From Pelagimonas sp. (GTDB lineage: Bacteria; Pseudomonadota; Alphaproteobacteria; Rhodobacterales; Rhodobacteraceae), in assembly GCA_025210455.1 (NCBI GenBank), contig JAOARQ010000057.1:62001-126000 (forward strand): a DNA stretch of 64,000 nucleotides, in the 5' to 3' direction. This document shows positions 1-64,000 of the stretch, piece after piece (positions within the stretch are counted from its first letter, which is position 1; every line of letters starts with the position of its first letter). The notes beneath the pieces were generated by a model. That model did not search any database. It was not told the DNA's origin and saw nothing but the letters and a program-made list of their open reading frames with translations. The position numbers and the translations under genes were made by a program.

Positions 1-35
1 GCGGACAAACCCCTTATTTTGCCGGGAATCGTGTC

Positions 36-1709
36 ATGGAATTCAAAAAAATCAGTGATGATCTGACGGTTTCACCTCAGATTTCGCCTGCGGATGTGGC
101 GGAAATTGCCAGAGCTGGCTACCGCGCGATTGTTTGTCACCGTCCCGATGGCGAAGGGATGGATCAGCCCAGCTTTGAAGAGATACGCGCCATGGCGCGC
201 GAGGCCGGGCTTGAGGTCGCGTATCAGCCGGTGATCAGCGGCAGGGTTCAGGATGAAGATGCGCAAAGCTTTGGGCAGTTGATGCGCGAACTGCCGGGGC
301 CTGTCTTTGCCTATTGCCGCACCGGGACACGGTCTGCCACGCTTTGGGCGCTGTCGCAGGCGAAGGTGCTGGAGGCCACAACCATTCTGGAGATGGCCAA
401 GTCAGCGGGCTATGACATGGCGGGTGTGGTGCGGCGCATTGTGAATGGTGGCAAAACCCCGACAGATACCGGCGACGCCAAATTCGATGTGGTGATTGTA
501 GGGGGCGGTGCGGCAGGTATCGCGGCGGCTTCAAGCCTGCGGTCGCGCAAACCCGATCTGGATATCGCGATTTTGGACCCGGCGGATGTTCATTATTACC
601 AACCGGGGTGGACCATGGTTGGCGGTGGCGTGTTTGATGCGGATACCACAGCGCGCACCATGGCCAGCCTGATCCCCAAAGGGGTGCGCTGGATTCAGGC
701 GGCGGTGGCGGCCTTTGAACCCGAAAACAACGCCGTGATCCTAGATGGTTGTCGGGTGGTGAAGTATGATCGTCTGGTGGTCTGCCCGGGGCTTAAGCTG
801 GATTGGCATGGCGTCGAAGGTCTGGTGGAGACGCTGGGCAAGAACGGTGTGACCTCGAACTATCGTTATGATCTGGCGCCCTACACCTGGGAACTGGTGC
901 ATGGGATGAAGTCTGGCCGCGCGCTGTTTACCCAACCGCCGATGCCGATCAAATGCGCTGGCGCGCCGCAAAAGGCGATGTATCTTTCTGGTGATCATTG
1001 GTTTCGCACCAATGTTCTTAGAAACATCGACATTCAGTTTATGAACGCCGGCGGGGTGCTGTTCGGGGTGAAGGATTATATCCCGGCGCTGATGAAATAT
1101 GTGCGCAGATATAACGCGTCGCTGAATTTCTTTCATACATTGGTGTCCGTCGATGGCCCTGCAAAGATGGCCACGTTTAAGGTGACGAAACCCGATGAAG
1201 CCCCGCGCGACGTGACGGTTGAGTTCGATATGATGCATGTCTGTCCGCCACAGGTGGCCCCAGATTTCATCCGCGTGTCGCCGCTGGCGGATAGCGCGGG
1301 TTGGGTCGATGTGGATCAGAATACGCTGCGCCATAAATCCTATGATAACATCTGGGCCCTGGGGGATGTGATGAATGCGCCGAATGCCAAGACGGCTGCG
1401 GCGGCCCGCATTCAGGCCCCCATTGTGGCCGAGAATATCTCGGCGGATATCGACGGCGGATCGCCGCGCGCCCTGTACAATGGTTATGGATCTTGCCCGC
1501 TGACGGTCGAAAAGGGCAAAATCGTACTGGCTGAGTTTGGCTATGGCGGCGCGCTGCTGCCCAGTTTCCCCAGATGGGTGATTGACGGCACCAAACCCAC
1601 CCGCGCCGCCTGGATCCTGAAAGAACAGATCCTGCCGCCGGTCTATTGGAAGGCGATGCTGCGCGGCAAAGAATGGCTGGCCAAGCCGGTTGAGATCAAA
1701 GTGGATTAA
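36..1709 (+). CDS. DUF442-type phosphatase-like domain fused to type II sulfide:quinone oxidoreductase
   Basis: This 557-residue protein has two parts. Residues 1 to about 115 form a TIGR01244/DUF442 (Blh-type) domain with the phosphatase-loop motif CRTGTRS, whose Cys is residue 94. Residues about 150 to 557 form an FAD-dependent oxidoreductase that starts with VVIVGGGAAGIAAA. The second part reads like a type II sulfide:quinone oxidoreductase: it has the motif PIKCAGAPQKAMYL (Cys307) and a second Cys403 in HVCPPQVAPDF, the cysteine pair expected to carry the sulfane sulfur. Enzymes of this type oxidise sulfide and pass electrons to the quinone pool at the inner membrane. The upstream control region is cut off by the window edge. 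The SulP transporter with a sulfide-type operator downstream fits a sulfide detoxification role. The role of the N-terminal domain is inferred from similar fusions. Confidence 0.88.
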   Translation: MEFKKISDDLTVSPQISPADVAEIARAGYRAIVCHRPDGEGMDQPSFEEIRAMAREAGLEVAYQPVISGRVQDEDAQSFGQLMRELPGPVFAYCRTGTRSATLWALSQAKVLEATTILEMAKSAGYDMAGVVRRIVNGGKTPTDTGDAKFDVVIVGGGAAGIAAASSLRSRKPDLDIAILDPADVHYYQPGWTMVGGGVFDADTTARTMASLIPKGVRWIQAAVAAFEPENNAVILDGCRVVKYDRLVVCPGLKLDWHGVEGLVETLGKNGVTSNYRYDLAPYTWELVHGMKSGRALFTQPPMPIKCAGAPQKAMYLSGDHWFRTNVLRNIDIQFMNAGGVLFGVKDYIPALMKYVRRYNASLNFFHTLVSVDGPAKMATFKVTKPDEAPRDVTVEFDMMHVCPPQVAPDFIRVSPLADSAGWVDVDQNTLRHKSYDNIWALGDVMNAPNAKTAAAARIQAPIVAENISADIDGGSPRALYNGYGSCPLTVEKGKIVLAEFGYGGALLPSFPRWVIDGTKPTRAAWILKEQILPPVYWKAMLRGKEWLAKPVEIKVD

Positions 1710-1716
1710 GGCAGCC

Positions 1717-2037
1717 TCAAGAGGTGCGGTAGAACTTTCTGCGCGCCTCTTGTTCGATCGCCAGTCGCATTTGCAAATCTGCAAGGTCTTGCATCAGGGA
1801 TTTCTGCTGTGCTGCGTCTGTGCCGGATTTTAGGGCCTGCTGTTTGGCTTCGATCTCTTTTTTCAACTGAATCTCGCGGGGAAGAACCCCGGCATCTGCC
1901 ATGATCGCCATGCCAGCAGAGACGATATCGCCGCCCTGGCGTGTCTCTAGTGGTTTGCCTTGCCCAGTCAGGTTGTCTAGCTGACCTTCGGCTTTGGCTT
2001 TCTGGATTTGATGTTCCGCAAGATCGCGCCACTTCAT
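1717..2037 (-). CDS. DUF1992 (DnaJ-homologue C28-like) protein
   Basis: Small protein of 106 residues whose N-terminus (WRDLAEHQIQKAKAEGQLDN) and following LTGQGKPL segment match the DUF1992 domain, also called the DnaJ homologue subfamily C member 28 conserved domain. Members are often annotated DnaJ-family but lack a J domain, and no HPD motif is visible here. The rest is charged and probably helical, with no signal peptide or membrane segment. I chose the start at 2037 because AAAGGAAAG lies just upstream at normal spacing; an ATG at 2055 is possible but has no such site. The gene converges on the sulfide:quinone oxidoreductase gene and diverges from the SulP transporter. Its molecular function is unknown. 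Confidence 0.8.
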   Translation of the reverse strand: MKWRDLAEHQIQKAKAEGQLDNLTGQGKPLETRQGGDIVSAGMAIMADAGVLPREIQLKKEIEAKQQALKSGTDAAQQKSLMQDLADLQMRLAIEQEARRKFYRTS

Positions 2038-2113
2038 GGGCTTTCCTTTCATCACTGCCTGCTCAGTTTAGCAGAAAGGTCCGCCTTGCTGAAATGGGGA
2101 TGGTGCTTCTTTA

Positions 2114-2132
2114 ATTATTCGAATAATAGAAT
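2114..2132. promoter_or_regulatory. SqrR/BigR-type operator candidate (ATTC-N8-GAAT) over the SulP promoter
   Basis: A perfect 14-bp palindrome, ATTATTCGAATAAT, occupies 2114-2127. Overlapping it, ATTC at 2117-2120 and GAAT at 2129-2132 are separated by eight bases. As I recall, ATTC-N8-GAAT is the consensus bound by the persulfide-sensing ArsR-family repressor SqrR of Rhodobacter, a relative of BigR. The site lies in an AT-rich block about 35 bp upstream of the SulP start, where a TTAATT and TATATC-like promoter could sit, so a bound repressor would block transcription. No arsR-type gene is in the window. The motif is seen directly; the regulator is inferred. Confidence 0.6.
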
Positions 2133-2166
2133 ATATCGTCCGCATCCTCACATGCACAGGTTTGTT

Positions 2167-3909
2167 ATGTCTCTTGATTCTCTTGCCAAACGCTATGGCC
2201 GCTATCTTCCTATCCTGGAATGGTCACGCAGCTATGACCGTGACACGGCGACCTCGGATATTGTGGCGGCGGTGATTGTGACAATCATGCTGATCCCGCA
2301 ATCGCTGGCCTACGCCCTACTGGCTGGGCTGCCAGCTGAAATGGGGTTATATGCTTCGATCCTGCCCTTGGTGGCTTATGCGATCTTTGGCACCTCGCGG
2401 GCGCTGGCTGTGGGGCCGGTGGCGGTTGTGTCGCTCATGACAGCCGCGGCGATTGGCAATCTGGGGCTGACCGATCCGGTCGCAATTGCGCTGGCCGCTG
2501 GAACGCTGGCGTTTATTTCCGGTGTGATCTTGTTGCTGATGGGGGTGCTAAAGCTGGGGTTTCTGGCGAACTTCCTGTCTCATCCGGTGATTGCCGGGTT
2601 TATCACGGCGTCGGGTATTTTGATCGCCACTTCGCAGCTCAAGCATATCTTTGGCGTTGAGGCGCATGGTCATTCGTTGATCACGGTGCTTGGATCGCTG
2701 TTTGCCCATCTGGGGGATGCCAATGGCGTGACGCTGTGGATGGGTATGGCGACTGTGGCCTTCCTGTTTTGGGTGCGCAAAGGGCTAAAGCCTTTGCTGA
2801 TGTCCTGGGGGCTGTCCCCCCGGCTGGCGGATATCGGCGCCAAGGCCGGGCCTGTGGGCACTGTGGCTGTGACCATTCTGCTGACCTGGGCGCTGGGGCT
2901 GGACAAACAGGGGGTCAAGATCGTGGGAGAGGTGCCGCTGGGCCTGCCGCCTGCAACCCTGCCCAGCTTTTCCCCCGCTTTGTGGAGCCAGCTGTTCCTG
3001 TCAGCCGTGCTGATTTCGATCATCGGCTTTGTTGAATCCGTTTCGGTGGCGCAGACACTGGCCGCCAAAAAGCGCCAGCGGATTGTGCCGGATCAGGAGC
3101 TGATCGGCTTGGGGGCCTCCAATGTCGCTTCGGCGATTTCTGGCGGCTACCCGGTGACGGGGGGCTTTGCCCGGTCGGTGGTGAACTTTGATGCGGGATC
3201 GGAAACGCCCGCAGCGGGGGCGTTTACGGCGGTGGGCATCTTACTGGCCGCGCTGCTGTTGACCCCGCTGCTTTATTTCCTGCCCAAAGCGACGCTGGCG
3301 GCGACGATCATCGTTGCAGTGCTGTCTCTGGTTGATTTTTCAATTCTGAAAAAGGCCTGGGGCTATTCGAAAATTGATTTCGCTGCGGTGGCGGCAACGA
3401 TCCTGCTGACTCTGTCGTTGGGGGTCGAGATGGGGGTTTCAGCAGGGGTTTTGATTTCGGTCGCCCTGCATCTTTACAAGACCTCGCGCCCGCATGTGGC
3501 CGAGGTGGGGCTGGTGCCTGACACCCAGCATTTCCGCAATATCCTGCGCCATGATGTTGAGACCAGACCGCATTTGATCACGCTGCGGGTGGATGAAAGC
3601 CTGTATTTCGCCAATGCGCGCTTTCTTGAGGATTATGTGCTGGATCGGGTGACCTGTGACCAGCCGCTGAAACATGTGGTGCTGCAATTCACAGCAGTAA
3701 ACGAGGTGGACATGAGCGCGCTGGAAACGCTGGAAGAGCTAAACCGGCGTCTGGGAGAAATGGGGATTTCTTTGCATCTGTCCGAGGTCAAAGGCCCGGT
3801 GATGGACAGATTGAAACGGTCGCATTTCCTAACAGACCTGACCGGAGAGATCTTTCTGGCGCAGTGGGACGCCTGGGAAAAGCTTTCGCCGGATCGGCAG
3901 GCGTCATAG
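2167..3909 (+). CDS. SulP-family anion permease with C-terminal STAS domain
   Basis: Inner-membrane SLC26/SulP transporter of 580 residues. The N-terminal two thirds hold many hydrophobic helices, beginning with the family signature segment IPQSLAYALLAGLPAEMGLY. The C-terminal about 110 residues look like a STAS domain (VVLQFTAVNEVDMSALETLE). Members move sulfate, bicarbonate or other anions; the substrate cannot be read from sequence. The reading frame is open back to 2008, but an upstream start would place the AT-rich palindrome inside the coding region and adds low-quality sequence, so I prefer ATG 2167, with ATG 2152 as an alternative. Its stop overlaps the end of the convergent phosphoesterase gene by 6 bp. 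The sulfide-type operator in front suggests export or import of a sulfur oxyanion linked to sulfide oxidation. Confidence 0.87.
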   Translation: MSLDSLAKRYGRYLPILEWSRSYDRDTATSDIVAAVIVTIMLIPQSLAYALLAGLPAEMGLYASILPLVAYAIFGTSRALAVGPVAVVSLMTAAAIGNLGLTDPVAIALAAGTLAFISGVILLLMGVLKLGFLANFLSHPVIAGFITASGILIATSQLKHIFGVEAHGHSLITVLGSLFAHLGDANGVTLWMGMATVAFLFWVRKGLKPLLMSWGLSPRLADIGAKAGPVGTVAVTILLTWALGLDKQGVKIVGEVPLGLPPATLPSFSPALWSQLFLSAVLISIIGFVESVSVAQTLAAKKRQRIVPDQELIGLGASNVASAISGGYPVTGGFARSVVNFDAGSETPAAGAFTAVGILLAALLLTPLLYFLPKATLAATIIVAVLSLVDFSILKKAWGYSKIDFAAVAATILLTLSLGVEMGVSAGVLISVALHLYKTSRPHVAEVGLVPDTQHFRNILRHDVETRPHLITLRVDESLYFANARFLEDYVLDRVTCDQPLKHVVLQFTAVNEVDMSALETLEELNRRLGEMGISLHLSEVKGPVMDRLKRSHFLTDLTGEIFLAQWDAWEKLSPDRQAS

Positions 3910-4677
3910 CCGCAAGCGGCCCGTGTCTGTCAGGGCAAAGATACCGTCATCGTCAAACACCGCGGCGGTCAGCGCCCTGCCGCGGCCTGCACCGGTATCT
4001 AGGTTCAGCCGGTTGTGACGCAGATCCGGCGTTTCGACGGGTGTATGGCCATGCACCACAAAAGCCCCGTGATTGCGCTGATCATTGTGAAACTCTTCCC
4101 GGATCCATAGCAGATCGTCTTCTTGCTGAAGATGCAGCGGCAGGCCGGGTTTGATGCCCGCGTGCACAAAGAAATAGCCGGGTTCTTCGTGGTAGAGGGG
4201 CAGCTGCCGTAAAAATTCATAGTGGCTGGGTGGAACTGCGGCGTGCACCCGTTCAAACAGCACCTCTAGCAGATCCTCTTCCATGGGTTTGTCACCGTAG
4301 ACAGACAGCCACTTTAGCTGGGGCACCTCACGCCCAAGCGCGGCAAGATCAATATACGACCCCAATGTTTCCGTGCCGCCGATGCGCTCATGCAGCCAGC
4401 TTAGGCCCGAACGCATGGCAGGATCAAACAGCGCCGCCTCTTCGAGGAAACGCAGGAACAGCCGATCATGGTTGCCTTTGACGAAATGCCAGTCTTTGCC
4501 GTTTTGCTGCCCATGCAAAAAGGTGTCGATCACCCCTTTGCTATCCGGGCCGCGATCCACGAAATCGCCCAGAAAAATAACCCGCGCGTCTGGCCCGCCA
4601 TCACGTTCGATGCGGGCCAGAACGGTCGAAAGCTTATCCAGATGACCGTGGATATCGCCAATGGCGTAAAGCGGCAC
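3904..4677 (-). CDS. PPP-family metallophosphoesterase (serine/threonine phosphatase-like)
   Basis: Cytosolic metallophosphoesterase of 257 residues with the three canonical metal-binding motifs in order: GDIHG (residues 7-11), GDFVDRG (37-43) and GNHDR (68-72), and later histidines in VHAGI and VVHGHTPV. This spacing is typical of PPP phosphatases such as bacterial PrpA-like protein phosphatases and ApaH-type diadenosine tetraphosphatases. Sequence alone does not tell which substrate is used. It starts only 3 bp after the stop of the ClpP-like gene, so the two are very likely cotranscribed. There is no signal peptide. Confidence 0.85.
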   Translation of the reverse strand: MPLYAIGDIHGHLDKLSTVLARIERDGGPDARVIFLGDFVDRGPDSKGVIDTFLHGQQNGKDWHFVKGNHDRLFLRFLEEAALFDPAMRSGLSWLHERIGGTETLGSYIDLAALGREVPQLKWLSVYGDKPMEEDLLEVLFERVHAAVPPSHYEFLRQLPLYHEEPGYFFVHAGIKPGLPLHLQQEDDLLWIREEFHNDQRNHGAFVVHGHTPVETPDLRHNRLNLDTGAGRGRALTAAVFDDDGIFALTDTGRLRL

Positions 4678-4680
4678 AGA

Positions 4681-5274
4681 TCAGGCCAGTTCTGAGGCGT
4701 TTGAGATGATCTTGCCCGCAAGCCCATAGTCGATGGCCTCTGAGGCGGTCAGCCAGAAATCCCGTGCGGTATCGGCAGCGATCTTTTCCGGTGTCTGGCC
4801 TGTGGCCTTGGCAAAAAGCTGGTCAAAGCGATCACGCATGATGCGCAGCTGTTCGGCCTGAATCATCATGTCAGAGACCTGACCGCCGATGCCACCTGAT
4901 GGTTGATGCAGCAAAAAGCGGGTGTTGGGCAGGCAATAGCGGTTTTCAGGCTTGGCCCCCACATAGATCAGCGCGCCCGCGCTGGCGACCCAGCCGGTGC
5001 CGATGGTGCGCACAGTGGGTTTGATAAAGCTGATCACATCATGCACCATATCGCCGCTTTCGACATGGCCGCCGGGCGATGAAATGAACATGTTGATCGG
5101 ATCATCGCTTTCTTCGGCCAGAGCCAAAAGATGGGTTACTGTGCGCTGCGCCAGTTTATCGTCGATCTGCCCGGCCACGATCACATTGCGGCTTTGGAAA
5201 AACAGGGAATCGACGCGCCCACCTGCGGATTGTGTCTCTTCCTTGTTGTCTTCTTTCATAAAAATACGTTCCAT
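4681..5274 (-). CDS. ClpP-like serine peptidase (family S14)
   Basis: A 197-residue S14 peptidase. The catalytic serine is Ser98 in GWVASAGAL and the histidine is His123 in RFLLHQPSGG; the 25-residue spacing equals that of E. coli ClpP (Ser97/His122). Residues 64-72 (ISSPGGHVE) form the expected strand-turn before the active site. The N-terminal about 20 residues are charged and unlike canonical ClpP, so this is probably a second, ClpP-related peptidase rather than the main housekeeping subunit. Start 5274 is preceded by AAAGGA at good spacing; the frame runs open to 5343. It is the first gene of a two-gene unit with the phosphoesterase. No Clp ATPase gene is nearby. Confidence 0.85.
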   Translation of the reverse strand: MERIFMKEDNKEETQSAGGRVDSLFFQSRNVIVAGQIDDKLAQRTVTHLLALAEESDDPINMFISSPGGHVESGDMVHDVISFIKPTVRTIGTGWVASAGALIYVGAKPENRYCLPNTRFLLHQPSGGIGGQVSDMMIQAEQLRIMRDRFDQLFAKATGQTPEKIAADTARDFWLTASEAIDYGLAGKIISNASELA

Positions 5275-5339
5275 GCTCTGGTCCTTTCTGGCCCACGTCC
5301 CAATGCGTGCAGCTAGGCACGAACCGGTGGGATGCGCAA

Positions 5340-5372
5340 GCAAAAGCCCCCCACCTTTGAAAGGCAGGGGGC
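5340..5372 (-). terminator. Rho-independent terminator of serC-serA
   Basis: Read on the minus strand, a GC-rich hairpin between 5372 and 5346 (outer GCCCCC/GGGGGC, inner CCTTT/AAAGG) is followed by TTTTGC. It lies 25 bp past the serA stop and before the ClpP-like gene, so it ends the serCA transcript. Confidence 0.8.
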
Positions 5373-5397
5373 CAAAGATAGGATAAATTCTATCTAT

Positions 5398-6996
5398 TCA
5401 GGCGACGTCAAATTCGACCGGGGTCACCTGCTGGAACATCCCGGTAACCTTCAGCTTGTCGATCACATCCGCTGGCACAGGCGCATCGACATAAAGCAGG
5501 GCAATCGCCCCGCCGCCCACTTCGGCACGGCCAAGGGTAAAGTTCGCGATATTCACGCCGTTTTCACCCATGGTCTGACCCAGCGTACCGATGATACCCG
5601 GCACGTCTTCGTTGGTGGTATAGAGCATGTGACGGCCCACTTCGGCGTCGATATTGATGCCTTTGATCTGAATGAAGCGCGGCTTGCCATCGCTAAAGAC
5701 CGTGCCAGCCACAGACCGTTCGCGATCTTCGGTCACAACAGTCACCTTGATATAGCCATCAAACGAGCCGGATTTGTCCTGATTGGTGGTCGAGATTTTG
5801 ATGCCGCGTTCTTTGGCGATCACCGGCGCTGAGACCATGTTCACATCAGGGTTGGCCTTTTTCATGATACCTGCAACGCCCGCACAGTTCAGGGCTTCCA
5901 GATTCATTTCGGCGGCGACACCATCATACAGAACATTGATGGCCTTGATTGGCTCATCGGTCATCTGACCGGCAAAGGCGCCCAGATGTTCGGCCAGCTT
6001 GATCCATGGCCCCATGACCTTGGCCTCTTCCGCGGTTACAGAAGGCATGTTCAACGCGTTTTCAACCGCACCGGTCAGCAGATAGTTCGACATCTGATCT
6101 GCCACCTGAAGCGCCACGTTTTCCTGCGCTTCGGTGGTGGCTGCGCCAAGGTGTGGGGTGCAGACAACATTTGGCAGGTTGAACAGCGGGTTTTCTTTTG
6201 CGGGCTCTACTTTGAACACATCAAAGGCGGCGCCTGCCACATGGCCGGATTTCAGCAGTTCAGCCAGGGCCTCTTCATCGACCAGGGCACCACGGGCACA
6301 GTTGATGATACGCACACCCTTTTTGGTTTTGGCGAGGGCCTCGGCGCTGAGGATGTTTTCAGTCACACCCGCAATAAAGGGCACATGCAAAGTGATGAAA
6401 TCCGAGCGGCTCAGCAGGGTGTCCAGTTCCACCTTTTCGACCTGCATTTTTTCGGCTTTTTCCTCTGACAGGAAGGGATCATAAGCGATGACCTTCATTT
6501 TCAGCCCGCGCGCCCGGTCGCAGACGATGCCACCAATGTTCCCTGCGCCAATCACACCAAGGGTTTTATTGGTCAGCTCAACGCCCATGAATTTCGACTT
6601 TTCCCATTTGCCAGCATGGGTCGATTCAGAGGCTTCGGGGATCTGGCGAGCAACGGCGAACATCATCGCAATCGCATGTTCAGCGGTGGTGATCATATTG
6701 CCAAACGGGGTGTTCATCACGATCACCCCCTTTTTCGACGCGGCTTCTTTGTCGACATTGTCGGTGCCGATACCCGCGCGGCCCACAACCTTCAGATTGG
6801 TCGCGGCGCCCAGGATGGTGGGCGTGACTTTGGTGGCGGAGCGAATGGCAAGGCCGTCATACTGGCCGATGACCTCTGCCAGTTTTTCTTTGTCTTTGCC
6901 AAGGTCGGGCATGAAATCAACGTCAATGCCACGGTCGCGGAAGATCTGAACAGCGGTTTCAGACAGTTTGTCGGATACGAGAACTTTGGGGGCCAT
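5398..6996 (-). CDS. serA: D-3-phosphoglycerate dehydrogenase
   Basis: First enzyme of serine synthesis: oxidises 3-phosphoglycerate to 3-phosphohydroxypyruvate with NAD. The 532-residue length is that of the long form, with the catalytic and NAD-binding core in the first about 310 residues (GVIGAGNIGG nucleotide loop near residue 150; RGALVDEEAL and PHLGAATTEAQ signatures), an intervening ASB-type domain, and a C-terminal ACT domain (DVPGIIGTLGQTM) likely for serine feedback. Start 6996 has AAAGGA upstream. It follows serC in the same direction after 91 bp that contain a strong hairpin. Regulation by the serC leader probably extends to both genes. Confidence 0.96.
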   Translation of the reverse strand: MAPKVLVSDKLSETAVQIFRDRGIDVDFMPDLGKDKEKLAEVIGQYDGLAIRSATKVTPTILGAATNLKVVGRAGIGTDNVDKEAASKKGVIVMNTPFGNMITTAEHAIAMMFAVARQIPEASESTHAGKWEKSKFMGVELTNKTLGVIGAGNIGGIVCDRARGLKMKVIAYDPFLSEEKAEKMQVEKVELDTLLSRSDFITLHVPFIAGVTENILSAEALAKTKKGVRIINCARGALVDEEALAELLKSGHVAGAAFDVFKVEPAKENPLFNLPNVVCTPHLGAATTEAQENVALQVADQMSNYLLTGAVENALNMPSVTAEEAKVMGPWIKLAEHLGAFAGQMTDEPIKAINVLYDGVAAEMNLEALNCAGVAGIMKKANPDVNMVSAPVIAKERGIKISTTNQDKSGSFDGYIKVTVVTEDRERSVAGTVFSDGKPRFIQIKGINIDAEVGRHMLYTTNEDVPGIIGTLGQTMGENGVNIANFTLGRAEVGGGAIALLYVDAPVPADVIDKLKVTGMFQQVTPVEFDVA

Positions 6997-7057
6997 TGGT
7001 TTGGTCCTTTATGTCGGGTGCCGTCTGGCGGCAGGAATTTGAAAGATGCGAGGTCTG

Positions 7058-7080
7058 CTGCCCGGATCGTGTCCGGGCAG
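7058..7080 (-). other. Intercistronic hairpin between serC and serA
   Basis: CTGCCCGGA at 7058-7066 and TCCGGGCAG at 7072-7080 form a perfect 9-bp stem with a 5-nt loop. It starts 7 bp after the serC stop and has no T run on either strand, so it looks like a processing or stability hairpin, or a weak attenuator that sets the serA:serC ratio, rather than a full terminator. Confidence 0.6.
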
Positions 7081-7087
7081 AGTGCGC

Positions 7088-8233
7088 TTAGGCCTGGGCG
7101 TCAATTTCGGCGTTGAACGCCCATTCGAGCCAGGGCAGCATGGCCTCGATATCAGAGGTTTCCACGGTGCCGCCGCACCAGATCCGCAGACCGGCAGGGG
7201 CGTCACGATAGGCGCCAATGTCCAGCGCCACACCTTCCGCCTCAAGGCGTTTGGCCACAGCTTTGGCAAAGGGGGCACCCTCTTTGATGCGCGCATCTGT
7301 GAACTTCAGGCAGACCGATGTGTTTGACCGGGTCGCCGCTTCCACCGCAAGATTGTCAATCCAATCGCGTGCTTCGCAGAAATCCCAGACCGCTTTGGCA
7401 TTGGCATCGGCGCGGGCCATCAGACCGTTCAGGCCACCAACCGAGCGCGCCCAATCCAGCGCAACCAGATAGTCTTCCACTGCCAGCATCGATGGGGTGT
7501 TGATGGTGGCCCCGGTAAAGATGCCCTCGATCAGCTTGCCACCTTTGGTCAGGCGGAAGATCTTTGGCAGCGGCCATGCAGGCGTATAGCTTTCAAGGCG
7601 TTCGACAGCCCGTGGCGACAGGATCAGCATGCCGTGAGCGGCTTCGCCCCCCAGCACCTTTTGCCAGGAGAATGTTGTCACATCCAGTTTGTCCCAGGGC
7701 AGATCCATCGCGAAGGCCGCTGATGTGGCGTCACAGATAGTCAGACCCTCGCGGTCTGCCGGGATCATGTCGCCATTTTCCACGCGCACACCCGAGGTGG
7801 TGCCGTTCCAGGTAAAGACAACGTCTGTATTGTAATCCACCGCGGCCATGTCAACGATTTCGCCATAATCGGCGGTCTTGACCTCGGCATCGAGTTTCAG
7901 CTGTTTCACTACATCTGTGACCCAGCCCGCGCCAAAGCTTTCCCAGGCGCACATGGTGACTTTGCGTGCGCCCAGCAGCGACCATAGGGCCATTTCAACC
8001 GCGCCGGTATCCGAGGCGGGAACGATGCCGATCTTATAGTCTGCGGGGATGTTCAAAATTTCGCGAGTGCCTTCGATCGCAGCTTTCAGCTTGCCCTTGC
8101 CGACAGCCGCACGGTGCGACCTGCCCAAAGAGGCGTCAGACAGGTTTTCCAGCGAAAACGTGGGAATCTTGGCGCAGGGGCCAGAAGAAAAACGCGGATT
8201 TGCCGGCCGCGTGGCCGGAGCATGTGTAGCCAT
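7088..8233 (-). CDS. serC: Phosphoserine aminotransferase
   Basis: PLP-dependent class V aminotransferase of 381 residues that converts 3-phosphohydroxypyruvate plus glutamate to phosphoserine. The N-terminal segment [11 protein letters not shown] and the PLP-lysine region [17 protein letters not shown] match the alphaproteobacterial SerC group, which is longer than the about 360-residue enterobacterial form. It is first in the operon with serA. The ribosome site GGAAGG lies about 10 nt before the ATG, and the first three codons can pair with an upstream leader segment, so translation initiation is probably regulated. Confidence 0.95.
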
Positions 8234-8330
8234 AATGTGCTAACCTTCCAGATAGATGCCCTTCGTTGGGGAAGGGTGTCCCACTGACGTGGCTACACGA
8301 GGCACGCCCCAAGCGGCAAGTCGCAAAACG
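8234..8330 (-). promoter_or_regulatory. serC leader RNA (regulatory 5' UTR)
   Basis: The minus-strand leader of serC matches the description of the alphaproteobacterial serC RNA motif, whose last stem covers the ribosome binding region. Here GTGTAGCCA, read from 8298 down to 8290, is an exact 9-nt complement of TGGCTACAC at 8232-8224, which overlaps the ATG and next two codons. The same leader segment can instead fold locally (CGTG-tagc-CACG). Between them lies a hairpin at 8259-8276 with arms CCCTTC and GAAGGG. Two exclusive folds suggest control of translation start. The ligand or protein that would act is unknown to me; the distal leader boundary is approximate. Confidence 0.7.
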
Positions 8331-8482
8331 TGCTTATGTGGTCGTGGATGAAACTTTATTGGCGCGGCCTGACGCGGATCGGAAACTTGTGTTAACCATC
8401 GCCACAGCAAGGGGTGATGCGAAAAATAAATTACACATCAACGTGTTATCCTGTGATCGTATTTGTCTAACACATTAACAAA
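8311..8482. other. Intergenic stretch between the serC leader and the tetR terminator
   Basis: About 170 bp without a supported gene. It should contain the serC promoter reading leftward, but no clear -35/-10 pair stands out. A 70-codon frame on the plus strand runs from 8266 across the serC leader and is rejected as a shadow. Confidence 0.5.
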
Positions 8483-8506
8483 CCGCCCCAGAGGCATCCG
8501 GGGCGG
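8477..8506 (-). terminator. Terminator of the phenylacetate operon (after tetR)
   Basis: On the minus strand CCGCCCC and GGGGCGG (8483-8489 and 8500-8506) form the stem, followed by TTTGTT. It lies about 65 bp past the tetR stop. Confidence 0.65.
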
Positions 8507-8572
8507 CAATATTGGATGATTTGAAAAAAATGGGTTTGATCGGCACAGACCCAGAGGATTCGCTGGTGGCGA

Positions 8573-9142
8573 TCAGATTTTCTCAAGGCCACCCAAAGCA
8601 AATTGCGCGGCCATTTCAGCATAATCCTGACGCGACAACCCCTTGCCGGGGCGATGCCACATGTAGAACCAGTTCACGATGCCAAAGACAGTCATTGTGG
8701 CCGCGCGCAGCCGGTCGGCCTCCAGATCTGGGCGTTGCTGTTCCACCACCTCGGACATCAGGTGCACCAGCCTGCGCTGAGCTGCAAAAAGCGGGGCCTG
8801 CAGATCGGCAGGCAGGGCCGAGATGGATTCAAGCTGAAGCTTATGTTCGGCATCCGCATCTTCGTAGATCTCAAGGATGGCGGCTATCAGCGCTTGCAAC
8901 CCTTTTGGGGCGGCCTCTTCGGCGACTTCGGCCAGCTCGGTCAGATGAGCGTTCAGAATGTCGAAAAGCAGCGCTTCTTTGCTGTCATGATAGTGGTAGA
9001 GCAGCGCTTTTGAAACGCCGCATTCCTTGGCCGCACCGGTCATAGAAGCGCGGTCAAACCCGTGACGCGCAAAATACGCGGCGGCCCCTTTACGCAGGGC
9101 CGCGCGCTTTTCGTCGTGATCTCTGGCTATCCCTCTGGGCAT
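8573..9142 (-). CDS. TetR-family regulator, probable phenylacetate regulator PaaR
   Basis: TetR-type repressor of 189 residues. The N-terminal helix-turn-helix is clear (FARHGFDRASMTGAAKECGV followed by SKALLYHYHDSKEALL). The C-terminal domain is the ligand-binding part. Its ATG overlaps the stop of paaK by one base (TAATG), so it is translationally coupled to the phenylacetate genes. TetR-type PaaR proteins control phenylacetate degradation in many proteobacteria, with phenylacetyl-CoA as inducer; that role is inferred from position. A GACCG-tg-CGGTC repeat in the paaI/paaZ divergent region is a candidate operator. Confidence 0.85.
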   Translation of the reverse strand: MPRGIARDHDEKRAALRKGAAAYFARHGFDRASMTGAAKECGVSKALLYHYHDSKEALLFDILNAHLTELAEVAEEAAPKGLQALIAAILEIYEDADAEHKLQLESISALPADLQAPLFAAQRRLVHLMSEVVEQQRPDLEADRLRAATMTVFGIVNWFYMWHRPGKGLSRQDYAEMAAQFALGGLEKI

Positions 9143-10446
9143 TACTCTTTCGGACGGTTGTCGACGATGCGGACAGCCTTCCCTTCCGAGCGTATCACTT
9201 CGCCGGGGCCAGCCACGTCCACTTTGACGGATACACCTACCACCTGTTTGATCTTCGCCGCAAGTTCCCGCCCGGCCTGATCGCCCAGTTCAACGGTATC
9301 AGGCAGTGTTTCCACCTTAACCCGCATCTCATCTTTGTGGCCGATCCGGTTCAGCTCCAGCTGGAAATGCGGGGCCAAGGGGCTGATCTTCATCAGCTGT
9401 TCTTCGATCTGGGTCGGGAAGACATTCACCCCACGCAGGATGATCATGTCATCGGATCGCCCGGTGATCTTTTCCATCCGGCGCATCGAGCGCGCGGTGC
9501 CCGGCAGCAGGCGGGTCAGATCGCGGGTGCGGTAGCGAATGATCGGAAAGGCCTCTTTGGTCAGCGAGGTAAAGACCAGTTCCCCCATCTCTCCGTCTGG
9601 TAGGACTTCGCCGGTGTTTGGGTCAATGATTTCCGGGTAAAAGTGATCTTCCCAGATGTGCAGCCCGTCTTTGGTTTCTACACATTCATTGGCAACACCG
9701 GGGCCGATGACTTCGGACAGGCCATAAATATCGACCGCATGCATATCAAAGGCCTGTTCGATCTCAAGACGCATGGCATTGGTCCAGGGTTCTGCGCCGA
9801 AGATTCCCACCTTGAGCGGTGATTTGCGCGGGTCCAACCCCTGCGCGTGATATTCATCAATGATCGACAGCGCGTAAGACGGGGTGACGGTCATGCCCGT
9901 GGCCTGAAAATCTTCGATCAGGCGCACCTGCCGCTGTGTCATTCCGCCCGAAATCGGAACGGTGGTCAGCCCGTAGTGCTCGGCGCCGCCGTGAACGCCC
10001 AGACCGCCGGTAAACAGCCCATAGCCATAGGCGTTGTGCAGCACATCGCCGGGGCGCAGGCCTGAGGCGCGCAGGCAGCGCGCAACGACACCGGCCCACA
10101 TTTGCAGATCGTTCTTGGTGTATCCCACGACAGTTGGCTGGCCAGTGGTGCCAGAGGAGGCGTGGATGCGATTGACCTGCTCACGCGGCACCGCAAACAT
10201 CCCAAAGGGATAGTTGTCGCGCAGGTCTTTTTTGACGGTGAAAGGGAACTTGGCCAGATCTGAAAGCGATTTTAGATCGTCAGGATGAATGCCCGCATCG
10301 TCAAAGCTTTTCTTATAATGCGGCACGTTCTCATAGGCGTGGCGCAGAGATCTTTTCAGACGGTCAAGTTGCAGGGCTGAAATCTCATCGCGGGATGCGA
10401 TTTCGATTGGCTCAAGGTCTTCTTTGCGTGGTGTCAGATCTTCCAT
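9142..10446 (-). CDS. paaK: Phenylacetate-CoA ligase
   Basis: AMP-forming ligase of 434 residues that activates phenylacetate to phenylacetyl-CoA, the entry step of the aerobic hybrid pathway. The ATP-binding loop HASSGTTGQPTVVGYT is present at about residues 94-109, followed by the YGLSEVIGPGVA motif and the C-terminal segment ITGRSDDMIILRGVNVFPTQ, all typical of PaaK rather than of general acyl-CoA synthetases. Start 10446 is preceded by GGGAGGA. It sits 22 bp after the thiolase gene and is coupled to the tetR gene behind it. Confidence 0.95.
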   Translation of the reverse strand: MEDLTPRKEDLEPIEIASRDEISALQLDRLKRSLRHAYENVPHYKKSFDDAGIHPDDLKSLSDLAKFPFTVKKDLRDNYPFGMFAVPREQVNRIHASSGTTGQPTVVGYTKNDLQMWAGVVARCLRASGLRPGDVLHNAYGYGLFTGGLGVHGGAEHYGLTTVPISGGMTQRQVRLIEDFQATGMTVTPSYALSIIDEYHAQGLDPRKSPLKVGIFGAEPWTNAMRLEIEQAFDMHAVDIYGLSEVIGPGVANECVETKDGLHIWEDHFYPEIIDPNTGEVLPDGEMGELVFTSLTKEAFPIIRYRTRDLTRLLPGTARSMRRMEKITGRSDDMIILRGVNVFPTQIEEQLMKISPLAPHFQLELNRIGHKDEMRVKVETLPDTVELGDQAGRELAAKIKQVVGVSVKVDVAGPGEVIRSEGKAVRIVDNRPKE

Positions 10447-10468
10447 TGTTTGTCCTCCCAGCCCTTTG

Positions 10469-11653
10469 TCAGATGCGTTCCATCACCAGGGCGATGCCCT
10501 GACCGACTCCGATGCACATGGTGCACAGGGCGTATTTGCCGCCAGTTTCCAGCAGAGTGTGACCAGCAGTCAGCGCGAGACGCGCACCTGACATGCCAAG
10601 CGGGTGACCCAGGGCAATGGCCCCACCATTGGGGTTCACATGCTCGGCATCATCGGGCAGGCCCAGATGGCGCATGACGGCCAAGCCCTGGCTGGCGAAT
10701 GCTTCGTTTAACTCGATCACGTCCATCTGGTTGATGGACATGCCCAGGCGATCCAGCAGCTTTTCCGAAGCCGGGGCCGGGCCAAAGCCCATGATGCGCG
10801 GGGCAAGCCCTGCGGTGGCCCCACCCAGAATGCGCGCCACCGGCGCCAGCCCATATTTTTCCGCGGCTTCTGGCGAAGCGATGATCAGCGCCGCTGCCCC
10901 ATCGTTCACACCCGACGCATTGCCAGCGGTGACAGAGCCACCTTCGCGGAAAGGCGCGCGCAGGCTTTGCAGTTTTTCGAAAGTGGTCAGACGCGGATGT
11001 TCGTCAGTATCAAAAAGGATCGGATCCCCTTTGCGTTGCGGAATGCTGACCGGAGTGATCTCTTTGGCAAGGCGGCCATTGGCAATCGCAGCAGTGGCCC
11101 GTTCCTGAGACCGCAGAGCAAACATATCCTGATCTTCGCGCGAGATATTGAAATCTTCAGCGACATTTTCAGCGGTTTCCGGCATGGAATCGACGCCAAA
11201 CTGCGCTTTCATTTGTTTGTTCACAAAACGCCAGCCGATGGTGGTGTCATAGACAGCATTTGACCGCGAAAAGGCGCTTTCGGCTTTGGGCATCACGAAG
11301 GGCGCGCGCGACATGCTTTCGACGCCACCAGCGACCACGATTTCTGCCTCGCCCGCTTTGATCTGGCGTGCGGCCATTGACACCGCATCCAGACCTGACC
11401 CACACAGGCGGTTCACAGTCACACCGGGAACATCCCCCATGCCCGCCAGAAGAACCGACATGCGCGCCACGTTGCGGTTGTCTTCGCCCGCCTGATTGGC
11501 GCAGCCCATGATGACCTCATCTACGGGCAGGCCTTCGGGCACAACGGCTTTCAGCAGATTCGCCAGCATATCATCTGGACGCACCGCGGCCAGCGTGCCG
11601 CCAAATTTCCCGATGGGCGTCCGAGAGCCCTGACACAGCCATGCTTCACGCAT
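10469..11653 (-). CDS. paaJ: 3-oxoadipyl-CoA/3-oxo-5,6-dehydrosuberyl-CoA thiolase
   Basis: Thiolase of 394 residues. The acylation cysteine is in NRLCGSGLDAV, the second His in NPNGGAIALGHPLGMSGAR, and the C-terminal Cys in ALCTMCIGVGQGIALVME, all thiolase signatures. In phenylacetate breakdown it catalyses two thiolytic steps that yield acetyl-CoA and succinyl-CoA. PcaF of the protocatechuate pathway is nearly indistinguishable, but the neighbours paaK, paaI and paaZ favour PaaJ. The frame extends to 11713; I chose 11653 because AGGAG precedes it and the protein then starts like other thiolases. It overlaps the end of paaI by 8 bp. Confidence 0.92.
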   Translation of the reverse strand: MREAWLCQGSRTPIGKFGGTLAAVRPDDMLANLLKAVVPEGLPVDEVIMGCANQAGEDNRNVARMSVLLAGMGDVPGVTVNRLCGSGLDAVSMAARQIKAGEAEIVVAGGVESMSRAPFVMPKAESAFSRSNAVYDTTIGWRFVNKQMKAQFGVDSMPETAENVAEDFNISREDQDMFALRSQERATAAIANGRLAKEITPVSIPQRKGDPILFDTDEHPRLTTFEKLQSLRAPFREGGSVTAGNASGVNDGAAALIIASPEAAEKYGLAPVARILGGATAGLAPRIMGFGPAPASEKLLDRLGMSINQMDVIELNEAFASQGLAVMRHLGLPDDAEHVNPNGGAIALGHPLGMSGARLALTAGHTLLETGGKYALCTMCIGVGQGIALVMERI

Positions 11654-12083
11654 CTGTTTTCTCCTCAAAATGCTGTCCTGTGATGGTACGCGACAAGCCG
11701 CGGAACAGGGCAATCTTGCGCCCGTCTTCGCCTGTGACCGTCACATCGTAAACGCCAGACCGTCCGGTTCTGGCCTGTTCAACGGCGGTTGCAGTCATGC
11801 GTTCGCCGGGTTGGCCGGGGGAAAGAAAAGTCGCCTGAGTTTCCTGCCCGACAGTGACTTCGTTGTAGGAATTGCAGGCAAAGGCAAAGGCGCTATCGGC
11901 CAGCGTAAAGATGAAACCGCCATGACAGATGCCGTGGCCGTTGAGCATCCTGTCTTGCACTTGCATCGACAGCATGGCTGTTCCCGGACCGACCTGATCA
12001 ATCCGCATGCCCAGATCCTGACTGGCCTTATCCGTTGACCACATGGCCTCGGCTGACTGTCTTGCCCGTTCCTCTGGTGTCAT
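11646..12083 (-). CDS. paaI: Hydroxyphenylacetyl-CoA thioesterase PaaI
   Basis: Hotdog-fold thioesterase of 145 residues. The segment GHGICHGGFIFTLADSAFAF carries the conserved HGG and the catalytic Asp of PaaI. It releases CoA from dead-end phenylacetate intermediates. Start 12083 is supported by GGGAGGA upstream and gives the family's usual length; the frame is open to 12116. It is the first gene of the leftward unit paaI-paaJ-paaK-tetR and is divergent from paaZ. Confidence 0.93.
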   Translation of the reverse strand: MTPEERARQSAEAMWSTDKASQDLGMRIDQVGPGTAMLSMQVQDRMLNGHGICHGGFIFTLADSAFAFACNSYNEVTVGQETQATFLSPGQPGERMTATAVEQARTGRSGVYDVTVTGEDGRKIALFRGLSRTITGQHFEEKTDA

Positions 12084-12122
12084 CTGCGCTGTCCTCCCTT
12101 GTGGCAGACGATGCACAAAACC

Positions 12123-12134
12123 GACCGTGCGGTC
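12123..12134. promoter_or_regulatory. Candidate TetR operator in the paaI/paaZ divergent promoter
   Basis: GACCG-TG-CGGTC: two 5-bp inverted arms separated by two bases, midway between the divergent paaI and paaZ starts. The CCGnnCGG core resembles sites of TetR-family acyl-CoA-sensing repressors. A second palindrome, CTGATT-TT-AATCAG, lies at 12149-12162, closer to paaZ. Both are seen directly; the assignment to the adjacent tetR product is inferred. Confidence 0.45.
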
Positions 12135-12194
12135 AAGTATGTTGATTTCTGATTTTAATCAGGCCATGGTGCCCGCAATTCGGAGGAGTTTCCT

Positions 12195-14207
12195 ATGCTG
12201 ACACCAAATAGCTATGCCTGCGGGCAGTGGATTGCGCCGGGGGCCGAGGCCCGCGCAGTGATGGGCCCTGTCTGCGGCTCTCAGATTGCACGCGCGGGCG
12301 GCGCGGCGCTTGATTTTGCGCAGATGATTGAATTTGCGAAGAAAAAGGGTGGACCGGCTCTGCGGGAAATGACGTTCCATCAGCGGGCAAAGATGCTGAA
12401 GGCGCTGGCGCTTTATCTGCAGGACCGCAAAGAAGAGCTCTATGCCATCAATCACCTGACAGGCGCGACACGCCGCGATGGTGGGGTCGATATCGACGGT
12501 GGGATTATCACCATGATGGTCATCGCAGGTAAGGGCCGTCGCGAAATGCCGGATGGGCATGTCTATGTGGATGGCGGGCTAGAGCAGCTAAGCCGTCAGG
12601 GCAGCTTTCTTGGGCAGCATATTGCTGTGCCTTTGCAGGGTGTTGCGGTGCATATCAACGCGTTCAACTTTCCTGTCTGGGGCATGCTGGAAAAGCTGGC
12701 ACCGACGCTGCTGGCGGGTGTGCCCGCAATCGTAAAACCGGCCACGCAGACCTGTTTCCTGACCGAAGCCTGTTTCCGCATGATCATCGAATCGGGCCTG
12801 TTGCCGGAAGGAGCGGTGCAGTTGATCATTGGCGGCACCGGGGATCTGCTGGATCGTCTTGGCCCGCAGGATGTTGTCAGCTTTACCGGCTCTGCGGATA
12901 CGGCTTTGATGTTGCGCACCAATCCCAACATACTGAAAAATTCAGTCCGCTTCATGTCCGAACAGGACAGTTTGAATGCGTCGATTCTGGGTGCGGATGT
13001 CACGCCCGATACGCCTGAATTTGATCTGTTCATCAAACAGGCCGCCAGCGAAATGACAGTGAAGGCCGGGCAGAAATGTACCGCCATTCGCAGGATCATT
13101 GTGCCGGAAGGTCAGATTGATGCCGTATCTGAAGCGCTGTCGGAGCGGTTGAAAAAGACCACCATTGGCGACCCTGCCGGGGATGCGCGCATGGGGGCGC
13201 TGGTGTCGGCCAGTCAAAAGCGGGATGTGCTGGAAAAAATGGCGATGATCAGCGCCGAAGCGCATCAGATTCTGGGGGCTGAATCCTTTGATATGCCCGA
13301 TGGCCCAGGTTTTGCCGCGCCGACCCTGTTCCGCTGCGAAGATCCCGATGCCGCAAAGAATGTACATGAAATCGAAGCCTTTGGTCCGGTTTCAACGCTG
13401 CTTCCTTATCGGGACACAGCACATGCCGCCGAGCTGGCCAATCGCGGTGAAGGGTCATTGGTGGCGTCGCTGGTGACACATGATCCACAGATTGCACGCG
13501 ATGTAACCCTGTCTTCTGCGGCTTGGCATGGGCGGCTATACATCGTTGATCGTGACAGCATGGGCGAAGCCACAGGTCATGGATCGCCATTGCCGCATAT
13601 GGTGCACGGCGGTCCGGGGCGCGCGGGCGGCGGCGAAGAACTGGGCGGTGTGCGCGGGGTGCTGCACTATATGCAGCGCACGGCGATTCAGGGTGGCCCG
13701 AATGTGCTGACAGCGATCACCGGGCAATGGGTGAATGGTGCCGATGAAATCAAAGGCCCTGATCACCCCTTCCAGCGCACCTTCCGTGAGATCGAAATCG
13801 GTGAAACCATCGTGACGGATCCGCGCGAAGTCACCTTGGATGATATTGAGCACTTTGCTCATTTCACCGGGGATACCTTCTATGCGCATATGGATGAAGA
13901 GGCCGCCAAGGCAAACCCTTTCTTCCCCGGTCGCGTGGCGCATGGCTATCTGCTGCTGAGCTTTGCAGCGGGTCTGTTTGTGCAGCCCGATCCCGGCCCG
14001 GTGCTGGCCAATACGGGTTTGAATAGTCTGTCATTCCAGAAACCTGTTAGCCCCGGCGACAAGCTGCATGTGCGGTTGACCTGCAAGCGCAAGACCCAGC
14101 GCACCGATGACTATGGTGAAGTGGCCTGGAATGCGACGCTTTATAATCAGGACGGCGATCAGACGGCGGAATATGAGCTGCTGACCATGGTGGCCTATCA
14201 GCGATAA
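12195..14207 (+). CDS. paaZ: Bifunctional oxepin-CoA hydrolase/semialdehyde dehydrogenase
   Basis: Fusion enzyme of 670 residues that opens the oxepin-CoA ring and oxidises the resulting semialdehyde. Residues 1 to about 515 form the NADP aldehyde dehydrogenase, with FTGSADTAL and the catalytic cysteine in KAGQKCTAIRR. Residues about 530-670 form a MaoC-type hydratase with HFTGDTFYAHMDEEAA and FPGRVAHGYLLLS. CGGAGGAG lies about 7 nt before the ATG. It is divergent from paaI, and the space between them carries candidate operators. The ring epoxidase genes are not in the window. Confidence 0.95.
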   Translation: MLTPNSYACGQWIAPGAEARAVMGPVCGSQIARAGGAALDFAQMIEFAKKKGGPALREMTFHQRAKMLKALALYLQDRKEELYAINHLTGATRRDGGVDIDGGIITMMVIAGKGRREMPDGHVYVDGGLEQLSRQGSFLGQHIAVPLQGVAVHINAFNFPVWGMLEKLAPTLLAGVPAIVKPATQTCFLTEACFRMIIESGLLPEGAVQLIIGGTGDLLDRLGPQDVVSFTGSADTALMLRTNPNILKNSVRFMSEQDSLNASILGADVTPDTPEFDLFIKQAASEMTVKAGQKCTAIRRIIVPEGQIDAVSEALSERLKKTTIGDPAGDARMGALVSASQKRDVLEKMAMISAEAHQILGAESFDMPDGPGFAAPTLFRCEDPDAAKNVHEIEAFGPVSTLLPYRDTAHAAELANRGEGSLVASLVTHDPQIARDVTLSSAAWHGRLYIVDRDSMGEATGHGSPLPHMVHGGPGRAGGGEELGGVRGVLHYMQRTAIQGGPNVLTAITGQWVNGADEIKGPDHPFQRTFREIEIGETIVTDPREVTLDDIEHFAHFTGDTFYAHMDEEAAKANPFFPGRVAHGYLLLSFAAGLFVQPDPGPVLANTGLNSLSFQKPVSPGDKLHVRLTCKRKTQRTDDYGEVAWNATLYNQDGDQTAEYELLTMVAYQR

Positions 14208-14213
14208 AAATCC

Positions 14214-14237
14214 ATGGGTGCGCTTTGGCGCACCCTA
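14214..14237 (+). repeat. GGGTGCGC/GCGCACCC hairpin, REP-like
   Basis: Perfect 8-bp stem GGGTGCGC (14216-14223) and GCGCACCC (14228-14235) with a TTTG loop, followed by TACGTCGG, directly after paaZ. Short hairpins of the form TAGGGTGCGC..GCGCACCC recur between genes in Rhodobacteraceae, to my memory. No T run follows, so terminator function is doubtful. Only one copy is seen here. Confidence 0.45.
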
Positions 14238-14291
14238 CGTCGGCCTGCGATTGTTCTTGAATTCTTAACGTTGCAGGCCCACCATCTGTGT

Positions 14292-14633
14292 ATGAACAGT
14301 GTTACCCCTATCCCCGGAACGCGCTCGGCCAATCACGTGGTGGCCTTTCACCGGACCGAGCTGAACGTCATCCTGTCGCTTTATGGCCGTATGGTGGCCG
14401 CAGGCGAATGGCGCGATTACGGGATTTCCACGCTTAAGGATATGGCTGTCTTTTCAGTCTTTCGACGCACCGCAGAGAACCCTTTGTATCGCATCGAAAA
14501 ACGCCCCAAACTGCGTGACAGGCAGGGGCAATATGTGGTTGTGGGCATGGATGGGCAGATCCTGAAACGGGGTCATGATCTGAAAACCGTGCTGCGCGTG
14601 TTAGAGCGCAAGCTGATCCGCGCTGTGGATTGA
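14292..14633 (+). CDS. DUF2794 family protein
   Basis: Cytosolic protein of 113 residues. The block VVAFHRTELNVILSLYGRMV through AGEWRDYGI and YRIEKRPKLRDRQGQYVVVG matches the alphaproteobacterial DUF2794 family, and length agrees. The start is the ATG at 14292; earlier in-frame codons run through the hairpin after paaZ and look non-coding. Its stop codon lies within a small palindrome shared with the convergent agmatinase gene. The family has no known function. Confidence 0.85.
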   Translation: MNSVTPIPGTRSANHVVAFHRTELNVILSLYGRMVAAGEWRDYGISTLKDMAVFSVFRRTAENPLYRIEKRPKLRDRQGQYVVVGMDGQILKRGHDLKTVLRVLERKLIRAVD

Positions 14634-14646
14634 CGTTGCTACGTCA
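14631..14646. other. Palindrome spanning the stop codons of two convergent genes
   Basis: TGACGT (14631-14636) and ACGTCA (14641-14646) form a 6-bp stem with TGCT loop. The left arm holds the TGA of the DUF2794 gene and the right arm holds, on the other strand, the TGA of the agmatinase gene. It may act as a weak bidirectional end structure. Confidence 0.5.
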
Positions 14647-15603
14647 GCGCTGATCCAGCATAGCGCAAAGCAGTTCAAACATGATCGACACCCCCAGATA
14701 GGCGGTATTGCCCGACTGATCAAAAGGTGGTGAAACCTCAACCATATCTGCGCCGACGATGTTCAATCCGTTCAACGCGCGGCAGACCTGAAGCGCCTGA
14801 TAGGAATTGGGGCCGCCAACCTCGGGGGTGCCCGTGCCGGGGGCAAAAGTGGGATCGACAAAATCAATGTCATAGCTGACATAGGTTTTATCATTGCCCA
14901 CGATTTCGCGGGCTTCTTGCATCACATCGTCCAGCCCGCGTGCAAAGAATTCTTCGATTGGGACGATCCGAATGCCGACCGCATCAGCGAAATCGCGATC
15001 TTCTGAATCATACATTGTGCCGCGAATGCCAATCTGGATCACCCGTTTCGGATCCAGCAGCTCTTCTTCTATGGCGCGTCGGAATGGGGTGCCATGGGTG
15101 TACATGGTGCCATCAAAATAGGAATGAAACAGGTCGGTGTGGCTGTCAAAGTGGATCATCCCTAAGGGGCCATGCGCCTTTGACAGTGACCGTAGTACCG
15201 GAAGTGATGTCAGGTGATCACCGCCTGCGGTAAGAGGGCGAATGCCAGCATCCACAACCTGATCGTAGAACGTCGTGATGCGGGTCATGGAATCCTGAAT
15301 ATCCGCGGGATTTGGCCCAACATCGCCAAGATCTGCGATATTGGCGGCCTCAAACGGGCGAAACCCGCTGGCCGCGTGTTGTGCGCGGATCATGGTCGAG
15401 GCATCGCGCAACTGCCGTGGCCCATGGCGCGGGCCGGGGCGATTGGTGGTGCCGCTATCCCAGGGCACGCCAATCAGGCCGATTTCGACCTCGGAAAATT
15501 TGGGATGCTCAGGGTGGACGTGTGGCAGACGCATGAAAGTTGGCACGCCAGCAAAACGCGGTAGGTCAAACCCGGAGATGGGCTGAAAGAAACGATTACT
15601 CAT
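14644..15603 (-). CDS. speB: Agmatinase / ureohydrolase family protein
   Basis: Manganese ureohydrolase of 319 residues. The metal-binding motifs are in order: GGDHLTSLPV, HFDSHTDLF and SYDIDFVDPTFAPGTGTPE. The last motif and overall length fit agmatinase, which makes putrescine and urea from agmatine; guanidinobutyrase or guanidinopropionase in the same family cannot be excluded. The C40 peptidase gene ends upstream on the same strand 6 bp away, so the two may be cotranscribed by chance proximity. No arginine decarboxylase gene is in the window. Confidence 0.85.
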   Translation of the reverse strand: MSNRFFQPISGFDLPRFAGVPTFMRLPHVHPEHPKFSEVEIGLIGVPWDSGTTNRPGPRHGPRQLRDASTMIRAQHAASGFRPFEAANIADLGDVGPNPADIQDSMTRITTFYDQVVDAGIRPLTAGGDHLTSLPVLRSLSKAHGPLGMIHFDSHTDLFHSYFDGTMYTHGTPFRRAIEEELLDPKRVIQIGIRGTMYDSEDRDFADAVGIRIVPIEEFFARGLDDVMQEAREIVGNDKTYVSYDIDFVDPTFAPGTGTPEVGGPNSYQALQVCRALNGLNIVGADMVEVSPPFDQSGNTAYLGVSIMFELLCAMLDQR

Positions 15604-15609
15604 AATGGG

Positions 15610-16455
15610 TTACCTTTTCATGAGTTGGGTCAAACGGGCATGGCGCGTCACCGGGCCATCCCCCTGCGCCGCGATCCGTGTGATGGCGTCAGATATGTTT
15701 TCATAGGCCACCGCCATATGAAACACATTCGCGTGGATCAGTGTCGTATCAGAGACCGCAAGCGCAACATGACCTTTCCAAAAGAACAGATCGCCGCGCT
15801 GTGCAGGGGTGTTGGGGGGTAAAGTGTCGCCCAATATGGCTTCTTGTTGATCACTGTCACCGGGGCAGGGCAGGCCGCAGGCGTGCAACGCGGCCTGAAC
15901 CAGACCAGAACAATCTATGCCAAAAGACGAATTACCCCCCCAGAGGTAAGCCGTGCCAAGATGCTGTTCTGCAACCGCGATAGGGTCAGTTTCGTGATGG
16001 TCCATCGGCTTTAGATGGTCGGTGGGAATGAACCTGCCATCACAGGTGCGGGAAAACCGCCCTTCCTGATCAGATACCGTTACATAAGCGCCTAGCGGCA
16101 GGGAGATGGGATCAGGGGATTTGAAGCTTCGACTGTCAAAGGAAAGTGTCTGTCGTACAGCGACACGATGTGTGGGCGCGCGCCATGTGTCGAACGACCC
16201 TTGGCGCAGAAACCCAACATATCCAGTGGTTTGACAGCGCAAAAGCGGCGTCTTTTCCTCGGGATTCAGCACATGCACAGGCCAACCATATAGTGCCTGA
16301 CGCTCTAATACTGTGGCCGCAGGCCCCTGAATGCTCAGGCTGGGTGTTGCCACCCGCATGACCACGCCATCAACATAGGATCTTGCCTCGACCTCGCCCT
16401 GCAGACTGCTATGCGCAAGATTTGCGGTTCCAAATGTACTGCGTCGATCCATCAT
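15610..16455 (-). CDS. NlpC/P60 (C40) cell-wall peptidase with SH3-type N-terminus
   Basis: Peptidoglycan endopeptidase of 281 residues. The C-terminal domain has YLWGGNSSFGIDCSGLVQAA (catalytic Cys), RGDLFFWKGHVALAV (His) and IHANVFHMAVAYE (third residue region). The N-terminal 150 residues look like SH3 domains (DRRSTF.., GWPVHVLNPE, GYVGFLRQ), as in gamma-D-glutamyl-L-diamino acid peptidases. No signal peptide is evident, so it could recycle muropeptides in the cytosol. It starts within the stop of the M17 aminopeptidase gene (ATGA overlap), which suggests joint degradation of cell-wall peptides. Confidence 0.88.
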   Translation of the reverse strand: MMDRRSTFGTANLAHSSLQGEVEARSYVDGVVMRVATPSLSIQGPAATVLERQALYGWPVHVLNPEEKTPLLRCQTTGYVGFLRQGSFDTWRAPTHRVAVRQTLSFDSRSFKSPDPISLPLGAYVTVSDQEGRFSRTCDGRFIPTDHLKPMDHHETDPIAVAEQHLGTAYLWGGNSSFGIDCSGLVQAALHACGLPCPGDSDQQEAILGDTLPPNTPAQRGDLFFWKGHVALAVSDTTLIHANVFHMAVAYENISDAITRIAAQGDGPVTRHARLTQLMKR

Positions 16456-17837
16456 AACCCCAAAATCTCAGGCAATGCCGCCAGAATACTGCGCGGCCCT
16501 TGCATCAAGCCACCCTTGCTGCGGCCCGGTTCTGGTTTGGGTTGCCAACCGTAGATATCAAAATGGGTATAGCGCGGGTTGTCTCCTCCAAAGCGCCGCA
16601 GGAAAAGCGCAGCCGTAATTGCGCCAGCCATGCCGCCCGCTGGCGCGTTGTCGAGATCGGCAATGCCCGGTTCGATCATGGGTTCATAGGGGGGCCAGAA
16701 GGGGAGGCGCCACACCGGGTCAGCGGCTGACGGTGCGGCAGTGCCAAGCGCTGTGGCAATCAACTCATCATCTGTGAAAAACGGTGCAAGATCTGGGCCA
16801 ACCGCAACACGCGCCGCGCCGGTCAGGGTCGCCATTGAGATAAGCCAGTCTGGGGTGCTTTCATTTGCAAAGCTCAATGCGTCGGCCAATACAAGGCGGC
16901 CTTCGGCGTCGGTGTTGTTGATTTCGACGGTCATCCCATTGCGTGCTGTCAGAATATCGCCGGGGCGGAAGCTGTTGCTGGAGACCGAATTTTCGACAGC
17001 GGGGATCAGAACCCGCAGTTGCAGCGGCAGTTCCAGTGCCATGATGGCATGGGCCAGCCCCAGCACATTGGCCGCGCCACCCATGTCTTTTTTCATCAAT
17101 CCCATAGAGTTGCCGGGTTTCAGATTCAGCCCGCCTGTGTCAAAGCAGACACCTTTCCCCACCAGTGTCAGTGTGGGGCCTGTATCCCCCCAGCGCATAT
17201 CGATCAGGCGTGGCTCTTGCGCGGCGGCGCGGCCAACTGCGTGGATCATGGGAAAGTTGCGTTCAAGCAGTTCATCGCCTTTTGTGACGATGATCTTGGC
17301 CCCGAACTTTACTGCCAAGGCCCGCGTGACAGTTTCCAGTTCGGTAGGGCCCATATCGCTGGTTGGCGTGTTGATCAGATCGCGTGTCAGCGCTTCGGAG
17401 GCTGCAAGAACCTCGATGTGTTTGCTGTCGACCCCTTCGGGGGCGACGAGTTTTTGCTTTGGAGCCTCGCCAGATTTGTAGCGATCAAAGCGATATCCGG
17501 CCAATAAACACCCCAAAAGTTCCGAATGAGTATCTTCGGCCGGGAGAGCATTGGCAATGTGATAGGTGCCTTGGGCAAGTTTGGGCAGAGCCGCAGCCAG
17601 CGTAAATCTGCGCCGTTCCCTTTGCGTGGCGGTGCCATATCCGGCAAGCGCTGCTGCAGGTGTGCCATCCTTGCCGGGCAGCATAAGCGCCTGACCGATG
17701 TTCCCCGCAAACCCAGAGGCTTTCACCCAGCTTTGGGTGATATCGTCCTGCGCAGCAAGCCAATCTGAAAGTTCATCTGAGTTTAGAACGTGCAAAGGCA
17801 GATCAGATGGGCTGGGCGGTGCAAAGGATAGGGTCAT
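16452..17837 (-). CDS. M17 leucyl aminopeptidase family protein
   Basis: Two-metal aminopeptidase of 461 residues. Metal and catalytic motifs are visible in the C-terminal half: GVCFDTGGLNLKPGNSMG, MKKDMGGAANVLG and NTDAEGRLVLADAL. The N-terminal domain is shorter and more divergent than in PepA, like PepB or alphaproteobacterial paralogues. Start 17837 is supported by AGGAG just upstream; an upstream in-frame start at 17858 would overlap that site. It is translationally coupled to the C40 peptidase gene. Confidence 0.9.
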   Translation of the reverse strand: MTLSFAPPSPSDLPLHVLNSDELSDWLAAQDDITQSWVKASGFAGNIGQALMLPGKDGTPAAALAGYGTATQRERRRFTLAAALPKLAQGTYHIANALPAEDTHSELLGCLLAGYRFDRYKSGEAPKQKLVAPEGVDSKHIEVLAASEALTRDLINTPTSDMGPTELETVTRALAVKFGAKIIVTKGDELLERNFPMIHAVGRAAAQEPRLIDMRWGDTGPTLTLVGKGVCFDTGGLNLKPGNSMGLMKKDMGGAANVLGLAHAIMALELPLQLRVLIPAVENSVSSNSFRPGDILTARNGMTVEINNTDAEGRLVLADALSFANESTPDWLISMATLTGAARVAVGPDLAPFFTDDELIATALGTAAPSAADPVWRLPFWPPYEPMIEPGIADLDNAPAGGMAGAITAALFLRRFGGDNPRYTHFDIYGWQPKPEPGRSKGGLMQGPRSILAALPEILGL

Positions 17838-17900
17838 GGCAATCTCCTGAATTGCCAATAGCCTACCCTTGATTTTGACCGCCGCAAGAGCCTGCCCGGA

Positions 17901-18281
17901 TCAAATTGTGAATTCGTTCAATTCCCACAATTCGGTCAGTGATCTTTCCCCGGTTCTGGCCAGTCGGGCAAGAGTCGCGGCTTCAGCCACCCTATCCCCA
18001 AGTTCGATGCAGTTTATGACATCAAAGGCCACTGATTTCAGACTGTTCAATCCAATTTGTTCTGCGATCGCAGATAGCGCGCGCAGCCCTTTGGTCAGAT
18101 CATCACGCGGCCCATTCAGGGCCTGATCCTGGATTTGGCACAGACGTTGAGCCAGCTCTTCCATAGCGCGGCAAATCACGTCTTCAGCAGCGTATGGACC
18201 CAGATCTTTGCAAAGCAATTCAATCTGTTCATGGTCCATTCTGGGTCGCTCAGCTGGTGCGATATATGTAACCTCGTTCAC
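17901..18281 (-). CDS. Hypothetical protein, helical, 126 residues
   Basis: I do not recognise this protein. It is 126 residues, predicted mostly helical, with no signal peptide or membrane segment. The central region repeats short amphipathic helices (AAEDVICRAMEELAQRLCQI; LRALSAIAEQIGLNSLKSVA) and might form a four-helix bundle. It ends before the M17 aminopeptidase gene on the same strand, separated by 63 bp. Codon use resembles its neighbours, so I judge it a real gene. A histidine-phosphotransfer-like bundle is one guess, but no conserved HxxKG-type site is visible. Confidence 0.6.
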   Translation of the reverse strand: MNEVTYIAPAERPRMDHEQIELLCKDLGPYAAEDVICRAMEELAQRLCQIQDQALNGPRDDLTKGLRALSAIAEQIGLNSLKSVAFDVINCIELGDRVAEAATLARLARTGERSLTELWELNEFTI

Positions 18282-18446
18282 TTGTCACCCCTAATTTCCC
18301 GTGCCCCCACGGCTACTGTTCAATTTGGCAGGCAGGGGTTCTCAAAAGGTTATCAAGGGCGGGCTAGATGCGGCGCATTTCTTTCGAATAAGCGCTAGTT
18401 TTGAAGCTTCCTCGGGCGGGAAAAGACCTCCAGATCGGAATGAGAA

Positions 18447-18480
18447 TATGAAATTTTTTGTAGAAATTTATCTATAATAC
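18447..18480 (+). promoter_or_regulatory. AT-rich block with perfect TATAAT, possible plus-strand promoter
   Basis: In the about 290-bp stretch between the two hypothetical genes, TATAAT is at 18473-18478 inside a strongly AT-rich block. The -35 region is poor (AAATTT or GAAATT). A rightward transcript would run antisense to the 96-residue gene toward the RHH-type gene at 18987. The rest of the stretch shows no gene. Confidence 0.3.
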
Positions 18481-18546
18481 GTGAGGTTGCGAAATTTTTG
18501 ACGCGCCAGTGCTGGGTGGTCAATACGTGTATGGTGGAAGGGCATG

Positions 18547-18566
18547 AGGCGGCCACCAAGCCGCCT
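18547..18566. other. Hairpin after the 96-residue gene
   Basis: AGGCGGC and GCCGCCT form a perfect 7-bp stem with loop CACCAA, 8 bp past the stop of the leftward 96-residue gene. There is no T run, so it is at best a weak terminator. Confidence 0.45.
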
Positions 18567-18573
18567 GATGTGG

Positions 18574-18864
18574 TTACTGATTAGGCGCACCGATGCGTTG
18601 AGTGATCTCCGCCAGAGGGACACCTAGATCGCGTCCGGTACAAAGCGGCTTGGCCATATCATTCAGAATGACCATGCGCCCTTCGACAAAGTCGTAGTCA
18701 TAGCCTTTTTCCCGCAAACGTTGGGCGATCTCAGCCCAGTTTGCAGAGGTTTCCAAAATGGGGTTTAGGAAAAGGCGCAGCAATGCTTGCGTTTCACAAT
18801 CCAATTGCATGGGCAATTCTGTTGCACCTGACCATTCTGTCCGTGTGTTCAAATGTTGGTTCAT
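18574..18864 (-). CDS. Hypothetical protein sharing a C-terminal domain with the divergent neighbour
   Basis: Unrecognised 96-residue protein. Its C-terminal half (NWAEIAQRLREKGYDYDF, then LCTGRDLGVPLAEITQRIG) has the same order of conserved residues as the C-terminal part of the divergently transcribed gene at 18987: W-x-E, RL, KGY, G, LC, DLG or ELG, R-x-G. The same pattern reminds me of a small domain found near the ends of some relaxases, but this is weak. A hairpin follows the gene. The shared domain and shared intergenic region suggest a functional pair. Confidence 0.65.
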   Translation of the reverse strand: MNQHLNTRTEWSGATELPMQLDCETQALLRLFLNPILETSANWAEIAQRLREKGYDYDFVEGRMVILNDMAKPLCTGRDLGVPLAEITQRIGAPNQ

Positions 18865-18884
18865 AGCGGTCTCCTTGCCTATAC

Positions 18885-18963
18885 GTTAAGAATGCCTGTG
18901 GAATCTGGCCAAAATGCGGCTGTGTGTTTCAGCTTGAATCTGTTCGGGAAACAGTTTCTTAAC
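18885..18963. promoter_or_regulatory. Divergent control region with two inverted repeats
   Basis: Between the divergent small genes, GTTAAGAA (18885-18892) is mirrored by TTCTTAAC (18956-18963). Just inside the right arm, CTGTT-cggga-AACAG (18940-18954) is a separate 15-bp inverted repeat. The symmetric placement near each start is what an autoregulatory DNA-binding protein would use; the gene at 18987 has a ribbon-helix-helix-like N-terminus. Confidence 0.4.
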
Positions 18964-18986
18964 CTTGCGTCCGGCAAGATAACTCA

Positions 18987-19532
18987 ATGCAGGATGTTGA
19001 GATCACTTTGCGGCTTCCGTTGCCTCTTTTGCAGGCTGCGCAAAAGCTGGCCAAAACCCGCGACGAAAGCCTCGGGCGGGTTATGCGAATGGCTTTGGCT
19101 GCAGAAGTGAAGCGGGCGGGGCGCGCAGCGAAGACGTCCAATCGGACGGATGAGCAGCTCCTCGGTCCCTTGCGGACCCTCCTCGCTGTGGATTTCGGCC
19201 GGGCCTGTGATTGGCGGGAATTACAGGGACGCTTGAAGGCCAAAGGATATATCTTGCGCGAAGCTGGCGGTGGATTGGCTTTGCACGGTTTCCCAGACGG
19301 GCCGCGCTTGTGCAAAGCCTCCGAGCTTGGGCATTCCTACGGAAGTCTTATGAAACGATTTGGTCAGCCGCTCCCCGGACACTCTCATCGCTGGATCGCC
19401 AATAAGGTTCTAGGTGAACCTGGTGCACTGACCGCAAATGGCCGGGGTGCTTTTGGAACCCAACCGTTGGAACAAGAAAGGCCGGCAGCGACACACCGCA
19501 GCCGGCCTTGGAAACCAAGTTTGGGAACTTAG
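18987..19532 (+). CDS. RHH-like N-terminus plus uncharacterised domain, 181 residues
   Basis: The first about 45 residues (EITLRLPLPLLQAAQKLAKT, then DESLGRVMRMALAAEVKR) look like a ribbon-helix-helix DNA-binding fold: a short RLP strand followed by two helices. Residues about 70-130 hold the domain also found in the divergent 96-residue protein (CDWRELQGRLKAKGYIL; LCKASELGHSYGSLMKRFG). The last about 45 residues are low in conserved-looking character and are encoded through the asd terminator to 4 bp past the asd stop, so the true C-terminus may have been extended by loss of an earlier stop. I read the ATG at 18987; no strong ribosome site precedes it. Confidence 0.65.
   Translation: MQDVEITLRLPLPLLQAAQKLAKTRDESLGRVMRMALAAEVKRAGRAAKTSNRTDEQLLGPLRTLLAVDFGRACDWRELQGRLKAKGYILREAGGGLALHGFPDGPRLCKASELGHSYGSLMKRFGQPLPGHSHRWIANKVLGEPGALTANGRGAFGTQPLEQERPAATHRSRPWKPSLGT
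19478..19509 (-). terminator. Rho-independent terminator of asd
   Basis: AAGGCCGGC (19478-19486) and GCCGGCCTT (19501-19509) form a 9-bp stem with a 14-nt loop; on the minus strand it is followed by TCTTGTT. It lies 20 bp past the asd stop and inside the 3' end of the convergent gene. Confidence 0.8.
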
Positions 19533-20551
19533 CCCTTTTTAAGGACTTTCTGCCCAAGAACCTCTGCGATTTGAACGGCATTCAGCGCCGCCCCTTTGCG
19601 GAGGTTGTCCGAAACGCACCACAGGTTGATCCCGTTTTCAACAGTGCTGTCTTGGCGGATACGGCTGATGAAGGTCGCAAAATCGCCAACGCATTCCTTT
19701 GGTGTGACATAGCCGCCGTCTTCGCGTTTATCGATGACCATGATGCCAGGCGCTTCGCGCAGGATGTCGCGGGCTTCATCTTCGTCGAGGAACTCTTCGA
19801 ACTCGATGTTGATGGCTTCGGAGTGGCCGACAAAGACAGGTACGCGCACACATGTGGCTGTGACTTTGATCGCTGGATCTACGATCTTTTTGGTTTCAGC
19901 GACCATTTTCCATTCTTCTTTGGTCGAACCGTCGTCCAGGAACACATCGATATGCGGGATCACGTTAAAGGCGATTTCCTTGGTGTAAACCTTTGCGGGA
20001 ACTTCGTTGACGGGGTTGTAAACCGCTTTGGTCTGTTCCCACAACTCGTCCATTGCATCTTTGCCCGAGCCAGATACCGACTGATAGGTTGAAACAACCA
20101 CACGCTTGATCTTGGCGCGGTCGTGCAGCGGTTTCAGTGCGACAACCATTTGTGCGGTTGAGCAATTCGGGTTCGCGATGATGTTCTTTTTGGAATAGCC
20201 GTGCACCGCGTCGGCGTTCACTTCGGGGACGATCAACGGTACATCCGGATCGTAGCGGTAGAGCGATGAGTTGTCGATTACGACACAGCCAGCGGCGGCG
20301 GCCTTAGGGGCGTATTCTTTGGTGGCGGTCGATCCAACCGCAAAAAGCGCCATGTCCCAGCCAGTGAAATCGAATGTATCGAGATCCTGAGTTTTGAGGG
20401 TCTTTTCACCAAAAGTAACTTCGGTGCCCAGGGATCTGCGCGAAGCAAGCACGGCGATTTCGTCAACGGGGAATTCCCGCTCCGCAAGAATGTTCAGCAT
20501 TTCGCGGCCTACATTGCCTGTGGCCCCTACGACAACAACTCTATAGCCCAT
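19529..20551 (-). CDS. asd: Aspartate-semialdehyde dehydrogenase
   Basis: NADP-dependent enzyme of 340 residues that makes aspartate semialdehyde from aspartyl phosphate for lysine, diaminopimelate, threonine and methionine. The nucleotide loop VVVGATGNVGREML is at residues 6-19, the catalytic cysteine is in IIANPNCSTAQMV, and the substrate-binding segment includes QSVSGSGKDAMDEL. Length is normal. It stands alone with its own terminator; the 180 bp between it and the rightward epimerase gene show no recognisable operator. Confidence 0.96.
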   Translation of the reverse strand: MGYRVVVVGATGNVGREMLNILAEREFPVDEIAVLASRRSLGTEVTFGEKTLKTQDLDTFDFTGWDMALFAVGSTATKEYAPKAAAAGCVVIDNSSLYRYDPDVPLIVPEVNADAVHGYSKKNIIANPNCSTAQMVVALKPLHDRAKIKRVVVSTYQSVSGSGKDAMDELWEQTKAVYNPVNEVPAKVYTKEIAFNVIPHIDVFLDDGSTKEEWKMVAETKKIVDPAIKVTATCVRVPVFVGHSEAINIEFEEFLDEDEARDILREAPGIMVIDKREDGGYVTPKECVGDFATFISRIRQDSTVENGINLWCVSDNLRKGAALNAVQIAEVLGQKVLKKG

Positions 20552-20791
20552 GGTGGCCCTCCTGAAATTGGAAACTTTCCTGCAGACGCTTGGCCCGCAA
20601 AGCTGAGGCTATGTAGCCCACTGGGGCCATAGGGGAAAGAGCAAAACACCCTATTTTCAAGGCCGCGAAGGTGAATTCAGGCAATTCTAAACAAGCTTAG
20701 GGAAGGCTTTACTTGTCTAGGTCTTAATGGGGCCGTGCGCAGAGGGAAAATTTCGTTCAGGCACTATCGATTTTTGGAAATCAGGCAGAAC

Positions 20792-22666
20792 ATGCTCTAT
20801 CAGATTGTCATCTCTATGAGCCGTAAACAGAAGCAGGCCATCTTTTGCCTGATGGATGCGCTTGTGGCGCCTCTGGCCTTTTTGTTTGCTTGTTCTTTGG
20901 GCGGGATTTCTGCTGTCACTTGGGGTGGTGCCGTTTGGGCACTATGCGCTGGATTGGTTGCCATTTCCGCGCTCATGACCTCAAAAATGGGCCTTACGCG
21001 TTTGAAATTAAACGTTTATGAGGCGAGAGGGATGAACAAGACGTTTCTCTTTGCAGCATCACTAGGGCTTGCTGCTTCTGCGATTGACTGGCTGTTTTCT
21101 ATCGGGATTCCTTCGCGTGTTTTCGCGATTTTCGTGATCGTGATGGTCTGCGCCGCAATCACCTGGAGGATCGTTCTTAGATACCTTACTGGTGCGATTT
21201 ATCGGCAGGCCGATCAGCTGCGTCGTGTTCTTATTTATGGTGCTGGTCAGGCCGGACGCCAGTTGCTTGAAGCCTTGCGCCATGACAATGAAGTCGATGT
21301 TTTGGGGTTTGTGGATGACAATGTGGCCCTGCAGGGGTTGCATATTGCCGGCACACAGGTTCATTCGGCTCATCACCTCCGGGATCTTGTTTCAGAGCTT
21401 AGGATCGATCGTATTATTCTGGCAATGCCGACAATCACGCCTGTTGCGACTGCGCGATTGGCGAATCGGCTGAGAAACATTGGCTGCGATGTTCATAGGC
21501 TGCCTTCTTTTCCAGATTTGATACGCGAAAATGGCGATCTGAAGCTAGATGTCTCTCCTGTCTCTATTCACGATCTCTTAGGCCGCAGTCGGTTGGAGCG
21601 AGAGCTGCCTGGCGTGAGCCATACGTATCAGGGGAAATGCATCCTTGTGACTGGGGCCGGGGGGTCAATTGGGGCAGAGCTTTGTCGACAGCTGGCGGCC
21701 TGCGGCCCGAAGCGACTGGTGATGCTGGATCACTCCGAACTGGCCCTTTATCAAATCGACAAAGAAATGCGTGCGCAGTTTCCAGATATTGAGCTCTTGC
21801 CGGTGCTTGGGTCTGTGATGAATGCCGGACTGGTTCAAGAAACTATTCTAGATAATCAGATAGATATCATACTTCACGCAGCGGCTTACAAGCATGTCCC
21901 TATGGTTGAAGGCAATACGCTTGAAGGTCTTTCAAACAATGTTTTGGGAACAAAAGTGGTTGCGGATCTCGCGCGAAGCTGTGGAGTCGCGCGTTTCATC
22001 CTTGTATCGACTGATAAGGCGGTTCGCCCAACCAGTATCATGGGTGGCTCAAAGCGGATGTCTGAACTGGTAGTGCAAGACTTGGCCGAGCGCTGTTCGC
22101 AGACTTTGTTTTCCATGGTGCGTTTTGGGAATGTTTTGGGATCCAGTGGGTCTGTTTTACCGCTTTTCCAAGACCAGATCGCGCGGGGCGGCCCTGTAAC
22201 GGTCACACATCCTGATGTGACGCGGTTTTTCATGACAATATCCGAGGCTGCCCGCCTCGTACTGTTGGCTGGGTCTTTTGCGCGTGGTGGGGATGTTTTT
22301 GCGCTGGATATGGGTGAGCCGGTAAAAATAGACCAGTTGGCGCGCCGCATGATTAAAGGCGCTGGTTTCAATGTCGTGGCCACTGATGACACAGATCATG
22401 CTGGGATCGAGATCCGTTATACAGGGCTGCGTCCGGGCGAAAAACTGCATGAAGAGCTGTTGATTACCAGCGACATGCTGACTACACCGCACCCGAAAAT
22501 TCTGCGCGCTCAGGAGGCACGACTGACAGAATTTGAACTCGCGAACGCCTTGCGCGATCTGCGCAAAGCAATCGAAAATCGCAATGTGGTGGCCGCCCGC
22601 GAGGTGGTGAATCGCTGGGTTGAAGCGCCCGACCCGCAGGCTGCGTTGCAGCAACGCGGGGCTTAA
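20792..22666 (+). CDS. Membrane NDP-sugar epimerase/dehydratase (FlaA1/CapD/PglF-type)
   Basis: Polysaccharide-biosynthesis protein of about 624 residues. Four hydrophobic segments lie in the first about 130 residues, then a CoA-binding-like Rossmann domain (RVLIYGAGQAGRQLLEAL), then an extended SDR domain with VTGAGGSIGAELCRQ, AAYKHVPMVEGN, and FGNVLGSSGSVLPLF. Homologues convert UDP-GlcNAc to a 4-keto-6-deoxy or epimerised sugar for capsule, O-antigen or glycan synthesis. The frame is open from a GTG at 20735; I prefer ATG 20792, with ATG 20816 possible. No other glycan genes are adjacent, so it looks isolated. Its end overlaps the LOG gene by 4 bp. Confidence 0.88.
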   Translation: MLYQIVISMSRKQKQAIFCLMDALVAPLAFLFACSLGGISAVTWGGAVWALCAGLVAISALMTSKMGLTRLKLNVYEARGMNKTFLFAASLGLAASAIDWLFSIGIPSRVFAIFVIVMVCAAITWRIVLRYLTGAIYRQADQLRRVLIYGAGQAGRQLLEALRHDNEVDVLGFVDDNVALQGLHIAGTQVHSAHHLRDLVSELRIDRIILAMPTITPVATARLANRLRNIGCDVHRLPSFPDLIRENGDLKLDVSPVSIHDLLGRSRLERELPGVSHTYQGKCILVTGAGGSIGAELCRQLAACGPKRLVMLDHSELALYQIDKEMRAQFPDIELLPVLGSVMNAGLVQETILDNQIDIILHAAAYKHVPMVEGNTLEGLSNNVLGTKVVADLARSCGVARFILVSTDKAVRPTSIMGGSKRMSELVVQDLAERCSQTLFSMVRFGNVLGSSGSVLPLFQDQIARGGPVTVTHPDVTRFFMTISEAARLVLLAGSFARGGDVFALDMGEPVKIDQLARRMIKGAGFNVVATDDTDHAGIEIRYTGLRPGEKLHEELLITSDMLTTPHPKILRAQEARLTEFELANALRDLRKAIENRNVVAAREVVNRWVEAPDPQAALQQRGA

Positions 22667-23505
22667 CGCCCCGGAATTCCCTCACGCGCCCCGATGGGTT
22701 CCCAGGTGTCGACAAGCTGTGCCGCTTCTTCAGCGGTATCAACAAAGCGGAAGAGTTCCAGATCATCGGGGCTGATGGTGCCCGCCTCAGATAGCGCATC
22801 CCAATTGATGATTTTTTCCCAGAAGTCCTTTCCAAAAAGCAGGAATGGAACGCGGGCCATGCGTCCGGTCTGGATCAGTGTCAGTGCTTCAAACAGTTCA
22901 TCTAAAGTTCCAAAACCACCTGGGAACACACAAATCGCGCGGGCGCGCATCAGAAAGTGCATCTTCCGAATGGCAAAGTAATGAAAATTGAACGCCAGAT
23001 CCGGGGTCACATAGGGGTTTGGCGCCTGTTCATGCGGCAAGACAATGTTCAACCCGATCGAGACACCGCCAACGTCCTGCGCCCCCCGGTTACCAGCCTC
23101 CATAACACCGGGGCCGCCACCGGTGACAACCACATAGTCGCGGTTGCCCGAAGCCATTGCCTTTTTCGTCATCAACTGCGCGAATTTGCGGGCTTCGTCA
23201 TAAAAGTGAGTCAGGTCTGCCAGTGTTTGCGTGCGCGCGGTGTGCTTTTGTGCAGGTTCAGGAATGCGGGCGCCGCCAAACATAACAACTGTTGAATCAA
23301 TCCCGTGTTCGTCCAGAAGCATTTCAAACTTGAGCAATTCCAGCTGCAATCGCACGGGGCGCAGCTCATCCTTGCACAGGAAATCTTCGTCAGCGAAAGC
23401 AAGACGATAGCTGGGGGACAGGCTTTGTACAGTTTCCGGCACACCTTTGGCGGTGCTGCGATCCAGCTGCGCACCACGAAGAGAACTGCGTCGATCTTGG
23501 GGCAT
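22663..23505 (-). CDS. LOG-family nucleotide 5'-monophosphate phosphoribohydrolase (TIGR00730)
   Basis: Rossmann-fold protein of 280 residues with the LOG signature: VVTGGGPGVMEAGNRGA and CVFPGGFGTLDELFEALTL (PGGxGTxxE). Such enzymes release base and ribose 5-phosphate from nucleoside monophosphates, including cytokinin precursors in plants; the bacterial role is usually nucleotide turnover. The N-terminal about 70 residues are an extension relative to short LOG proteins, as in the YgdH-like group. AAAGGAGGG precedes the start. It is converged upon by the epimerase gene. Confidence 0.88.
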   Translation of the reverse strand: MPQDRRSSLRGAQLDRSTAKGVPETVQSLSPSYRLAFADEDFLCKDELRPVRLQLELLKFEMLLDEHGIDSTVVMFGGARIPEPAQKHTARTQTLADLTHFYDEARKFAQLMTKKAMASGNRDYVVVTGGGPGVMEAGNRGAQDVGGVSIGLNIVLPHEQAPNPYVTPDLAFNFHYFAIRKMHFLMRARAICVFPGGFGTLDELFEALTLIQTGRMARVPFLLFGKDFWEKIINWDALSEAGTISPDDLELFRFVDTAEEAAQLVDTWEPIGAREGIPGR

Positions 23506-23603
23506 CGGACCCTCCTTTATCTGTTTCCTTCAGATGTATCGTTCTGTGCATCAAAGCGCCAGTGAAGGAAGCGTGACCGGGCAGAAAGGTCCGATGGCTT
23601 TTG

Positions 23604-23921
23604 TTAGTTGGTGATATGCTGGATGGTGTTGAACCCTTCGAACTGCGGTGCGCCTTCGTGCAGTTTTTTGCTGCTGCCACCGGCCTTTGCATGGGCATCG
23701 CGGAATTGCTGGCTGCGGGTCCAGGCAGTGAAATGCGCTTCGCTTTCCCATACTGTGTGTGAGGCAAAGAGGATCTGACCCTCTTTTTCCGGACCGCGCA
23801 GCATGTGAAATTCAACAAAACCGTCCAGCTCGTTCAGCTTGCTATCGCGGTTCAGCCACATTTCGGCAAAAGCCTCGGCGTTTTCAGCCAGCACGGTGAA
23901 ACGGTTCATGGCGATGTACAT
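23604..23921 (-). CDS. IsdG-like heme-degrading monooxygenase (ABM fold)
   Basis: Small ABM-fold protein of 105 residues placed last in the hmuSTUV unit, 18 bp after hmuV. It carries the residues that define the IsdG/IsdI/HmuQ heme-degrading group: Asn6 (MNRF), Trp67 (TAWTRS) and His77 (FRDAHAK), at nearly the same positions as Asn7/Trp66/His76 of IsdG. These enzymes open the heme ring and free iron in the cytosol. Position and triad together make heme breakdown the best call; other ABM proteins lack this set. No signal peptide is seen. Confidence 0.82.
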   Translation of the reverse strand: MYIAMNRFTVLAENAEAFAEMWLNRDSKLNELDGFVEFHMLRGPEKEGQILFASHTVWESEAHFTAWTRSQQFRDAHAKAGGSSKKLHEGAPQFEGFNTIQHITN

Positions 23922-23939
23922 AGGTGTGTCCTTTGTTGG

Positions 23940-24728
23940 CTATTCGGCGGCCAGAACGGCCTGATGAGGAAGAAGAAATGGCGTGCCCTGAGGGGGCGTG
24001 CGCCCGACTGACAGGCTGCACCCATAGGCATTTGACAGCGTCTGGTCTGTCATGACCTGCGCTGGTGTCCCAGCCGCAAGGCAACGCCCCTGGGCCAAAA
24101 GCGCGATCCGATCAGCATACATGGCTGTCAGGTTGAGATCATGCATCACAGCCACCACCCCACCACCAGTTTCCGCAAAAGTCTTGGCAATTGCCATGAC
24201 CTGCAATTGGTGCGCGATGTCCAGCGAAGAAACGGGTTCATCAAGGAAGAGCCACCGGGGCTGCCCACCTGCGACCGGCTGCCAGACCTGCGACAGTACC
24301 CGCGCCAGTTGAACGCGTTGTTGCTCCCCACCGGAAAGTTCCTGATAAAAGCGCCGGGCGTAGCTGCCAAGGCCAACGCGGTTCAATGCTTCTTGCGTGA
24401 TGTCCTGGGCGTCACCCATTGATCCGCGGTGCAAGCCGATGCGAACCACTTCTTCAACAGTAAAGGGAAAGGCAAGGGCACTGGCCTGTGGAAGCACACC
24501 GCGCATTTCCGCAAGTTCCCAAGGTTTCAGCGATTGAATGTCCTCACCATTCAGCAGGACCTGACCGGAAAAGGGCACATCCTTTGTCATGGCGCGCAAC
24601 AGGGTTGTTTTGCCCGATCCGTTTGGTCCGACGATGCAGGTGAACTGGCCTGCATGCGCTTCAAAATTCATGTCTTCGAGGATGGTTTTGCGGCCAAGTT
24701 TTACGGTGATATCTTTTGCGGTCAGCAT
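23940..24728 (-). CDS. hmuV: Heme ABC transporter ATP-binding protein
   Basis: ABC ATPase of 262 residues. Walker A is VGPNGSGKTTLL at about residues 33-44, the signature is LSGGEQQRVQLARVL, and Walker B is WLFLDEPVSSLD followed by the H-loop AVMHDLNLTAMYAD. It belongs to the HmuV/FecE-type heme and siderophore importers and powers the HmuU permease. The start lies 1 bp before the end of hmuU, so the two are coupled. Operon order on the minus strand: hmuS, hmuT, hmuU, hmuV, IsdG-like gene. Confidence 0.94.
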   Translation of the reverse strand: MLTAKDITVKLGRKTILEDMNFEAHAGQFTCIVGPNGSGKTTLLRAMTKDVPFSGQVLLNGEDIQSLKPWELAEMRGVLPQASALAFPFTVEEVVRIGLHRGSMGDAQDITQEALNRVGLGSYARRFYQELSGGEQQRVQLARVLSQVWQPVAGGQPRWLFLDEPVSSLDIAHQLQVMAIAKTFAETGGGVVAVMHDLNLTAMYADRIALLAQGRCLAAGTPAQVMTDQTLSNAYGCSLSVGRTPPQGTPFLLPHQAVLAAE

Positions 24729-24729
24729 G

Positions 24730-25806
24730 TTACAAATCCACTACGCTGCGTTGTCTTAGCAGGATCCAGAGGAAAACAGGTGCGCCCAGCAAGGCGGTGA
24801 TGATGCCGATGGGAAGTTCCCCCGGCGGTACAATATTGCGTGAAATCATATCCGCCAGCACCAGCAGGCTGGCCCCCAGCAGGGCTGAATTGATCAGCAG
24901 GGCGCGATGATCTGGCCCAGTCGCAAGTCGCAGCACGTGCGGCACGACAATGCCCACAAAGCCGATGCCACCTGAAACAGCAACAGCCGCTCCGGTCGCC
25001 GCAGCGACGCATAGGATCGCGATGTTTTTGAGCCGTTGCACGGGAATGCCGATGTGATTGGCAGTGGCTTCTCCCAAGGCAAGGGCATTCAAACCACGCC
25101 CCAAGAAGACGGCGACAGCGATTGAAACAAAGATGATTGGCCCGGCCGTCAGGGTTTTGATCCAACTGGCCCCCGCCAGAGACCCCATGCCCCAGAAGGT
25201 CAGATCTCGCAGCTGCGCATCATCGGCACGATAGACCAAAATGCCTGACACCGCGCCCACCAATGATCCCAAAGCGATCCCTGCCAGCAACATGGTTGCA
25301 ACCGATGTGCGCCCCTGACGGGTGGACACGCGATAGAGCAGGATTGTTGACACCCAGGCCCCGAGAAACGCAGCCCAGGGCACGAGGTATTGACCAAAGA
25401 TCGTGACCACCCCGCTGGGAAGGTAGGCGCCGATCACAATGGCGGAAATTGCCCCAAAGGATGCGCCAGAGCTGACCCCGACAATCCCCGGATCCGCCAA
25501 TGGGTTGCGAAATAGCCCCTGCATGACCGCGCCCGAAACCGCAAGCGCCGCCCCCACCAGCAATCCCAGCACCAGACGCGGCAGGCGGATGTCCCACAGA
25601 ACCACACGTTCCATTAAGGTAAGCTCTTGTCCGGCTTGCCATTTGCTGAGGGCATCTATCAGGGATACGCCTGTTGCGCCCTGGGTCAGGCTGAACAGCG
25701 ACACCAGTACCAGAAAAATCGCGAGAACGATATGCATCTGCCGCGCGCGTTCCAGCCGGGAACGGGTGGGCCTGTTTGCAGCGGGGATCTCAGAGGCGGC
25801 AACCAT
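24730..25806 (-). CDS. hmuU: Heme ABC transporter permease
   Basis: FecCD-type inner-membrane permease of 358 residues with about ten hydrophobic helices. Characteristic stretches are PLADPGIVGVSSGASFGA and GGIGFVGIVVPHVLR, the latter contacting the ATPase. It imports heme delivered by HmuT. The N-terminal about 25 residues are polar and may be partly untranslated if a later start is used (Met24). It follows hmuT by 3 bp and precedes hmuV by 1 bp. Confidence 0.94.
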   Translation of the reverse strand: MVAASEIPAANRPTRSRLERARQMHIVLAIFLVLVSLFSLTQGATGVSLIDALSKWQAGQELTLMERVVLWDIRLPRLVLGLLVGAALAVSGAVMQGLFRNPLADPGIVGVSSGASFGAISAIVIGAYLPSGVVTIFGQYLVPWAAFLGAWVSTILLYRVSTRQGRTSVATMLLAGIALGSLVGAVSGILVYRADDAQLRDLTFWGMGSLAGASWIKTLTAGPIIFVSIAVAVFLGRGLNALALGEATANHIGIPVQRLKNIAILCVAAATGAAVAVSGGIGFVGIVVPHVLRLATGPDHRALLINSALLGASLLVLADMISRNIVPPGELPIGIITALLGAPVFLWILLRQRSVVDL

Positions 25807-25809
25807 GGG

Positions 25810-26706
25810 TTATTTTCCGTAAAGCGCGATGTTCAGTTCGGTCACGGCTTGTGCGGTACGGGGGCCAAATCCCAGCATCAGCAGCCCATTCATGGTGATC
25901 AGCGACTGGCTTTGGGCTGCTGGGGTCAGCGACAGGGCTGGAAGAGCGAACAGCTCATTGGCAGCGATGGAGTGATCGCCACCACGGGCCATCATCAGCA
26001 CTGTATCCGGTGCGGCCGTGGCTGCAGCTTCGTCGGTGAGCGGTTTATAGCCCTCAAAGCCCTGAACAGCATTTACCCCACCGGCCATGCGAATGATTGC
26101 ATCTGCACTGGTGTTCTGACCGGCAACCATCAGTTTGCCCCCTCTGGCAGAGAGGATGAACATCACCCGTTTGCGTGGGCCGCCTGCGGCATCGGCCTGC
26201 GCGGCAGCGATATCCAGCGCTGCTGTCACTTCGCGTGCCAGCGCCTCGGCTTTTGACGGCACGCCCAAAGCCTGGCCAACCACTTTGATTTTCTGCGCAA
26301 TGGCCGGGGCGTCAAAGCCAGAAGGCACTTCGATAAATGTCACATCGGCGGCTTTCAGAACATCGATGGTTTCCTTTGGGCCCGCGCCTTCTTCCGACAG
26401 GATCATCTGTGGCCCAACCGACAGCACGCCTTCGGGGGAAAGGGAGCGCATGTAGCCGACATTGGGCAGCTTGTTGGCCTCTGCCGGCCATGTTGATGTG
26501 GTATCACGCGCAACAAGGCGGTGCCCCTGATCCAAAGCATAGACGATTTCGGTGACCGAGCCACCAATCGACAGGACATCTGCTTGGGTTTCTTCTTCCG
26601 TCGCCGCATAGGCCTCTTGATAAGAGGCGCTGAAAAGCGCCACGGTTGCGCAGAACAGTGACACCCAAAGGGCGGTGAAGACGGCATATCGTTTGTTGGA
26701 AAACAT
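25810..26706 (-). CDS. hmuT: Periplasmic heme-binding protein
   Basis: Class III periplasmic binding protein of 298 residues. A signal peptide is clear (residues 1 to about 34, ending near AYAATEEE). The mature part opens with VLSIGGSVTEIVYALDQGHR and RDTTSTWPAEANKLPNVGYM, as in HmuT and other heme or siderophore binders, and carries a tyrosine in VGYMRSLSPEG that is a candidate heme ligand. It shuttles heme from HmuR to HmuUV. Its ATG overlaps the hmuS stop by one base. Confidence 0.93.
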   Translation of the reverse strand: MFSNKRYAVFTALWVSLFCATVALFSASYQEAYAATEEETQADVLSIGGSVTEIVYALDQGHRLVARDTTSTWPAEANKLPNVGYMRSLSPEGVLSVGPQMILSEEGAGPKETIDVLKAADVTFIEVPSGFDAPAIAQKIKVVGQALGVPSKAEALAREVTAALDIAAAQADAAGGPRKRVMFILSARGGKLMVAGQNTSADAIIRMAGGVNAVQGFEGYKPLTDEAAATAAPDTVLMMARGGDHSIAANELFALPALSLTPAAQSQSLITMNGLLMLGFGPRTAQAVTELNIALYGK

Positions 26707-27755
26707 CAGGCCAGTTCCTTATCGCTGGTGTCCAGGCCTTCTACGATTTCGCGCCATTCTTTGCGGTAATCGCGACCTTCGCGGGCCATGGGGAAGAACT
26801 GCGCGATCAGATAACCGCGCGTATCAAAGGCCTCGACCGAGAGGGCCGGGCCACGTTGAGTGGGTTTTTCGACGGCGTAAACCTCGGCGATATGATCCAG
26901 CCGCAGGTGCATATCGTGGCCGGGATCCAGAATATTCTGCCAGGGGCCAAAGGCTTTCAGTGTTTTGATCGGGCCGTTGTGGATCTGGATACAGCCCTGG
27001 TTGCCGACAAAGCTCATGAAATCGATGCCGCTGTCGCGCACCCCGTGCAGCATCTGGTCGACCGCTTCGTTTGCCAAAGCGCGCACATAGGGCGTACCAA
27101 CCACACGGTAAGCCCCCAGTCGGTTCATTTTCAGCTTGGAGCAGACCCGCAGAAACTGATGCGTGTCTGTCATCTTGTCCCATTCCTGACGCAGCTCATT
27201 AGCTTTGTCTTCGCGCGATTTGGGGGCCTCGACAGGTGTGCGGGGGTCTACTTGCAGGGTGTCACTGACGCCTTCGATGGCAAGGTCAGATTTGATCTTT
27301 TCCCAAGCCGCCAGATCTGATCCTTCACGCAGATGGATCTTGTGGATTGCGTCCCCGGCTTTGTCGAACACCTGCAGCGAACGTTTCAGACCCGCATCGG
27401 TTTCTTTTTCCACGGCAAAGCCATGCACCCAATGGGCGGGGAACATGCGCAGATCAATTTCCCGGGTCAGGATCATCGAGGCATGTTTGCCAGAATGAAA
27501 GTTGTCATAGATGCCAACCTTTTCGCTGACGCATGACTCATTGCGTGTAAGCGCCATGACCTCGCTCAGCGTGGCAGCGGCGGGCATCAACTGATCGGGA
27601 TGGGCTGCAATTGGCGTGACACCTTCACCAATGCGGGCCGCCACAAGCTGCGCTTCGGCAACATTCAGCTTTTGTGCCAGATCACGTTCGCGCATTTTGG
27701 GATTGTCTTGAAAAGCTTGACGAATTTCGGCGGCCGATGGGGGCGCAGAGTTCAT
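26706..27755 (-). CDS. hmuS: Heme-degrading/trafficking factor
   Basis: Cytosolic HmuS/HemS/ChuS-family protein of 349 residues made of two related halves. NDNxHSGKHAS-like and KIHLRE segments mark the first half, and GNQGCIQIHNGPIKTLKAFG marks the second. Family members bind incoming heme and either degrade it or pass it on. The start at 27755 has GGCGAGG at good spacing and gives the family's usual length; the frame runs open to 27815. It heads the heme transport unit and is divergent from the receptor gene hmuR. Confidence 0.94.
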   Translation of the reverse strand: MNSAPPSAAEIRQAFQDNPKMRERDLAQKLNVAEAQLVAARIGEGVTPIAAHPDQLMPAAATLSEVMALTRNESCVSEKVGIYDNFHSGKHASMILTREIDLRMFPAHWVHGFAVEKETDAGLKRSLQVFDKAGDAIHKIHLREGSDLAAWEKIKSDLAIEGVSDTLQVDPRTPVEAPKSREDKANELRQEWDKMTDTHQFLRVCSKLKMNRLGAYRVVGTPYVRALANEAVDQMLHGVRDSGIDFMSFVGNQGCIQIHNGPIKTLKAFGPWQNILDPGHDMHLRLDHIAEVYAVEKPTQRGPALSVEAFDTRGYLIAQFFPMAREGRDYRKEWREIVEGLDTSDKELA

Positions 27756-27822
27756 TTGGGACCTCGCCTTCAGAGAAAGTCTGACGGCTGGCAGGTGGGT
27801 TCCAAATGCTGGCATGTCGTTC

Positions 27823-27839
27823 TTGACTAATTTAATTGG
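27823..27839. promoter_or_regulatory. AT-rich element in the hmuS/hmuR divergent promoter, possible iron-regulatory box
   Basis: TTGACTAATTTAATTGG is the only operator-like element in the 193 bp between hmuS and hmuR. It is an imperfect palindrome around TAATTTA and resembles the Iron-Rhodo-type box as I remember it; the match to any one consensus is uncertain. On the minus strand TTGCAG-17 bp-TAAATT could be the hmuS promoter overlapping the element. Confidence 0.35.
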
Positions 27840-27948
27840 TTAATATAGGCGCTGCAAGCATCTTTTGGCGCAGCCTATGCCGCCAAGCTGCCAGCATCTT
27901 GCCAGCACACTCTCAAAAAAACAAAAATACGCTGTCTAGAGGACGACA

Positions 27949-29991
27949 ATGACTCATAGATCTTTACGTGCAAGCACGGCGCTTGTGCTGGTTATGGCTG
28001 TGGGGGCCACTCCGCTTGCCGCTCAGGAAGAAACCTCTGGTGGGTTTCTTGGAACCCTTGTTCTGACCGGTGGTAAACGCGACATTGCGGTCGGTTCTGC
28101 CGTTTCGCAAACGGTTGTGGACGAAGAAGAAATTCAAGACCGTCAGGCCAGCACCGTGGCCCAGCTGGTGGATGCGATTCCCGGCGTGACCCTTTTGAAT
28201 GGCGCTACGCCGCAGGGGTCTGCGATCACTATTCGCGGATTTGGTGCGAACAACAGCTTTGGGTCGGACCAGAAAGTTGCCATTCAGGTCGACGGTGCTT
28301 CGGTTGGGTCCGAAGAGCTGTACCGCGTTGGCACACAAATGTTCACCGATCCCCTACTGTACCGTAAGGTTGAGGTACTGCGTGGGACGATTGGCAGCTT
28401 TGCCTATGGATCCGGTGTCGTTGGCGGTGTCCTGAAAATGGAAACTAAGAATGCGTCAGATTTCACAGGTGGCGTACCGGGCTTTGCGTTGGGTCAGTCG
28501 CTTGAGTTCAATTCGAACAAAGAGGGCTTCGCCAGCTCGACCACCTTTGCCTGGCAGCCAAACGAATCCGCCGAATTCCTGTTGAACTATACCCACCGGA
28601 AAGCGGGTAATTACGAAGCAGGTGACGGCAAAGCTGTGACAAACAGCAAGTTCGAAACCCCATCTTATCTTGTCAAAGGCAAATTCACCTTTGGGCAGGA
28701 CAACGATCACAGTCTGACCTTCTCGACGCAAAGCACCGTGTCGGATGAAAAAGATGTGCCTTATGATCAGTTTGGCACCACGGGTGGGGCCTTTGGCAAA
28801 GTGGATCGCAAAACCGATACCCGTCAGTCGGTGATCGAATATAACTGGAACCCATCCAGCAGCGATTTCATCAACCTGACGGCAAATCTGTCGTATGCTG
28901 ATCAAAAGATCGACATGACGTCAGTGCCCTATAGTGCGCGTAGTGCACTGCGAAACGCCAACCACCGCTATCAGACCACCAAGCTGAAGGTGTCAAACAA
29001 GGCTGAGTTCGCGACCGGTGGGATTTCTCACAACATGGATATGGGGATCGAGCTGATCAAACGCGATCGCGCCGATATGGTTTTGGCCAGCGCGCCGGGC
29101 GGCACCGACAACCGTTTTGCATTCTACGCCATTGACGAAATGTCGATTGGCAACCTGACGGTGACCCCGGCTCTGCGCTATGAAACATCAACCATCGAGG
29201 CCAGCTCGGTTCGCGCGCTGACAGGTAATGCGAAAGCCAAATACGAAAAAGATGCCTGGATGGGTGGCCTGGCTGCGGCTTATGACTTTGACAGTGGTTT
29301 CAGTGTCTTCGGTAGCGCGGCCTATACCGAAGGTCTGCCGATCATTGACGACCTTGGCACATCGTTCCGCAACTTTACCCGCATCAGCGCGACCTATGAC
29401 AAACGGGCGCAGACCACGGAAAAATCGCGTACATTTGAACTGGGCGCATCTTACACTGGGGATGATGTCTTTGGCACTGGCGACAGCCTGACCGTGCGCG
29501 GGAACATCTATAAAACCAAGATGTGGGACATCACCAGCTATGCCGGTCTTGGCAAGGTCGAAACCGAAGGCTTTGAACTGGAAGCGTCTTATAACGTGGC
29601 CAGCGGGCTGTATTTCGATCTGGGCATGCATGTGGGCGAAGGCAAAGAGTACACCACAGCGGGCACCGGGCGCACATGGCGCAACGAAGCGGCAGATCGC
29701 ACCAGCCTGACCATTGGTAAGAAATGGGGCGATACTGTGGATCTGAGCTGGGAAGTCGTGAACAACCGTGATGTGCGCATTCAATCTGGCCGCAGCTATG
29801 CCGCCGCTGCGGACACGACCGTGCACAATCTGCGCGCCACTTACCGTCCTTCGGGCGGTGCTCTGGAAGGTACCGAAGTGCGGTTCGGGATCGAGAATCT
29901 GACCGATCTGGACTACAATGGGCATCTGTCATCTGCATCGCGCAAAGCGCCGGGTCGGACCTTCAAACTGGGCCTGTCCAAGGTCTTCTGA
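27949..29991 (+). CDS. hmuR: TonB-dependent heme receptor
   Basis: Outer-membrane receptor of 680 residues. A signal peptide (residues 1 to about 25, ending PLAAQ) is followed by the segment GTLVLTGGKRDIAVG, the plug domain (VAQLVDAIPGVTLL, ITIRGFGANN, VEVLRGTIGSFAYGSG), and a long beta-barrel ending with a terminal Phe. It would bind heme or heme proteins outside and import heme with TonB energy. TCTAGAGGACGACA before the ATG supplies a ribosome site. It is divergent from hmuS and ends in a strong terminator. The nearby tonB-exbBD unit probably powers it. Confidence 0.93.
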   Translation: MTHRSLRASTALVLVMAVGATPLAAQEETSGGFLGTLVLTGGKRDIAVGSAVSQTVVDEEEIQDRQASTVAQLVDAIPGVTLLNGATPQGSAITIRGFGANNSFGSDQKVAIQVDGASVGSEELYRVGTQMFTDPLLYRKVEVLRGTIGSFAYGSGVVGGVLKMETKNASDFTGGVPGFALGQSLEFNSNKEGFASSTTFAWQPNESAEFLLNYTHRKAGNYEAGDGKAVTNSKFETPSYLVKGKFTFGQDNDHSLTFSTQSTVSDEKDVPYDQFGTTGGAFGKVDRKTDTRQSVIEYNWNPSSSDFINLTANLSYADQKIDMTSVPYSARSALRNANHRYQTTKLKVSNKAEFATGGISHNMDMGIELIKRDRADMVLASAPGGTDNRFAFYAIDEMSIGNLTVTPALRYETSTIEASSVRALTGNAKAKYEKDAWMGGLAAAYDFDSGFSVFGSAAYTEGLPIIDDLGTSFRNFTRISATYDKRAQTTEKSRTFELGASYTGDDVFGTGDSLTVRGNIYKTKMWDITSYAGLGKVETEGFELEASYNVASGLYFDLGMHVGEGKEYTTAGTGRTWRNEAADRTSLTIGKKWGDTVDLSWEVVNNRDVRIQSGRSYAAAADTTVHNLRATYRPSGGALEGTEVRFGIENLTDLDYNGHLSSASRKAPGRTFKLGLSKVF

Positions 29992-30016
29992 TCTGATCAT
30001 AAGGTTTGTGATACTG

Positions 30017-30051
30017 GGGCGTTTCCGCAAGGAAGCGCCCTTTTTCTTTTT
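30017..30051 (+). terminator. Rho-independent terminator of hmuR
   Basis: GGGCGTTTCC (30017-30026) and GGAAGCGCCC (30031-30040) form a 10-bp stem closed by a GCAA tetraloop, followed by TTTTTCTTTTT. A textbook terminator 25 bp past the hmuR stop. Confidence 0.9.
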
Positions 30052-30057
30052 CGCGTC

Positions 30058-30088
30058 AAAAGAAAAGGCAGAGGGAAATCCCCCTGCC
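30058..30088 (-). terminator. Rho-independent terminator of the exbBD-tonB unit
   Basis: On the minus strand GGCAG-GGGG..CCC-CTGCC (30088-30067) is followed by TTTTCTTTT. It lies about 30 bp past the tonB stop and faces the hmuR terminator. Confidence 0.8.
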
Positions 30089-30116
30089 CGAATTGATTGG
30101 TTGTGATGATCGAAGC

Positions 30117-31088
30117 CTAACGGCCTTTGATTTGCACGGTAAAGTTGCGGCGCGCGCCACTGGGCGGCTTGGGGAAGGGGGCAGCGCGGCGGACAACTTT
30201 TACAGCGGCGCGGTCCAGCGCGGCCGAGCCAGAACTGCGCGCGATCGACACACCGCCCAGGCCACCACCGCTGGTGATGGAAAAAGCCACAAGCGCAGAG
30301 CCGCGCGCCCGGACATTGGGTTTACGCACCCGCGCGATCTTGCGCATGACTTTGCCGGGATAGTTGCTGGCTTTGGCATTTCCGGCGGACTTCTTTTTCC
30401 CGCCTGTGCCGCGCGAAACCGATTTGCCTTTTTTTGAACCGCTGGCGGAGCCTGCTTTGGCATTGCGCTTTGCGTTCCCCTGTTTGGCTTTGGGTTTCTT
30501 CGCTTGTTTCGGTTTCGCCTTTTTCTTCTTTTTGGGCTTGGGTTTGGCCTTAGGTTTTGGCTCTGGCTCGGCCTTAAGCACCTCGGCTGGGGCAACTGTG
30601 GTCAGCGTTTGTGCCTTTGTTGTTGGCACTATGGTTTTCTGCGCTGGCTGTGCCTGATTTTGTTCTGGTTTGGGTTGCTCCGCTGTTTGCGGTTTGCTCG
30701 GTTTGGCTGTGCTGGCCGGCGCGCTGGGTGCTGTGGGCGTTGTGGGGGCGGGTGCCGCGACCTGTGGTGCAACGGGTTGCGCAGATACTGGGGCGGCGGC
30801 CTTGGGTGTGGCGGCCAACGGAGCCAACGCCGCCATTGCGACAGGTTTGACCGCCTCGACCTTTACCGGCTGTGTCGGCGCGGTCGTCGATATTGATTCT
30901 GCCTCAATTGGTTCCAGCGTGCCAGCGGCCATGTCCGCGAATGAGCTGCCAAGCTGAACCTCAGCCGCACCGGATGACCCCTCGATTTCAACGGGTTCCG
31001 GGGTGTTCCAAGCAACGGAAAGCGCGCCATGGGCGCTGCCAGCCAGCAGCAGAAGGACAATTTTCAAACTGCGAGATGACGCAATCAT
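30117..31088 (-). CDS. tonB: TonB family energy transducer
   Basis: Protein of 323 residues with one N-terminal membrane segment (about residues 7-25), a long Pro/Ala/Lys-rich region whose centre is a run of Lys-Pro repeats spanning the periplasm, and a C-terminal TonB domain (KVMRKIARVRKPNVRARGSA through FTVQIKGR). It passes proton-motive energy from ExbB-ExbD to outer-membrane receptors. It overlaps the second exbD by 4 bp. Placement beside the heme locus suggests service to HmuR. The repeat-rich linker is unusually long and basic. Confidence 0.9.
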   Translation of the reverse strand: MIASSRSLKIVLLLLAGSAHGALSVAWNTPEPVEIEGSSGAAEVQLGSSFADMAAGTLEPIEAESISTTAPTQPVKVEAVKPVAMAALAPLAATPKAAAPVSAQPVAPQVAAPAPTTPTAPSAPASTAKPSKPQTAEQPKPEQNQAQPAQKTIVPTTKAQTLTTVAPAEVLKAEPEPKPKAKPKPKKKKKAKPKQAKKPKAKQGNAKRNAKAGSASGSKKGKSVSRGTGGKKKSAGNAKASNYPGKVMRKIARVRKPNVRARGSALVAFSITSGGGLGGVSIARSSGSAALDRAAVKVVRRAAPFPKPPSGARRNFTVQIKGR

Positions 31089-31483
31089 TCCAACCCCCGT
31101 TCCGTAACGATGACGATCTTTTTGGCCCCTGCGAGGCGGAGATCTCGGCCGATTTTTACAAGCTCTGTGGCATCCAAGTTGCGATCGGGCACAAGCCGGG
31201 TGCGTTCCTTAAGTGAGGCACCTGTCCCCGAAAGGAAGTTTTCGAGATCCTCTTTATCCCGCGAGACTGGATTACCGCGATACGTGAGACTGGAATCTTG
31301 GTGAATAACTAGTGCATCGGCGGGCGGGGTTGTTTCCAGATCACGGGTGTTGACTAGCTGAAGCTTGTCATCCAGCGGCTGCGCCAAGGTGCCTGCCACA
31401 AGGAAGAATATTAGCATCAGAAAGACGATGTTGATCAGGGCAATGGTTGGTTCGCGCTTTTGTTTTTCTCGCTTTAGCCGCAT
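31085..31483 (-). CDS. exbD: ExbD/TolR-family biopolymer transport protein (second copy)
   Basis: ExbD-type protein of 132 residues: short cytosolic N-terminus, one membrane helix (IALINIVFLMLIFFLVAGTL) and a periplasmic domain. The membrane segment lacks the usual Asp that carries the proton in ExbD (commonly in a D-V-x-F-x-L-L context); here the matching position reads I-N-I-V-F-L, so Asn replaces Asp. The first exbD copy next to it keeps LIDVIFLLLL. This copy may therefore be a structural partner. It lies 2 bp after the first exbD and overlaps tonB. Confidence 0.85.
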   Translation of the reverse strand: MRLKREKQKREPTIALINIVFLMLIFFLVAGTLAQPLDDKLQLVNTRDLETTPPADALVIHQDSSLTYRGNPVSRDKEDLENFLSGTGASLKERTRLVPDRNLDATELVKIGRDLRLAGAKKIVIVTERGLE

Positions 31484-31485
31484 GT

Positions 31486-31857
31486 TTAGCTCTCAAGCAC
31501 GGTGACTTTGGCACCTTTGATGCGGCGCAGTTCGACCAGAAGATCGGTCAGCCGCTGGGCGCTGACGCCGTCTTGCAGTTTTATGATTACTGCGGGGTTC
31601 TCCGTATCGGCCATTGTTTTGCTGATCTCAGTCAGCGCGACAGATGTGCCATTGATGTCTATGCTTTCACTGCCAAGACGCAGGAACTTGGGCGGTGTAT
31701 CCTGTGCAATGGACTGGCCGCCAGCAGCACCAGAGGTCAGTTCAATTTCCGAGAACTTTGAAAAGGTTGATGTCAGCATAAAAAACAGCAAAAGCAAGAA
31801 GATGACGTCGATCAGTGAGGTTATCGACAGGCTTTTGCGGCGCGCGCGCCTACGCAT
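31486..31857 (-). CDS. exbD: ExbD/TolR-family biopolymer transport protein (first copy)
   Basis: ExbD-type protein of 123 residues. The membrane helix SLIDVIFLLLLFFMLTSTF carries the conserved Asp needed for proton flow. The remainder is the periplasmic domain. I use the start at 31857, which overlaps the exbB stop by 8 bp; the open frame to 31950 would lie inside exbB. It forms the inner-membrane motor with ExbB and the second ExbD. Confidence 0.9.
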   Translation of the reverse strand: MRRRARRKSLSITSLIDVIFLLLLFFMLTSTFSKFSEIELTSGAAGGQSIAQDTPPKFLRLGSESIDINGTSVALTEISKTMADTENPAVIIKLQDGVSAQRLTDLLVELRRIKGAKVTVLES

Positions 31858-32500
31858 GGCTGAGTGCCCCGTATGGTTCTGCCGATTGCGAAGTACCCTT
31901 TGGGGCCAGAACGGTGCGCAAGGCGCGTTCTGCCAGAACGCGTTCTGCATCCATGCGGGCTTCGAACCAGCTGAGGATCACTGCCGCTGGCATCGCCACG
32001 GCCAGCCCAGCGGCTGTTGTCAAAAGTGCCACCCAGATGCCACCAGCCAGAATGGATGGATCGACCTGTGTGCCTGCGTCTTGCAGGGCTTGAAACGCTG
32101 AAATCATCCCCAGAACGGTGCCGAACAGCCCCAGCAATGGGGCCAGCTGTGCCAGCGAATCCAGTAGGCGAAATCCCTTTTCCAGCTTGGCAAAGCGTGC
32201 TTCGGCTTCGGCCTCAAGGCGGGCAGGATCGCGCAACCCATCCAACGCCATTTCCATAACTGGCTTAAGGTAACTGGTTGAGGCGTTCAGGCTGGTGCGT
32301 GCTTCGGCGCGCTCTCCGGCATCCCAATGCACAACCGCCTGCTGTAGGGCCTTATGGCGACCGACACCTGCGGCGGTGAACTGCCATAGCTTGTAAAGCG
32401 AAGCTGCGACCAGAATGACAGACATGGCGCCTAGCAGCAAAAGAACCGGGCCGCCCAGATCCAGAACGCGCTGCAACGCATCGGTGACAACCGCGATCAT
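31850..32500 (-). CDS. exbB: MotA/TolQ/ExbB proton channel protein
   Basis: Inner-membrane protein of 216 residues with three hydrophobic segments (VLLLLGAMSVILVAASLY near the start; LAQLAPLLGLFGTVLGMISA; GIWVALLTTAAGLAVAMPAA). The LAPLLGLFGTVLGM signature is that of the TolQ/ExbB family. It starts inside the stop of the upstream 140-residue gene (4-bp overlap), so the two are coupled. Confidence 0.92.
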   Translation of the reverse strand: MIAVVTDALQRVLDLGGPVLLLLGAMSVILVAASLYKLWQFTAAGVGRHKALQQAVVHWDAGERAEARTSLNASTSYLKPVMEMALDGLRDPARLEAEAEARFAKLEKGFRLLDSLAQLAPLLGLFGTVLGMISAFQALQDAGTQVDPSILAGGIWVALLTTAAGLAVAMPAAVILSWFEARMDAERVLAERALRTVLAPKGTSQSAEPYGALSHA

Positions 32501-32919
32501 CCGATCACCTCAATGTCAGTTTTGGTGCTGAGATTTAGGTTATCGTCGCAGGTGGTGCCCTCTGTCAGACCCTGACATTGCGTGACACCGTTGAACAGAA
32601 CGCGCCCCAGCTTGTCGCAACTAAGCTCGGGCACTTTGAATTGGCGCACCCGCGCACGGCCCGCAGGAAGTTTGCCAAAGTCGAACAGCGTCAGACGATC
32701 TACCTGACCTGTGCTATCGAAAAGAACGGTCTCAAAAACGACGCTTTCGATGGCCTCTTTGTGGGCGTTGGTGACGAAGAAGCTGATCAGGCAGGATGAT
32801 TGATCTGTTTGCGCTGCGTTCAGCTCGATCGAAAGCTTGCCTTGGGCGCTGTCTTGCGCCGCCAGAGGCAGGGAAAGCGCGCCAGAAACTAGGGTGGACA
32901 GGGTCAGCAACCGTATCAT
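32497..32919 (-). CDS. Secreted protein of unknown function, first gene of the exb-tonB unit
   Basis: Protein of 140 residues with a clean signal peptide (about residues 1-21, ending LPLAAQD). The mature part is a predicted all-beta domain with five cysteines spread along it (QSSCLISFFV, PELSCDKLG, VTQCQGLT, GTTCDDN), so disulfides are likely. It heads the operon with exbB, exbD, exbD and tonB, with a 4-bp overlap. I do not recognise a named family; position suggests a periplasmic helper of the TonB system. Confidence 0.75.
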   Translation of the reverse strand: MIRLLTLSTLVSGALSLPLAAQDSAQGKLSIELNAAQTDQSSCLISFFVTNAHKEAIESVVFETVLFDSTGQVDRLTLFDFGKLPAGRARVRQFKVPELSCDKLGRVLFNGVTQCQGLTEGTTCDDNLNLSTKTDIEVIG

Positions 32920-32978
32920 GAATACCTCTTGGATTCAGTAAAGGGGTTGGCTGACGGGCGTGTCTGGCTGTGCGGGAG

Positions 32979-32995
32979 AGGTAACAAATTTACCT
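32979..32995. promoter_or_regulatory. Inverted repeat upstream of the exb-tonB unit
   Basis: AGGTAA-caaat-TTACCT: perfect 6-bp arms, 5-bp spacer, 60 bp upstream of the secreted-protein gene on the minus strand, and also upstream of the LacI-type gene on the plus strand. A second inverted repeat AACCTG-atggaa-CAGGTT lies at 33112-33129, nearer the LacI-type gene. Which regulator uses them is not known. Confidence 0.4.
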
Positions 32996-33183
32996 ATTCG
33001 CCACAATACCTGATTAAATCCATCGGCAATGTGGTGAGGCATTGGTTTTCCCGGAATGTGAAACCCTATGTTAAGCCCCTGTTTGGAAAAACTATTGCTG
33101 CCTGACAGTGAAACCTGATGGAACAGGTTGCACAGCGACTGGTTTGCGGTAACATTCCTATATTGCCAATAAGGATGAAGCTA

Positions 33184-34209
33184 TTGCCAAACGAAGACAC
33201 CCGCCCTCTCACCTTGCGTGATGTGTCCGAAGCCTCGGGCGTGTCGGAAATGACTGTCAGCCGCGTGCTGAGAAACAGGGGCGATGTCAGCCAGGCAACA
33301 CGGGAAAAAGTTCTGGAGGCGGCCAAAACGCTGGGATATGTGCCCAATAAGATCGCTGGCGCGCTGGCAAGTCAGCGGGTCAATCTGGTGGCCGTGATCA
33401 TCCCAAGCCTGCGTAATATGGTGTTCCCCGAAGTGATGTCGGGTATTTCCAAGGTGTTGGAAGAAACCGATCTTCAGCCTGTTGTGGGCGTCACGGATTA
33501 CCTGCCCGAAAAGGAAGAACAGGTTTTATACGAAATGCTGTCCTGGCGGCCCTCTGGGGTGATCATTGCCGGGCTTGAACACACCGATGCTGCCAAGGCG
33601 ATGCTGAAAGCCAGCGGCATTCCAGTGGTCGAAATCATGGACACCGATGGCACACCTATTGATTGTGCCGTGGGGATCAGCCACCGTCAGGCGGGGGCTG
33701 AGATGGCGCGCGCTATCCTGAAGCAGGGCTATCAGAATATCGGCTTTCTGGGCACCAAAATGCCGTTGGATCACCGGGCGCGTAAACGGTTCGAAGGCTT
33801 TACCCAGGGGCTTGCGAAGGAAGGCGTCGAAATTCTGGCGCAGGATTTCTATTCTGGCGGATCGGCCCTTGCCAAAGGCCGGGAAATGACGCGTGCGATG
33901 CTAGAGCGTGAGCCTGAGCTGGATTTCCTGTATTATTCCAATGATATGATCGCCGCCGGTGGGTTGCTGGAACTGCTGGATCAAGGGATTGATATTCCCG
34001 GGAAGGTTGGTCTTGCGGGCTTTAACGGGGTTGAGCTTCTGCAAGGGCTGCCACGCCAACTGGCCACAATGGATGCCTGCCGTACCGAAATCGGGATGCA
34101 GGCCGCGCAGATGATTGCGTCGCGGGTGGATACGCCCGAAGTGGAATTTGAAAGGGTCGTAGATCTGACCCCGACAATTTCCTTTGGCGATACGCTTAAG
34201 CGGCGCTGA
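33184..34209 (+). CDS. LacI-family transcriptional regulator (GntR-type)
   Basis: Repressor of 341 residues from the predicted start. The helix-turn-helix and hinge are clear (LRDVSEASGVSEMTVSRVLR, VLEAAKTLGYVPNKIAGALA), followed by a periplasmic-binding-like effector domain with VAVIIPSLRNMVFPEV and LAGFNGVEL. It resembles gluconate-type regulators. The start is debatable: an ATG at 33175 has AAGG directly touching it, whereas TTG 33184 has AAGGA at a normal 8-nt distance, so I favour TTG. No sugar genes are adjacent, so its target is unknown. Confidence 0.88.
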   Translation: MPNEDTRPLTLRDVSEASGVSEMTVSRVLRNRGDVSQATREKVLEAAKTLGYVPNKIAGALASQRVNLVAVIIPSLRNMVFPEVMSGISKVLEETDLQPVVGVTDYLPEKEEQVLYEMLSWRPSGVIIAGLEHTDAAKAMLKASGIPVVEIMDTDGTPIDCAVGISHRQAGAEMARAILKQGYQNIGFLGTKMPLDHRARKRFEGFTQGLAKEGVEILAQDFYSGGSALAKGREMTRAMLEREPELDFLYYSNDMIAAGGLLELLDQGIDIPGKVGLAGFNGVELLQGLPRQLATMDACRTEIGMQAAQMIASRVDTPEVEFERVVDLTPTISFGDTLKRR

Positions 34210-34229
34210 AATCTGGCAGGACCTGCGGA

Positions 34230-34997
34230 TTACTCTGCAGGTCTTATGAAGACCGGGCTATCAGGCTTTGAAAGCTCTGGCTGATATTGATAGCCGCCGG
34301 TGTCGAACTCAAGCACCCCTTGGGGATCGGTCAGGCGGCGCTGAATGATATAGCGCGCCATAGATCCTCGGGCCTTTTTCGCATAGAAGCTGACGATCTT
34401 TGGCCCGCCGGGTTTGTCTTCCATGAAGACAGGGGTGATCACGCGTGGGGCCAGGGCGCGGGTGTCAACGGCCCCAAAATATTCCTGACTTGCGCAATTT
34501 ACCACGACCTGAGTATCGATCTGTTGCGCCTGAGCATTCAGGGCTACGGAAATTTTGCTACCCCAGAACTCATAGAGGTTCTTGCCGCGCGGGTTTTTCA
34601 ACCGCGATCCCATTTCCAAACGGTAGGCCTGAATGTCGTCCAGAGGACGCAATATCCCATAAAGCCCTGACAGAATGCGCAGATGATCCTGAGCCCAGGC
34701 CATTTCATCTGCATCAAGCGATCCGGCCTCAAGCCCAGTGTAGGTGTCCCCGGCAAAGGCCAGGGCGGCAGGACGCAGATCTTCGGCGGTTGGCTGTTCG
34801 GTGAAGGCCTTGAACCGGTCGAAATTCAGGGTGGCCAGCGCGTCGCTCAGCTTCATCAGCTTTTGAATTTCAGCCACCGACAGCCCGCGCGCAGTCTGCG
34901 CCAATTCCGCGGCATCAGACAGAAAATCAGGCTGCGTTGTTTGAATTGTCTGCTCGGTCCAGTCCAGCTTTTTCGCTGGAGAAATCACCACCAACAT
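34230..34997 (-). CDS. yaaA: YaaA family peroxide stress protein
   Basis: Protein of 255 residues with the YaaA/DUF328 N-terminus MLVVISPAKKLDW and the conserved blocks YTGLEA, LRILSGLYGILRPLD and YRLEMGSRL. E. coli YaaA lowers free iron during hydrogen peroxide stress and binds DNA. The start at 34997 follows GGAGAG; upstream frame to 35024 is open but unsupported. The stop lies in the loop of a small hairpin (34220-34243, GACCTGC/GCAGGTC) shared with the convergent LacI-type gene. Confidence 0.92.
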   Translation of the reverse strand: MLVVISPAKKLDWTEQTIQTTQPDFLSDAAELAQTARGLSVAEIQKLMKLSDALATLNFDRFKAFTEQPTAEDLRPAALAFAGDTYTGLEAGSLDADEMAWAQDHLRILSGLYGILRPLDDIQAYRLEMGSRLKNPRGKNLYEFWGSKISVALNAQAQQIDTQVVVNCASQEYFGAVDTRALAPRVITPVFMEDKPGGPKIVSFYAKKARGSMARYIIQRRLTDPQGVLEFDTGGYQYQPELSKPDSPVFIRPAE

Positions 34998-35056
34998 AGG
35001 GCTCTCCGCATTGTTTGAGGTCAATATAAGCGGGAAATGTCAGCGTGCAATTGCGC

Positions 35057-37114
35057 TTAGGCCTCTGCGTTGCGGATCACGTCCAGAAAAGCGTTCCCAA
35101 AGCGTTCGATGCGCTTTTCGTCCAGCAGGCGCGACAGGCTATCAGGGCAATCGGGGCGTTTTTCTGCCAGTTTGGCCAGCTGTGATGCGGTGCAGGACAG
35201 GGGTTTTTCGGTGCCGTCTTCGCCGCGCGTCAGCTGGGCCTGCGCTTCCATCAAAGCATCATAAAGTCCGCCAGCGCCTTTTGCCGCCAGCTTGCGGCGG
35301 GCGGGATGCAATTCCTCAGAGTCACCTGTCAGAACAGAGAGGAACTCTGCGCCATAGCGTTCCAGTTTTTTCGCGCCCACTCCGTTGATCTGCGCCATCT
35401 GGTCCAGATTGCCGGGGCGGTTTTCTGCCATTTCGATCAGGGTGCGATCAGGGAAAATCACATAGGCTGGCACGCGGGCGTTTTCCGCCAGGGCGCGCCG
35501 TTTGGCCTTGAGCGCTGAAAGCATGGGCGCGTGTTCTTCGCTGACCAATGCCTTGACGGTTGGGCGGCGTTCAGAGGCCTTGGTGATGATATCGCGACGC
35601 AACTGAATGCTTTCCTGACCTTTCAGGATCGGTAGCGCGCGGTCTGTCATAACCAGTGCCCCATGGCGTTCCGCATCGGGGCGCATCAGGTCCAGCCCCA
35701 TCATTTGACGAAACACCGCCTGCCATTGGCCTTTGTTCAGATCCTTGCCTACACCAAAGGTGGGCAATTGATCATGATTGCGCAGCATCACTTTGTCGGT
35801 GCTTTTCCCCAGCAGGATGTCAATCAGATGGCCGGACCCATAGCTTTCCTGTGTCCGCAAGGCGGCTGAAAGGGCTTTGCGCACGGCTTCTGTGCCGTCA
35901 AACAGGTCTGGGGGCTGATCGCAGAGGTCACAATATCCGCAGGGTTTGGCCTCTTCTCCGAAATAACCCAGCAGCGCCTGACGCCGACAGCCCTGTGCTT
36001 CGGCAAGGCCCAGCAGGGCATTCAGGCGTCCATGGTCTGCCACACGGCGCTCTGGCGGGGCCAGCCCTTCGTCAATCTGGGCGCGGCGCAGGCGGATATC
36101 TTCAGGGCCATACAGTGTCATGGCTTCGGCGGGGGCACCATCGCGCCCGGCACGACCGATTTCCTGATAATAGGCTTCGATGCTTTTGGGCAGATCTGCA
36201 TGGGCGACCCAGCGAATATCGGGTTTATCGACGCCCATGCCAAATGCGACGGTGGCCACAACGATCAGCCCATCCTCAGTGGCAAAGCGTTCTTCCACAT
36301 GGCGCCGATCAGCCGCTTCCATGCCCCCGTGATAAAAGCAGGCGGTGTGGCCTTCGTCTTTCAGGGCCTTTGCAATGCCTTCGGTTTTGGCGCGTGTGCC
36401 ACAATAGACGATGCCGGACTGGCCCTTGCGTGCGGCGGCATAGCGCAAAATTTGCTGTCGAGGGCTGTCTTTGGGCTGAAATGCCAGATGGATATTGGGG
36501 CGATCAAACCCGCGTAAAAAGGTTTCCGGGGCAGAGTTATCAAACAGGCGCGCGACAATTTCGTCGCGGGTTTCCTGATCGGCTGTGGCTGTAAAGGCAG
36601 CCAGCGGGACATCCAGCGCGCGGCGCAATTCGCCGATGCGCAGGTAATCTGGGCGAAAATCATGCCCCCATTGGCTGACACAATGGGCTTCGTCCACGGC
36701 GATCAGCGAGACACCTGCCTGCATCAACATGCGCTGCGTATTGCTATTCGCCAGCCGCTCCGGCGCGAGATATAGCAGCTTGAGAGCGCCGGAATGCAGC
36801 ATATCCCAGACGGCATCGGTTTCTTCTTCGGTATTGCCGCTGGTCAGGGCCCCTGCCGCCACGCCCGCTTCGCGCAGGCCGCGCACTTGATCGCGCATCA
36901 GGGCGATCAAGGGTGAAATCACCACGGTGATCCCGTGGCGCATCAGGGCAGGAAGCTGAAAACAAAGCGACTTCCCGCCCCCGGTGGGCATAATCGCCAG
37001 AACATTGCGCCCTTCGGTCACCGAATTTACGATGTCTTCCTGCCCGGGACGAAAGGCATCATAGCCAAAAACGTCTTGCAACAGACTTTCGGCAGAGGTG
37101 CCTTGGATGGGCAT
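35057..37114 (-). CDS. recQ: ATP-dependent DNA helicase RecQ
   Basis: Superfamily 2 3'-5' helicase of 685 residues. Motif I is AIMPTGGGKSLCFQLPALM, motif II VDEAHCVSQWGHDFRPDY (DEAH), motif VI EIGRAGRDGAPAE. After the helicase core come the zinc-binding segment (GCRRQALLGYFGEEAKPCGY, CDLC), a winged helix and a C-terminal HRDC domain, so the full RecQ architecture is present. The start at 37114 is chosen for family length; the frame is open to 37159. It stands alone between yaaA and yggT. Confidence 0.95.
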   Translation of the reverse strand: MPIQGTSAESLLQDVFGYDAFRPGQEDIVNSVTEGRNVLAIMPTGGGKSLCFQLPALMRHGITVVISPLIALMRDQVRGLREAGVAAGALTSGNTEEETDAVWDMLHSGALKLLYLAPERLANSNTQRMLMQAGVSLIAVDEAHCVSQWGHDFRPDYLRIGELRRALDVPLAAFTATADQETRDEIVARLFDNSAPETFLRGFDRPNIHLAFQPKDSPRQQILRYAAARKGQSGIVYCGTRAKTEGIAKALKDEGHTACFYHGGMEAADRRHVEERFATEDGLIVVATVAFGMGVDKPDIRWVAHADLPKSIEAYYQEIGRAGRDGAPAEAMTLYGPEDIRLRRAQIDEGLAPPERRVADHGRLNALLGLAEAQGCRRQALLGYFGEEAKPCGYCDLCDQPPDLFDGTEAVRKALSAALRTQESYGSGHLIDILLGKSTDKVMLRNHDQLPTFGVGKDLNKGQWQAVFRQMMGLDLMRPDAERHGALVMTDRALPILKGQESIQLRRDIITKASERRPTVKALVSEEHAPMLSALKAKRRALAENARVPAYVIFPDRTLIEMAENRPGNLDQMAQINGVGAKKLERYGAEFLSVLTGDSEELHPARRKLAAKGAGGLYDALMEAQAQLTRGEDGTEKPLSCTASQLAKLAEKRPDCPDSLSRLLDEKRIERFGNAFLDVIRNAEA

Positions 37115-37197
37115 GGGGGCAATTGTCCTGTGGTTCGCGCTGAGACTGCACAATCCCACAGACCGAATCGGGGGACAAGCCCCGACAGGGCCCGACC

Positions 37198-37491
37198 TTA
37201 GAAGCCGTAGAAGAAGCCTGCGTTATTTTGCAGGACAATACGAATGATCATGATCCCGACCAGTGCCACCAATGGGGCCAGATCCAACCCACCCATGGGC
37301 GGCAAAACCTGACGGATCTTGCTGTAGGCTGGTTCCAGAACACGGTTGATCCCGTACCAGATCTGCCCGACCAGGGGTTGGCGAATGTTCAGTACCTGAA
37401 AGTTGATCAGCCAGCTCATGATGACATGCGCGATGATAAAGAACCACACGATGTCCAGAAGAAGCATCAAGATCTGAAAGAGCGACTGCAT
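37198..37491 (-). CDS. YggT family membrane protein
   Basis: Small membrane protein of 97 residues with two hydrophobic segments (LLLDIVWFFIIAHVIMSWLI and DLAPLVALVGIMIIRIVL), separated by the polar part with RVLEPAYSKIRQVLPPMGG, as in the YggT family. The family is linked to osmotic or division functions in some bacteria. ACGGAGA precedes the start; the frame extends to 37602 but over the divergent thioesterase promoter region. Confidence 0.88.
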   Translation of the reverse strand: MQSLFQILMLLLDIVWFFIIAHVIMSWLINFQVLNIRQPLVGQIWYGINRVLEPAYSKIRQVLPPMGGLDLAPLVALVGIMIIRIVLQNNAGFFYGF

Positions 37492-37619
37492 TCCAAGTCT
37501 CCGTTGGGGAAATCCTTGCACACACCTAAGCGTGAAACCCGTTAAGAACAAGTATTTCCGCCGCGTTTTGGTTGACCGTCGCTCTGCGCTGCAGCATGGC
37601 ACAGGAAAGGAGATCGCCG

Positions 37620-38165
37620 ATGTACCCGTTCTTTCGCCTGTTCAAAGATATATACCGTGCCAGCAGACAGCCGCGGCTGGGCCTGTTTGAAACCCATGTG
37701 TCCAACCATATTTGCATGCCCTGGGATCTGGATATCTGGATGGAGCTGAACAACGGGCGTACTCTGACGCTCTATGATCTTGGGCGCACGCCGCTGGCTG
37801 TGCGCACAGGCCTGTCAAAGGTGCTGCGTGAAAAACGCTGGGGGCTGACGGTGGCGGGATCGGTTGTGCGCTATCGCAGGCGGGTGCGTATGTTTGACAA
37901 GGTCACGATCTATTCGCGCGTTCTGGGCTGGGATCATCGCTTTGTTTATCTGGATCAAAGCATGTGGAACACGCGCGGTGATTGCACCAGCCATGCGGTC
38001 TATCGCACGGCTGTGACTGACAAAAACGGGATCGTTGTGCCAGATCGCATTGTCGAAGCAATGAATCTTGAGGGCGAAACATCGCCCGAACTGCCAGATT
38101 GGGTGCGTGACTGGATCCAAGCCGAGGATCAACGCCCCTGGCCGCCTGAAATTCAGGTGGATTAA
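37620..38165 (+). CDS. Acyl-CoA thioesterase (4HBT, hotdog fold)
   Basis: Hotdog-fold protein of 181 residues. The segment HVSNHICMPWDLDIWMELNN matches the catalytic region of the YbgC/FcbC-like 4-hydroxybenzoyl-CoA thioesterase group in which an Asp and a nearby Asn are typical. KAAGGAG-type ribosome site (AAAGGAGATCGCCG) sits at 37606-37619, which fixes the start at 37620. Its stop is one base before the irr stop on the other strand, so the genes converge. Substrate unknown. Confidence 0.85.
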   Translation: MYPFFRLFKDIYRASRQPRLGLFETHVSNHICMPWDLDIWMELNNGRTLTLYDLGRTPLAVRTGLSKVLREKRWGLTVAGSVVRYRRRVRMFDKVTIYSRVLGWDHRFVYLDQSMWNTRGDCTSHAVYRTAVTDKNGIVVPDRIVEAMNLEGETSPELPDWVRDWIQAEDQRPWPPEIQVD

Positions 38166-38166
38166 A

Positions 38167-38586
38167 TTAACCCTGCTTCGGGCGCAGGCGGATCACCACA
38201 TCAACCGAGGCAATTTCAGCCCCTTCAGGGGGTGTTGGTAGTTTGGAAATCACCAGTTCATCCATGGGGGCATCGGTCAGGTAATCGCGATCTTCCCAGA
38301 AGAAATGCGGGTGCTCGTGGGTGTTGGTGTCAAAATAGCTTTTGGCGCCATCCACTGTCACTTCCTGCATCAGACCCGCATCACAGAATGCCTTGAGCGT
38401 GTTGTAAACCGTTGCAAGGGAAACCTGTTCGCCCGATTCCTTGGCTGCTGCAAACAGGCTTTCGGCGGTGACATGGCGGTTTTTGCCGTCCCCGATCAAA
38501 AGCGCCGCCAAAGCAATACGCTGGCGCGTTGGGCGCAGGTCACTGTTGCCCAGCCAGGCTTTGCCGCGTTCGGTGGCTTCTGTCAT
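38167..38586 (-). CDS. irr: Fur-family iron response regulator Irr
   Basis: Fur-superfamily regulator of 139 residues. LRPTRQRIALAALL and SLATVYNTLKAFCDAGLMQE form the winged-helix DNA-binding part; THEHPHFFWEDRDYL is the His-rich metal or heme-linked region of Irr. Alphaproteobacterial Irr represses or activates heme and iron genes and is destabilised or inactivated by heme. It is divergent from fabA, the neighbourhood seen in many Rhodobacteraceae. The heme import locus 6-15 kb away is a plausible target. Confidence 0.85.
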   Translation of the reverse strand: MTEATERGKAWLGNSDLRPTRQRIALAALLIGDGKNRHVTAESLFAAAKESGEQVSLATVYNTLKAFCDAGLMQEVTVDGAKSYFDTNTHEHPHFFWEDRDYLTDAPMDELVISKLPTPPEGAEIASVDVVIRLRPKQG

Positions 38587-38781
38587 TGTGGCTCCGTGCG
38601 AATGCTATGCTTTGGTCCGTTCTTCAAGGTTATATACAGTTTCACAGGGGGGTACTTCAATGGATTTCCTCTGGACGCGGTCATGGGGCGCAGATTCGCG
38701 CTGCCCTTGCGCCTGTGCAATAGGCAGTGATACATGGTTCGAACGACACGAATTCACTGTTATCAAGAGGGGCAGGGCTGC

Positions 38782-39291
38782 ATGTCCGATTATCCGACCA
38801 GCTTCGGCAAAGAAGACCTACTGAAATGCGCGCGTGGCGAATTGTTTGGCCCGGGCAATGCCCAGCTACCTGCGCCGCCGATGCTGATGATGGATCGCAT
38901 CACCGAGATTTCAGGTGATGGTGGCGCCCATGGCAAAGGTCACGTGCTGGCCGAATTCGATATTACCCCGGATCTTTGGTTTTTCGACTGCCACTTTCCC
39001 GGTAACCCGATCATGCCCGGCTGTCTGGGGCTGGATGGGCTGTGGCAGCTGACCGGTTTCAACCTGGGCTGGCGTGGCTGGCAGGGGCGTGGCTATGCGT
39101 TGGGCGTGGGCGAAGTCAAACTGACCGGTATGGTGCGTCCTGATCGTAAGATGCTGACATACAAGATTGATTTTACCAAAGCGATCCAGACCCGCCGTCT
39201 GACCATGGGTGTTGCCGATGGGATCGTCGAAGCTGACGGTGAAGTGATCTATCAGGTCAAAGACATGAAAGTCGCGCTGAGCGAAAGCTAA
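38782..39291 (+). CDS. fabA: Bifunctional 3-hydroxydecanoyl-ACP dehydratase/isomerase
   Basis: FabA of 169 residues. The catalytic His is in [20 protein letters not shown], the usual FabA signature; it dehydrates 3-hydroxydecanoyl-ACP and isomerises the product to start unsaturated fatty acid synthesis. The start at 38782 follows GAGGGGCAGGG and gives the family length; the open frame begins at 38734. It is divergent from irr and followed by a small membrane protein and fabB. Confidence 0.95.
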
Positions 39292-39340
39292 GGCCAATTG
39301 CCTGCCCCTTGCTGGGCGGGCATGAACACAGGGCAGAGTG

Positions 39341-39580
39341 ATGGATGTCACCGAATGCGTGAATGCAGCCTTTCCTCTGCCTGCATTCCTTTTCTCAGCT
39401 GGGGCAATTTCCGTTGCGCTTTACCTTAAGCACAAGCATCAGCTGAGCTATGTTCAGACCTTTATGGCAATGGTCGGGGCAAGACGCGTCAAACATGACC
39501 GGGTGTCCTCTGTGATGATTTTGCTGACCCTGATCGTTCCTTTGGTGCTTTGGGTTCAGCTGGGCGCGCGCTGTTCCTGA
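39341..39580 (+). CDS. Small membrane protein, 79 residues
   Basis: Unrecognised. Two hydrophobic segments (FPLPAFLFSAGAISVALYL and VSSVMILLTLIVPLVLWVQL) flank a basic loop with HKHQLSYVQTFMAMVGARRV. It lies between fabA and fabB on the same strand. An in-frame GTG at 39338 is an alternative start. Its length, hydrophobic pattern and position make a real gene plausible; function unknown. Confidence 0.5.
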   Translation: MDVTECVNAAFPLPAFLFSAGAISVALYLKHKHQLSYVQTFMAMVGARRVKHDRVSSVMILLTLIVPLVLWVQLGARCS

Positions 39581-39697
39581 CGCGCTATCAGTTTCTTAAC
39601 TCTCTTTAATCAGTGTTTACTGCACCGTCCGGCAAGGGCGCTTGTTCCCGCAGGCCTGCTGGCGTAGATAGGCACTAATTTACTGAAGGGAGACCAC

Positions 39698-40927
39698 ATG
39701 CGTCGTGTCGTCGTCACTGGTCTGGGCGTTGTGTCCAGCATCGGCAATAATGCACAAGAGGTTCTGGCCTCTTTGAAGGCTGGAAAATCCGGCATCACCG
39801 CCAATGAGGCGATGAAAGAGCATGGCTTTCGCAGCCAGATCGCAGGCGACATCAAGCTGAACGTCGCGGATCACGTCGACAAGCGCACACTGCGGTTCAT
39901 GGGGCCTGGGGCGGCATATGCCTATATCGCGATGCAGCAGGCCATTGAAGATTCCGGTCTGGAAGAATCTGACGTGGTGAACCCGCGCACGGGCCTTGTG
40001 GCGGGTTCGGGTGGCCCTTCAACCAGCGCGATGCTGACGGCACATCAGACCGTGCTGAAAACCGGCGCAACCAAGCGGATCGGCCCTTTTGCAGTTCCCA
40101 AAGCTATGTGTTCGACGGTTTCGGCGAACCTGGCGACGGCCTATAAAATCAAAGGGATCAACTATTCGATCACCTCGGCCTGTTCGACGTCGCTGCATTG
40201 CATTGGCAATGCCGCAGAACAGATCATGATGGGCAAGCAGGATGTGATGTTTGCCGGTGGTGGTGAAGAACTGGACTGGACCCTGTCCTGCCTGTTTGAT
40301 GCCATGGGCGCGATGTCTTCGAAATATAACGACACCCCCGAACGTGCGAGCCGTGCCTTTGATGCTGACCGCGATGGCTTTGTCATTGGCGGCGGCGGCG
40401 GGATTGTGGTTCTGGAGGATCTGGAACACGCAAAGGCACGCGGTGCCAAGATCTATGCCGAGGGCACCGGTTATGGTGCGACATCAGATGGCGCTGATAT
40501 GGTAGCCCCATCCGGTGAAGGCGGTGAACGTGCCATGCTTCTGGCGCTAAGCACCCTGCCAGAAGGGCGCAAAGTCAGCTATATCAATGCACATGGCACC
40601 TCAACCCCGGTTGGGGATGTCGGGGAAATCGAAGCGGTACGCCGCGTCTTTGGGGAAGGCAGCACGCCGCTGGTGTCATCAACCAAGTCGATGACCGGGC
40701 ATTCGCAGGGCGCCACCGGCGCGCAAGAGGCGATCTATTGCCTGCTGGCGCTGGAACATGATTTCATTATCCCATCCATCAATGTTGAAAATCTGGATCC
40801 GGCACTGAAGCCAGAAGAGATCGCTACGGCACTGGTTGAAAACGCGGGCCTCGATAGTGTCATGACCAACTCGTTCGGGTTTGGTGGCACCAATGGCTCA
40901 ATGGTAATGTCGAAATATCGCGACTGA
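39698..40927 (+). CDS. fabB: Beta-ketoacyl-ACP synthase I
   Basis: Condensing enzyme of 409 residues. The catalytic Cys is in [16 protein letters not shown], the two His in [12 protein letters not shown] and [12 protein letters not shown]. It elongates unsaturated intermediates made by FabA. GAAGGGAGACCAC precedes the ATG. It ends in a strong terminator. fabI, often next in related genomes, is not present here. Confidence 0.95.
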
Positions 40928-40948
40928 TCACTGATCAGCCCGATCAAA

Positions 40949-40976
40949 AGCCCCGCTGCCAGTGGGGCTTTTTTTG
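40949..40976 (+). terminator. Rho-independent terminator of fabB
   Basis: AGCCCC (40949-40954) pairs with GGGGCT (40964-40969) and is followed by seven T's, 22 bp past the fabB stop. Confidence 0.88.
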
Positions 40977-41036
40977 TGGCAGGGCGCTGCGTTTCCGGCA
41001 ATCATGCCCGCAGATTTTGTGGATAGGGTTTGAAGG

Positions 41037-41366
41037 ATGAAACAGATTTTCGGTTTGATTGTGGCTGGGGCCTTGGCAGGATGTGTTGCACCCCAGGCTG
41101 ACGAGGTGCCGCGCCGTACCGGCGATGGCGTAGCGAAAAAACTGCAGCCTGGTAGCTCAAAAGAGGTGGTGGATGTGGCGTTGGGACTGGACGCTGGTTT
41201 TGAGCGCAACCCCGAAGATTGGGATCAATCCTGCGCCAGCTATAACTATGGGTCAGAGGCGTCACCCAAATACGTTCATGCGCTGTTTCGCAACGGGGTG
41301 TTGACGCGGGCCACGGATGGGCATCTTGTGCTGTGTCACTTTGGTGAGGTCGCTCCGGGTACGTAA
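41037..41366 (+). CDS. Small lipoprotein
   Basis: Protein of 109 residues with a lipoprotein signal: MKQIFGLIVAGALAGC, with lipobox LAGC at residues 13-16. The mature part has a second and third Cys (SCASYNYG, LCHFGEV). I do not recognise the family. ATAGGG lies about 8 nt before the ATG; GAAGG touches the start and is probably not the site. Confidence 0.65.
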   Translation: MKQIFGLIVAGALAGCVAPQADEVPRRTGDGVAKKLQPGSSKEVVDVALGLDAGFERNPEDWDQSCASYNYGSEASPKYVHALFRNGVLTRATDGHLVLCHFGEVAPGT

Positions 41367-41413
41367 GCCAGGTTGGCCGTAATTGCGCCGTAAAGATATG
41401 GTTAAGGTGGCGC

Positions 41414-41695
41414 ATGAGACCAGAAAATGCCCTGAAAGCCTCAATCATGGGTGAGGCACCGGCCCCTGCGCCCGCGCAGCCCAGACGGCAAAAGCCGCGG
41501 CGCAAGCCGTTTAACTTCACGGCCTATTTTCTCAAACGAATCGTGTTTCTTGCGGTGAGTGTGATCGGGATGCGCATGTTTATGGCTTCGCCTATGGGGC
41601 AGGAACTGATGGTTCAGGCCCAGGCCAAGGTGCTGGAAATCGTCACTGCCGAAATGCAGGCCCGTGCGCAGGCCGGGAAGAAAGTCAGCCCATAA
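41414..41695 (+). CDS. Small hypothetical protein with one membrane segment
   Basis: Protein of 93 residues: Pro/Arg/Lys-rich N-terminus (APAPAQPRRQKPRRKPFNF), one hydrophobic segment (IVFLAVSVIGMRMFMA), and a helical C-terminus (QAQAKVLEIVTAEMQARAQA). Function unknown. Its last 11 bp overlap the end of the convergent ferredoxin gene. Confidence 0.5.
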   Translation: MRPENALKASIMGEAPAPAPAQPRRQKPRRKPFNFTAYFLKRIVFLAVSVIGMRMFMASPMGQELMVQAQAKVLEIVTAEMQARAQAGKKVSP

Positions 41696-41996
41696 CCAGT
41701 ATGCGCGCGCCCTCAAACGCGGGGTCGATGGTGACCTGGCAGGATAGGCGTGAATCCGGTTTAACACCCTTGGCAAAAAGCAGCATATCGGTTTCCGCAG
41801 CGCTGGCGGTGTTATGCGTGTCATACCGCAGGTTATAGAGCCGCACATGACAGGTGGCGCAGGCGCATTGACCACCGCAACTTGCCCTTATGCCGGGGAC
41901 GGAATGCTTTAATGCCACCTGCATAAGATTGCTGCCGCTGGCAACATCGACAGGCGTTTCCCTGCCATCGGGGCTGACAAATACAAACGCAGGCAT
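41685..41996 (-). CDS. [2Fe-2S] ferredoxin, ISC-type
   Basis: Electron carrier of 103 residues. Four cysteines for the cluster are visible: CGGQCACATC supplies the first group with three usable Cys, and LSCQVTID supplies the last. The pattern fits adrenodoxin or ISC-type ferredoxins. Starts at 42014 and 42038 are also possible; I chose 41996 because MPAFVFVSPDG is the usual beginning of the fold. No strong ribosome site marks the start. Convergent overlap with the small membrane-segment gene. Confidence 0.85.
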   Translation of the reverse strand: MPAFVFVSPDGRETPVDVASGSNLMQVALKHSVPGIRASCGGQCACATCHVRLYNLRYDTHNTASAAETDMLLFAKGVKPDSRLSCQVTIDPAFEGARILVMG

Positions 41997-42112
41997 CGGC
42001 TTTTGAAAATCCATTTCGCAGATATATGCAAATATCATGCACCTGCGGGATTAAATGGCCGTAAATTAAAAAATTGGCTCGTGGCAAATATATGTCTAAT
42101 GCGAATTGAGTG

Positions 42113-42982
42113 TCAGAACCATTGCCCCGGCTCCATCAGTCCCAGATCCAGCAATTGCCGGGAATGCCATTCAAAAGGTGTCGAATTGTGCCAGCGGAAA
42201 GTCTGGATATCAAAGGTGGACCCAGGGTTGCGCTTTAGCGCTTTTGCCGTGCGATAGGAAACAATGGCAGCGGTCAGGTTGTTGTGCCAAGGGCAGGCAT
42301 ACGTATTGTATTCTTCATCGTTGAAGGTGTGGTTCTCTAGCAGCCTCAGCCCTTCTTTGGATTTGAACAGGCTGATGCGATCAATCTTGCGGCGGTCAGC
42401 GGGCACATGTTCCTCATAGCGCCAGCGAATGCCACCAAAGAAATCCAGCTGCCGTTCTTTTGGATAGTTGTGATTGTTTTCATCTGGGCGCGCGAGCGCG
42501 TAATATCCTGATTTGTCCAGATAGGCATCATCCAGAGACACGGCATTCGGGGTTTTATCCAGATCGCCGGCATAAACATCAATAACATACGTCAGCATAG
42601 CATCACGCCGCTCTTCTGTGTGAAAGGCCAGAAGTTCTCCAATTGAGCGTGTTTCGCAATAAGGATAGAATAAATATTCCGCGTTGTAGCAGTAATACAT
42701 CCAGATCCCCGGCGCGGCCTCAATGATGGCGTTTACTGCGGTTGTCAGCGCATTGTCCTGCGTCATGTCATAGGCGATGCGATGCACTTTTTCCTTTAGG
42801 TCGCGGGGCAGTTCCAGATCATCGCGGGCAAAGCACAAAACCGATTTAAATCCCGACAGGCGGGTGTGTCTGATGGTTGTGGCCAGTTCCACATCATCTT
42901 CGGCGAAGATCATCGCAATCGGCCCTTTGGCCAGCGCCTCAGAACCGGTGCTTAGAAAGGTTTCAAGATCTGGATACTGCAT
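42113..42982 (-). CDS. Conserved hypothetical protein, possibly glycosyltransferase-2-like
   Basis: Protein of 289 residues starting at 42982, where AGAGGCCCAAA supplies a ribosome site; the frame is open to 43141. The N-terminus (GPIAMIFAEDDVELATTIRH, GFKSVLCFARDD) resembles GT-A-like proteins of Rhodobacteraceae annotated as family-2 glycosyltransferases. I see no clear DxD metal motif in the expected place, so function is uncertain. It diverges from miaB; the two open frames overlap on opposite strands, which makes the shorter starts the likely ones. Confidence 0.65.
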   Translation of the reverse strand: MQYPDLETFLSTGSEALAKGPIAMIFAEDDVELATTIRHTRLSGFKSVLCFARDDLELPRDLKEKVHRIAYDMTQDNALTTAVNAIIEAAPGIWMYYCYNAEYLFYPYCETRSIGELLAFHTEERRDAMLTYVIDVYAGDLDKTPNAVSLDDAYLDKSGYYALARPDENNHNYPKERQLDFFGGIRWRYEEHVPADRRKIDRISLFKSKEGLRLLENHTFNDEEYNTYACPWHNNLTAAIVSYRTAKALKRNPGSTFDIQTFRWHNSTPFEWHSRQLLDLGLMEPGQWF

Positions 42983-43128
42983 TTTGGGCCTCTGCTGGGT
43001 CTTATAGCTAGAATCGGTGAAAAACTCGTGCATTGCAAGCAGGCCCGGTTTTGCGGTATCTGCGGCCTTTGACGGTGTGGGAAAGTCACAATGCGCCCAG
43101 GCTGATCTCTGCGACAGGAGCCAATCCG

Positions 43129-44439
43129 ATGACCGAGCCAAAGAAACTGTTCATCAAAACATACGGTTGCCAGATGAACGTCTATGACAGTGAACGCATG
43201 GCCGAAGCCATGGGTGGTCAGGGCTATACGCAGGTCGATTCCCCGGATGATGCGGATATGATCCTGCTAAACACCTGTCATATTCGCGAAAAAGCGGCGG
43301 AAAAGGTCTATTCTGAACTGGGGCGCTACAAAGGGTTGAAGGCCGAAAAGCCGGATCTCAAGATCGGTGTCGCGGGCTGTGTCGCGCAGGCGGAAGGGCA
43401 GGAAATCATGCGCCGTCAGCCCTTGGTCGATCTTGTCGTTGGCCCGCAAAGTTATCACCGCTTGCCCGAGCTAGAGGCAAAGACTCGCGAGGGAAAAAAG
43501 GCGCTGGATACGGATTTCCCCGAAGAGGACAAGTTCAACCACCTGAAATCGCGCCCCAAAGCCAAACGCGGCCCAACAGCCTTCCTGACTGTGCAGGAAG
43601 GTTGTGACAAATTCTGTGCGTTCTGTGTGGTGCCTTACACCCGAGGTGCAGAGGTGTCGCGCCCATCGCAGCGCGTGATGTCAGAAGCGCGCGATCTCGT
43701 GGAACGCGGTGTGCGCGAGATCACCCTGCTGGGGCAGAATGTGAATGCCTATCACGGTCACACCAAAGGTCTGGCCGGTCTAATCCGTGAACTTTCCACC
43801 ATTGACGGGCTGGAACGTATCCGATTCACCACCTCGCACCCCAACGATATGGATGATGAACTGATCGCCGCCCATGGTGAATGCGAAAAGCTGATGCCTT
43901 ATCTGCATTTGCCAGTGCAGGCGGGCAGCGACAAAATCCTCAAGCGCATGAACCGTTCGCACACCGCCGAGGAATACATTCGCCTGATCGAACGCCTGCG
44001 CAATGCGCGGCCTGATCTGCATATGTCAGGGGATTTCATCGTTGGCTTCCCCGAAGAGACCGAGCAGGATTTCCAGGACACTATGGCCCTGATTGAAGAG
44101 GTCAAATACGGCTCTGCCTTCTCGTTCAAATATTCGGAACGTCCGGGCACCCCCGCAGCCGAGCGCCCTCAGGTGCCTGAAAACGAAAAGGATGATCGCC
44201 TGCAGCGGTTGCAAGCGCTTCTGAGTCAGCAACAGCGCGATTTGCAGGACGCGATGGTCGGGCGCGATGTGCACGTGCTGTTCGAAAAACCGGGTCGTCT
44301 TGAAGGGCAGATGGGGGGCAAATCTGAGTATCTGCACGCGGTTCACGTGCATGCACCTGATGTACAGCCGGGTGATCTGCGCCGCGTTCGAATCGAATCA
44401 TCTTCGCGGAACTCACTGTCGGGTGTGCTGCTGGGCTGA
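43129..44439 (+). CDS. miaB: tRNA-2-methylthio-N6-dimethylallyladenosine synthase
   Basis: Radical SAM methylthiotransferase of 436 residues that modifies A37 of tRNAs reading UNN codons. The N-terminal cluster cysteines are in [23 protein letters not shown] and [11 protein letters not shown]; the radical SAM motif is [17 protein letters not shown]-terminal TRAM domain ends the protein. AGGAG upstream fixes the start at 43129; the frame runs open from 43033. It opens the conserved miaB-phoH-ybeY-corC-lnt neighbourhood, here interrupted by two OmpA/lipoprotein genes. Confidence 0.96.
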
Positions 44440-44629
44440 TTGCCTGATCGCTGCCCGAAGACGCTGATTTGCCTTGAAAATGACCCCGCTAACGGGATTG
44501 TTTCCGAATCTGTGACTTTTCCCCCTGTGATTTCACTTCACACGCGGAGAGATATCACTAAAGTATTGATATAGTTAACTCGCACACCTGGGCTGCCAGC
44601 AGAGGTATTCAAGTGCGGTTGGGGGAAAC

Positions 44630-45253
44630 ATGAAAAAAGGGACAGAGGCTGTGGCGAACAAAATCACCAAAGCCATCGGTGCATTCGCGCTGGTCGCGCT
44701 CGGTCTGACTGCAGCCGCGCCAGCCATGGCTGATGCTGCAAAAGCAAAAACACCTTTCATTTCGACGCAATCTCAGCAGCTGCTGGGCGGAAGTGGTGAA
44801 CAGTATATTCCGGGTATCTGGGTGGATCCCGATGGCTGTGAACACTGGGTTATGGATGACGGTATCGAAGGATACATGTCCCCGCACGTGAACCGCAAAG
44901 GCATCCCGGTGTGTCGCCGTCAGAATGTCTGCGGTGTGATGAATTCGGATCAGTTCTTTGCCACGGATAGCTATCGCATCTCTGCGGCGGGTCGTGCGCG
45001 TCTGGCCCAGTTTTTCCAGGGGTCAAATGCGATTGCCTTTGTGATTGCAGGACACACTGACAGCCGTGCATCCGATGAATACAACATGCGTCTGTCCTAT
45101 AACCGTGCAAAATCGGTTGCGGCTGTTGGGCGCTCGGTCGGGGCGAATATCACGGATATCCGCGGGTATGGCGAACGTATGCCGGTGGCCTCGAACGGAA
45201 CCCGTCAGGGCATGGCCAAAAACCGCCGTGTAGAAATCATCTGCATTCGCTGA
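44630..45253 (+). CDS. OmpA-family outer-membrane/periplasmic protein with a small repeated N-domain
   Basis: Protein of 207 residues. A signal peptide ends near PAMADAA (residue about 32). Residues about 61-90 carry GIWVDPDGCEHWVMDDGIEGYMS, a motif also found in the next gene. The C-terminal 100 residues form an OmpA/MotB peptidoglycan-binding domain (IAFVIAGHTDSRASDEYN, LSYNRAKSV, IRGYGERMPVASN). It probably anchors to peptidoglycan. The next gene starts 13 bp later, so they form one unit. Confidence 0.85.
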   Translation: MKKGTEAVANKITKAIGAFALVALGLTAAAPAMADAAKAKTPFISTQSQQLLGGSGEQYIPGIWVDPDGCEHWVMDDGIEGYMSPHVNRKGIPVCRRQNVCGVMNSDQFFATDSYRISAAGRARLAQFFQGSNAIAFVIAGHTDSRASDEYNMRLSYNRAKSVAAVGRSVGANITDIRGYGERMPVASNGTRQGMAKNRRVEIICIR

Positions 45254-45266
45254 GGGATCAGACATT

Positions 45267-45581
45267 ATGAATATTGTTAAGCTAACTCTGATCCTTGGTG
45301 CGACTGTCGCGCTGGCGGGCTGTGATCTGGGCGCACATGGGCCTGACAAAAGTCTCGACCGTGGTTTCGACAGCGACCGCAACCTTGGCAACATGAAGGC
45401 AGGCATCTGGGTTGATCCAAATGGCTGCGATCACTGGATCATTGATGACGGTGTAGAAGGCTATCTGTCTGCGCGTCTGGATAAATTCGGCAAACCGGTT
45501 TGCTCCGGTGTTGCGCCGCCGACAGTGGTTGTGGGTGACTTTAAACAGGGGTCGACATCTGCGATCGGCGACCCTCTCTGA
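45267..45581 (+). CDS. Lipoprotein with the same domain as the upstream OmpA-family protein
   Basis: Protein of 104 residues. Lipoprotein signal with lipobox LAGC (about residues 16-19). Residues about 46-75 read AGIWVDPNGCDHWIIDDGVEGYLSARLD, matching the upstream protein with the same spaced residues G-IWVDP-x-GC-x-HW-x2-DDG-x-EGY-x-S, and later GxPVC. The shared Cys pair could form a disulfide. The family is not known to me. It ends before a terminator. Confidence 0.8.
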   Translation: MNIVKLTLILGATVALAGCDLGAHGPDKSLDRGFDSDRNLGNMKAGIWVDPNGCDHWIIDDGVEGYLSARLDKFGKPVCSGVAPPTVVVGDFKQGSTSAIGDPL

Positions 45582-45604
45582 CGGGCGATGCCAGTATGAT
45601 CATG

Positions 45605-45639
45605 CGGCCGCCAGACCTTCTGCGCGGCCGTTTTCTTTT
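45605..45639 (+). terminator. Rho-independent terminator of the OmpA-lipoprotein unit
   Basis: CGGCCG (45605-45610) pairs with CGGCCG (45625-45630), followed by TTTTCTTTT, 25 bp past the lipoprotein stop. Confidence 0.7.
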
Positions 45640-45747
45640 GCAACTGATCGCCTTGGGGTGTCATTTGCGTGACATTTGCAGCTCAAGACTTGCGTGTCTT
45701 TGCGCAGACAGGCACCATATCTACAGACCAAGCGCCAGGAGAAATGC

Positions 45748-46722
45748 GTGACCGCCGCTACATTGTCTGACACGATCCTAGAATTTCCGGACAACCGTCT
45801 GCTGATTGATCTCTGCGGAGAATATGATCGCAACCTAACCGATATCGAAGCCCGCACCGGTGTACAGATTCTGCGCCGGGGCAACCAGCTGGCAATCCAC
45901 GGCGAACCCGAGGCTCTTGAGGCCGCTGTGGAAGTGTTGCAGGCGCTCTATGACCGGCTTGAGCAGGGGCGCGAAGTCGCCAGCAGCGATATTGATCGCG
46001 AATTTCGCGTGGGGGATGAAACCAGCGCGGATGAACAGCTTGAGATGTTCGCAGGCGGCAAGGTGGAAATCAAAACCCGCAAAAAGCTGATCGAGCCCCG
46101 CACCGATGCGCAGAAGGCTTATGTGACTTCGCTTTTCGCCAATGAGATGGCCTTTGGTATCGGCCCGGCCGGGACGGGTAAAACCTATCTGGCGGTCGCT
46201 GTTGGCGTGAATATGCTGATCAATGGCGAAGTGGATAAGATTATCCTGTGTCGTCCTGCGGTTGAGGCGGGTGAACGTCTGGGCTTCCTTCCCGGGACGC
46301 AGGAAGAAAAAGTCGATCCCTATATGCAGCCGCTTTATGACGCGCTGAATGATTTTCTGCCGGGCAAGCAATTGGCGAAAATGCGCGAAGAGAAGACGGT
46401 AGAAATTGCACCGCTGGCCTTTATGCGGGGGCGGACGCTGTCGAACGCCTTTGTGGTGCTGGATGAAGCGCAAAACGCCACCACCATGCAGATGAAGATG
46501 TTCCTGACGCGACTTGGCGAAGGATCACGCATGGTGATTACCGGCGACCGCACGCAGGTCGATCTGCCGCGCGGGGTGCCCTCGGGTTTGGCGGATGCGG
46601 AACGTCTGCTTGGGCATGTGGACGGTATCTCATTTAACTACTTCACAGGCAAAGATGTGGTGCGCCATCCGCTGGTTGCGGCCATTATCGAAGCCTATGA
46701 AAAGGACGCCGAAGGTGCATAA
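45748..46722 (+). CDS. phoH: PhoH-family ATPase (PhoH-like RNA-binding)
   Basis: Cytosolic PhoH/YbeZ-type ATPase of 324 residues. A short N-terminal KH-like part (about residues 40-80) precedes the NTPase core: Walker A GPAGTGKTYLAVAVGV, Walker B VVLDEAQNATTMQM, and GDRTQVDLPRGVPSGL. It acts with YbeY in RNA processing and ribosome maturation. I choose the GTG at 45748 because AGGAG precedes it at normal spacing; the frame extends to a TTG at 45676. ybeY follows after 33 bp. Confidence 0.93.
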   Translation: MTAATLSDTILEFPDNRLLIDLCGEYDRNLTDIEARTGVQILRRGNQLAIHGEPEALEAAVEVLQALYDRLEQGREVASSDIDREFRVGDETSADEQLEMFAGGKVEIKTRKKLIEPRTDAQKAYVTSLFANEMAFGIGPAGTGKTYLAVAVGVNMLINGEVDKIILCRPAVEAGERLGFLPGTQEEKVDPYMQPLYDALNDFLPGKQLAKMREEKTVEIAPLAFMRGRTLSNAFVVLDEAQNATTMQMKMFLTRLGEGSRMVITGDRTQVDLPRGVPSGLADAERLLGHVDGISFNYFTGKDVVRHPLVAAIIEAYEKDAEGA

Positions 46723-46755
46723 TGCGCTATTTGTGCATCTCTGGGGGCTTGTTTC

Positions 46756-47280
46756 GTGCTGACCGATACGATTTATGAAGCGACCCCATGGGAAGAGATC
46801 GGGCTAGAAACCTATGCTGAACGCGCCGCGCAGGCAGTTTTGGCGCATTTGCAGTTGGATCCCGCATTCTATGAGATTTGTGTCATGGGCTGCGATGACG
46901 CGCGTATTGCAACCCTGAATGCTGATTTTCGTGGGAAGCCGCAGCCAACCAATGTGCTTAGCTGGCCCTCAGAGGATCTCGCGGCGCATGACGATGGCGG
47001 ACAACCCGAGGAGCCCTCGCCAGAGGGCGAGGAGGAGCCCCACCATCTGGGGGATATCGCCATCGCCTTTGAAACCTGCCAGCGAGAGGCGCAAGAACAG
47101 GGTAAAACCTTTGAAGCCCATGTGATGCATTTGCTTGTTCATGGAACATTACATCTTCTGGGCTACGATCACATTCGTGACAGGGATGCCACGCTTATGG
47201 AGGATATCGAGGTCTCGATACTTGGCAAACTGGGGTTTGCAGACCCATATAGAGAAGATATAGGGCCTGATGGCTTGTAA
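46756..47280 (+). CDS. ybeY: Endoribonuclease YbeY
   Basis: Metal-dependent RNase of 174 residues that matures 16S rRNA ends and joins ribosome quality control. The zinc site HGTLHLLGYDH is intact. An acidic insertion (DDGGQPEEPSPEGEEEPHHL) in the middle is typical of alphaproteobacterial YbeY. It starts with GTG at 46756. phoH is upstream and corC downstream by 13 bp. Confidence 0.95.
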   Translation: MLTDTIYEATPWEEIGLETYAERAAQAVLAHLQLDPAFYEICVMGCDDARIATLNADFRGKPQPTNVLSWPSEDLAAHDDGGQPEEPSPEGEEEPHHLGDIAIAFETCQREAQEQGKTFEAHVMHLLVHGTLHLLGYDHIRDRDATLMEDIEVSILGKLGFADPYREDIGPDGL

Positions 47281-47293
47281 TTGGTAAGGATGA

Positions 47294-48241
47294 ATGGGCG
47301 AAATTGACGGCTCGTCTAACGCGGCGCAAAGCGCGCAAGAGACGAGACAGGTATTGAAACAGGCAAACGGTACTGCGGCAAAGCCCGGTCTGTTTGGACG
47401 AATTGGGTCTTGGTTCAACGGGGATGCTGTGCCACCTCCGCAGGCCAGCTTGGCAAATGGGGCTGTGCCACAGCGTCAGATGCATGGCATGATCAACTTG
47501 CGCAGGATGCGTGTTGAAGATGTTGCTGTTCCGCGGGCCGAAATTGTGGCGGTCTCTGAAACGGTTTCAAAAGATGAACTGCTGCAGACGTTTCGGGAAA
47601 GCGGGTTAACCCGGTTGCCAGTCTATGACGGTACGCTGGATACACCCATCGGAATGGCACACCTTAAGGATTTCGCCCTCTCGCACGGGTTTAATGGTAC
47701 GCAGGAGGATTTCGATCTGCAATCCATGCTGCGCCCCTTGTTGTTTGTGCCCCCATCCATGCCGATTGGTGTTCTCCTGACCAAGATGCAGACCGAACGT
47801 CGGCACATGGCCTTGGTGATTGATGAATATGGCGGTGTAGACGGCATCGTCACCATCGAAGATCTGATTGAGCAGGTCATCGGCGAAATCGAAGATGAAC
47901 ACGACGGTGAAGAAGATCAGCTTTGGCTACGCGAGGGGCCTGGTTGCTATCTTGCCGTTGCGAAAACCCCTCTGGATGAGTTCGAAACCGAAATCGGGGT
48001 GACATTGTCAGACCATGATGATGTCGACACCGAAGAGGTTGATACGCTGGGCGGGCTTGTTTTTGTTCTGGCGGGCCATGTTCCAACGCGGGGCGAAGTT
48101 GTGCCGCACCCCAAGGGTGTCGAGTTTGAGGTTGTAGATGCGGACCCGAGGCGTATTAAACGCCTGCGCGTGCGCCTTCCCGGTGCAGATCGCGCATCGC
48201 AACCGGCCTCGGCCTCGCAAATTGATGGAACTCATGGCTGA
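47294..48241 (+). CDS. corC: CorC/HlyC-type CBS-pair protein
   Basis: Cytosolic protein of 315 residues with two CBS domains (about residues 75-200: MRVEDVAVPRAEIVAVSE, then MALVIDEYGGVDGIVTIEDL) and a C-terminal CorC-HlyC transporter-associated domain. It lacks the membrane domain of long HlyC/CorB forms. E. coli CorC is linked to magnesium and cobalt efflux. AAGGATGA before the start gives normal spacing. Its stop overlaps the lnt start by 8 bp. Confidence 0.92.
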   Translation: MGEIDGSSNAAQSAQETRQVLKQANGTAAKPGLFGRIGSWFNGDAVPPPQASLANGAVPQRQMHGMINLRRMRVEDVAVPRAEIVAVSETVSKDELLQTFRESGLTRLPVYDGTLDTPIGMAHLKDFALSHGFNGTQEDFDLQSMLRPLLFVPPSMPIGVLLTKMQTERRHMALVIDEYGGVDGIVTIEDLIEQVIGEIEDEHDGEEDQLWLREGPGCYLAVAKTPLDEFETEIGVTLSDHDDVDTEEVDTLGGLVFVLAGHVPTRGEVVPHPKGVEFEVVDADPRRIKRLRVRLPGADRASQPASASQIDGTHG

Positions 48242-49781
48242 TACAAGCAGCGCGGCGCCTCGGCCCCTGCCTCTTTGGATGCGATTGCCGATCGCAATCG
48301 GCACTGGCGTGGTCATGGGGTTGGGAATGGCCCCCTATGATCTGTGGTATCTGGCCTTTGCGGGTGTGGTCGTTGCCTTTTGGCTGTTTAGAGCCGCACC
48401 ACGCGGGATATATGCCGCAGGGACCGGTTGGGGGCTGGGCCTGGGCTATTTTGGCTTTTCGCTGGGCTGGATTGTCGAACCCTTTCTGGTGGATGCGCAG
48501 GCAACAGGATGGATGGCGCCTTTTGCCCTGTTTGGCATGGCCGCTGGGCTGGCACTGTTCTGGGGGCTTGCGTTCTGGATGGCAGCCCATGCACGCACCC
48601 GGCTGCGATTGGCCCTGATTTTAGCCTGGACCGGAGCGGAACTGGCGCGGGCTTTTGTTTTTACCGGCTTTCCATGGGCCTTGGTGTCATATCTTTGGCT
48701 GCCGGTTGCGCCAATCCAGCTGGTTTCGCTGCTCGGACCGCATGGGTTGAATCTGGCTACCTTCGGGATGGCTGCTCTTTTTGCTGCAGCGGTGCCGCGC
48801 GATGGCTTGCGACTATTGCCCGCCGTGCTGGGGACCACTGCGCTGATTTCTTTGTTTATCGTCGGTGCTAGTCGGATAGCGCCCATTGATGATGACCCGG
48901 AGCGCCCGGTTGTGCGACTGATACAACCCAATGCAGCACAGCATGAGAAATGGGATCCACGGCTGATCCCAACTTTTTTCCAACGTCAGATAGAGTTTAC
49001 CGCTGCGCCAGCCACACCGGGCTTGGGTGATCCTGATCTGATCGTCTGGCCAGAAACTTCTGTGGCCAATCTTTTGCACCGTGCGGGAACGGAGTTGGGA
49101 CAAATCAGCCATGCCGCCGGCGCGGCGTCTGTCATAGCTGGTATTCAGCGGTTTCAGGATGGGAATTTCTACAATTCACTGGTGCATCTGGGGGCGGATG
49201 GGGCCTTGCAGCATGTCTATGACAAGCATCACCTTGTGCCTTTCGGAGAGTACATGCCAGCCGAAGACTTCTTTAAGCGCTGGAATCTTCTTGGGCTGGC
49301 CTCCCGTGCCGAGGGCGGGTATTCGGCTGGACCCGGTCCCGAGACGCTGGATCTGGGCAAGATTGGCCGCGCTGTTCCGCTTATTTGTTACGAAGCCGTC
49401 TTCCCTCAGGATGTGCGCGGTGCGCCGGGACGGGCGGATTTCCTGTTGCAGATCACCAATGACGCCTGGTTTGGTCAGTGGTCGGGCCCTTATCAGCACC
49501 TTGCACAGGCGCGAATCCGGGCGATCGAGATGGGGCTGCCCATGTTGCGGGCCGCCAATACCGGCGTTTCTGCTGTGATCGACCCTTCGGGCCGTATTCT
49601 TGCGGAACTTGGGTTGGGGCAGGCTGGTTTTGTCGATGCACAAATGCCAAAGGCCTTACCTGAAACAATTTACGCCAAATATGGGGATCTTCCCGTTGTT
49701 GGTTTACTAATTCTTTCAGTTTTGGGTTTAATTGGTTCAATTATCTTTACCCCCGTTGACCGGCGGGACGGCAGCACTTAG
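48234..49781 (+). CDS. lnt: Apolipoprotein N-acyltransferase
   Basis: Inner-membrane enzyme of 515 residues, with several N-terminal hydrophobic segments and a C-terminal nitrilase-type domain. The catalytic triad is visible: Glu in [11 protein letters not shown], Lys in [14 protein letters not shown], Cys in LICYEAVFP. It adds the third acyl chain to lipoproteins. The ATG at 48234 overlaps the corC stop; ATG 48225 is an alternative. metK follows with its own riboswitch. Confidence 0.95.
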
Positions 49782-49797
49782 GTCGCTTTTGTTTTCT

Positions 49798-49846
49798 TCA
49801 TCGCCACAACGGCTTCCTGACGTGGCGATTCGTACTTAATGGAGCA
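49798..49846 (+). promoter_or_regulatory. SAM/SAH riboswitch of metK
   Basis: The 5' leader of metK has the signature of the Rhodobacterales SAM/SAH RNA (RF01727, from memory). P1 arms TCGCCAC (49801-49807) and GTGGCGA (49822-49828) enclose a loop with AACGGCTTCCTGAC; a short linker ends in TTAATGGAGCA. The loop segment GCTTCC can pair with GGAGC at 49841-49845, which is the ribosome binding site, making the pseudoknot that shuts off translation when ligand binds. Confidence 0.88.
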
Positions 49847-49849
49847 ATC

Positions 49850-51016
49850 ATGTCCAGACAGAACTACACTTTCACTTCGGAATCCGTCTCCGAGGGCCAT
49901 CCTGATAAGGTCTGTGATCGTATCTCAGACGCCGTTCTGGACGCATTCCTGCGCGAAGAGCCCACCGCCCGCGTCGCCTGCGAAACCTTTGCCACCAGTG
50001 GTATGGTTGTTATTGGTGGAGAAGTGGGTCTTTCCGATGAGGAACGCCTGAAAACCTATATGGGATCCATCGGCCAGATCGCACGTGATTGCATTCGTGA
50101 CATCGGTTATGAACAAGATCAGTTTCACTGGAACACCTGCCGCGTCATGAATTTCCTGCACGAACAATCTGCGCATATTGCGCAGGGTGTTGATCGCGAT
50201 GGCGCGGGTGATCAGGGGATCATGTTTGGCTATGCCACCAATGAAACCGCTGAACTTATGCCCGCGCCAATCCAGTATAGCCATGCGATCCTGCGTCGTT
50301 TGGCAGAAGCACGCAAATCTGGTGCCGAACCAACCCTGCGCCCGGATGCCAAAAGCCAGCTTTCCGTTGTGTATCAGGATGGCAAACCGGTCGGTGTCAG
50401 CTCGATTGTCTTGTCGACGCAGCACGAAAGCGAAGATCAGACCAGCGATGATATTCGCGCCATTGTTGAGCCCTATATCCGCGAAGTACTGCCCGAAGGC
50501 TGGATTTCCGAAGACACCGAATGGTGGGTCAACCCGACGGGTACATTTGTAATCGGTGGCCCGGATGGCGATGCGGGCCTGACTGGGCGTAAGATCATCG
50601 TGGACACCTATGGGGGCGCAGCACCGCATGGTGGTGGCGCATTCTCCGGTAAAGATCCGACCAAGGTTGACCGATCGGCCGCCTATGCCGCGCGCTATCT
50701 GGCCAAGAATGTGGTGGCTTCTGGTCTGGCAGAGCGTTGTACAATTCAGCTGTCTTACGCGATTGGCGTGGCCAAACCGCTGTCGATCTATGCTGACACC
50801 TATGGCACAGGCGTAATCCCGGACGCTGAAATCGAGAAAGCAGTCTCGGCGTCAATGGATTTGACGCCACGCGGCATTCGTGAACATCTGGGTCTGGAAA
50901 AACCAATCTACGAGCGCACCGCCGCCTACGGCCACTTTGGCCGAGCACCCGAAGCTGACGGTGGCTTCAGCTGGGAGCGTACCGATCTGGTGGAAACCCT
51001 GAAAAAGGCCGGTTAA
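49850..51016 (+). CDS. metK: S-adenosylmethionine synthetase
   Basis: Enzyme of 388 residues that makes SAM from methionine and ATP. Signatures are [20 protein letters not shown] near the start, [18 protein letters not shown], and [19 protein letters not shown]. Translation is controlled by the SAM/SAH riboswitch in its leader, and a strong hairpin ends the gene. trmB follows after that terminator. Confidence 0.97.
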
Positions 51017-51023
51017 CAAATAT

Positions 51024-51055
51024 AACCCCAGAGCATCGCTCTGGGGTTGTTCTTT
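51024..51055 (+). terminator. Rho-independent terminator of metK
   Basis: AACCCCAGAGC (51024-51034) and GCTCTGGGGTT (51038-51048) form an 11-bp stem with ATC loop, then GTTCTTT. Confidence 0.85.
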
Positions 51056-51098
51056 GGCCAGTTGCCAGAATGCCGTTTCACAGGTAAACGCCCAGCCC

Positions 51099-51812
51099 AT
51101 GACCACATCAAACAAACACCCCGGCGCGCCTTGGCGAAACTTTTATGGTCGCATCAAAGGCAAGACCCTGAAATCCTCGCAAGAGGCCTATCTGGACGAA
51201 GATCTGGCCAAACTGTCGCCGGGTGCGGTGGATTGGGATGTGAACCCTGAACGCAAGCCTCTGGACCTGGATGCGCTGTTTGGTGGCAAACCGGTCTGGC
51301 TGGAAGTGGGCTTTGGCGGCGGCGAACATCTGGTGCATCAGGCGGCGCAAAACCCGGATGTAGGCATTATCGGATGTGAACCTTACATCAACGGCGTTGC
51401 GATGTTGCTGGGCAAGATCCGCAAAGCTGGCGTGACCAATCTTTGCGTCTATCCGGGCGATGCGCGAAACATGTTTGATGTGCTGCCTGAACAGTCGATT
51501 TCCAAGGCTTTTCTGCTTTACCCCGATCCCTGGCCGAAAAAACGCCATCACCGCCGTCGCTTTGTCACGGCGGAACATCTTGACCCTTTGGCCAAGGTGA
51601 TGAAGCCGGGGGCAGAGTTCCGTGTGGCTACGGATATTCCCGACTATGTGCGCCAAACCATGATTGAGGTGCCAAAAGCCGGATTTGAATGGCTGGCTGA
51701 AGGGCCATCTGATTGGCGCAACAGTTGGGATGACTGGATTTCTACCCGGTATGAACAAAAGGCACTGCGTGAAGATCGCACACCGCACTACATGACGTTC
51801 CGCAAGCGTTAG
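51099..51812 (+). CDS. trmB: tRNA (guanine-46-N7)-methyltransferase
   Basis: SAM-dependent methyltransferase of 237 residues that makes m7G46 in tRNA. The SAM site is VWLEVGFGGGEHLVHQA (about residue 68) and the conserved KAFLLYPDPWPKKRHHRRRF follows, both diagnostic of TrmB. I use ATG 51099; the frame is open to a TTG at 51054. It is close behind the metK terminator. Confidence 0.94.
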   Translation: MTTSNKHPGAPWRNFYGRIKGKTLKSSQEAYLDEDLAKLSPGAVDWDVNPERKPLDLDALFGGKPVWLEVGFGGGEHLVHQAAQNPDVGIIGCEPYINGVAMLLGKIRKAGVTNLCVYPGDARNMFDVLPEQSISKAFLLYPDPWPKKRHHRRRFVTAEHLDPLAKVMKPGAEFRVATDIPDYVRQTMIEVPKAGFEWLAEGPSDWRNSWDDWISTRYEQKALREDRTPHYMTFRKR

Positions 51813-51970
51813 GCTTGCAAACTATCGGATAAACTCGGTCAAAACCCTGCGTGACCGCAGGAAAAATGTCATGCGCTAACGCTGCTGTTGTATCAGGGGC
51901 GCAGGGCCATGGACAGGCATATCCCCTTGGTCTATCACCCAAAGGAAGAATGCTAAGGAGAGCCTCTGAT

Positions 51971-53314
51971 ATGTCCAGCCCCGGTGCGCCGATCCCGATG
52001 ACCTCCCGCAAATGCGGCCCGCTGAGCGGCGAGGCCCATGTGCCTGGGGATAAATCCATTTCGCATCGCTCTTTGATTTTTGGAGCCATGACAATTGGCG
52101 AAACCAAGGTCACAGGTCTGCTGGAAGGGCAGGATGTTCTGGATACCGCCAAGGCGATGCAGGCTTTTGGCGCGCAGATCGAAAAGAAGGGCGACACCTG
52201 GCATATCCATGGTGTGGGCGTCGGCGGCTTTCTTGAACCGGAAAATGTGATTGATTGCGGCAACTCTGGCACCGGTGTGCGTCTGATCATGGGCGCTATG
52301 GCGACCTCTGATATCACGGCAACCTTTACCGGTGACGCCAGCCTGAATGGTCGTCCGATGGCGCGAGTGACTGATCCGCTGGCGCTGTTTGGGGCAAAAT
52401 CCTATGGCCGCACCGGGGGCCGTCTGCCGATGACAATCGTCGGGGCCAAAGATCCGATCCCGGTCAGTTACACCTCGCCGGTGCCGTCGGCGCAAGTGAA
52501 ATCAGCGGTGCTGTTGGCGGGGCTGAATGCGCCGGGCGAAACTGTGGTGATTGAACGCGAAGCCACCCGTGACCATTCTGAACGCATGCTGGCAGGCTTT
52601 GGCGCGCAGATTTCGACCGAAGTGACTAATGAAGGCCGGGTGATCACCCTTCAGGGGCGCCCGGAGTTCAAACCGCAGACCATTGCGGTGCCACGTGATC
52701 CCAGCTCGGCGGCCTTCCCGGTCTGCGCGGCGCTGATCACCGAAGGATCGGATGTGCTGGTGCCCAACATCGGGCTGAACCCCACCCGCGCGGGGCTGTT
52801 CACCACGCTGCGTGAAATGGGGGCGGATCTGACCTATGAAAACGAACGCGAAGAAGGCGGCGAACCCGCAGCCGATCTGCGCGCGCGTTTCTCGCCCAAC
52901 CTGAAAGGGATCGAAGTCCCACCTCACCGTGCGGCCTCTATGATTGATGAATACCCTGTTCTGTCTGTTGTGGCGGCTTTTGCCGAGGGCAAAACCCATA
53001 TGCCGGGCGTGAAAGAGCTGCGGGTCAAGGAATCCGACCGTATTGATGCCATGGCACGGGGGCTGCGCGCAGCCGGTGTGCAGGTGGATGAAGGGGAAGA
53101 CTGGTGGACAGTGCATGGCCGCGGTTTTGGCAATGTCAAAGGCGGCGTAACCTGCGAAAGCTTCCTCGATCACCGCATTGCCATGTCGTTTATGGTGATG
53201 GGCATGGCCACTGAAAACCCGATGCGCGTGGATGATGGCGGGCCGATCGCTACTTCGTTCCCGATCTTTGAAAGCCTGATGGCGGGGCTTGGCGCGCAGG
53301 TCTCGCGCGACTGA
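51971..53314 (+). CDS. aroA: 5-enolpyruvylshikimate-3-phosphate synthase
   Basis: Shikimate-pathway enzyme of 447 residues that joins PEP to shikimate 3-phosphate. [14 protein letters not shown] at the N-terminus and [15 protein letters not shown] near residue 95 are EPSP synthase signatures, and the sequence resembles the alphaproteobacterial class II type. Start 51971 follows AAGGAG at 11 nt; the frame is open from 51851. A small membrane-protein gene and cmk follow on the same strand. Confidence 0.94.
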
Positions 53315-53321
53315 CGGACGA

Positions 53322-53822
53322 TTGAAGCAAACCGCGATCATACTTACGGCTTTGGCCGCCGCGCTTTATCTTGCGCTGTTGTGGATCTCGTTTGCCCATG
53401 TGATGTCTGAAACGGGCAGCCCGGTGCTGGATGTCCGTTTCTATTATTCCTTTGAACAGGCGTATGATTTCATCAAAACGGTTGAACAGCAGCCGGGGCA
53501 GACGGCCCTTGGGATTTTGTTGGTCGAACTGCGCCTGCTTGATACGTTTTTCCCGGTGATCTTGATGCTGGCCGGGCTGGCCTGGACGCGGGTTTGGGAA
53601 ACGGGCCCAAAGCGCCTGTATGCCGCGTTGCCACTGATTGCCTATGCGGTCAGCGACCTGCTGGAAAATGCACAGGTTGGGCTGTTGCTGTCGTCTGGCT
53701 CTGAACAGATTACCGCCCAGATGGTGCAACGGGCCAGCACATATACCACTGCGAAATGGGCCTTTGTCGTGCTGTCTGTTTTAGCTTTGATCTGGCTCTT
53801 TCGCCGCCGCACCCCCACGTAG
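53322..53822 (+). CDS. Hypothetical membrane protein, 166 residues
   Basis: Four hydrophobic segments are seen ([72 protein letters not shown]). I do not recognise a named family. The start is TTG 53322, or TTG 53289 overlapping aroA; neither has a strong ribosome site. It lies 11 bp before cmk, so aroA, this gene and cmk are probably cotranscribed. Confidence 0.65.
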
Positions 53823-53833
53823 GAGATTTCTGC

Positions 53834-54442
53834 ATGAGTTTTGCAATCGCAATTGATGGGCCTGCCGCTGCTGGCAAAGGCACAATCAGCAAGGCTGTCG
53901 CCAGCCATTTTGGATTTGCCCATCTGGATACCGGATTGCTGTATCGTGCGGTGGGGAAGAAGATGCTGACCGGGTTAGAGCCTGTCGAGGCGGCTAAAAC
54001 CCTGACGCCAGAGGATCTGGAGCGCGATGATCTGCGCACCCCTGAGGTGGCGCAGGCCGCGTCAAAGGTGGCGGCGATCCCAGAGGTGCGCGCGGCGCTG
54101 GTTGATTTCCAACGTGCTTTTGCACGGCGCGCAGGCGGCGCCGTTCTGGATGGGCGTGACATTGGCACAGTCATCTGCCCCGATGCCGAGGCCAAGCTAT
54201 ATGTCACCGCCAGTGCTGAAGTGCGGGCCAAACGTCGCTTTGATGAGCTGTCAGCCAAGGGCATGGATGTCGTGTTTGAAACCGTTTTGCAGGATGTAAA
54301 AGAACGCGATGCCCGCGATATGAACCGGGCAGATGCGCCGCTGAAACCTGCGCAAGATGCTGTGCAGATTGACACCTCGGATCTGAGTATTGATGCGGCA
54401 GTGGCTGCCGCTATTCAGGCCATCGAAACGCGTCAGGGCTGA
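53834..54442 (+). CDS. cmk: Cytidylate kinase
   Basis: Nucleoside monophosphate kinase of 202 residues that phosphorylates CMP and dCMP. The ATP loop [17 protein letters not shown] is at about residues 8-24; [10 protein letters not shown] and [20 protein letters not shown] follow as expected. AGGAG precedes the start at 53834. It is the last gene of a rightward run from aroA and ends in a bidirectional hairpin. Confidence 0.96.
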
Positions 54443-54451
54443 GATGCGAAT

Positions 54452-54478
54452 TAGGCCGCCCCGGGGTTGGGCGGCCTA
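54452..54478. terminator. Hairpin between cmk and the permease gene
   Basis: TAGGCCGCCC (54452-54461) and GGGCGGCCTA (54469-54478) form a perfect 10-bp stem with loop CGGGGTT between two converging genes. Both sides lack a long T run, but the stem is strong; likely a bidirectional end. Confidence 0.65.
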
Positions 54479-54495
54479 TGGTTTAAGCTTGGTGT

Positions 54496-55854
54496 TTAAT
54501 CCAGATTGTCTGGCAGGATCATGTTCAGGATGATCGCCAGTGCCGCAGCGGGCAGCAAGCCGGAGGTCATCAGGATCTTGGCGGTTGCAGGCAGATGCTG
54601 CAGGGCATCTGGCTCAAGCTGAAGGCCAAGGCCGACAGACAGGGAAATCGCAAAGATCACCATGTTGCGGCGGCTCCAATCAACATCTGACAGCATGTTG
54701 ATACCGGCCGCAGCCACCATGCCAAACATCACGATCACACCGCCGCCCAGCACATTGATCGGAATGGTGCGAATGATGGCGCCGATCAGCGGAACACAGC
54801 CGCACAGGATCAGGAACAGCGCGCCGATGGTCACCACGTGGCGGCTCATGATGCCGGTCATGGAAATCAGGCCGACGTTCTGGCTGAAGGATGTATTGGG
54901 CAGGCCGCCAAACAGGCCGGCAATCGCTGTGCCCAGACCATCTGCATAGGTCGCTCCGCTGACCTCTTTATCGGTGGCTTCGCGCCCTGCGCCGCCTTTG
55001 GTGATGCCCGAACAGTCGCCCACGGTTTCAATCGCGGAAATCACCGCCATGAAACACATGCCGATCACGATGGCCCAGTTGATCTCAAACCCCCATTTAA
55101 AGGGCTGTGGCAAAGCAAAAAGCGCGGCCTTGCCGACATTGCCAAAATTGACCTGACCCATCATCAGCGCCACAATATAACCCACGATGATGCCCACCAG
55201 TACGGCAGCCACGCTTAGCATACCTTTGGTGAAGAACTTCAGCGCCAGCGTCACTGCAATCACCACAATGGCAGGGCCCCACATGGCAAGGGTGCCATAG
55301 GCTTCTTTGCCCTTTAGTGGAACGCCACCAGCAGAGTACTGGATGCCCACCTTCACCAGCGCAAGACCGATCATCAGAACGATCAGGCCAGTCACCAGCG
55401 GCGGCAGCGCAAAGCGGATGCGGCCAATCACAGTGCCCAGCAGGAAATGAAACACGCCGCCGATCACGACACCGGCCATCAGCCCGCCCATGGCGACGGT
55501 GCCCTGTCCGGCCACTGCAGGAATCATCACTGGCAAAAAGGCAAAGCTTGTGCCCTGCACAATCGGCAGTCGCGCGCCCACCGGCCCCATGCCAATGGTC
55601 TGAAACAGCGTGGCGATCCCGGCAAACAGCATCGACATCTGGATCATATAGGTCATGTCGGGGAACCCCAACGCGCCCTGATCTGAGCCAAAGCCAAAGC
55701 CCGCTGCCCCGGCAATGATAATCGCGGGGGTCACATTTGAAACGAACATCGCCAGCACATGCTGGATGCCCAGCGGCACAGCCTGTGTCAATGGGGGTGT
55801 ATAATTCGGGTCCGCCAATTGTTCTGGCGTCCCGAGCGATGAAGCTTGGGTCAT
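54496..55854 (-). CDS. NCS2 nucleobase permease, probably urate/xanthine type
   Basis: Inner-membrane symporter of 452 residues with about 12-14 hydrophobic segments. The NAT signature QNVGLISMTG is present in the expected place, along with the TM stretch FGFGSDQGALGF near the N-terminus. NCS2 carriers import uracil, xanthine or urate. It is last in the ureide-degradation unit, which favours a purine substrate over uracil. allA lies 63 bp upstream. Confidence 0.87.
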   Translation of the reverse strand: MTQASSLGTPEQLADPNYTPPLTQAVPLGIQHVLAMFVSNVTPAIIIAGAAGFGFGSDQGALGFPDMTYMIQMSMLFAGIATLFQTIGMGPVGARLPIVQGTSFAFLPVMIPAVAGQGTVAMGGLMAGVVIGGVFHFLLGTVIGRIRFALPPLVTGLIVLMIGLALVKVGIQYSAGGVPLKGKEAYGTLAMWGPAIVVIAVTLALKFFTKGMLSVAAVLVGIIVGYIVALMMGQVNFGNVGKAALFALPQPFKWGFEINWAIVIGMCFMAVISAIETVGDCSGITKGGAGREATDKEVSGATYADGLGTAIAGLFGGLPNTSFSQNVGLISMTGIMSRHVVTIGALFLILCGCVPLIGAIIRTIPINVLGGGVIVMFGMVAAAGINMLSDVDWSRRNMVIFAISLSVGLGLQLEPDALQHLPATAKILMTSGLLPAAALAIILNMILPDNLD

Positions 55855-55917
55855 TCTTTGTCCTTCCGGTTGGTTGGCAGCCGCCTTCTTTTGGGTGGTC
55901 CGCCGTTGGGTGGGCCA

Positions 55918-56403
55918 TTAAGGCCCGGTGATCAGCACAGGCTCTTGTAGCCAATGCTCTTCAAGGTTGGCTGTGTTGCCGATCCGATCAACCACAGCAA
56001 ATAGGCCCGGCGCCTTCAAGGGTGTCAGCACCCCGTGCCATGTGCCCTGATGAAAATTGATGCACTGCCCGGGGGCAGCGATAAAAGCATGAACAGTTCC
56101 TGGCGTCGGGCCTGCCTCGGCCACGATCACCAGCCAGGGGTTCTGATGCATCGGAACGAATGCCTGTGATCCCTCGGGATGGCGTTCCAGCAACTCCAGA
56201 GTATAGGGCAGGCTGCGCGGTTCCGCGTTAAACAGGCTGATGCCCGCGCGGGCGTCAGCGCCGAACTCCAGCTGCGCCTGATCATGAAACCGGGCGCATT
56301 TGCCCTGATTGATGATCTTATACGCCGATCCCGCGCATTCCATCACATCGCCAAATGGCGCAAAGGCGCTGCGGGTGAGGGGCTGTGCGGTCAAAGTCGG
56401 CAT
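55918..56403 (-). CDS. allA: Ureidoglycolate lyase
   Basis: Enzyme of 161 residues that splits ureidoglycolate to glyoxylate and urea. AFAPFGDVMECAG near the N-terminus and the conserved FHQGTWHGVLTPL region are diagnostic of AllA. The start at 56403 lies just after GAAAGATC; the frame is open to 56475. A GC-rich hairpin (56424-56447) lies between it and the upstream allE-type gene. The permease gene follows. Confidence 0.93.
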   Translation of the reverse strand: MPTLTAQPLTRSAFAPFGDVMECAGSAYKIINQGKCARFHDQAQLEFGADARAGISLFNAEPRSLPYTLELLERHPEGSQAFVPMHQNPWLVIVAEAGPTPGTVHAFIAAPGQCINFHQGTWHGVLTPLKAPGLFAVVDRIGNTANLEEHWLQEPVLITGP

Positions 56404-56484
56404 GGCATGATCTTTCAAATATTGGCGGGGGCGCTTTCCCCACCGCCTTACGTGGCCCCGGAGTTTTCCGGGCAAGATGAAACG

Positions 56485-57321
56485 CTAAAGGGTTAGCGCG
56501 GGGTGTCGATTGACATCTTTATACAAGAGGTAGCGGAAAGGCTCATTGCCGGTGGCGATACAGGCCTGCGGGCAAAAGGCGCGCAGCCACATGAAATCAC
56601 CGGGGCCAACATCGACCCAGTCTTTGTTCAACAGATAGCGCGCGGTGCCCTGCAAAACATAGAGCCCGTGTTCCATCACATGGGTCTCCGCAAAGGGGAT
56701 GCGTCCGCCGGGCAGGAAGGTGACGATATTGAAGTGCATATCATGGCGCAGATCATTTGGATCAACAAAGCGCGTTGTGCCCCATTTGCCTGTATTGGGC
56801 ATCCAGTTGATATCTGCCTCATCATCATGGGTGACAAAAGCCGTCGGCATTTCGATGTCGTGGGCAGGTTCCCAGCGCTTGCGCAGCCAATGCAGGCAGA
56901 GCGCTTGGGTGCCGTTGTTGTGGATTTGCCAAGTGCTGCCTGCGGGAACATAGGCATAGCTGCCACTGGACAGGGGATGCGCCCTGCCGTCGATTGTCAG
57001 GATGCCACTGCCCGATGTGATTAGCAGCGCCGCTTGCGCCAGAGGATCAGGTTCGGGCGTGTCTGATCCGCCTCCGGGCGCGATTTCGACTGCATATTGC
57101 GCGAATGTTTCGGCAAAGCCGGTCAGCGGGCGGGCAATGATCCAGGCGCGGGTATCGCGCCAGCCCGGCAGCAGCGAGGTTACGATATCGCGCATGGTCA
57201 GCGCTGGGATCACCGCATAGCTTTCTGTAAAGATCGCGCTGCCTTCGGGATTGACCGATTGATCAGGTAGGCCACCGGGGGGGAATGCATAGCTGCGCGG
57301 GCCAATGTTCTGGGTGCTCAT
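56485..57321 (-). CDS. allE: (S)-ureidoglycine aminohydrolase
   Basis: Bicupin protein of 278 residues of the YlbA/UGHY family, which removes ammonia from (S)-ureidoglycine to give ureidoglycolate. Two cupin halves are visible; the second has HVMEHGLYVLQGTARYLLN and the C-terminal WLRAFCPQACIATG typical of the family. The ATG overlaps the stop of the puuE-uraD gene by 4 bp. Allantoate amidohydrolase, the enzyme just before this step, is not in the window. Confidence 0.92.
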   Translation of the reverse strand: MSTQNIGPRSYAFPPGGLPDQSVNPEGSAIFTESYAVIPALTMRDIVTSLLPGWRDTRAWIIARPLTGFAETFAQYAVEIAPGGGSDTPEPDPLAQAALLITSGSGILTIDGRAHPLSSGSYAYVPAGSTWQIHNNGTQALCLHWLRKRWEPAHDIEMPTAFVTHDDEADINWMPNTGKWGTTRFVDPNDLRHDMHFNIVTFLPGGRIPFAETHVMEHGLYVLQGTARYLLNKDWVDVGPGDFMWLRAFCPQACIATGNEPFRYLLYKDVNRHPALTL

Positions 57322-58730
57322 AGCATATCCTCCAGCCGCAGGCGGGCGATGCGTTCGACCTGACGGCAGGCTTCGTCAAACTCGGTTTCAGTGTCATTCG
57401 AGATGCGGCGCTCAAAGGCTGCCAGAATGCCCGCTTTGTCAAAGTCGCGTACAGCGATGATGAAGGGGAACCCATGTTTATCCACATAGGCGCTGTTCAG
57501 TTCGGTAAACCGGTTGCGTTCACCATCTGTTAGCGCATCCAGCCCGGCGCTGGCCTGCTCTGAGGTGCTTTCAGCTGTCAGCCGTTTGGCCTGCGCCAGC
57601 TTGCCCGCCAGATCCGGGTGAGCGTGCAGCACGCCCAGCCGTTCGTCATGGCTGGCCGAGCGGAACATGCGGGCAAGCGCATTATGTAGCCCGGCAGGGC
57701 GGTCATGGGCCGGGCCAAGCTCTAGATCAAAGGCGCGCTCTGCGATCCAGGCAGAGTGTTCGAATATGCCACCAAAGCGAGAGACAAAGGTGTTGCGATC
57801 CATCTCAGAAGGGCGGTCGCGCTGTGCAGGCGGGTGGGTGCGCGCCCAATGATCCGCGATGTCGATGCGGCGCGGGATCCAGACACCGTCATGGGCCTGA
57901 ATATGCTGGATAAAGCGTTTGAGCCCCGCAATCTTGCCCGGGCGCCCAATCAGGCGGCAATGCAGACCGATGGACATCATCGCAGGCTGACCTTCGCAGC
58001 CTTCTGCATAAAGCGTATCAAAGGTATCTATCAGATATTCTTCGAAATCCTGACCCGTGACCCAACCGGGGCTGCCAGAAAAGCGCATGTCATTGGCTTC
58101 CAGCGTATAGGGGATGATCAGCTGATCGCGCCCATCAATGTTGCGCCAATAGGGCAGATCGTCGTCGTAGGTGTCTGAAATATAATCAAAAGCACCGGTT
58201 TGCGCGGTCAGCGCGACGGTGTTCATGGAACAGCGCCCCGTGTACCAGCCACGCGGGGCTTCGCCCACCACTTCGGTGTGCAGGCGGATGGCCTCGGCGA
58301 TCTGGGCGCGCTCTTCTTCTTCGGGCATGTCCCTGTGTTCGATCCACTTCAGCCCGTGACTGGCGATTTCCCAACCTGCGGATTTCATCGCCTCGACCTG
58401 TTCGGGCGATCGGGCCAGCGCGCTGGCGACGCCGTAAATAGTCAGGGGGATCTGCGCCTGTGTGAACAGCCGGTGCAGCCGCCAGAACCCGGCACGCGCG
58501 CCGTATTCATAGATCGATTCCATGTTCCAATGGCGCTGATTGGGCCAGGGGGCAGCACCGGGAATATCTGAAAGAAACCCCTCAGATCCGCCATCGCCGT
58601 GCAAGAGATTGTTTTCACCACCCTCTTCGTAGTTCAGCACAAATTGTACGGCCACTTTCGCCCCACCGGGCCACTTTGGATCCGGTCGATTTGGCCCATA
58701 GCCTGACATGTCACGCGGATAACGGTTCAT
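57318..58730 (-). CDS. Allantoinase PuuE fused to OHCU decarboxylase UraD
   Basis: Bifunctional enzyme of 470 residues. The first about 300 form the PuuE polysaccharide-deacetylase-like allantoinase (YGPNRPDPKWPGGAKVAVQF, WEIASHGLKWIEHRDMPEEE). The last about 165 form UraD (FVSRFGGIFEHSAWIAERAF, HPDLAGKLAQAKRL, NSAYVDKHGFPFIIAVR). UraD makes (S)-allantoin from OHCU, and PuuE opens it to allantoate, so one chain does two successive steps. The start at 58730 is preceded by GGGGAC; a GTG at 58748 is also open. It is divergent from uraH. Confidence 0.93.
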   Translation of the reverse strand: MNRYPRDMSGYGPNRPDPKWPGGAKVAVQFVLNYEEGGENNLLHGDGGSEGFLSDIPGAAPWPNQRHWNMESIYEYGARAGFWRLHRLFTQAQIPLTIYGVASALARSPEQVEAMKSAGWEIASHGLKWIEHRDMPEEEERAQIAEAIRLHTEVVGEAPRGWYTGRCSMNTVALTAQTGAFDYISDTYDDDLPYWRNIDGRDQLIIPYTLEANDMRFSGSPGWVTGQDFEEYLIDTFDTLYAEGCEGQPAMMSIGLHCRLIGRPGKIAGLKRFIQHIQAHDGVWIPRRIDIADHWARTHPPAQRDRPSEMDRNTFVSRFGGIFEHSAWIAERAFDLELGPAHDRPAGLHNALARMFRSASHDERLGVLHAHPDLAGKLAQAKRLTAESTSEQASAGLDALTDGERNRFTELNSAYVDKHGFPFIIAVRDFDKAGILAAFERRISNDTETEFDEACRQVERIARLRLEDML

Positions 58731-58855
58731 CTGGTCTTGTCCCCACACTGATTTTACATTTGTAATCCATGTAATCGCGAAGGATTTTCAATTATTTACA
58801 AAAGGACTTGTTGTGCCCGGATGCGGCAAGATCCTGAAAACGACAGGAGAGACAT

Positions 58856-59215
58856 ATGGCCGAAGGATATCTGACAACCCATGTACTGGATACCGCGCGC
58901 GGGTGCCCAGCTGAGGGGATTAAAATCGCGCTTTATCGGGTGAGCGGTAATTCACACAAAAAGATCGCCGAGACGGTGACCAACGCAGATGGGCGCACCG
59001 ATAGCCCGATCCTGCCCAAGGAAAAGTTCAAAGCGGGCATCTATGAACTGATTTTCTTTGCGGGTGATTATCTGCGTGCCAGCGGTCAGGCCGCGCAAGA
59101 GCCGCTGTTTCTGGATCAAATACCGATAAGATGTGGGTTGTCCGACCCTGAGGCACATTATCACGTGCCACTGTTGCTTTCGGCGCATGGCTATTCCACA
59201 TACCGGGGATCCTGA
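58856..59215 (+). CDS. uraH: 5-hydroxyisourate hydrolase (transthyretin-related)
   Basis: Transthyretin-like protein of 119 residues that hydrolyses HIU, the step before UraD. TTHVLDTARGCPAEGIKIAL opens the family, and the C-terminal tetrapeptide YRGS is the diagnostic ending. AGGAGAGACAT lies before the ATG. It is divergent from puuE-uraD and close to smpB on the same strand. Confidence 0.96.
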   Translation: MAEGYLTTHVLDTARGCPAEGIKIALYRVSGNSHKKIAETVTNADGRTDSPILPKEKFKAGIYELIFFAGDYLRASGQAAQEPLFLDQIPIRCGLSDPEAHYHVPLLLSAHGYSTYRGS

Positions 59216-59263
59216 TCCGGGGATGGTTTACTTGGGGCGGCAGAGTGATTATCTGTTCCTCCC

Positions 59264-59740
59264 ATGGCCAAGCAAAAGCAAAAATCAGATCCGAATTACA
59301 AGGTGATCGCCGAGAATCGGCGGGCGCGCTATGACTATGCCATTGATGATGATATCGAATGTGGCATTGTTCTGACCGGATCCGAGGTGAAATCCCTGCG
59401 CCAGACCTCATCGAATATCGCGGAAAGCTATGCCGCGGTCGAAGAGGGGGAACTGTGGCTGGTGAACTCTTACATTGCCCCTTACGAGAGGGCGATGTTC
59501 CCGCATAAGGAACGCCGCCGTCGCAAGCTGTTGGTGTCCAAGCGGGAACTATCGCGGCTATGGAATGAAACCCAGCGCAAGGGCATGACCCTTGTGCCGA
59601 TGGTTTTGTATTTCAATCACAAGGGGATCGCGAAGATCAAACTTGGGATCGCCAAAGGTAAGAAAAACCACGACAAACGCGAAACCGAGGCCAAGCGCGA
59701 CTGGGGACGCCAGAAGCAGCGTCTGCTGAAGCAGGGCTAA
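59264..59740 (+). CDS. smpB: SsrA-binding protein SmpB
   Basis: tmRNA-binding protein of 158 residues. [20 protein letters not shown] and [20 protein letters not shown] start the beta-barrel, and a basic C-terminal tail ([20 protein letters not shown]) reaches the decoding centre. It works with tmRNA to rescue stalled ribosomes. The space after it holds a T-tailed terminator that reads on the opposite strand. Confidence 0.96.
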
Positions 59741-59784
59741 GTCACTGTCTGCAAACAGTTGTGCCCTTAATTCGGGCAGCGCGT

Positions 59785-59945
59785 AAAAAAAACCGGGGCA
59801 TGATGCCCCGGCTGCACTGATTACGCTTACCCAACCGGATAAAGCACGCTATCCTTCAACTTGTGACTGGTACCACCCAGACAAAACGTCTGATGTCACT
59901 CACCACCCACCCAGGCGGTTCAGGGCCGCCTGGCACCACTTATTC
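59785..59945 (-). ncRNA. Candidate small RNA, minus strand (boundaries approximate)
   Basis: A terminator reading leftward lies at 59811-59785: stem CCGGGG..CCCCGG followed by eight T's. No minus-strand coding gene ends there; the nearest is groEL, which has its own terminator. Upstream in the same direction come three more stems: GGATA/TATCC (59837-59854), CAGAC/GTCTG (59878-59892, enclosed by GTGAC/GTCAC) and a perfect 8-bp CCAGGCGG/CCGCCTGG (59911-59933). This is the pattern of a structured noncoding RNA about 160-220 nt long. The promoter is not clear. I do not recognise it as SRP RNA, RNase P or tmRNA. Confidence 0.5.
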
Positions 59946-60274
59946 CACGACCTTGATCCCCTCATATCCAGATGGGATGATAGGTCAGCCAAATGGATAG
60001 GTGATCAAAGGTTTCCCCATAAATCCGAGATCCAATAAACCCTGAAAGTGTTGAGAATTTCTTGCCCGCCATTGGCAAGGTATTGAAAAATATAATTGTT
60101 TTTTTGCCAACCTTGCGCGGCATTCGTGACGCTGTTGAGCTTGATTTTCCCCTGAAATGGTTAAAATCTACGGTGCAGATTAGGCGCGGTGTATTTTGGT
60201 GCAGGTGAAACAGTTTTGATTGGGGCTAGGTGGCCACGGGCATGTTGTTCGCCTGAGGCACTTGGAGAGCATTT
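59946..60274. other. Intergenic stretch upstream of the BTAD gene
   Basis: About 330 bp with no gene. It is notably AT-rich near 60080-60110 and holds an inverted repeat, TTGGCAA (60073-60079) and TTGCCAA (60104-60110), plus GCAAGGT/ACCTTGC just inside. It probably carries the promoter of the rightward regulator gene and that of the leftward RNA. Confidence 0.4.
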
Positions 60275-61846
60275 ATGCTAACGATTCAGGTATTAGGCCC
60301 GCTGCAGGTCATGCGGTCCGATGGTGTTGATCTGACGCCTAAAGGGGCGAAAAATCAGGCGCTTATTGCATTGCTGGCGACAGGCCAGGATCTTCAGCGA
60401 CCGCGTCGGTGGGTTCAGGATGTGCTGTGGTCAACCTTTGGGCCCGAACAGGCCGGGGCGAACCTGCGCCAGTCGCTTAGCCGTATTCGCGCGGCCTTGG
60501 GTGAGCACATGGATGTGCTCTTGTCTGATCGCGAAAGGCTGGGGTTTGATCCAGAAAAGGTGTCGGTCGATTTTTGGGAAACCCCGGGCAAACTGATTGA
60601 TCCCGAAGTGTTTTTACCGGGCCTTGATGCACGGGATCCTGCGTTTGAAAACTGGCTTGTCGCTGAACGGCAAGAACTGGGCAGACAATATCTGCGCATT
60701 TCCCCGGAAGGGCGGCGCGGGGTGACTTTTGCCTGCAGCCATGGGCTTGCCGAAAGCGAAGAAGAGCAGATCATCGGCGAACTGATGGCCACCCGGGTCG
60801 CAACCAATCTGACGGAACAGGTCCGTGGAACAATTGTTTCGGGGCAGTCTGATGACGCCTCGGCACCCTCGGTTGATTTCCTGATCAAGACGGATTTCCT
60901 GCCCAGTGATGCGGGCCGAAGCCTGTTCCTGAAGGTCGTGAAGCAGCAAGATCAAAAGCAGGTCCTGTCGCGGTTGCTCAAGCTGTCTCACCCCTCTGAG
61001 GCGGTTTCCCCCAGCCAGGGTGTCATGGGGCATGTCTTTGAAATTTCGGACAGTCTGCTGGGGGCACTGCCAAACGAACTGGACCATACGCGCCCCGAAC
61101 AACGGGCCACAGCGTTCTTTCGCCTTGCGTTGTACCGGATGATGACCTTCGAAACTGACGCCATGCGAGAGGCAGAGGGCCTTTTGTTGCAGGCCTATGA
61201 TACGGGCCAGAATGGCGTCTATCTTGGGTGGGCGGCGGTGCTCTGCGCGCTGCGTCAGGAATATTCAGCCGCAAAGCAGCCGCGGGATTTTTCTGAAGAG
61301 GCGTTTGATTACCTCAACCGTGCCACGGATCAGCGCAAAGAATCGCCTTTGCTGGATGTCATGACCGGGTTGGTGCGGTTGATCTTTAATCAGGAAATTG
61401 CCGCCGCGTGTGAGCTGGCCGTTCGGGCGACCGAACGCAATCCCTGCTGTGCCTTGGGTTGGATTGTACTGGCCCGCGCCAAGGCCATGGGGCAAGAGAT
61501 CACCGCGCTGGCGGCAGCGGATCGGGCCTGTGCCATGACCGGGGGCACACCTTATGAAACACTTGCGCTTTTGGTGCGATGTGATGTGGCCTTGCAGGTT
61601 GGGGCTTTTGATCAGGCCATGGCCTCTGCCGAGGCGGTGCTGATCCGTGCGCCGCTAAATCGCCCAGCCCTGCTGCGTCTGCTGTTTCTCTATCGTCATA
61701 GCGGCCGCCATACGAAAGAGGCCCGGGTTTCCGCCGTATTGAACAAAATCGCGCCGGGCATGAAACCAACCGATGTACTGGCCTCTGAGGCGGGGCTGGT
61801 AAAACTTATGCTGCCACTTGGCGTGCTGGATTCCCTGCTGGTCTGA
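60275..61846 (+). CDS. BTAD/SARP-like transcriptional regulator with TPR-type C-terminus
   Basis: Protein of 523 residues. The first about 95 form an OmpR-type winged helix of the SARP/BTAD group (MLTIQVLGPLQVMRSDGV, KNQALIALLATG, ANLRQSLSRIRAALG). No NB-ARC ATPase follows. Residues about 280-523 contain helical repeats (FRLALYRMMTFETDAMREAE, AACELAVRATERNPCCALGW, DQAMASAEAVLIRAPLNRPA) that look TPR-like. Similar proteins in Rhodobacteraceae regulate unknown targets. GGAGAGC precedes the ATG. It is a lone gene, convergent with groEL. Confidence 0.8.
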   Translation: MLTIQVLGPLQVMRSDGVDLTPKGAKNQALIALLATGQDLQRPRRWVQDVLWSTFGPEQAGANLRQSLSRIRAALGEHMDVLLSDRERLGFDPEKVSVDFWETPGKLIDPEVFLPGLDARDPAFENWLVAERQELGRQYLRISPEGRRGVTFACSHGLAESEEEQIIGELMATRVATNLTEQVRGTIVSGQSDDASAPSVDFLIKTDFLPSDAGRSLFLKVVKQQDQKQVLSRLLKLSHPSEAVSPSQGVMGHVFEISDSLLGALPNELDHTRPEQRATAFFRLALYRMMTFETDAMREAEGLLLQAYDTGQNGVYLGWAAVLCALRQEYSAAKQPRDFSEEAFDYLNRATDQRKESPLLDVMTGLVRLIFNQEIAAACELAVRATERNPCCALGWIVLARAKAMGQEITALAAADRACAMTGGTPYETLALLVRCDVALQVGAFDQAMASAEAVLIRAPLNRPALLRLLFLYRHSGRHTKEARVSAVLNKIAPGMKPTDVLASEAGLVKLMLPLGVLDSLLV

Positions 61847-61877
61847 GCGAGTCTCTCAGAACCGATCCCCCAAAAGA

Positions 61878-61904
61878 AAAGGGCCTGCGATTGGCAGGCC
61901 CTTT
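61878..61904. terminator. Terminator of groEL (shared hairpin)
   Basis: AAAGGGCCTGC and GCAGGCCCTTT form an 11-bp stem (61878-61904) with loop GATTG. On the minus strand it is followed by TCTTTTG. It lies 24 bp past the groEL stop and 30 bp past the BTAD stop. Confidence 0.8.
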
Positions 61905-61927
61905 CCCGAATAACTGCGTGAGGCAGA

Positions 61928-63586
<1,659 letters not shown>

Positions 63587-63642
63587 TCAGTAGATATCGG
63601 GAAAGCATCAAGGCGCAGATCTTACTGCACCTCAGGCAGATC

Positions 63643-63930
63643 TCAGGAGATCACGCCCAGGATGTCGCTTTCTTTCATGATCAGCAGCTCTTCACCGTCA
63701 ACGGTGACTTCGGTGCCCGACCACTTGCCGAACAGGACCTTGTCGCCTTCTTTGACGGCCATCGGGATCAGCTCGCCGCTGTCCTTGCGCGCACCTTCGC
63801 CACATGCGACCACAACGGCCTCAGCAGGCTTTTCTTTCGCGCTATCAGGAATGATCAGACCACCGGCGGTCTTTTCGTCGCTCTCTACGCGGCGTACCAG
63901 CACACGGTCATGAAGCGGTTTGAATGCCAT
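63643..63930 (-). CDS. groS: Co-chaperonin GroES
   Basis: GroES of 95 residues. The N-terminus [20 protein letters not shown] and the mobile loop region [16 protein letters not shown] are typical; the C-terminal part includes [25 protein letters not shown] lies about 9 nt before the ATG. It heads the groESL operon. Confidence 0.97.
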
Positions 63931-63984
63931 CTTTGTAGCTCCCAGCTCAAAGTTTATCTCGTTTTGACCCGGTCAAGCGGGCCG

Positions 63985-63993
63985 TTAGCACTC
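63985..63993. promoter_or_regulatory. CIRCE element, left half, cut by the window end
   Basis: TTAGCACTC is exactly the left arm of the CIRCE element (TTAGCACTC-N9-GAGTGCTAA) bound by HrcA. The right arm would begin at about 64003, just outside the window. It is about 55 bp upstream of the groES start. Confidence 0.82.
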
Positions 63994-64000
63994 AGTCATC

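Follow-up and report, generated by a model that had tools for sequence, protein, structure and literature searches.

A strong intrinsic terminator with no gene to serve lies on the minus strand between smpB and a SARP/AfsR-like gene of Pelagimonas sp. Small RNAs are the commonest explanation for orphan terminators, and we tentatively regard a young, lineage-specific untranslated RNA, which would be transcribed from the minus strand of this smpB-SARP region, as the single most likely explanation here. If made, the RNA would add a recently arisen, unannotated small RNA to the junction between smpB, whose product acts in trans-translation, and the chaperonin operon, and would be ordinary by itself.

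An orphan terminator faces smpB

Positions are given within the window, i.e., the whole 64,000-nt stretch of Pelagimonas sp. DNA that was analysed (Table 1). Read on the minus strand from 59811 to 59785, the terminator comprises a perfect GC-rich hairpin, CCGGGGCA-TCA-TGCCCCGG, with eight Watson-Crick pairs (ten when G-U pairs are counted), followed by a run of eight T's, TTTTTTTT. It ranked at the top of eight terminator-like sites in a scan of positions 57000-62000, and its folding z is -4.3. None of 5,000 dinucleotide shuffles of the intergenic region (59741-60274) produced its equal, defined as at least eight Watson-Crick pairs, at least six GC and T6. This intrinsic terminator is real and beyond chance, and the strong minus-strand hairpin with eight T's described in a sequence-only reading of this DNA was thereby confirmed. 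When the same positions are read on the plus strand, no T run follows the hairpin; therefore, the terminator is one-directional and is not the intrinsic terminator of smpB. A U-rich stretch preceding a terminator hairpin favours Hfq binding, and none was found ahead of this hairpin on reading the sequence.

The intergenic region spans 534 bp, from the smpB stop codon (59740) to the start of the SARP-like gene (60275), both genes being encoded on the plus strand. The terminator points toward smpB and ends 45 bp short of its 3' end. A whole-window scan returned six perfect intergenic terminators, five of which sit 20-28 bp past a stop codon of the same strand, and found no same-strand stop codon within 2.1 kb of the terminator described here. 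The closest minus-strand gene is groEL (61928-63568), which lies 2.1 kb away and has a terminator of its own, in agreement with the earlier statement that the hairpin has no gene to serve. As a crude yardstick, a similar scan of 80 smpB loci (654 kb) yielded 11 orphans among 61 perfect terminators, a count that rests on crude gene calls and may in part consist of artefacts. Orphan terminators are uncommon, yet not extraordinary.

In this genome, the SARP/AfsR-like gene sits between smpB and groESL. Its protein has no Pfam domain above cut-off, and two more homologues are found elsewhere in the same genome.

Table 1. Features of the smpB-SARP-groESL region and of the Cognatishimia loci
Feature	Position	Strand	Basis or remark
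smpB, faced by the orphan terminator	59264-59740	+	protein 92% identical in the sister species
Intrinsic terminator, CCGGGGCA-TCA-TGCCCCGG + T8	59785-59811	-	terminator scan, shuffles, folding z
5-bp stem GGATA/TATCC	59837-59854	-	at chance level when taken alone
Imperfect stem-loop enclosing the 5-bp stem CAGAC/GTCTG (59878-59892)	59864-59912	-	MFE and centroid structures
8-bp perfect stem CCAGGCGG/CCGCCTGG, loop of 7	59911-59933	-	stem search, shuffles
Weak promoter-like site TTGGCA-17-TTCAAT	60082-60110	-	score at the 90th percentile of random 550-nt stretches
Weak promoter-like site TTGATT-15-TAAAAT	60141-60167	+	possible promoter of the SARP-like gene
SARP/AfsR-like gene, 523 aa	60275-61846	+	named from reading the sequence, no family match
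Terminator of groEL, 11 pairs	61878-61904	-	whole-window terminator scan
Cognatishimia sRNA-like gene	L030:4482-4566, L034:4488-4576, L040:4485-4573, L042:4490-4577	-	conserved stretch behind smpB

Stems and promoter-like sites upstream of the terminator

The sequence-only reading had also reported at least three more perfect stems upstream in the same direction, and one 8-bp and two 5-bp stems were found there. With the terminator excluded, an 8-bp stem appeared in 31 of 3,000 shuffles of the upstream part (~1%), and three 5-bp stems in 68 of 3,000 (~2%), a modest excess over chance that is suggestive and not strong. Folding of the upstream part without the terminator gives a z of about -2.0 for the minus and -2.5 for the plus strand; since these values are similar, the stems alone do not favour a minus-strand RNA.

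The best minus-strand promoter-like site, TTGGCA-17-TTCAAT, lies where the region is richest in AT, and an RNA started from it would begin near 60075 and measure ~290 nt. A consensus promoter scan reported no minus-strand promoter and did not pick up this site, and the match is mediocre and unconvincing.

Conservation and gene order

At curated cut-offs, the intergenic region has no match in Rfam. At E values up to 10, only terminator-driven alignments emerged, the best being to SorX (RF02784, singlet oxygen resistance RNA X; E 0.06). SorX shares with the candidate a GC-rich terminator hairpin followed by a T run, yet the match scores 18.8 bits against a cut-off of 46.6 bits, and the alignment is essentially the terminator, with the 5' hairpin missing. 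Known RNA elements elsewhere in the window are a serC leader (8235-8286, minus strand) and a SAM/SAH riboswitch (49798-49846, plus strand).

Homologous DNA for the region was not found in 60 relatives, 394 family genomes, plasmids and phages, nor in the sister species, the only other genome of the genus searched; weak DNA matches in other genomes were short and due to chance. A phage or plasmid origin was likewise dismissed, as no match was obtained, and nothing suggestive of repeats or mobile-element ends was found around the insert.

The sister species keeps the upstream gene order (a homologue of 57318-58748, then uraH and smpB), after which comes a GNAT-like gene, named from reading the sequence, while groEL is located on another contig. 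In the relatives examined, the best homologues of the SARP-like gene occupy places away from smpB. Given that smpB of the sister species adjoins another gene and that its groEL lies elsewhere, the smpB-SARP-groESL junction is lineage-specific. Conservation of the stems had been put forward as a test of the small RNA; with the junction absent from the sister species and the region devoid of relatives, the claim is weakened, although a young small RNA predicts the same outcome.

Origin of the terminator

We envisage that RNA polymerase would start in the AT-rich stretch (about 60050-60170) that is common to the promoter of the SARP-like gene, head toward smpB on the minus strand, passing several stem-loops, and end at the T8 terminator, 45 bp from the 3' end of smpB. 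The resulting RNA, whose existence, start and any function we infer, would be about 150-290 nt long and overlaps neither flanking coding sequence as proposed. If it acts at all, base pairing in trans would be the likeliest mode. Such an RNA is favoured by the strong orphan terminator, by the AT-rich, divergent character of the region, in which weak promoter-like sites point both ways, and by minus-strand peptides without relatives. Against it stand the mediocre promoter, the lack of conservation and of an Rfam match, and folding that, beyond the terminator, exceeds chance only modestly and no more on the minus strand than on the plus. The earlier proposal of a new small RNA is partly supported: its terminator is real and orphan, but a convincing promoter, an Rfam match and conservation were not found. 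Orphan terminators count as an accepted mark of small RNAs in Sinorhizobium meliloti, where 11 of 12 multi-criteria candidates were confirmed by Northern blots (PMC2573895). Those RNAs share with the Pelagimonas candidate an intergenic position and a strong Rho-independent terminator that serves no gene; however, nearly all of them are conserved in related species and were seen experimentally, whereas the Pelagimonas candidate is an unconserved prediction from sequence.

The terminator might instead serve as an insulator, halting by-product minus-strand transcription, which might come from groEL read-through or from a SARP promoter that works in both directions, before this runs antisense into smpB, in which case the RNA itself would be functionless. 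We consider this somewhat unlikely, yet a serious rival. The terminator does face smpB, with 45 bp between it and the stop codon, and groESL, which is normally highly expressed, points toward it from 2.1 kb off; a lineage-specific junction that sets groESL against smpB would favour such a stop. Nevertheless, groEL already ends in an 11-pair terminator, and of the 80 smpB loci only four, all from Cognatishimia, show a clear terminator of the minus strand just past the gene, where it lies inside a conserved stretch. That the terminator is the relic of a minus-strand gene, lost in the rearrangement that brought smpB, the SARP-like gene and groESL together, is improbable, though likewise a serious rival: its stem has stayed perfect, the T run is intact and the minus-frame peptides resemble no protein found, even though the junction is missing from the sister species, which implies a rearrangement in one of the two lineages. 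Hardly to be expected is a messenger for a small protein, for example from the 53-aa frame at 60123-59962 or the 27-aa frame at 59939-59856. These frames are open and the terminator lies downstream of them, but no Pfam match was obtained, a search of 149 family genomes, viral contigs and plasmids gave no relative for the longest minus-strand frame, and a good ribosome-binding site is absent on reading the sequence. No relatives were found for minus-strand frames of 87 codons or fewer, the 87-aa frame giving no matches.

An sRNA-like gene behind smpB in Cognatishimia

When the 80 smpB loci were scanned for minus-strand terminators behind the gene, four Cognatishimia loci proved to carry one, 19-63 bp from smpB. 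Common to these four species are 85-90 nt that contain a strictly invariant core, TACGAGTGCCAGGGAGTTAYGAGT; this stretch constitutes a putative sRNA-like gene with a folding z of -3.9 to -4.6 and, in at least two of the four, a predicted 5' hairpin. The terminator stem is 100% paired and displays two compensatory changes; with four sequences, this covariation was reached by 26 of 500 shuffles and is suggestive only. The gene matched no Rfam family, and its covariance model (R1) matched, among the loci searched, those four alone and not the window. The core was not found in 394 family genomes, and the few weak model matches there all lacked it, so that the gene is apparently narrow in distribution. 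It is absent behind smpB in a fifth Cognatishimia genome (L057).

The Cognatishimia gene and the Pelagimonas candidate have in common their slot, their direction and a terminator facing smpB, but the 85-90-nt gene with its core has no sequence match in the Pelagimonas window, and the two are unrelated. The former shows the slot behind smpB to be open to an sRNA-like gene, which lends a Pelagimonas small RNA some credibility, by analogy only. On the sequence evidence, the Cognatishimia gene is the firmer lead, a better-supported new sRNA candidate family than the Pelagimonas finding. As a long shot, small RNAs specific to single lineages could have arisen repeatedly in Rhodobacteraceae at the spot immediately behind smpB and facing it, among them the conserved Cognatishimia gene and the unrelated Pelagimonas one, and the latter might act on smpB through transcription interference.

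Other candidate identities

Several other identities were considered for the Pelagimonas region and rejected. A 34-aa minus-strand frame (SPIHLADL...GGW), taken as a possible protein remnant, gave chance matches only, the best of which (in L150) lies outside the real coding frame. ARAGORN found no tRNA or tmRNA for a tRNA-like reading of 59911-59940, and the suggestive short DNA matches of this segment were due to chance. The idea of a divergent RNA that accompanies SARP-like genes was discarded as well, as the homologues have no comparable set of upstream hairpins. The region has no match to 6S RNA (RF00013), the weak best match of the genome being on another contig (C41).

With respect to 6S RNA itself, no match at E 0.001 was obtained in either genome of the genus, whereas all nine other relatives searched gave one. 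Each of the two genomes holds one 18-bit match (G000:C41:52888-53005 and G001:C26:5758-5875) to the same model positions, 18-170, and these are possibly diverged 6S RNA.
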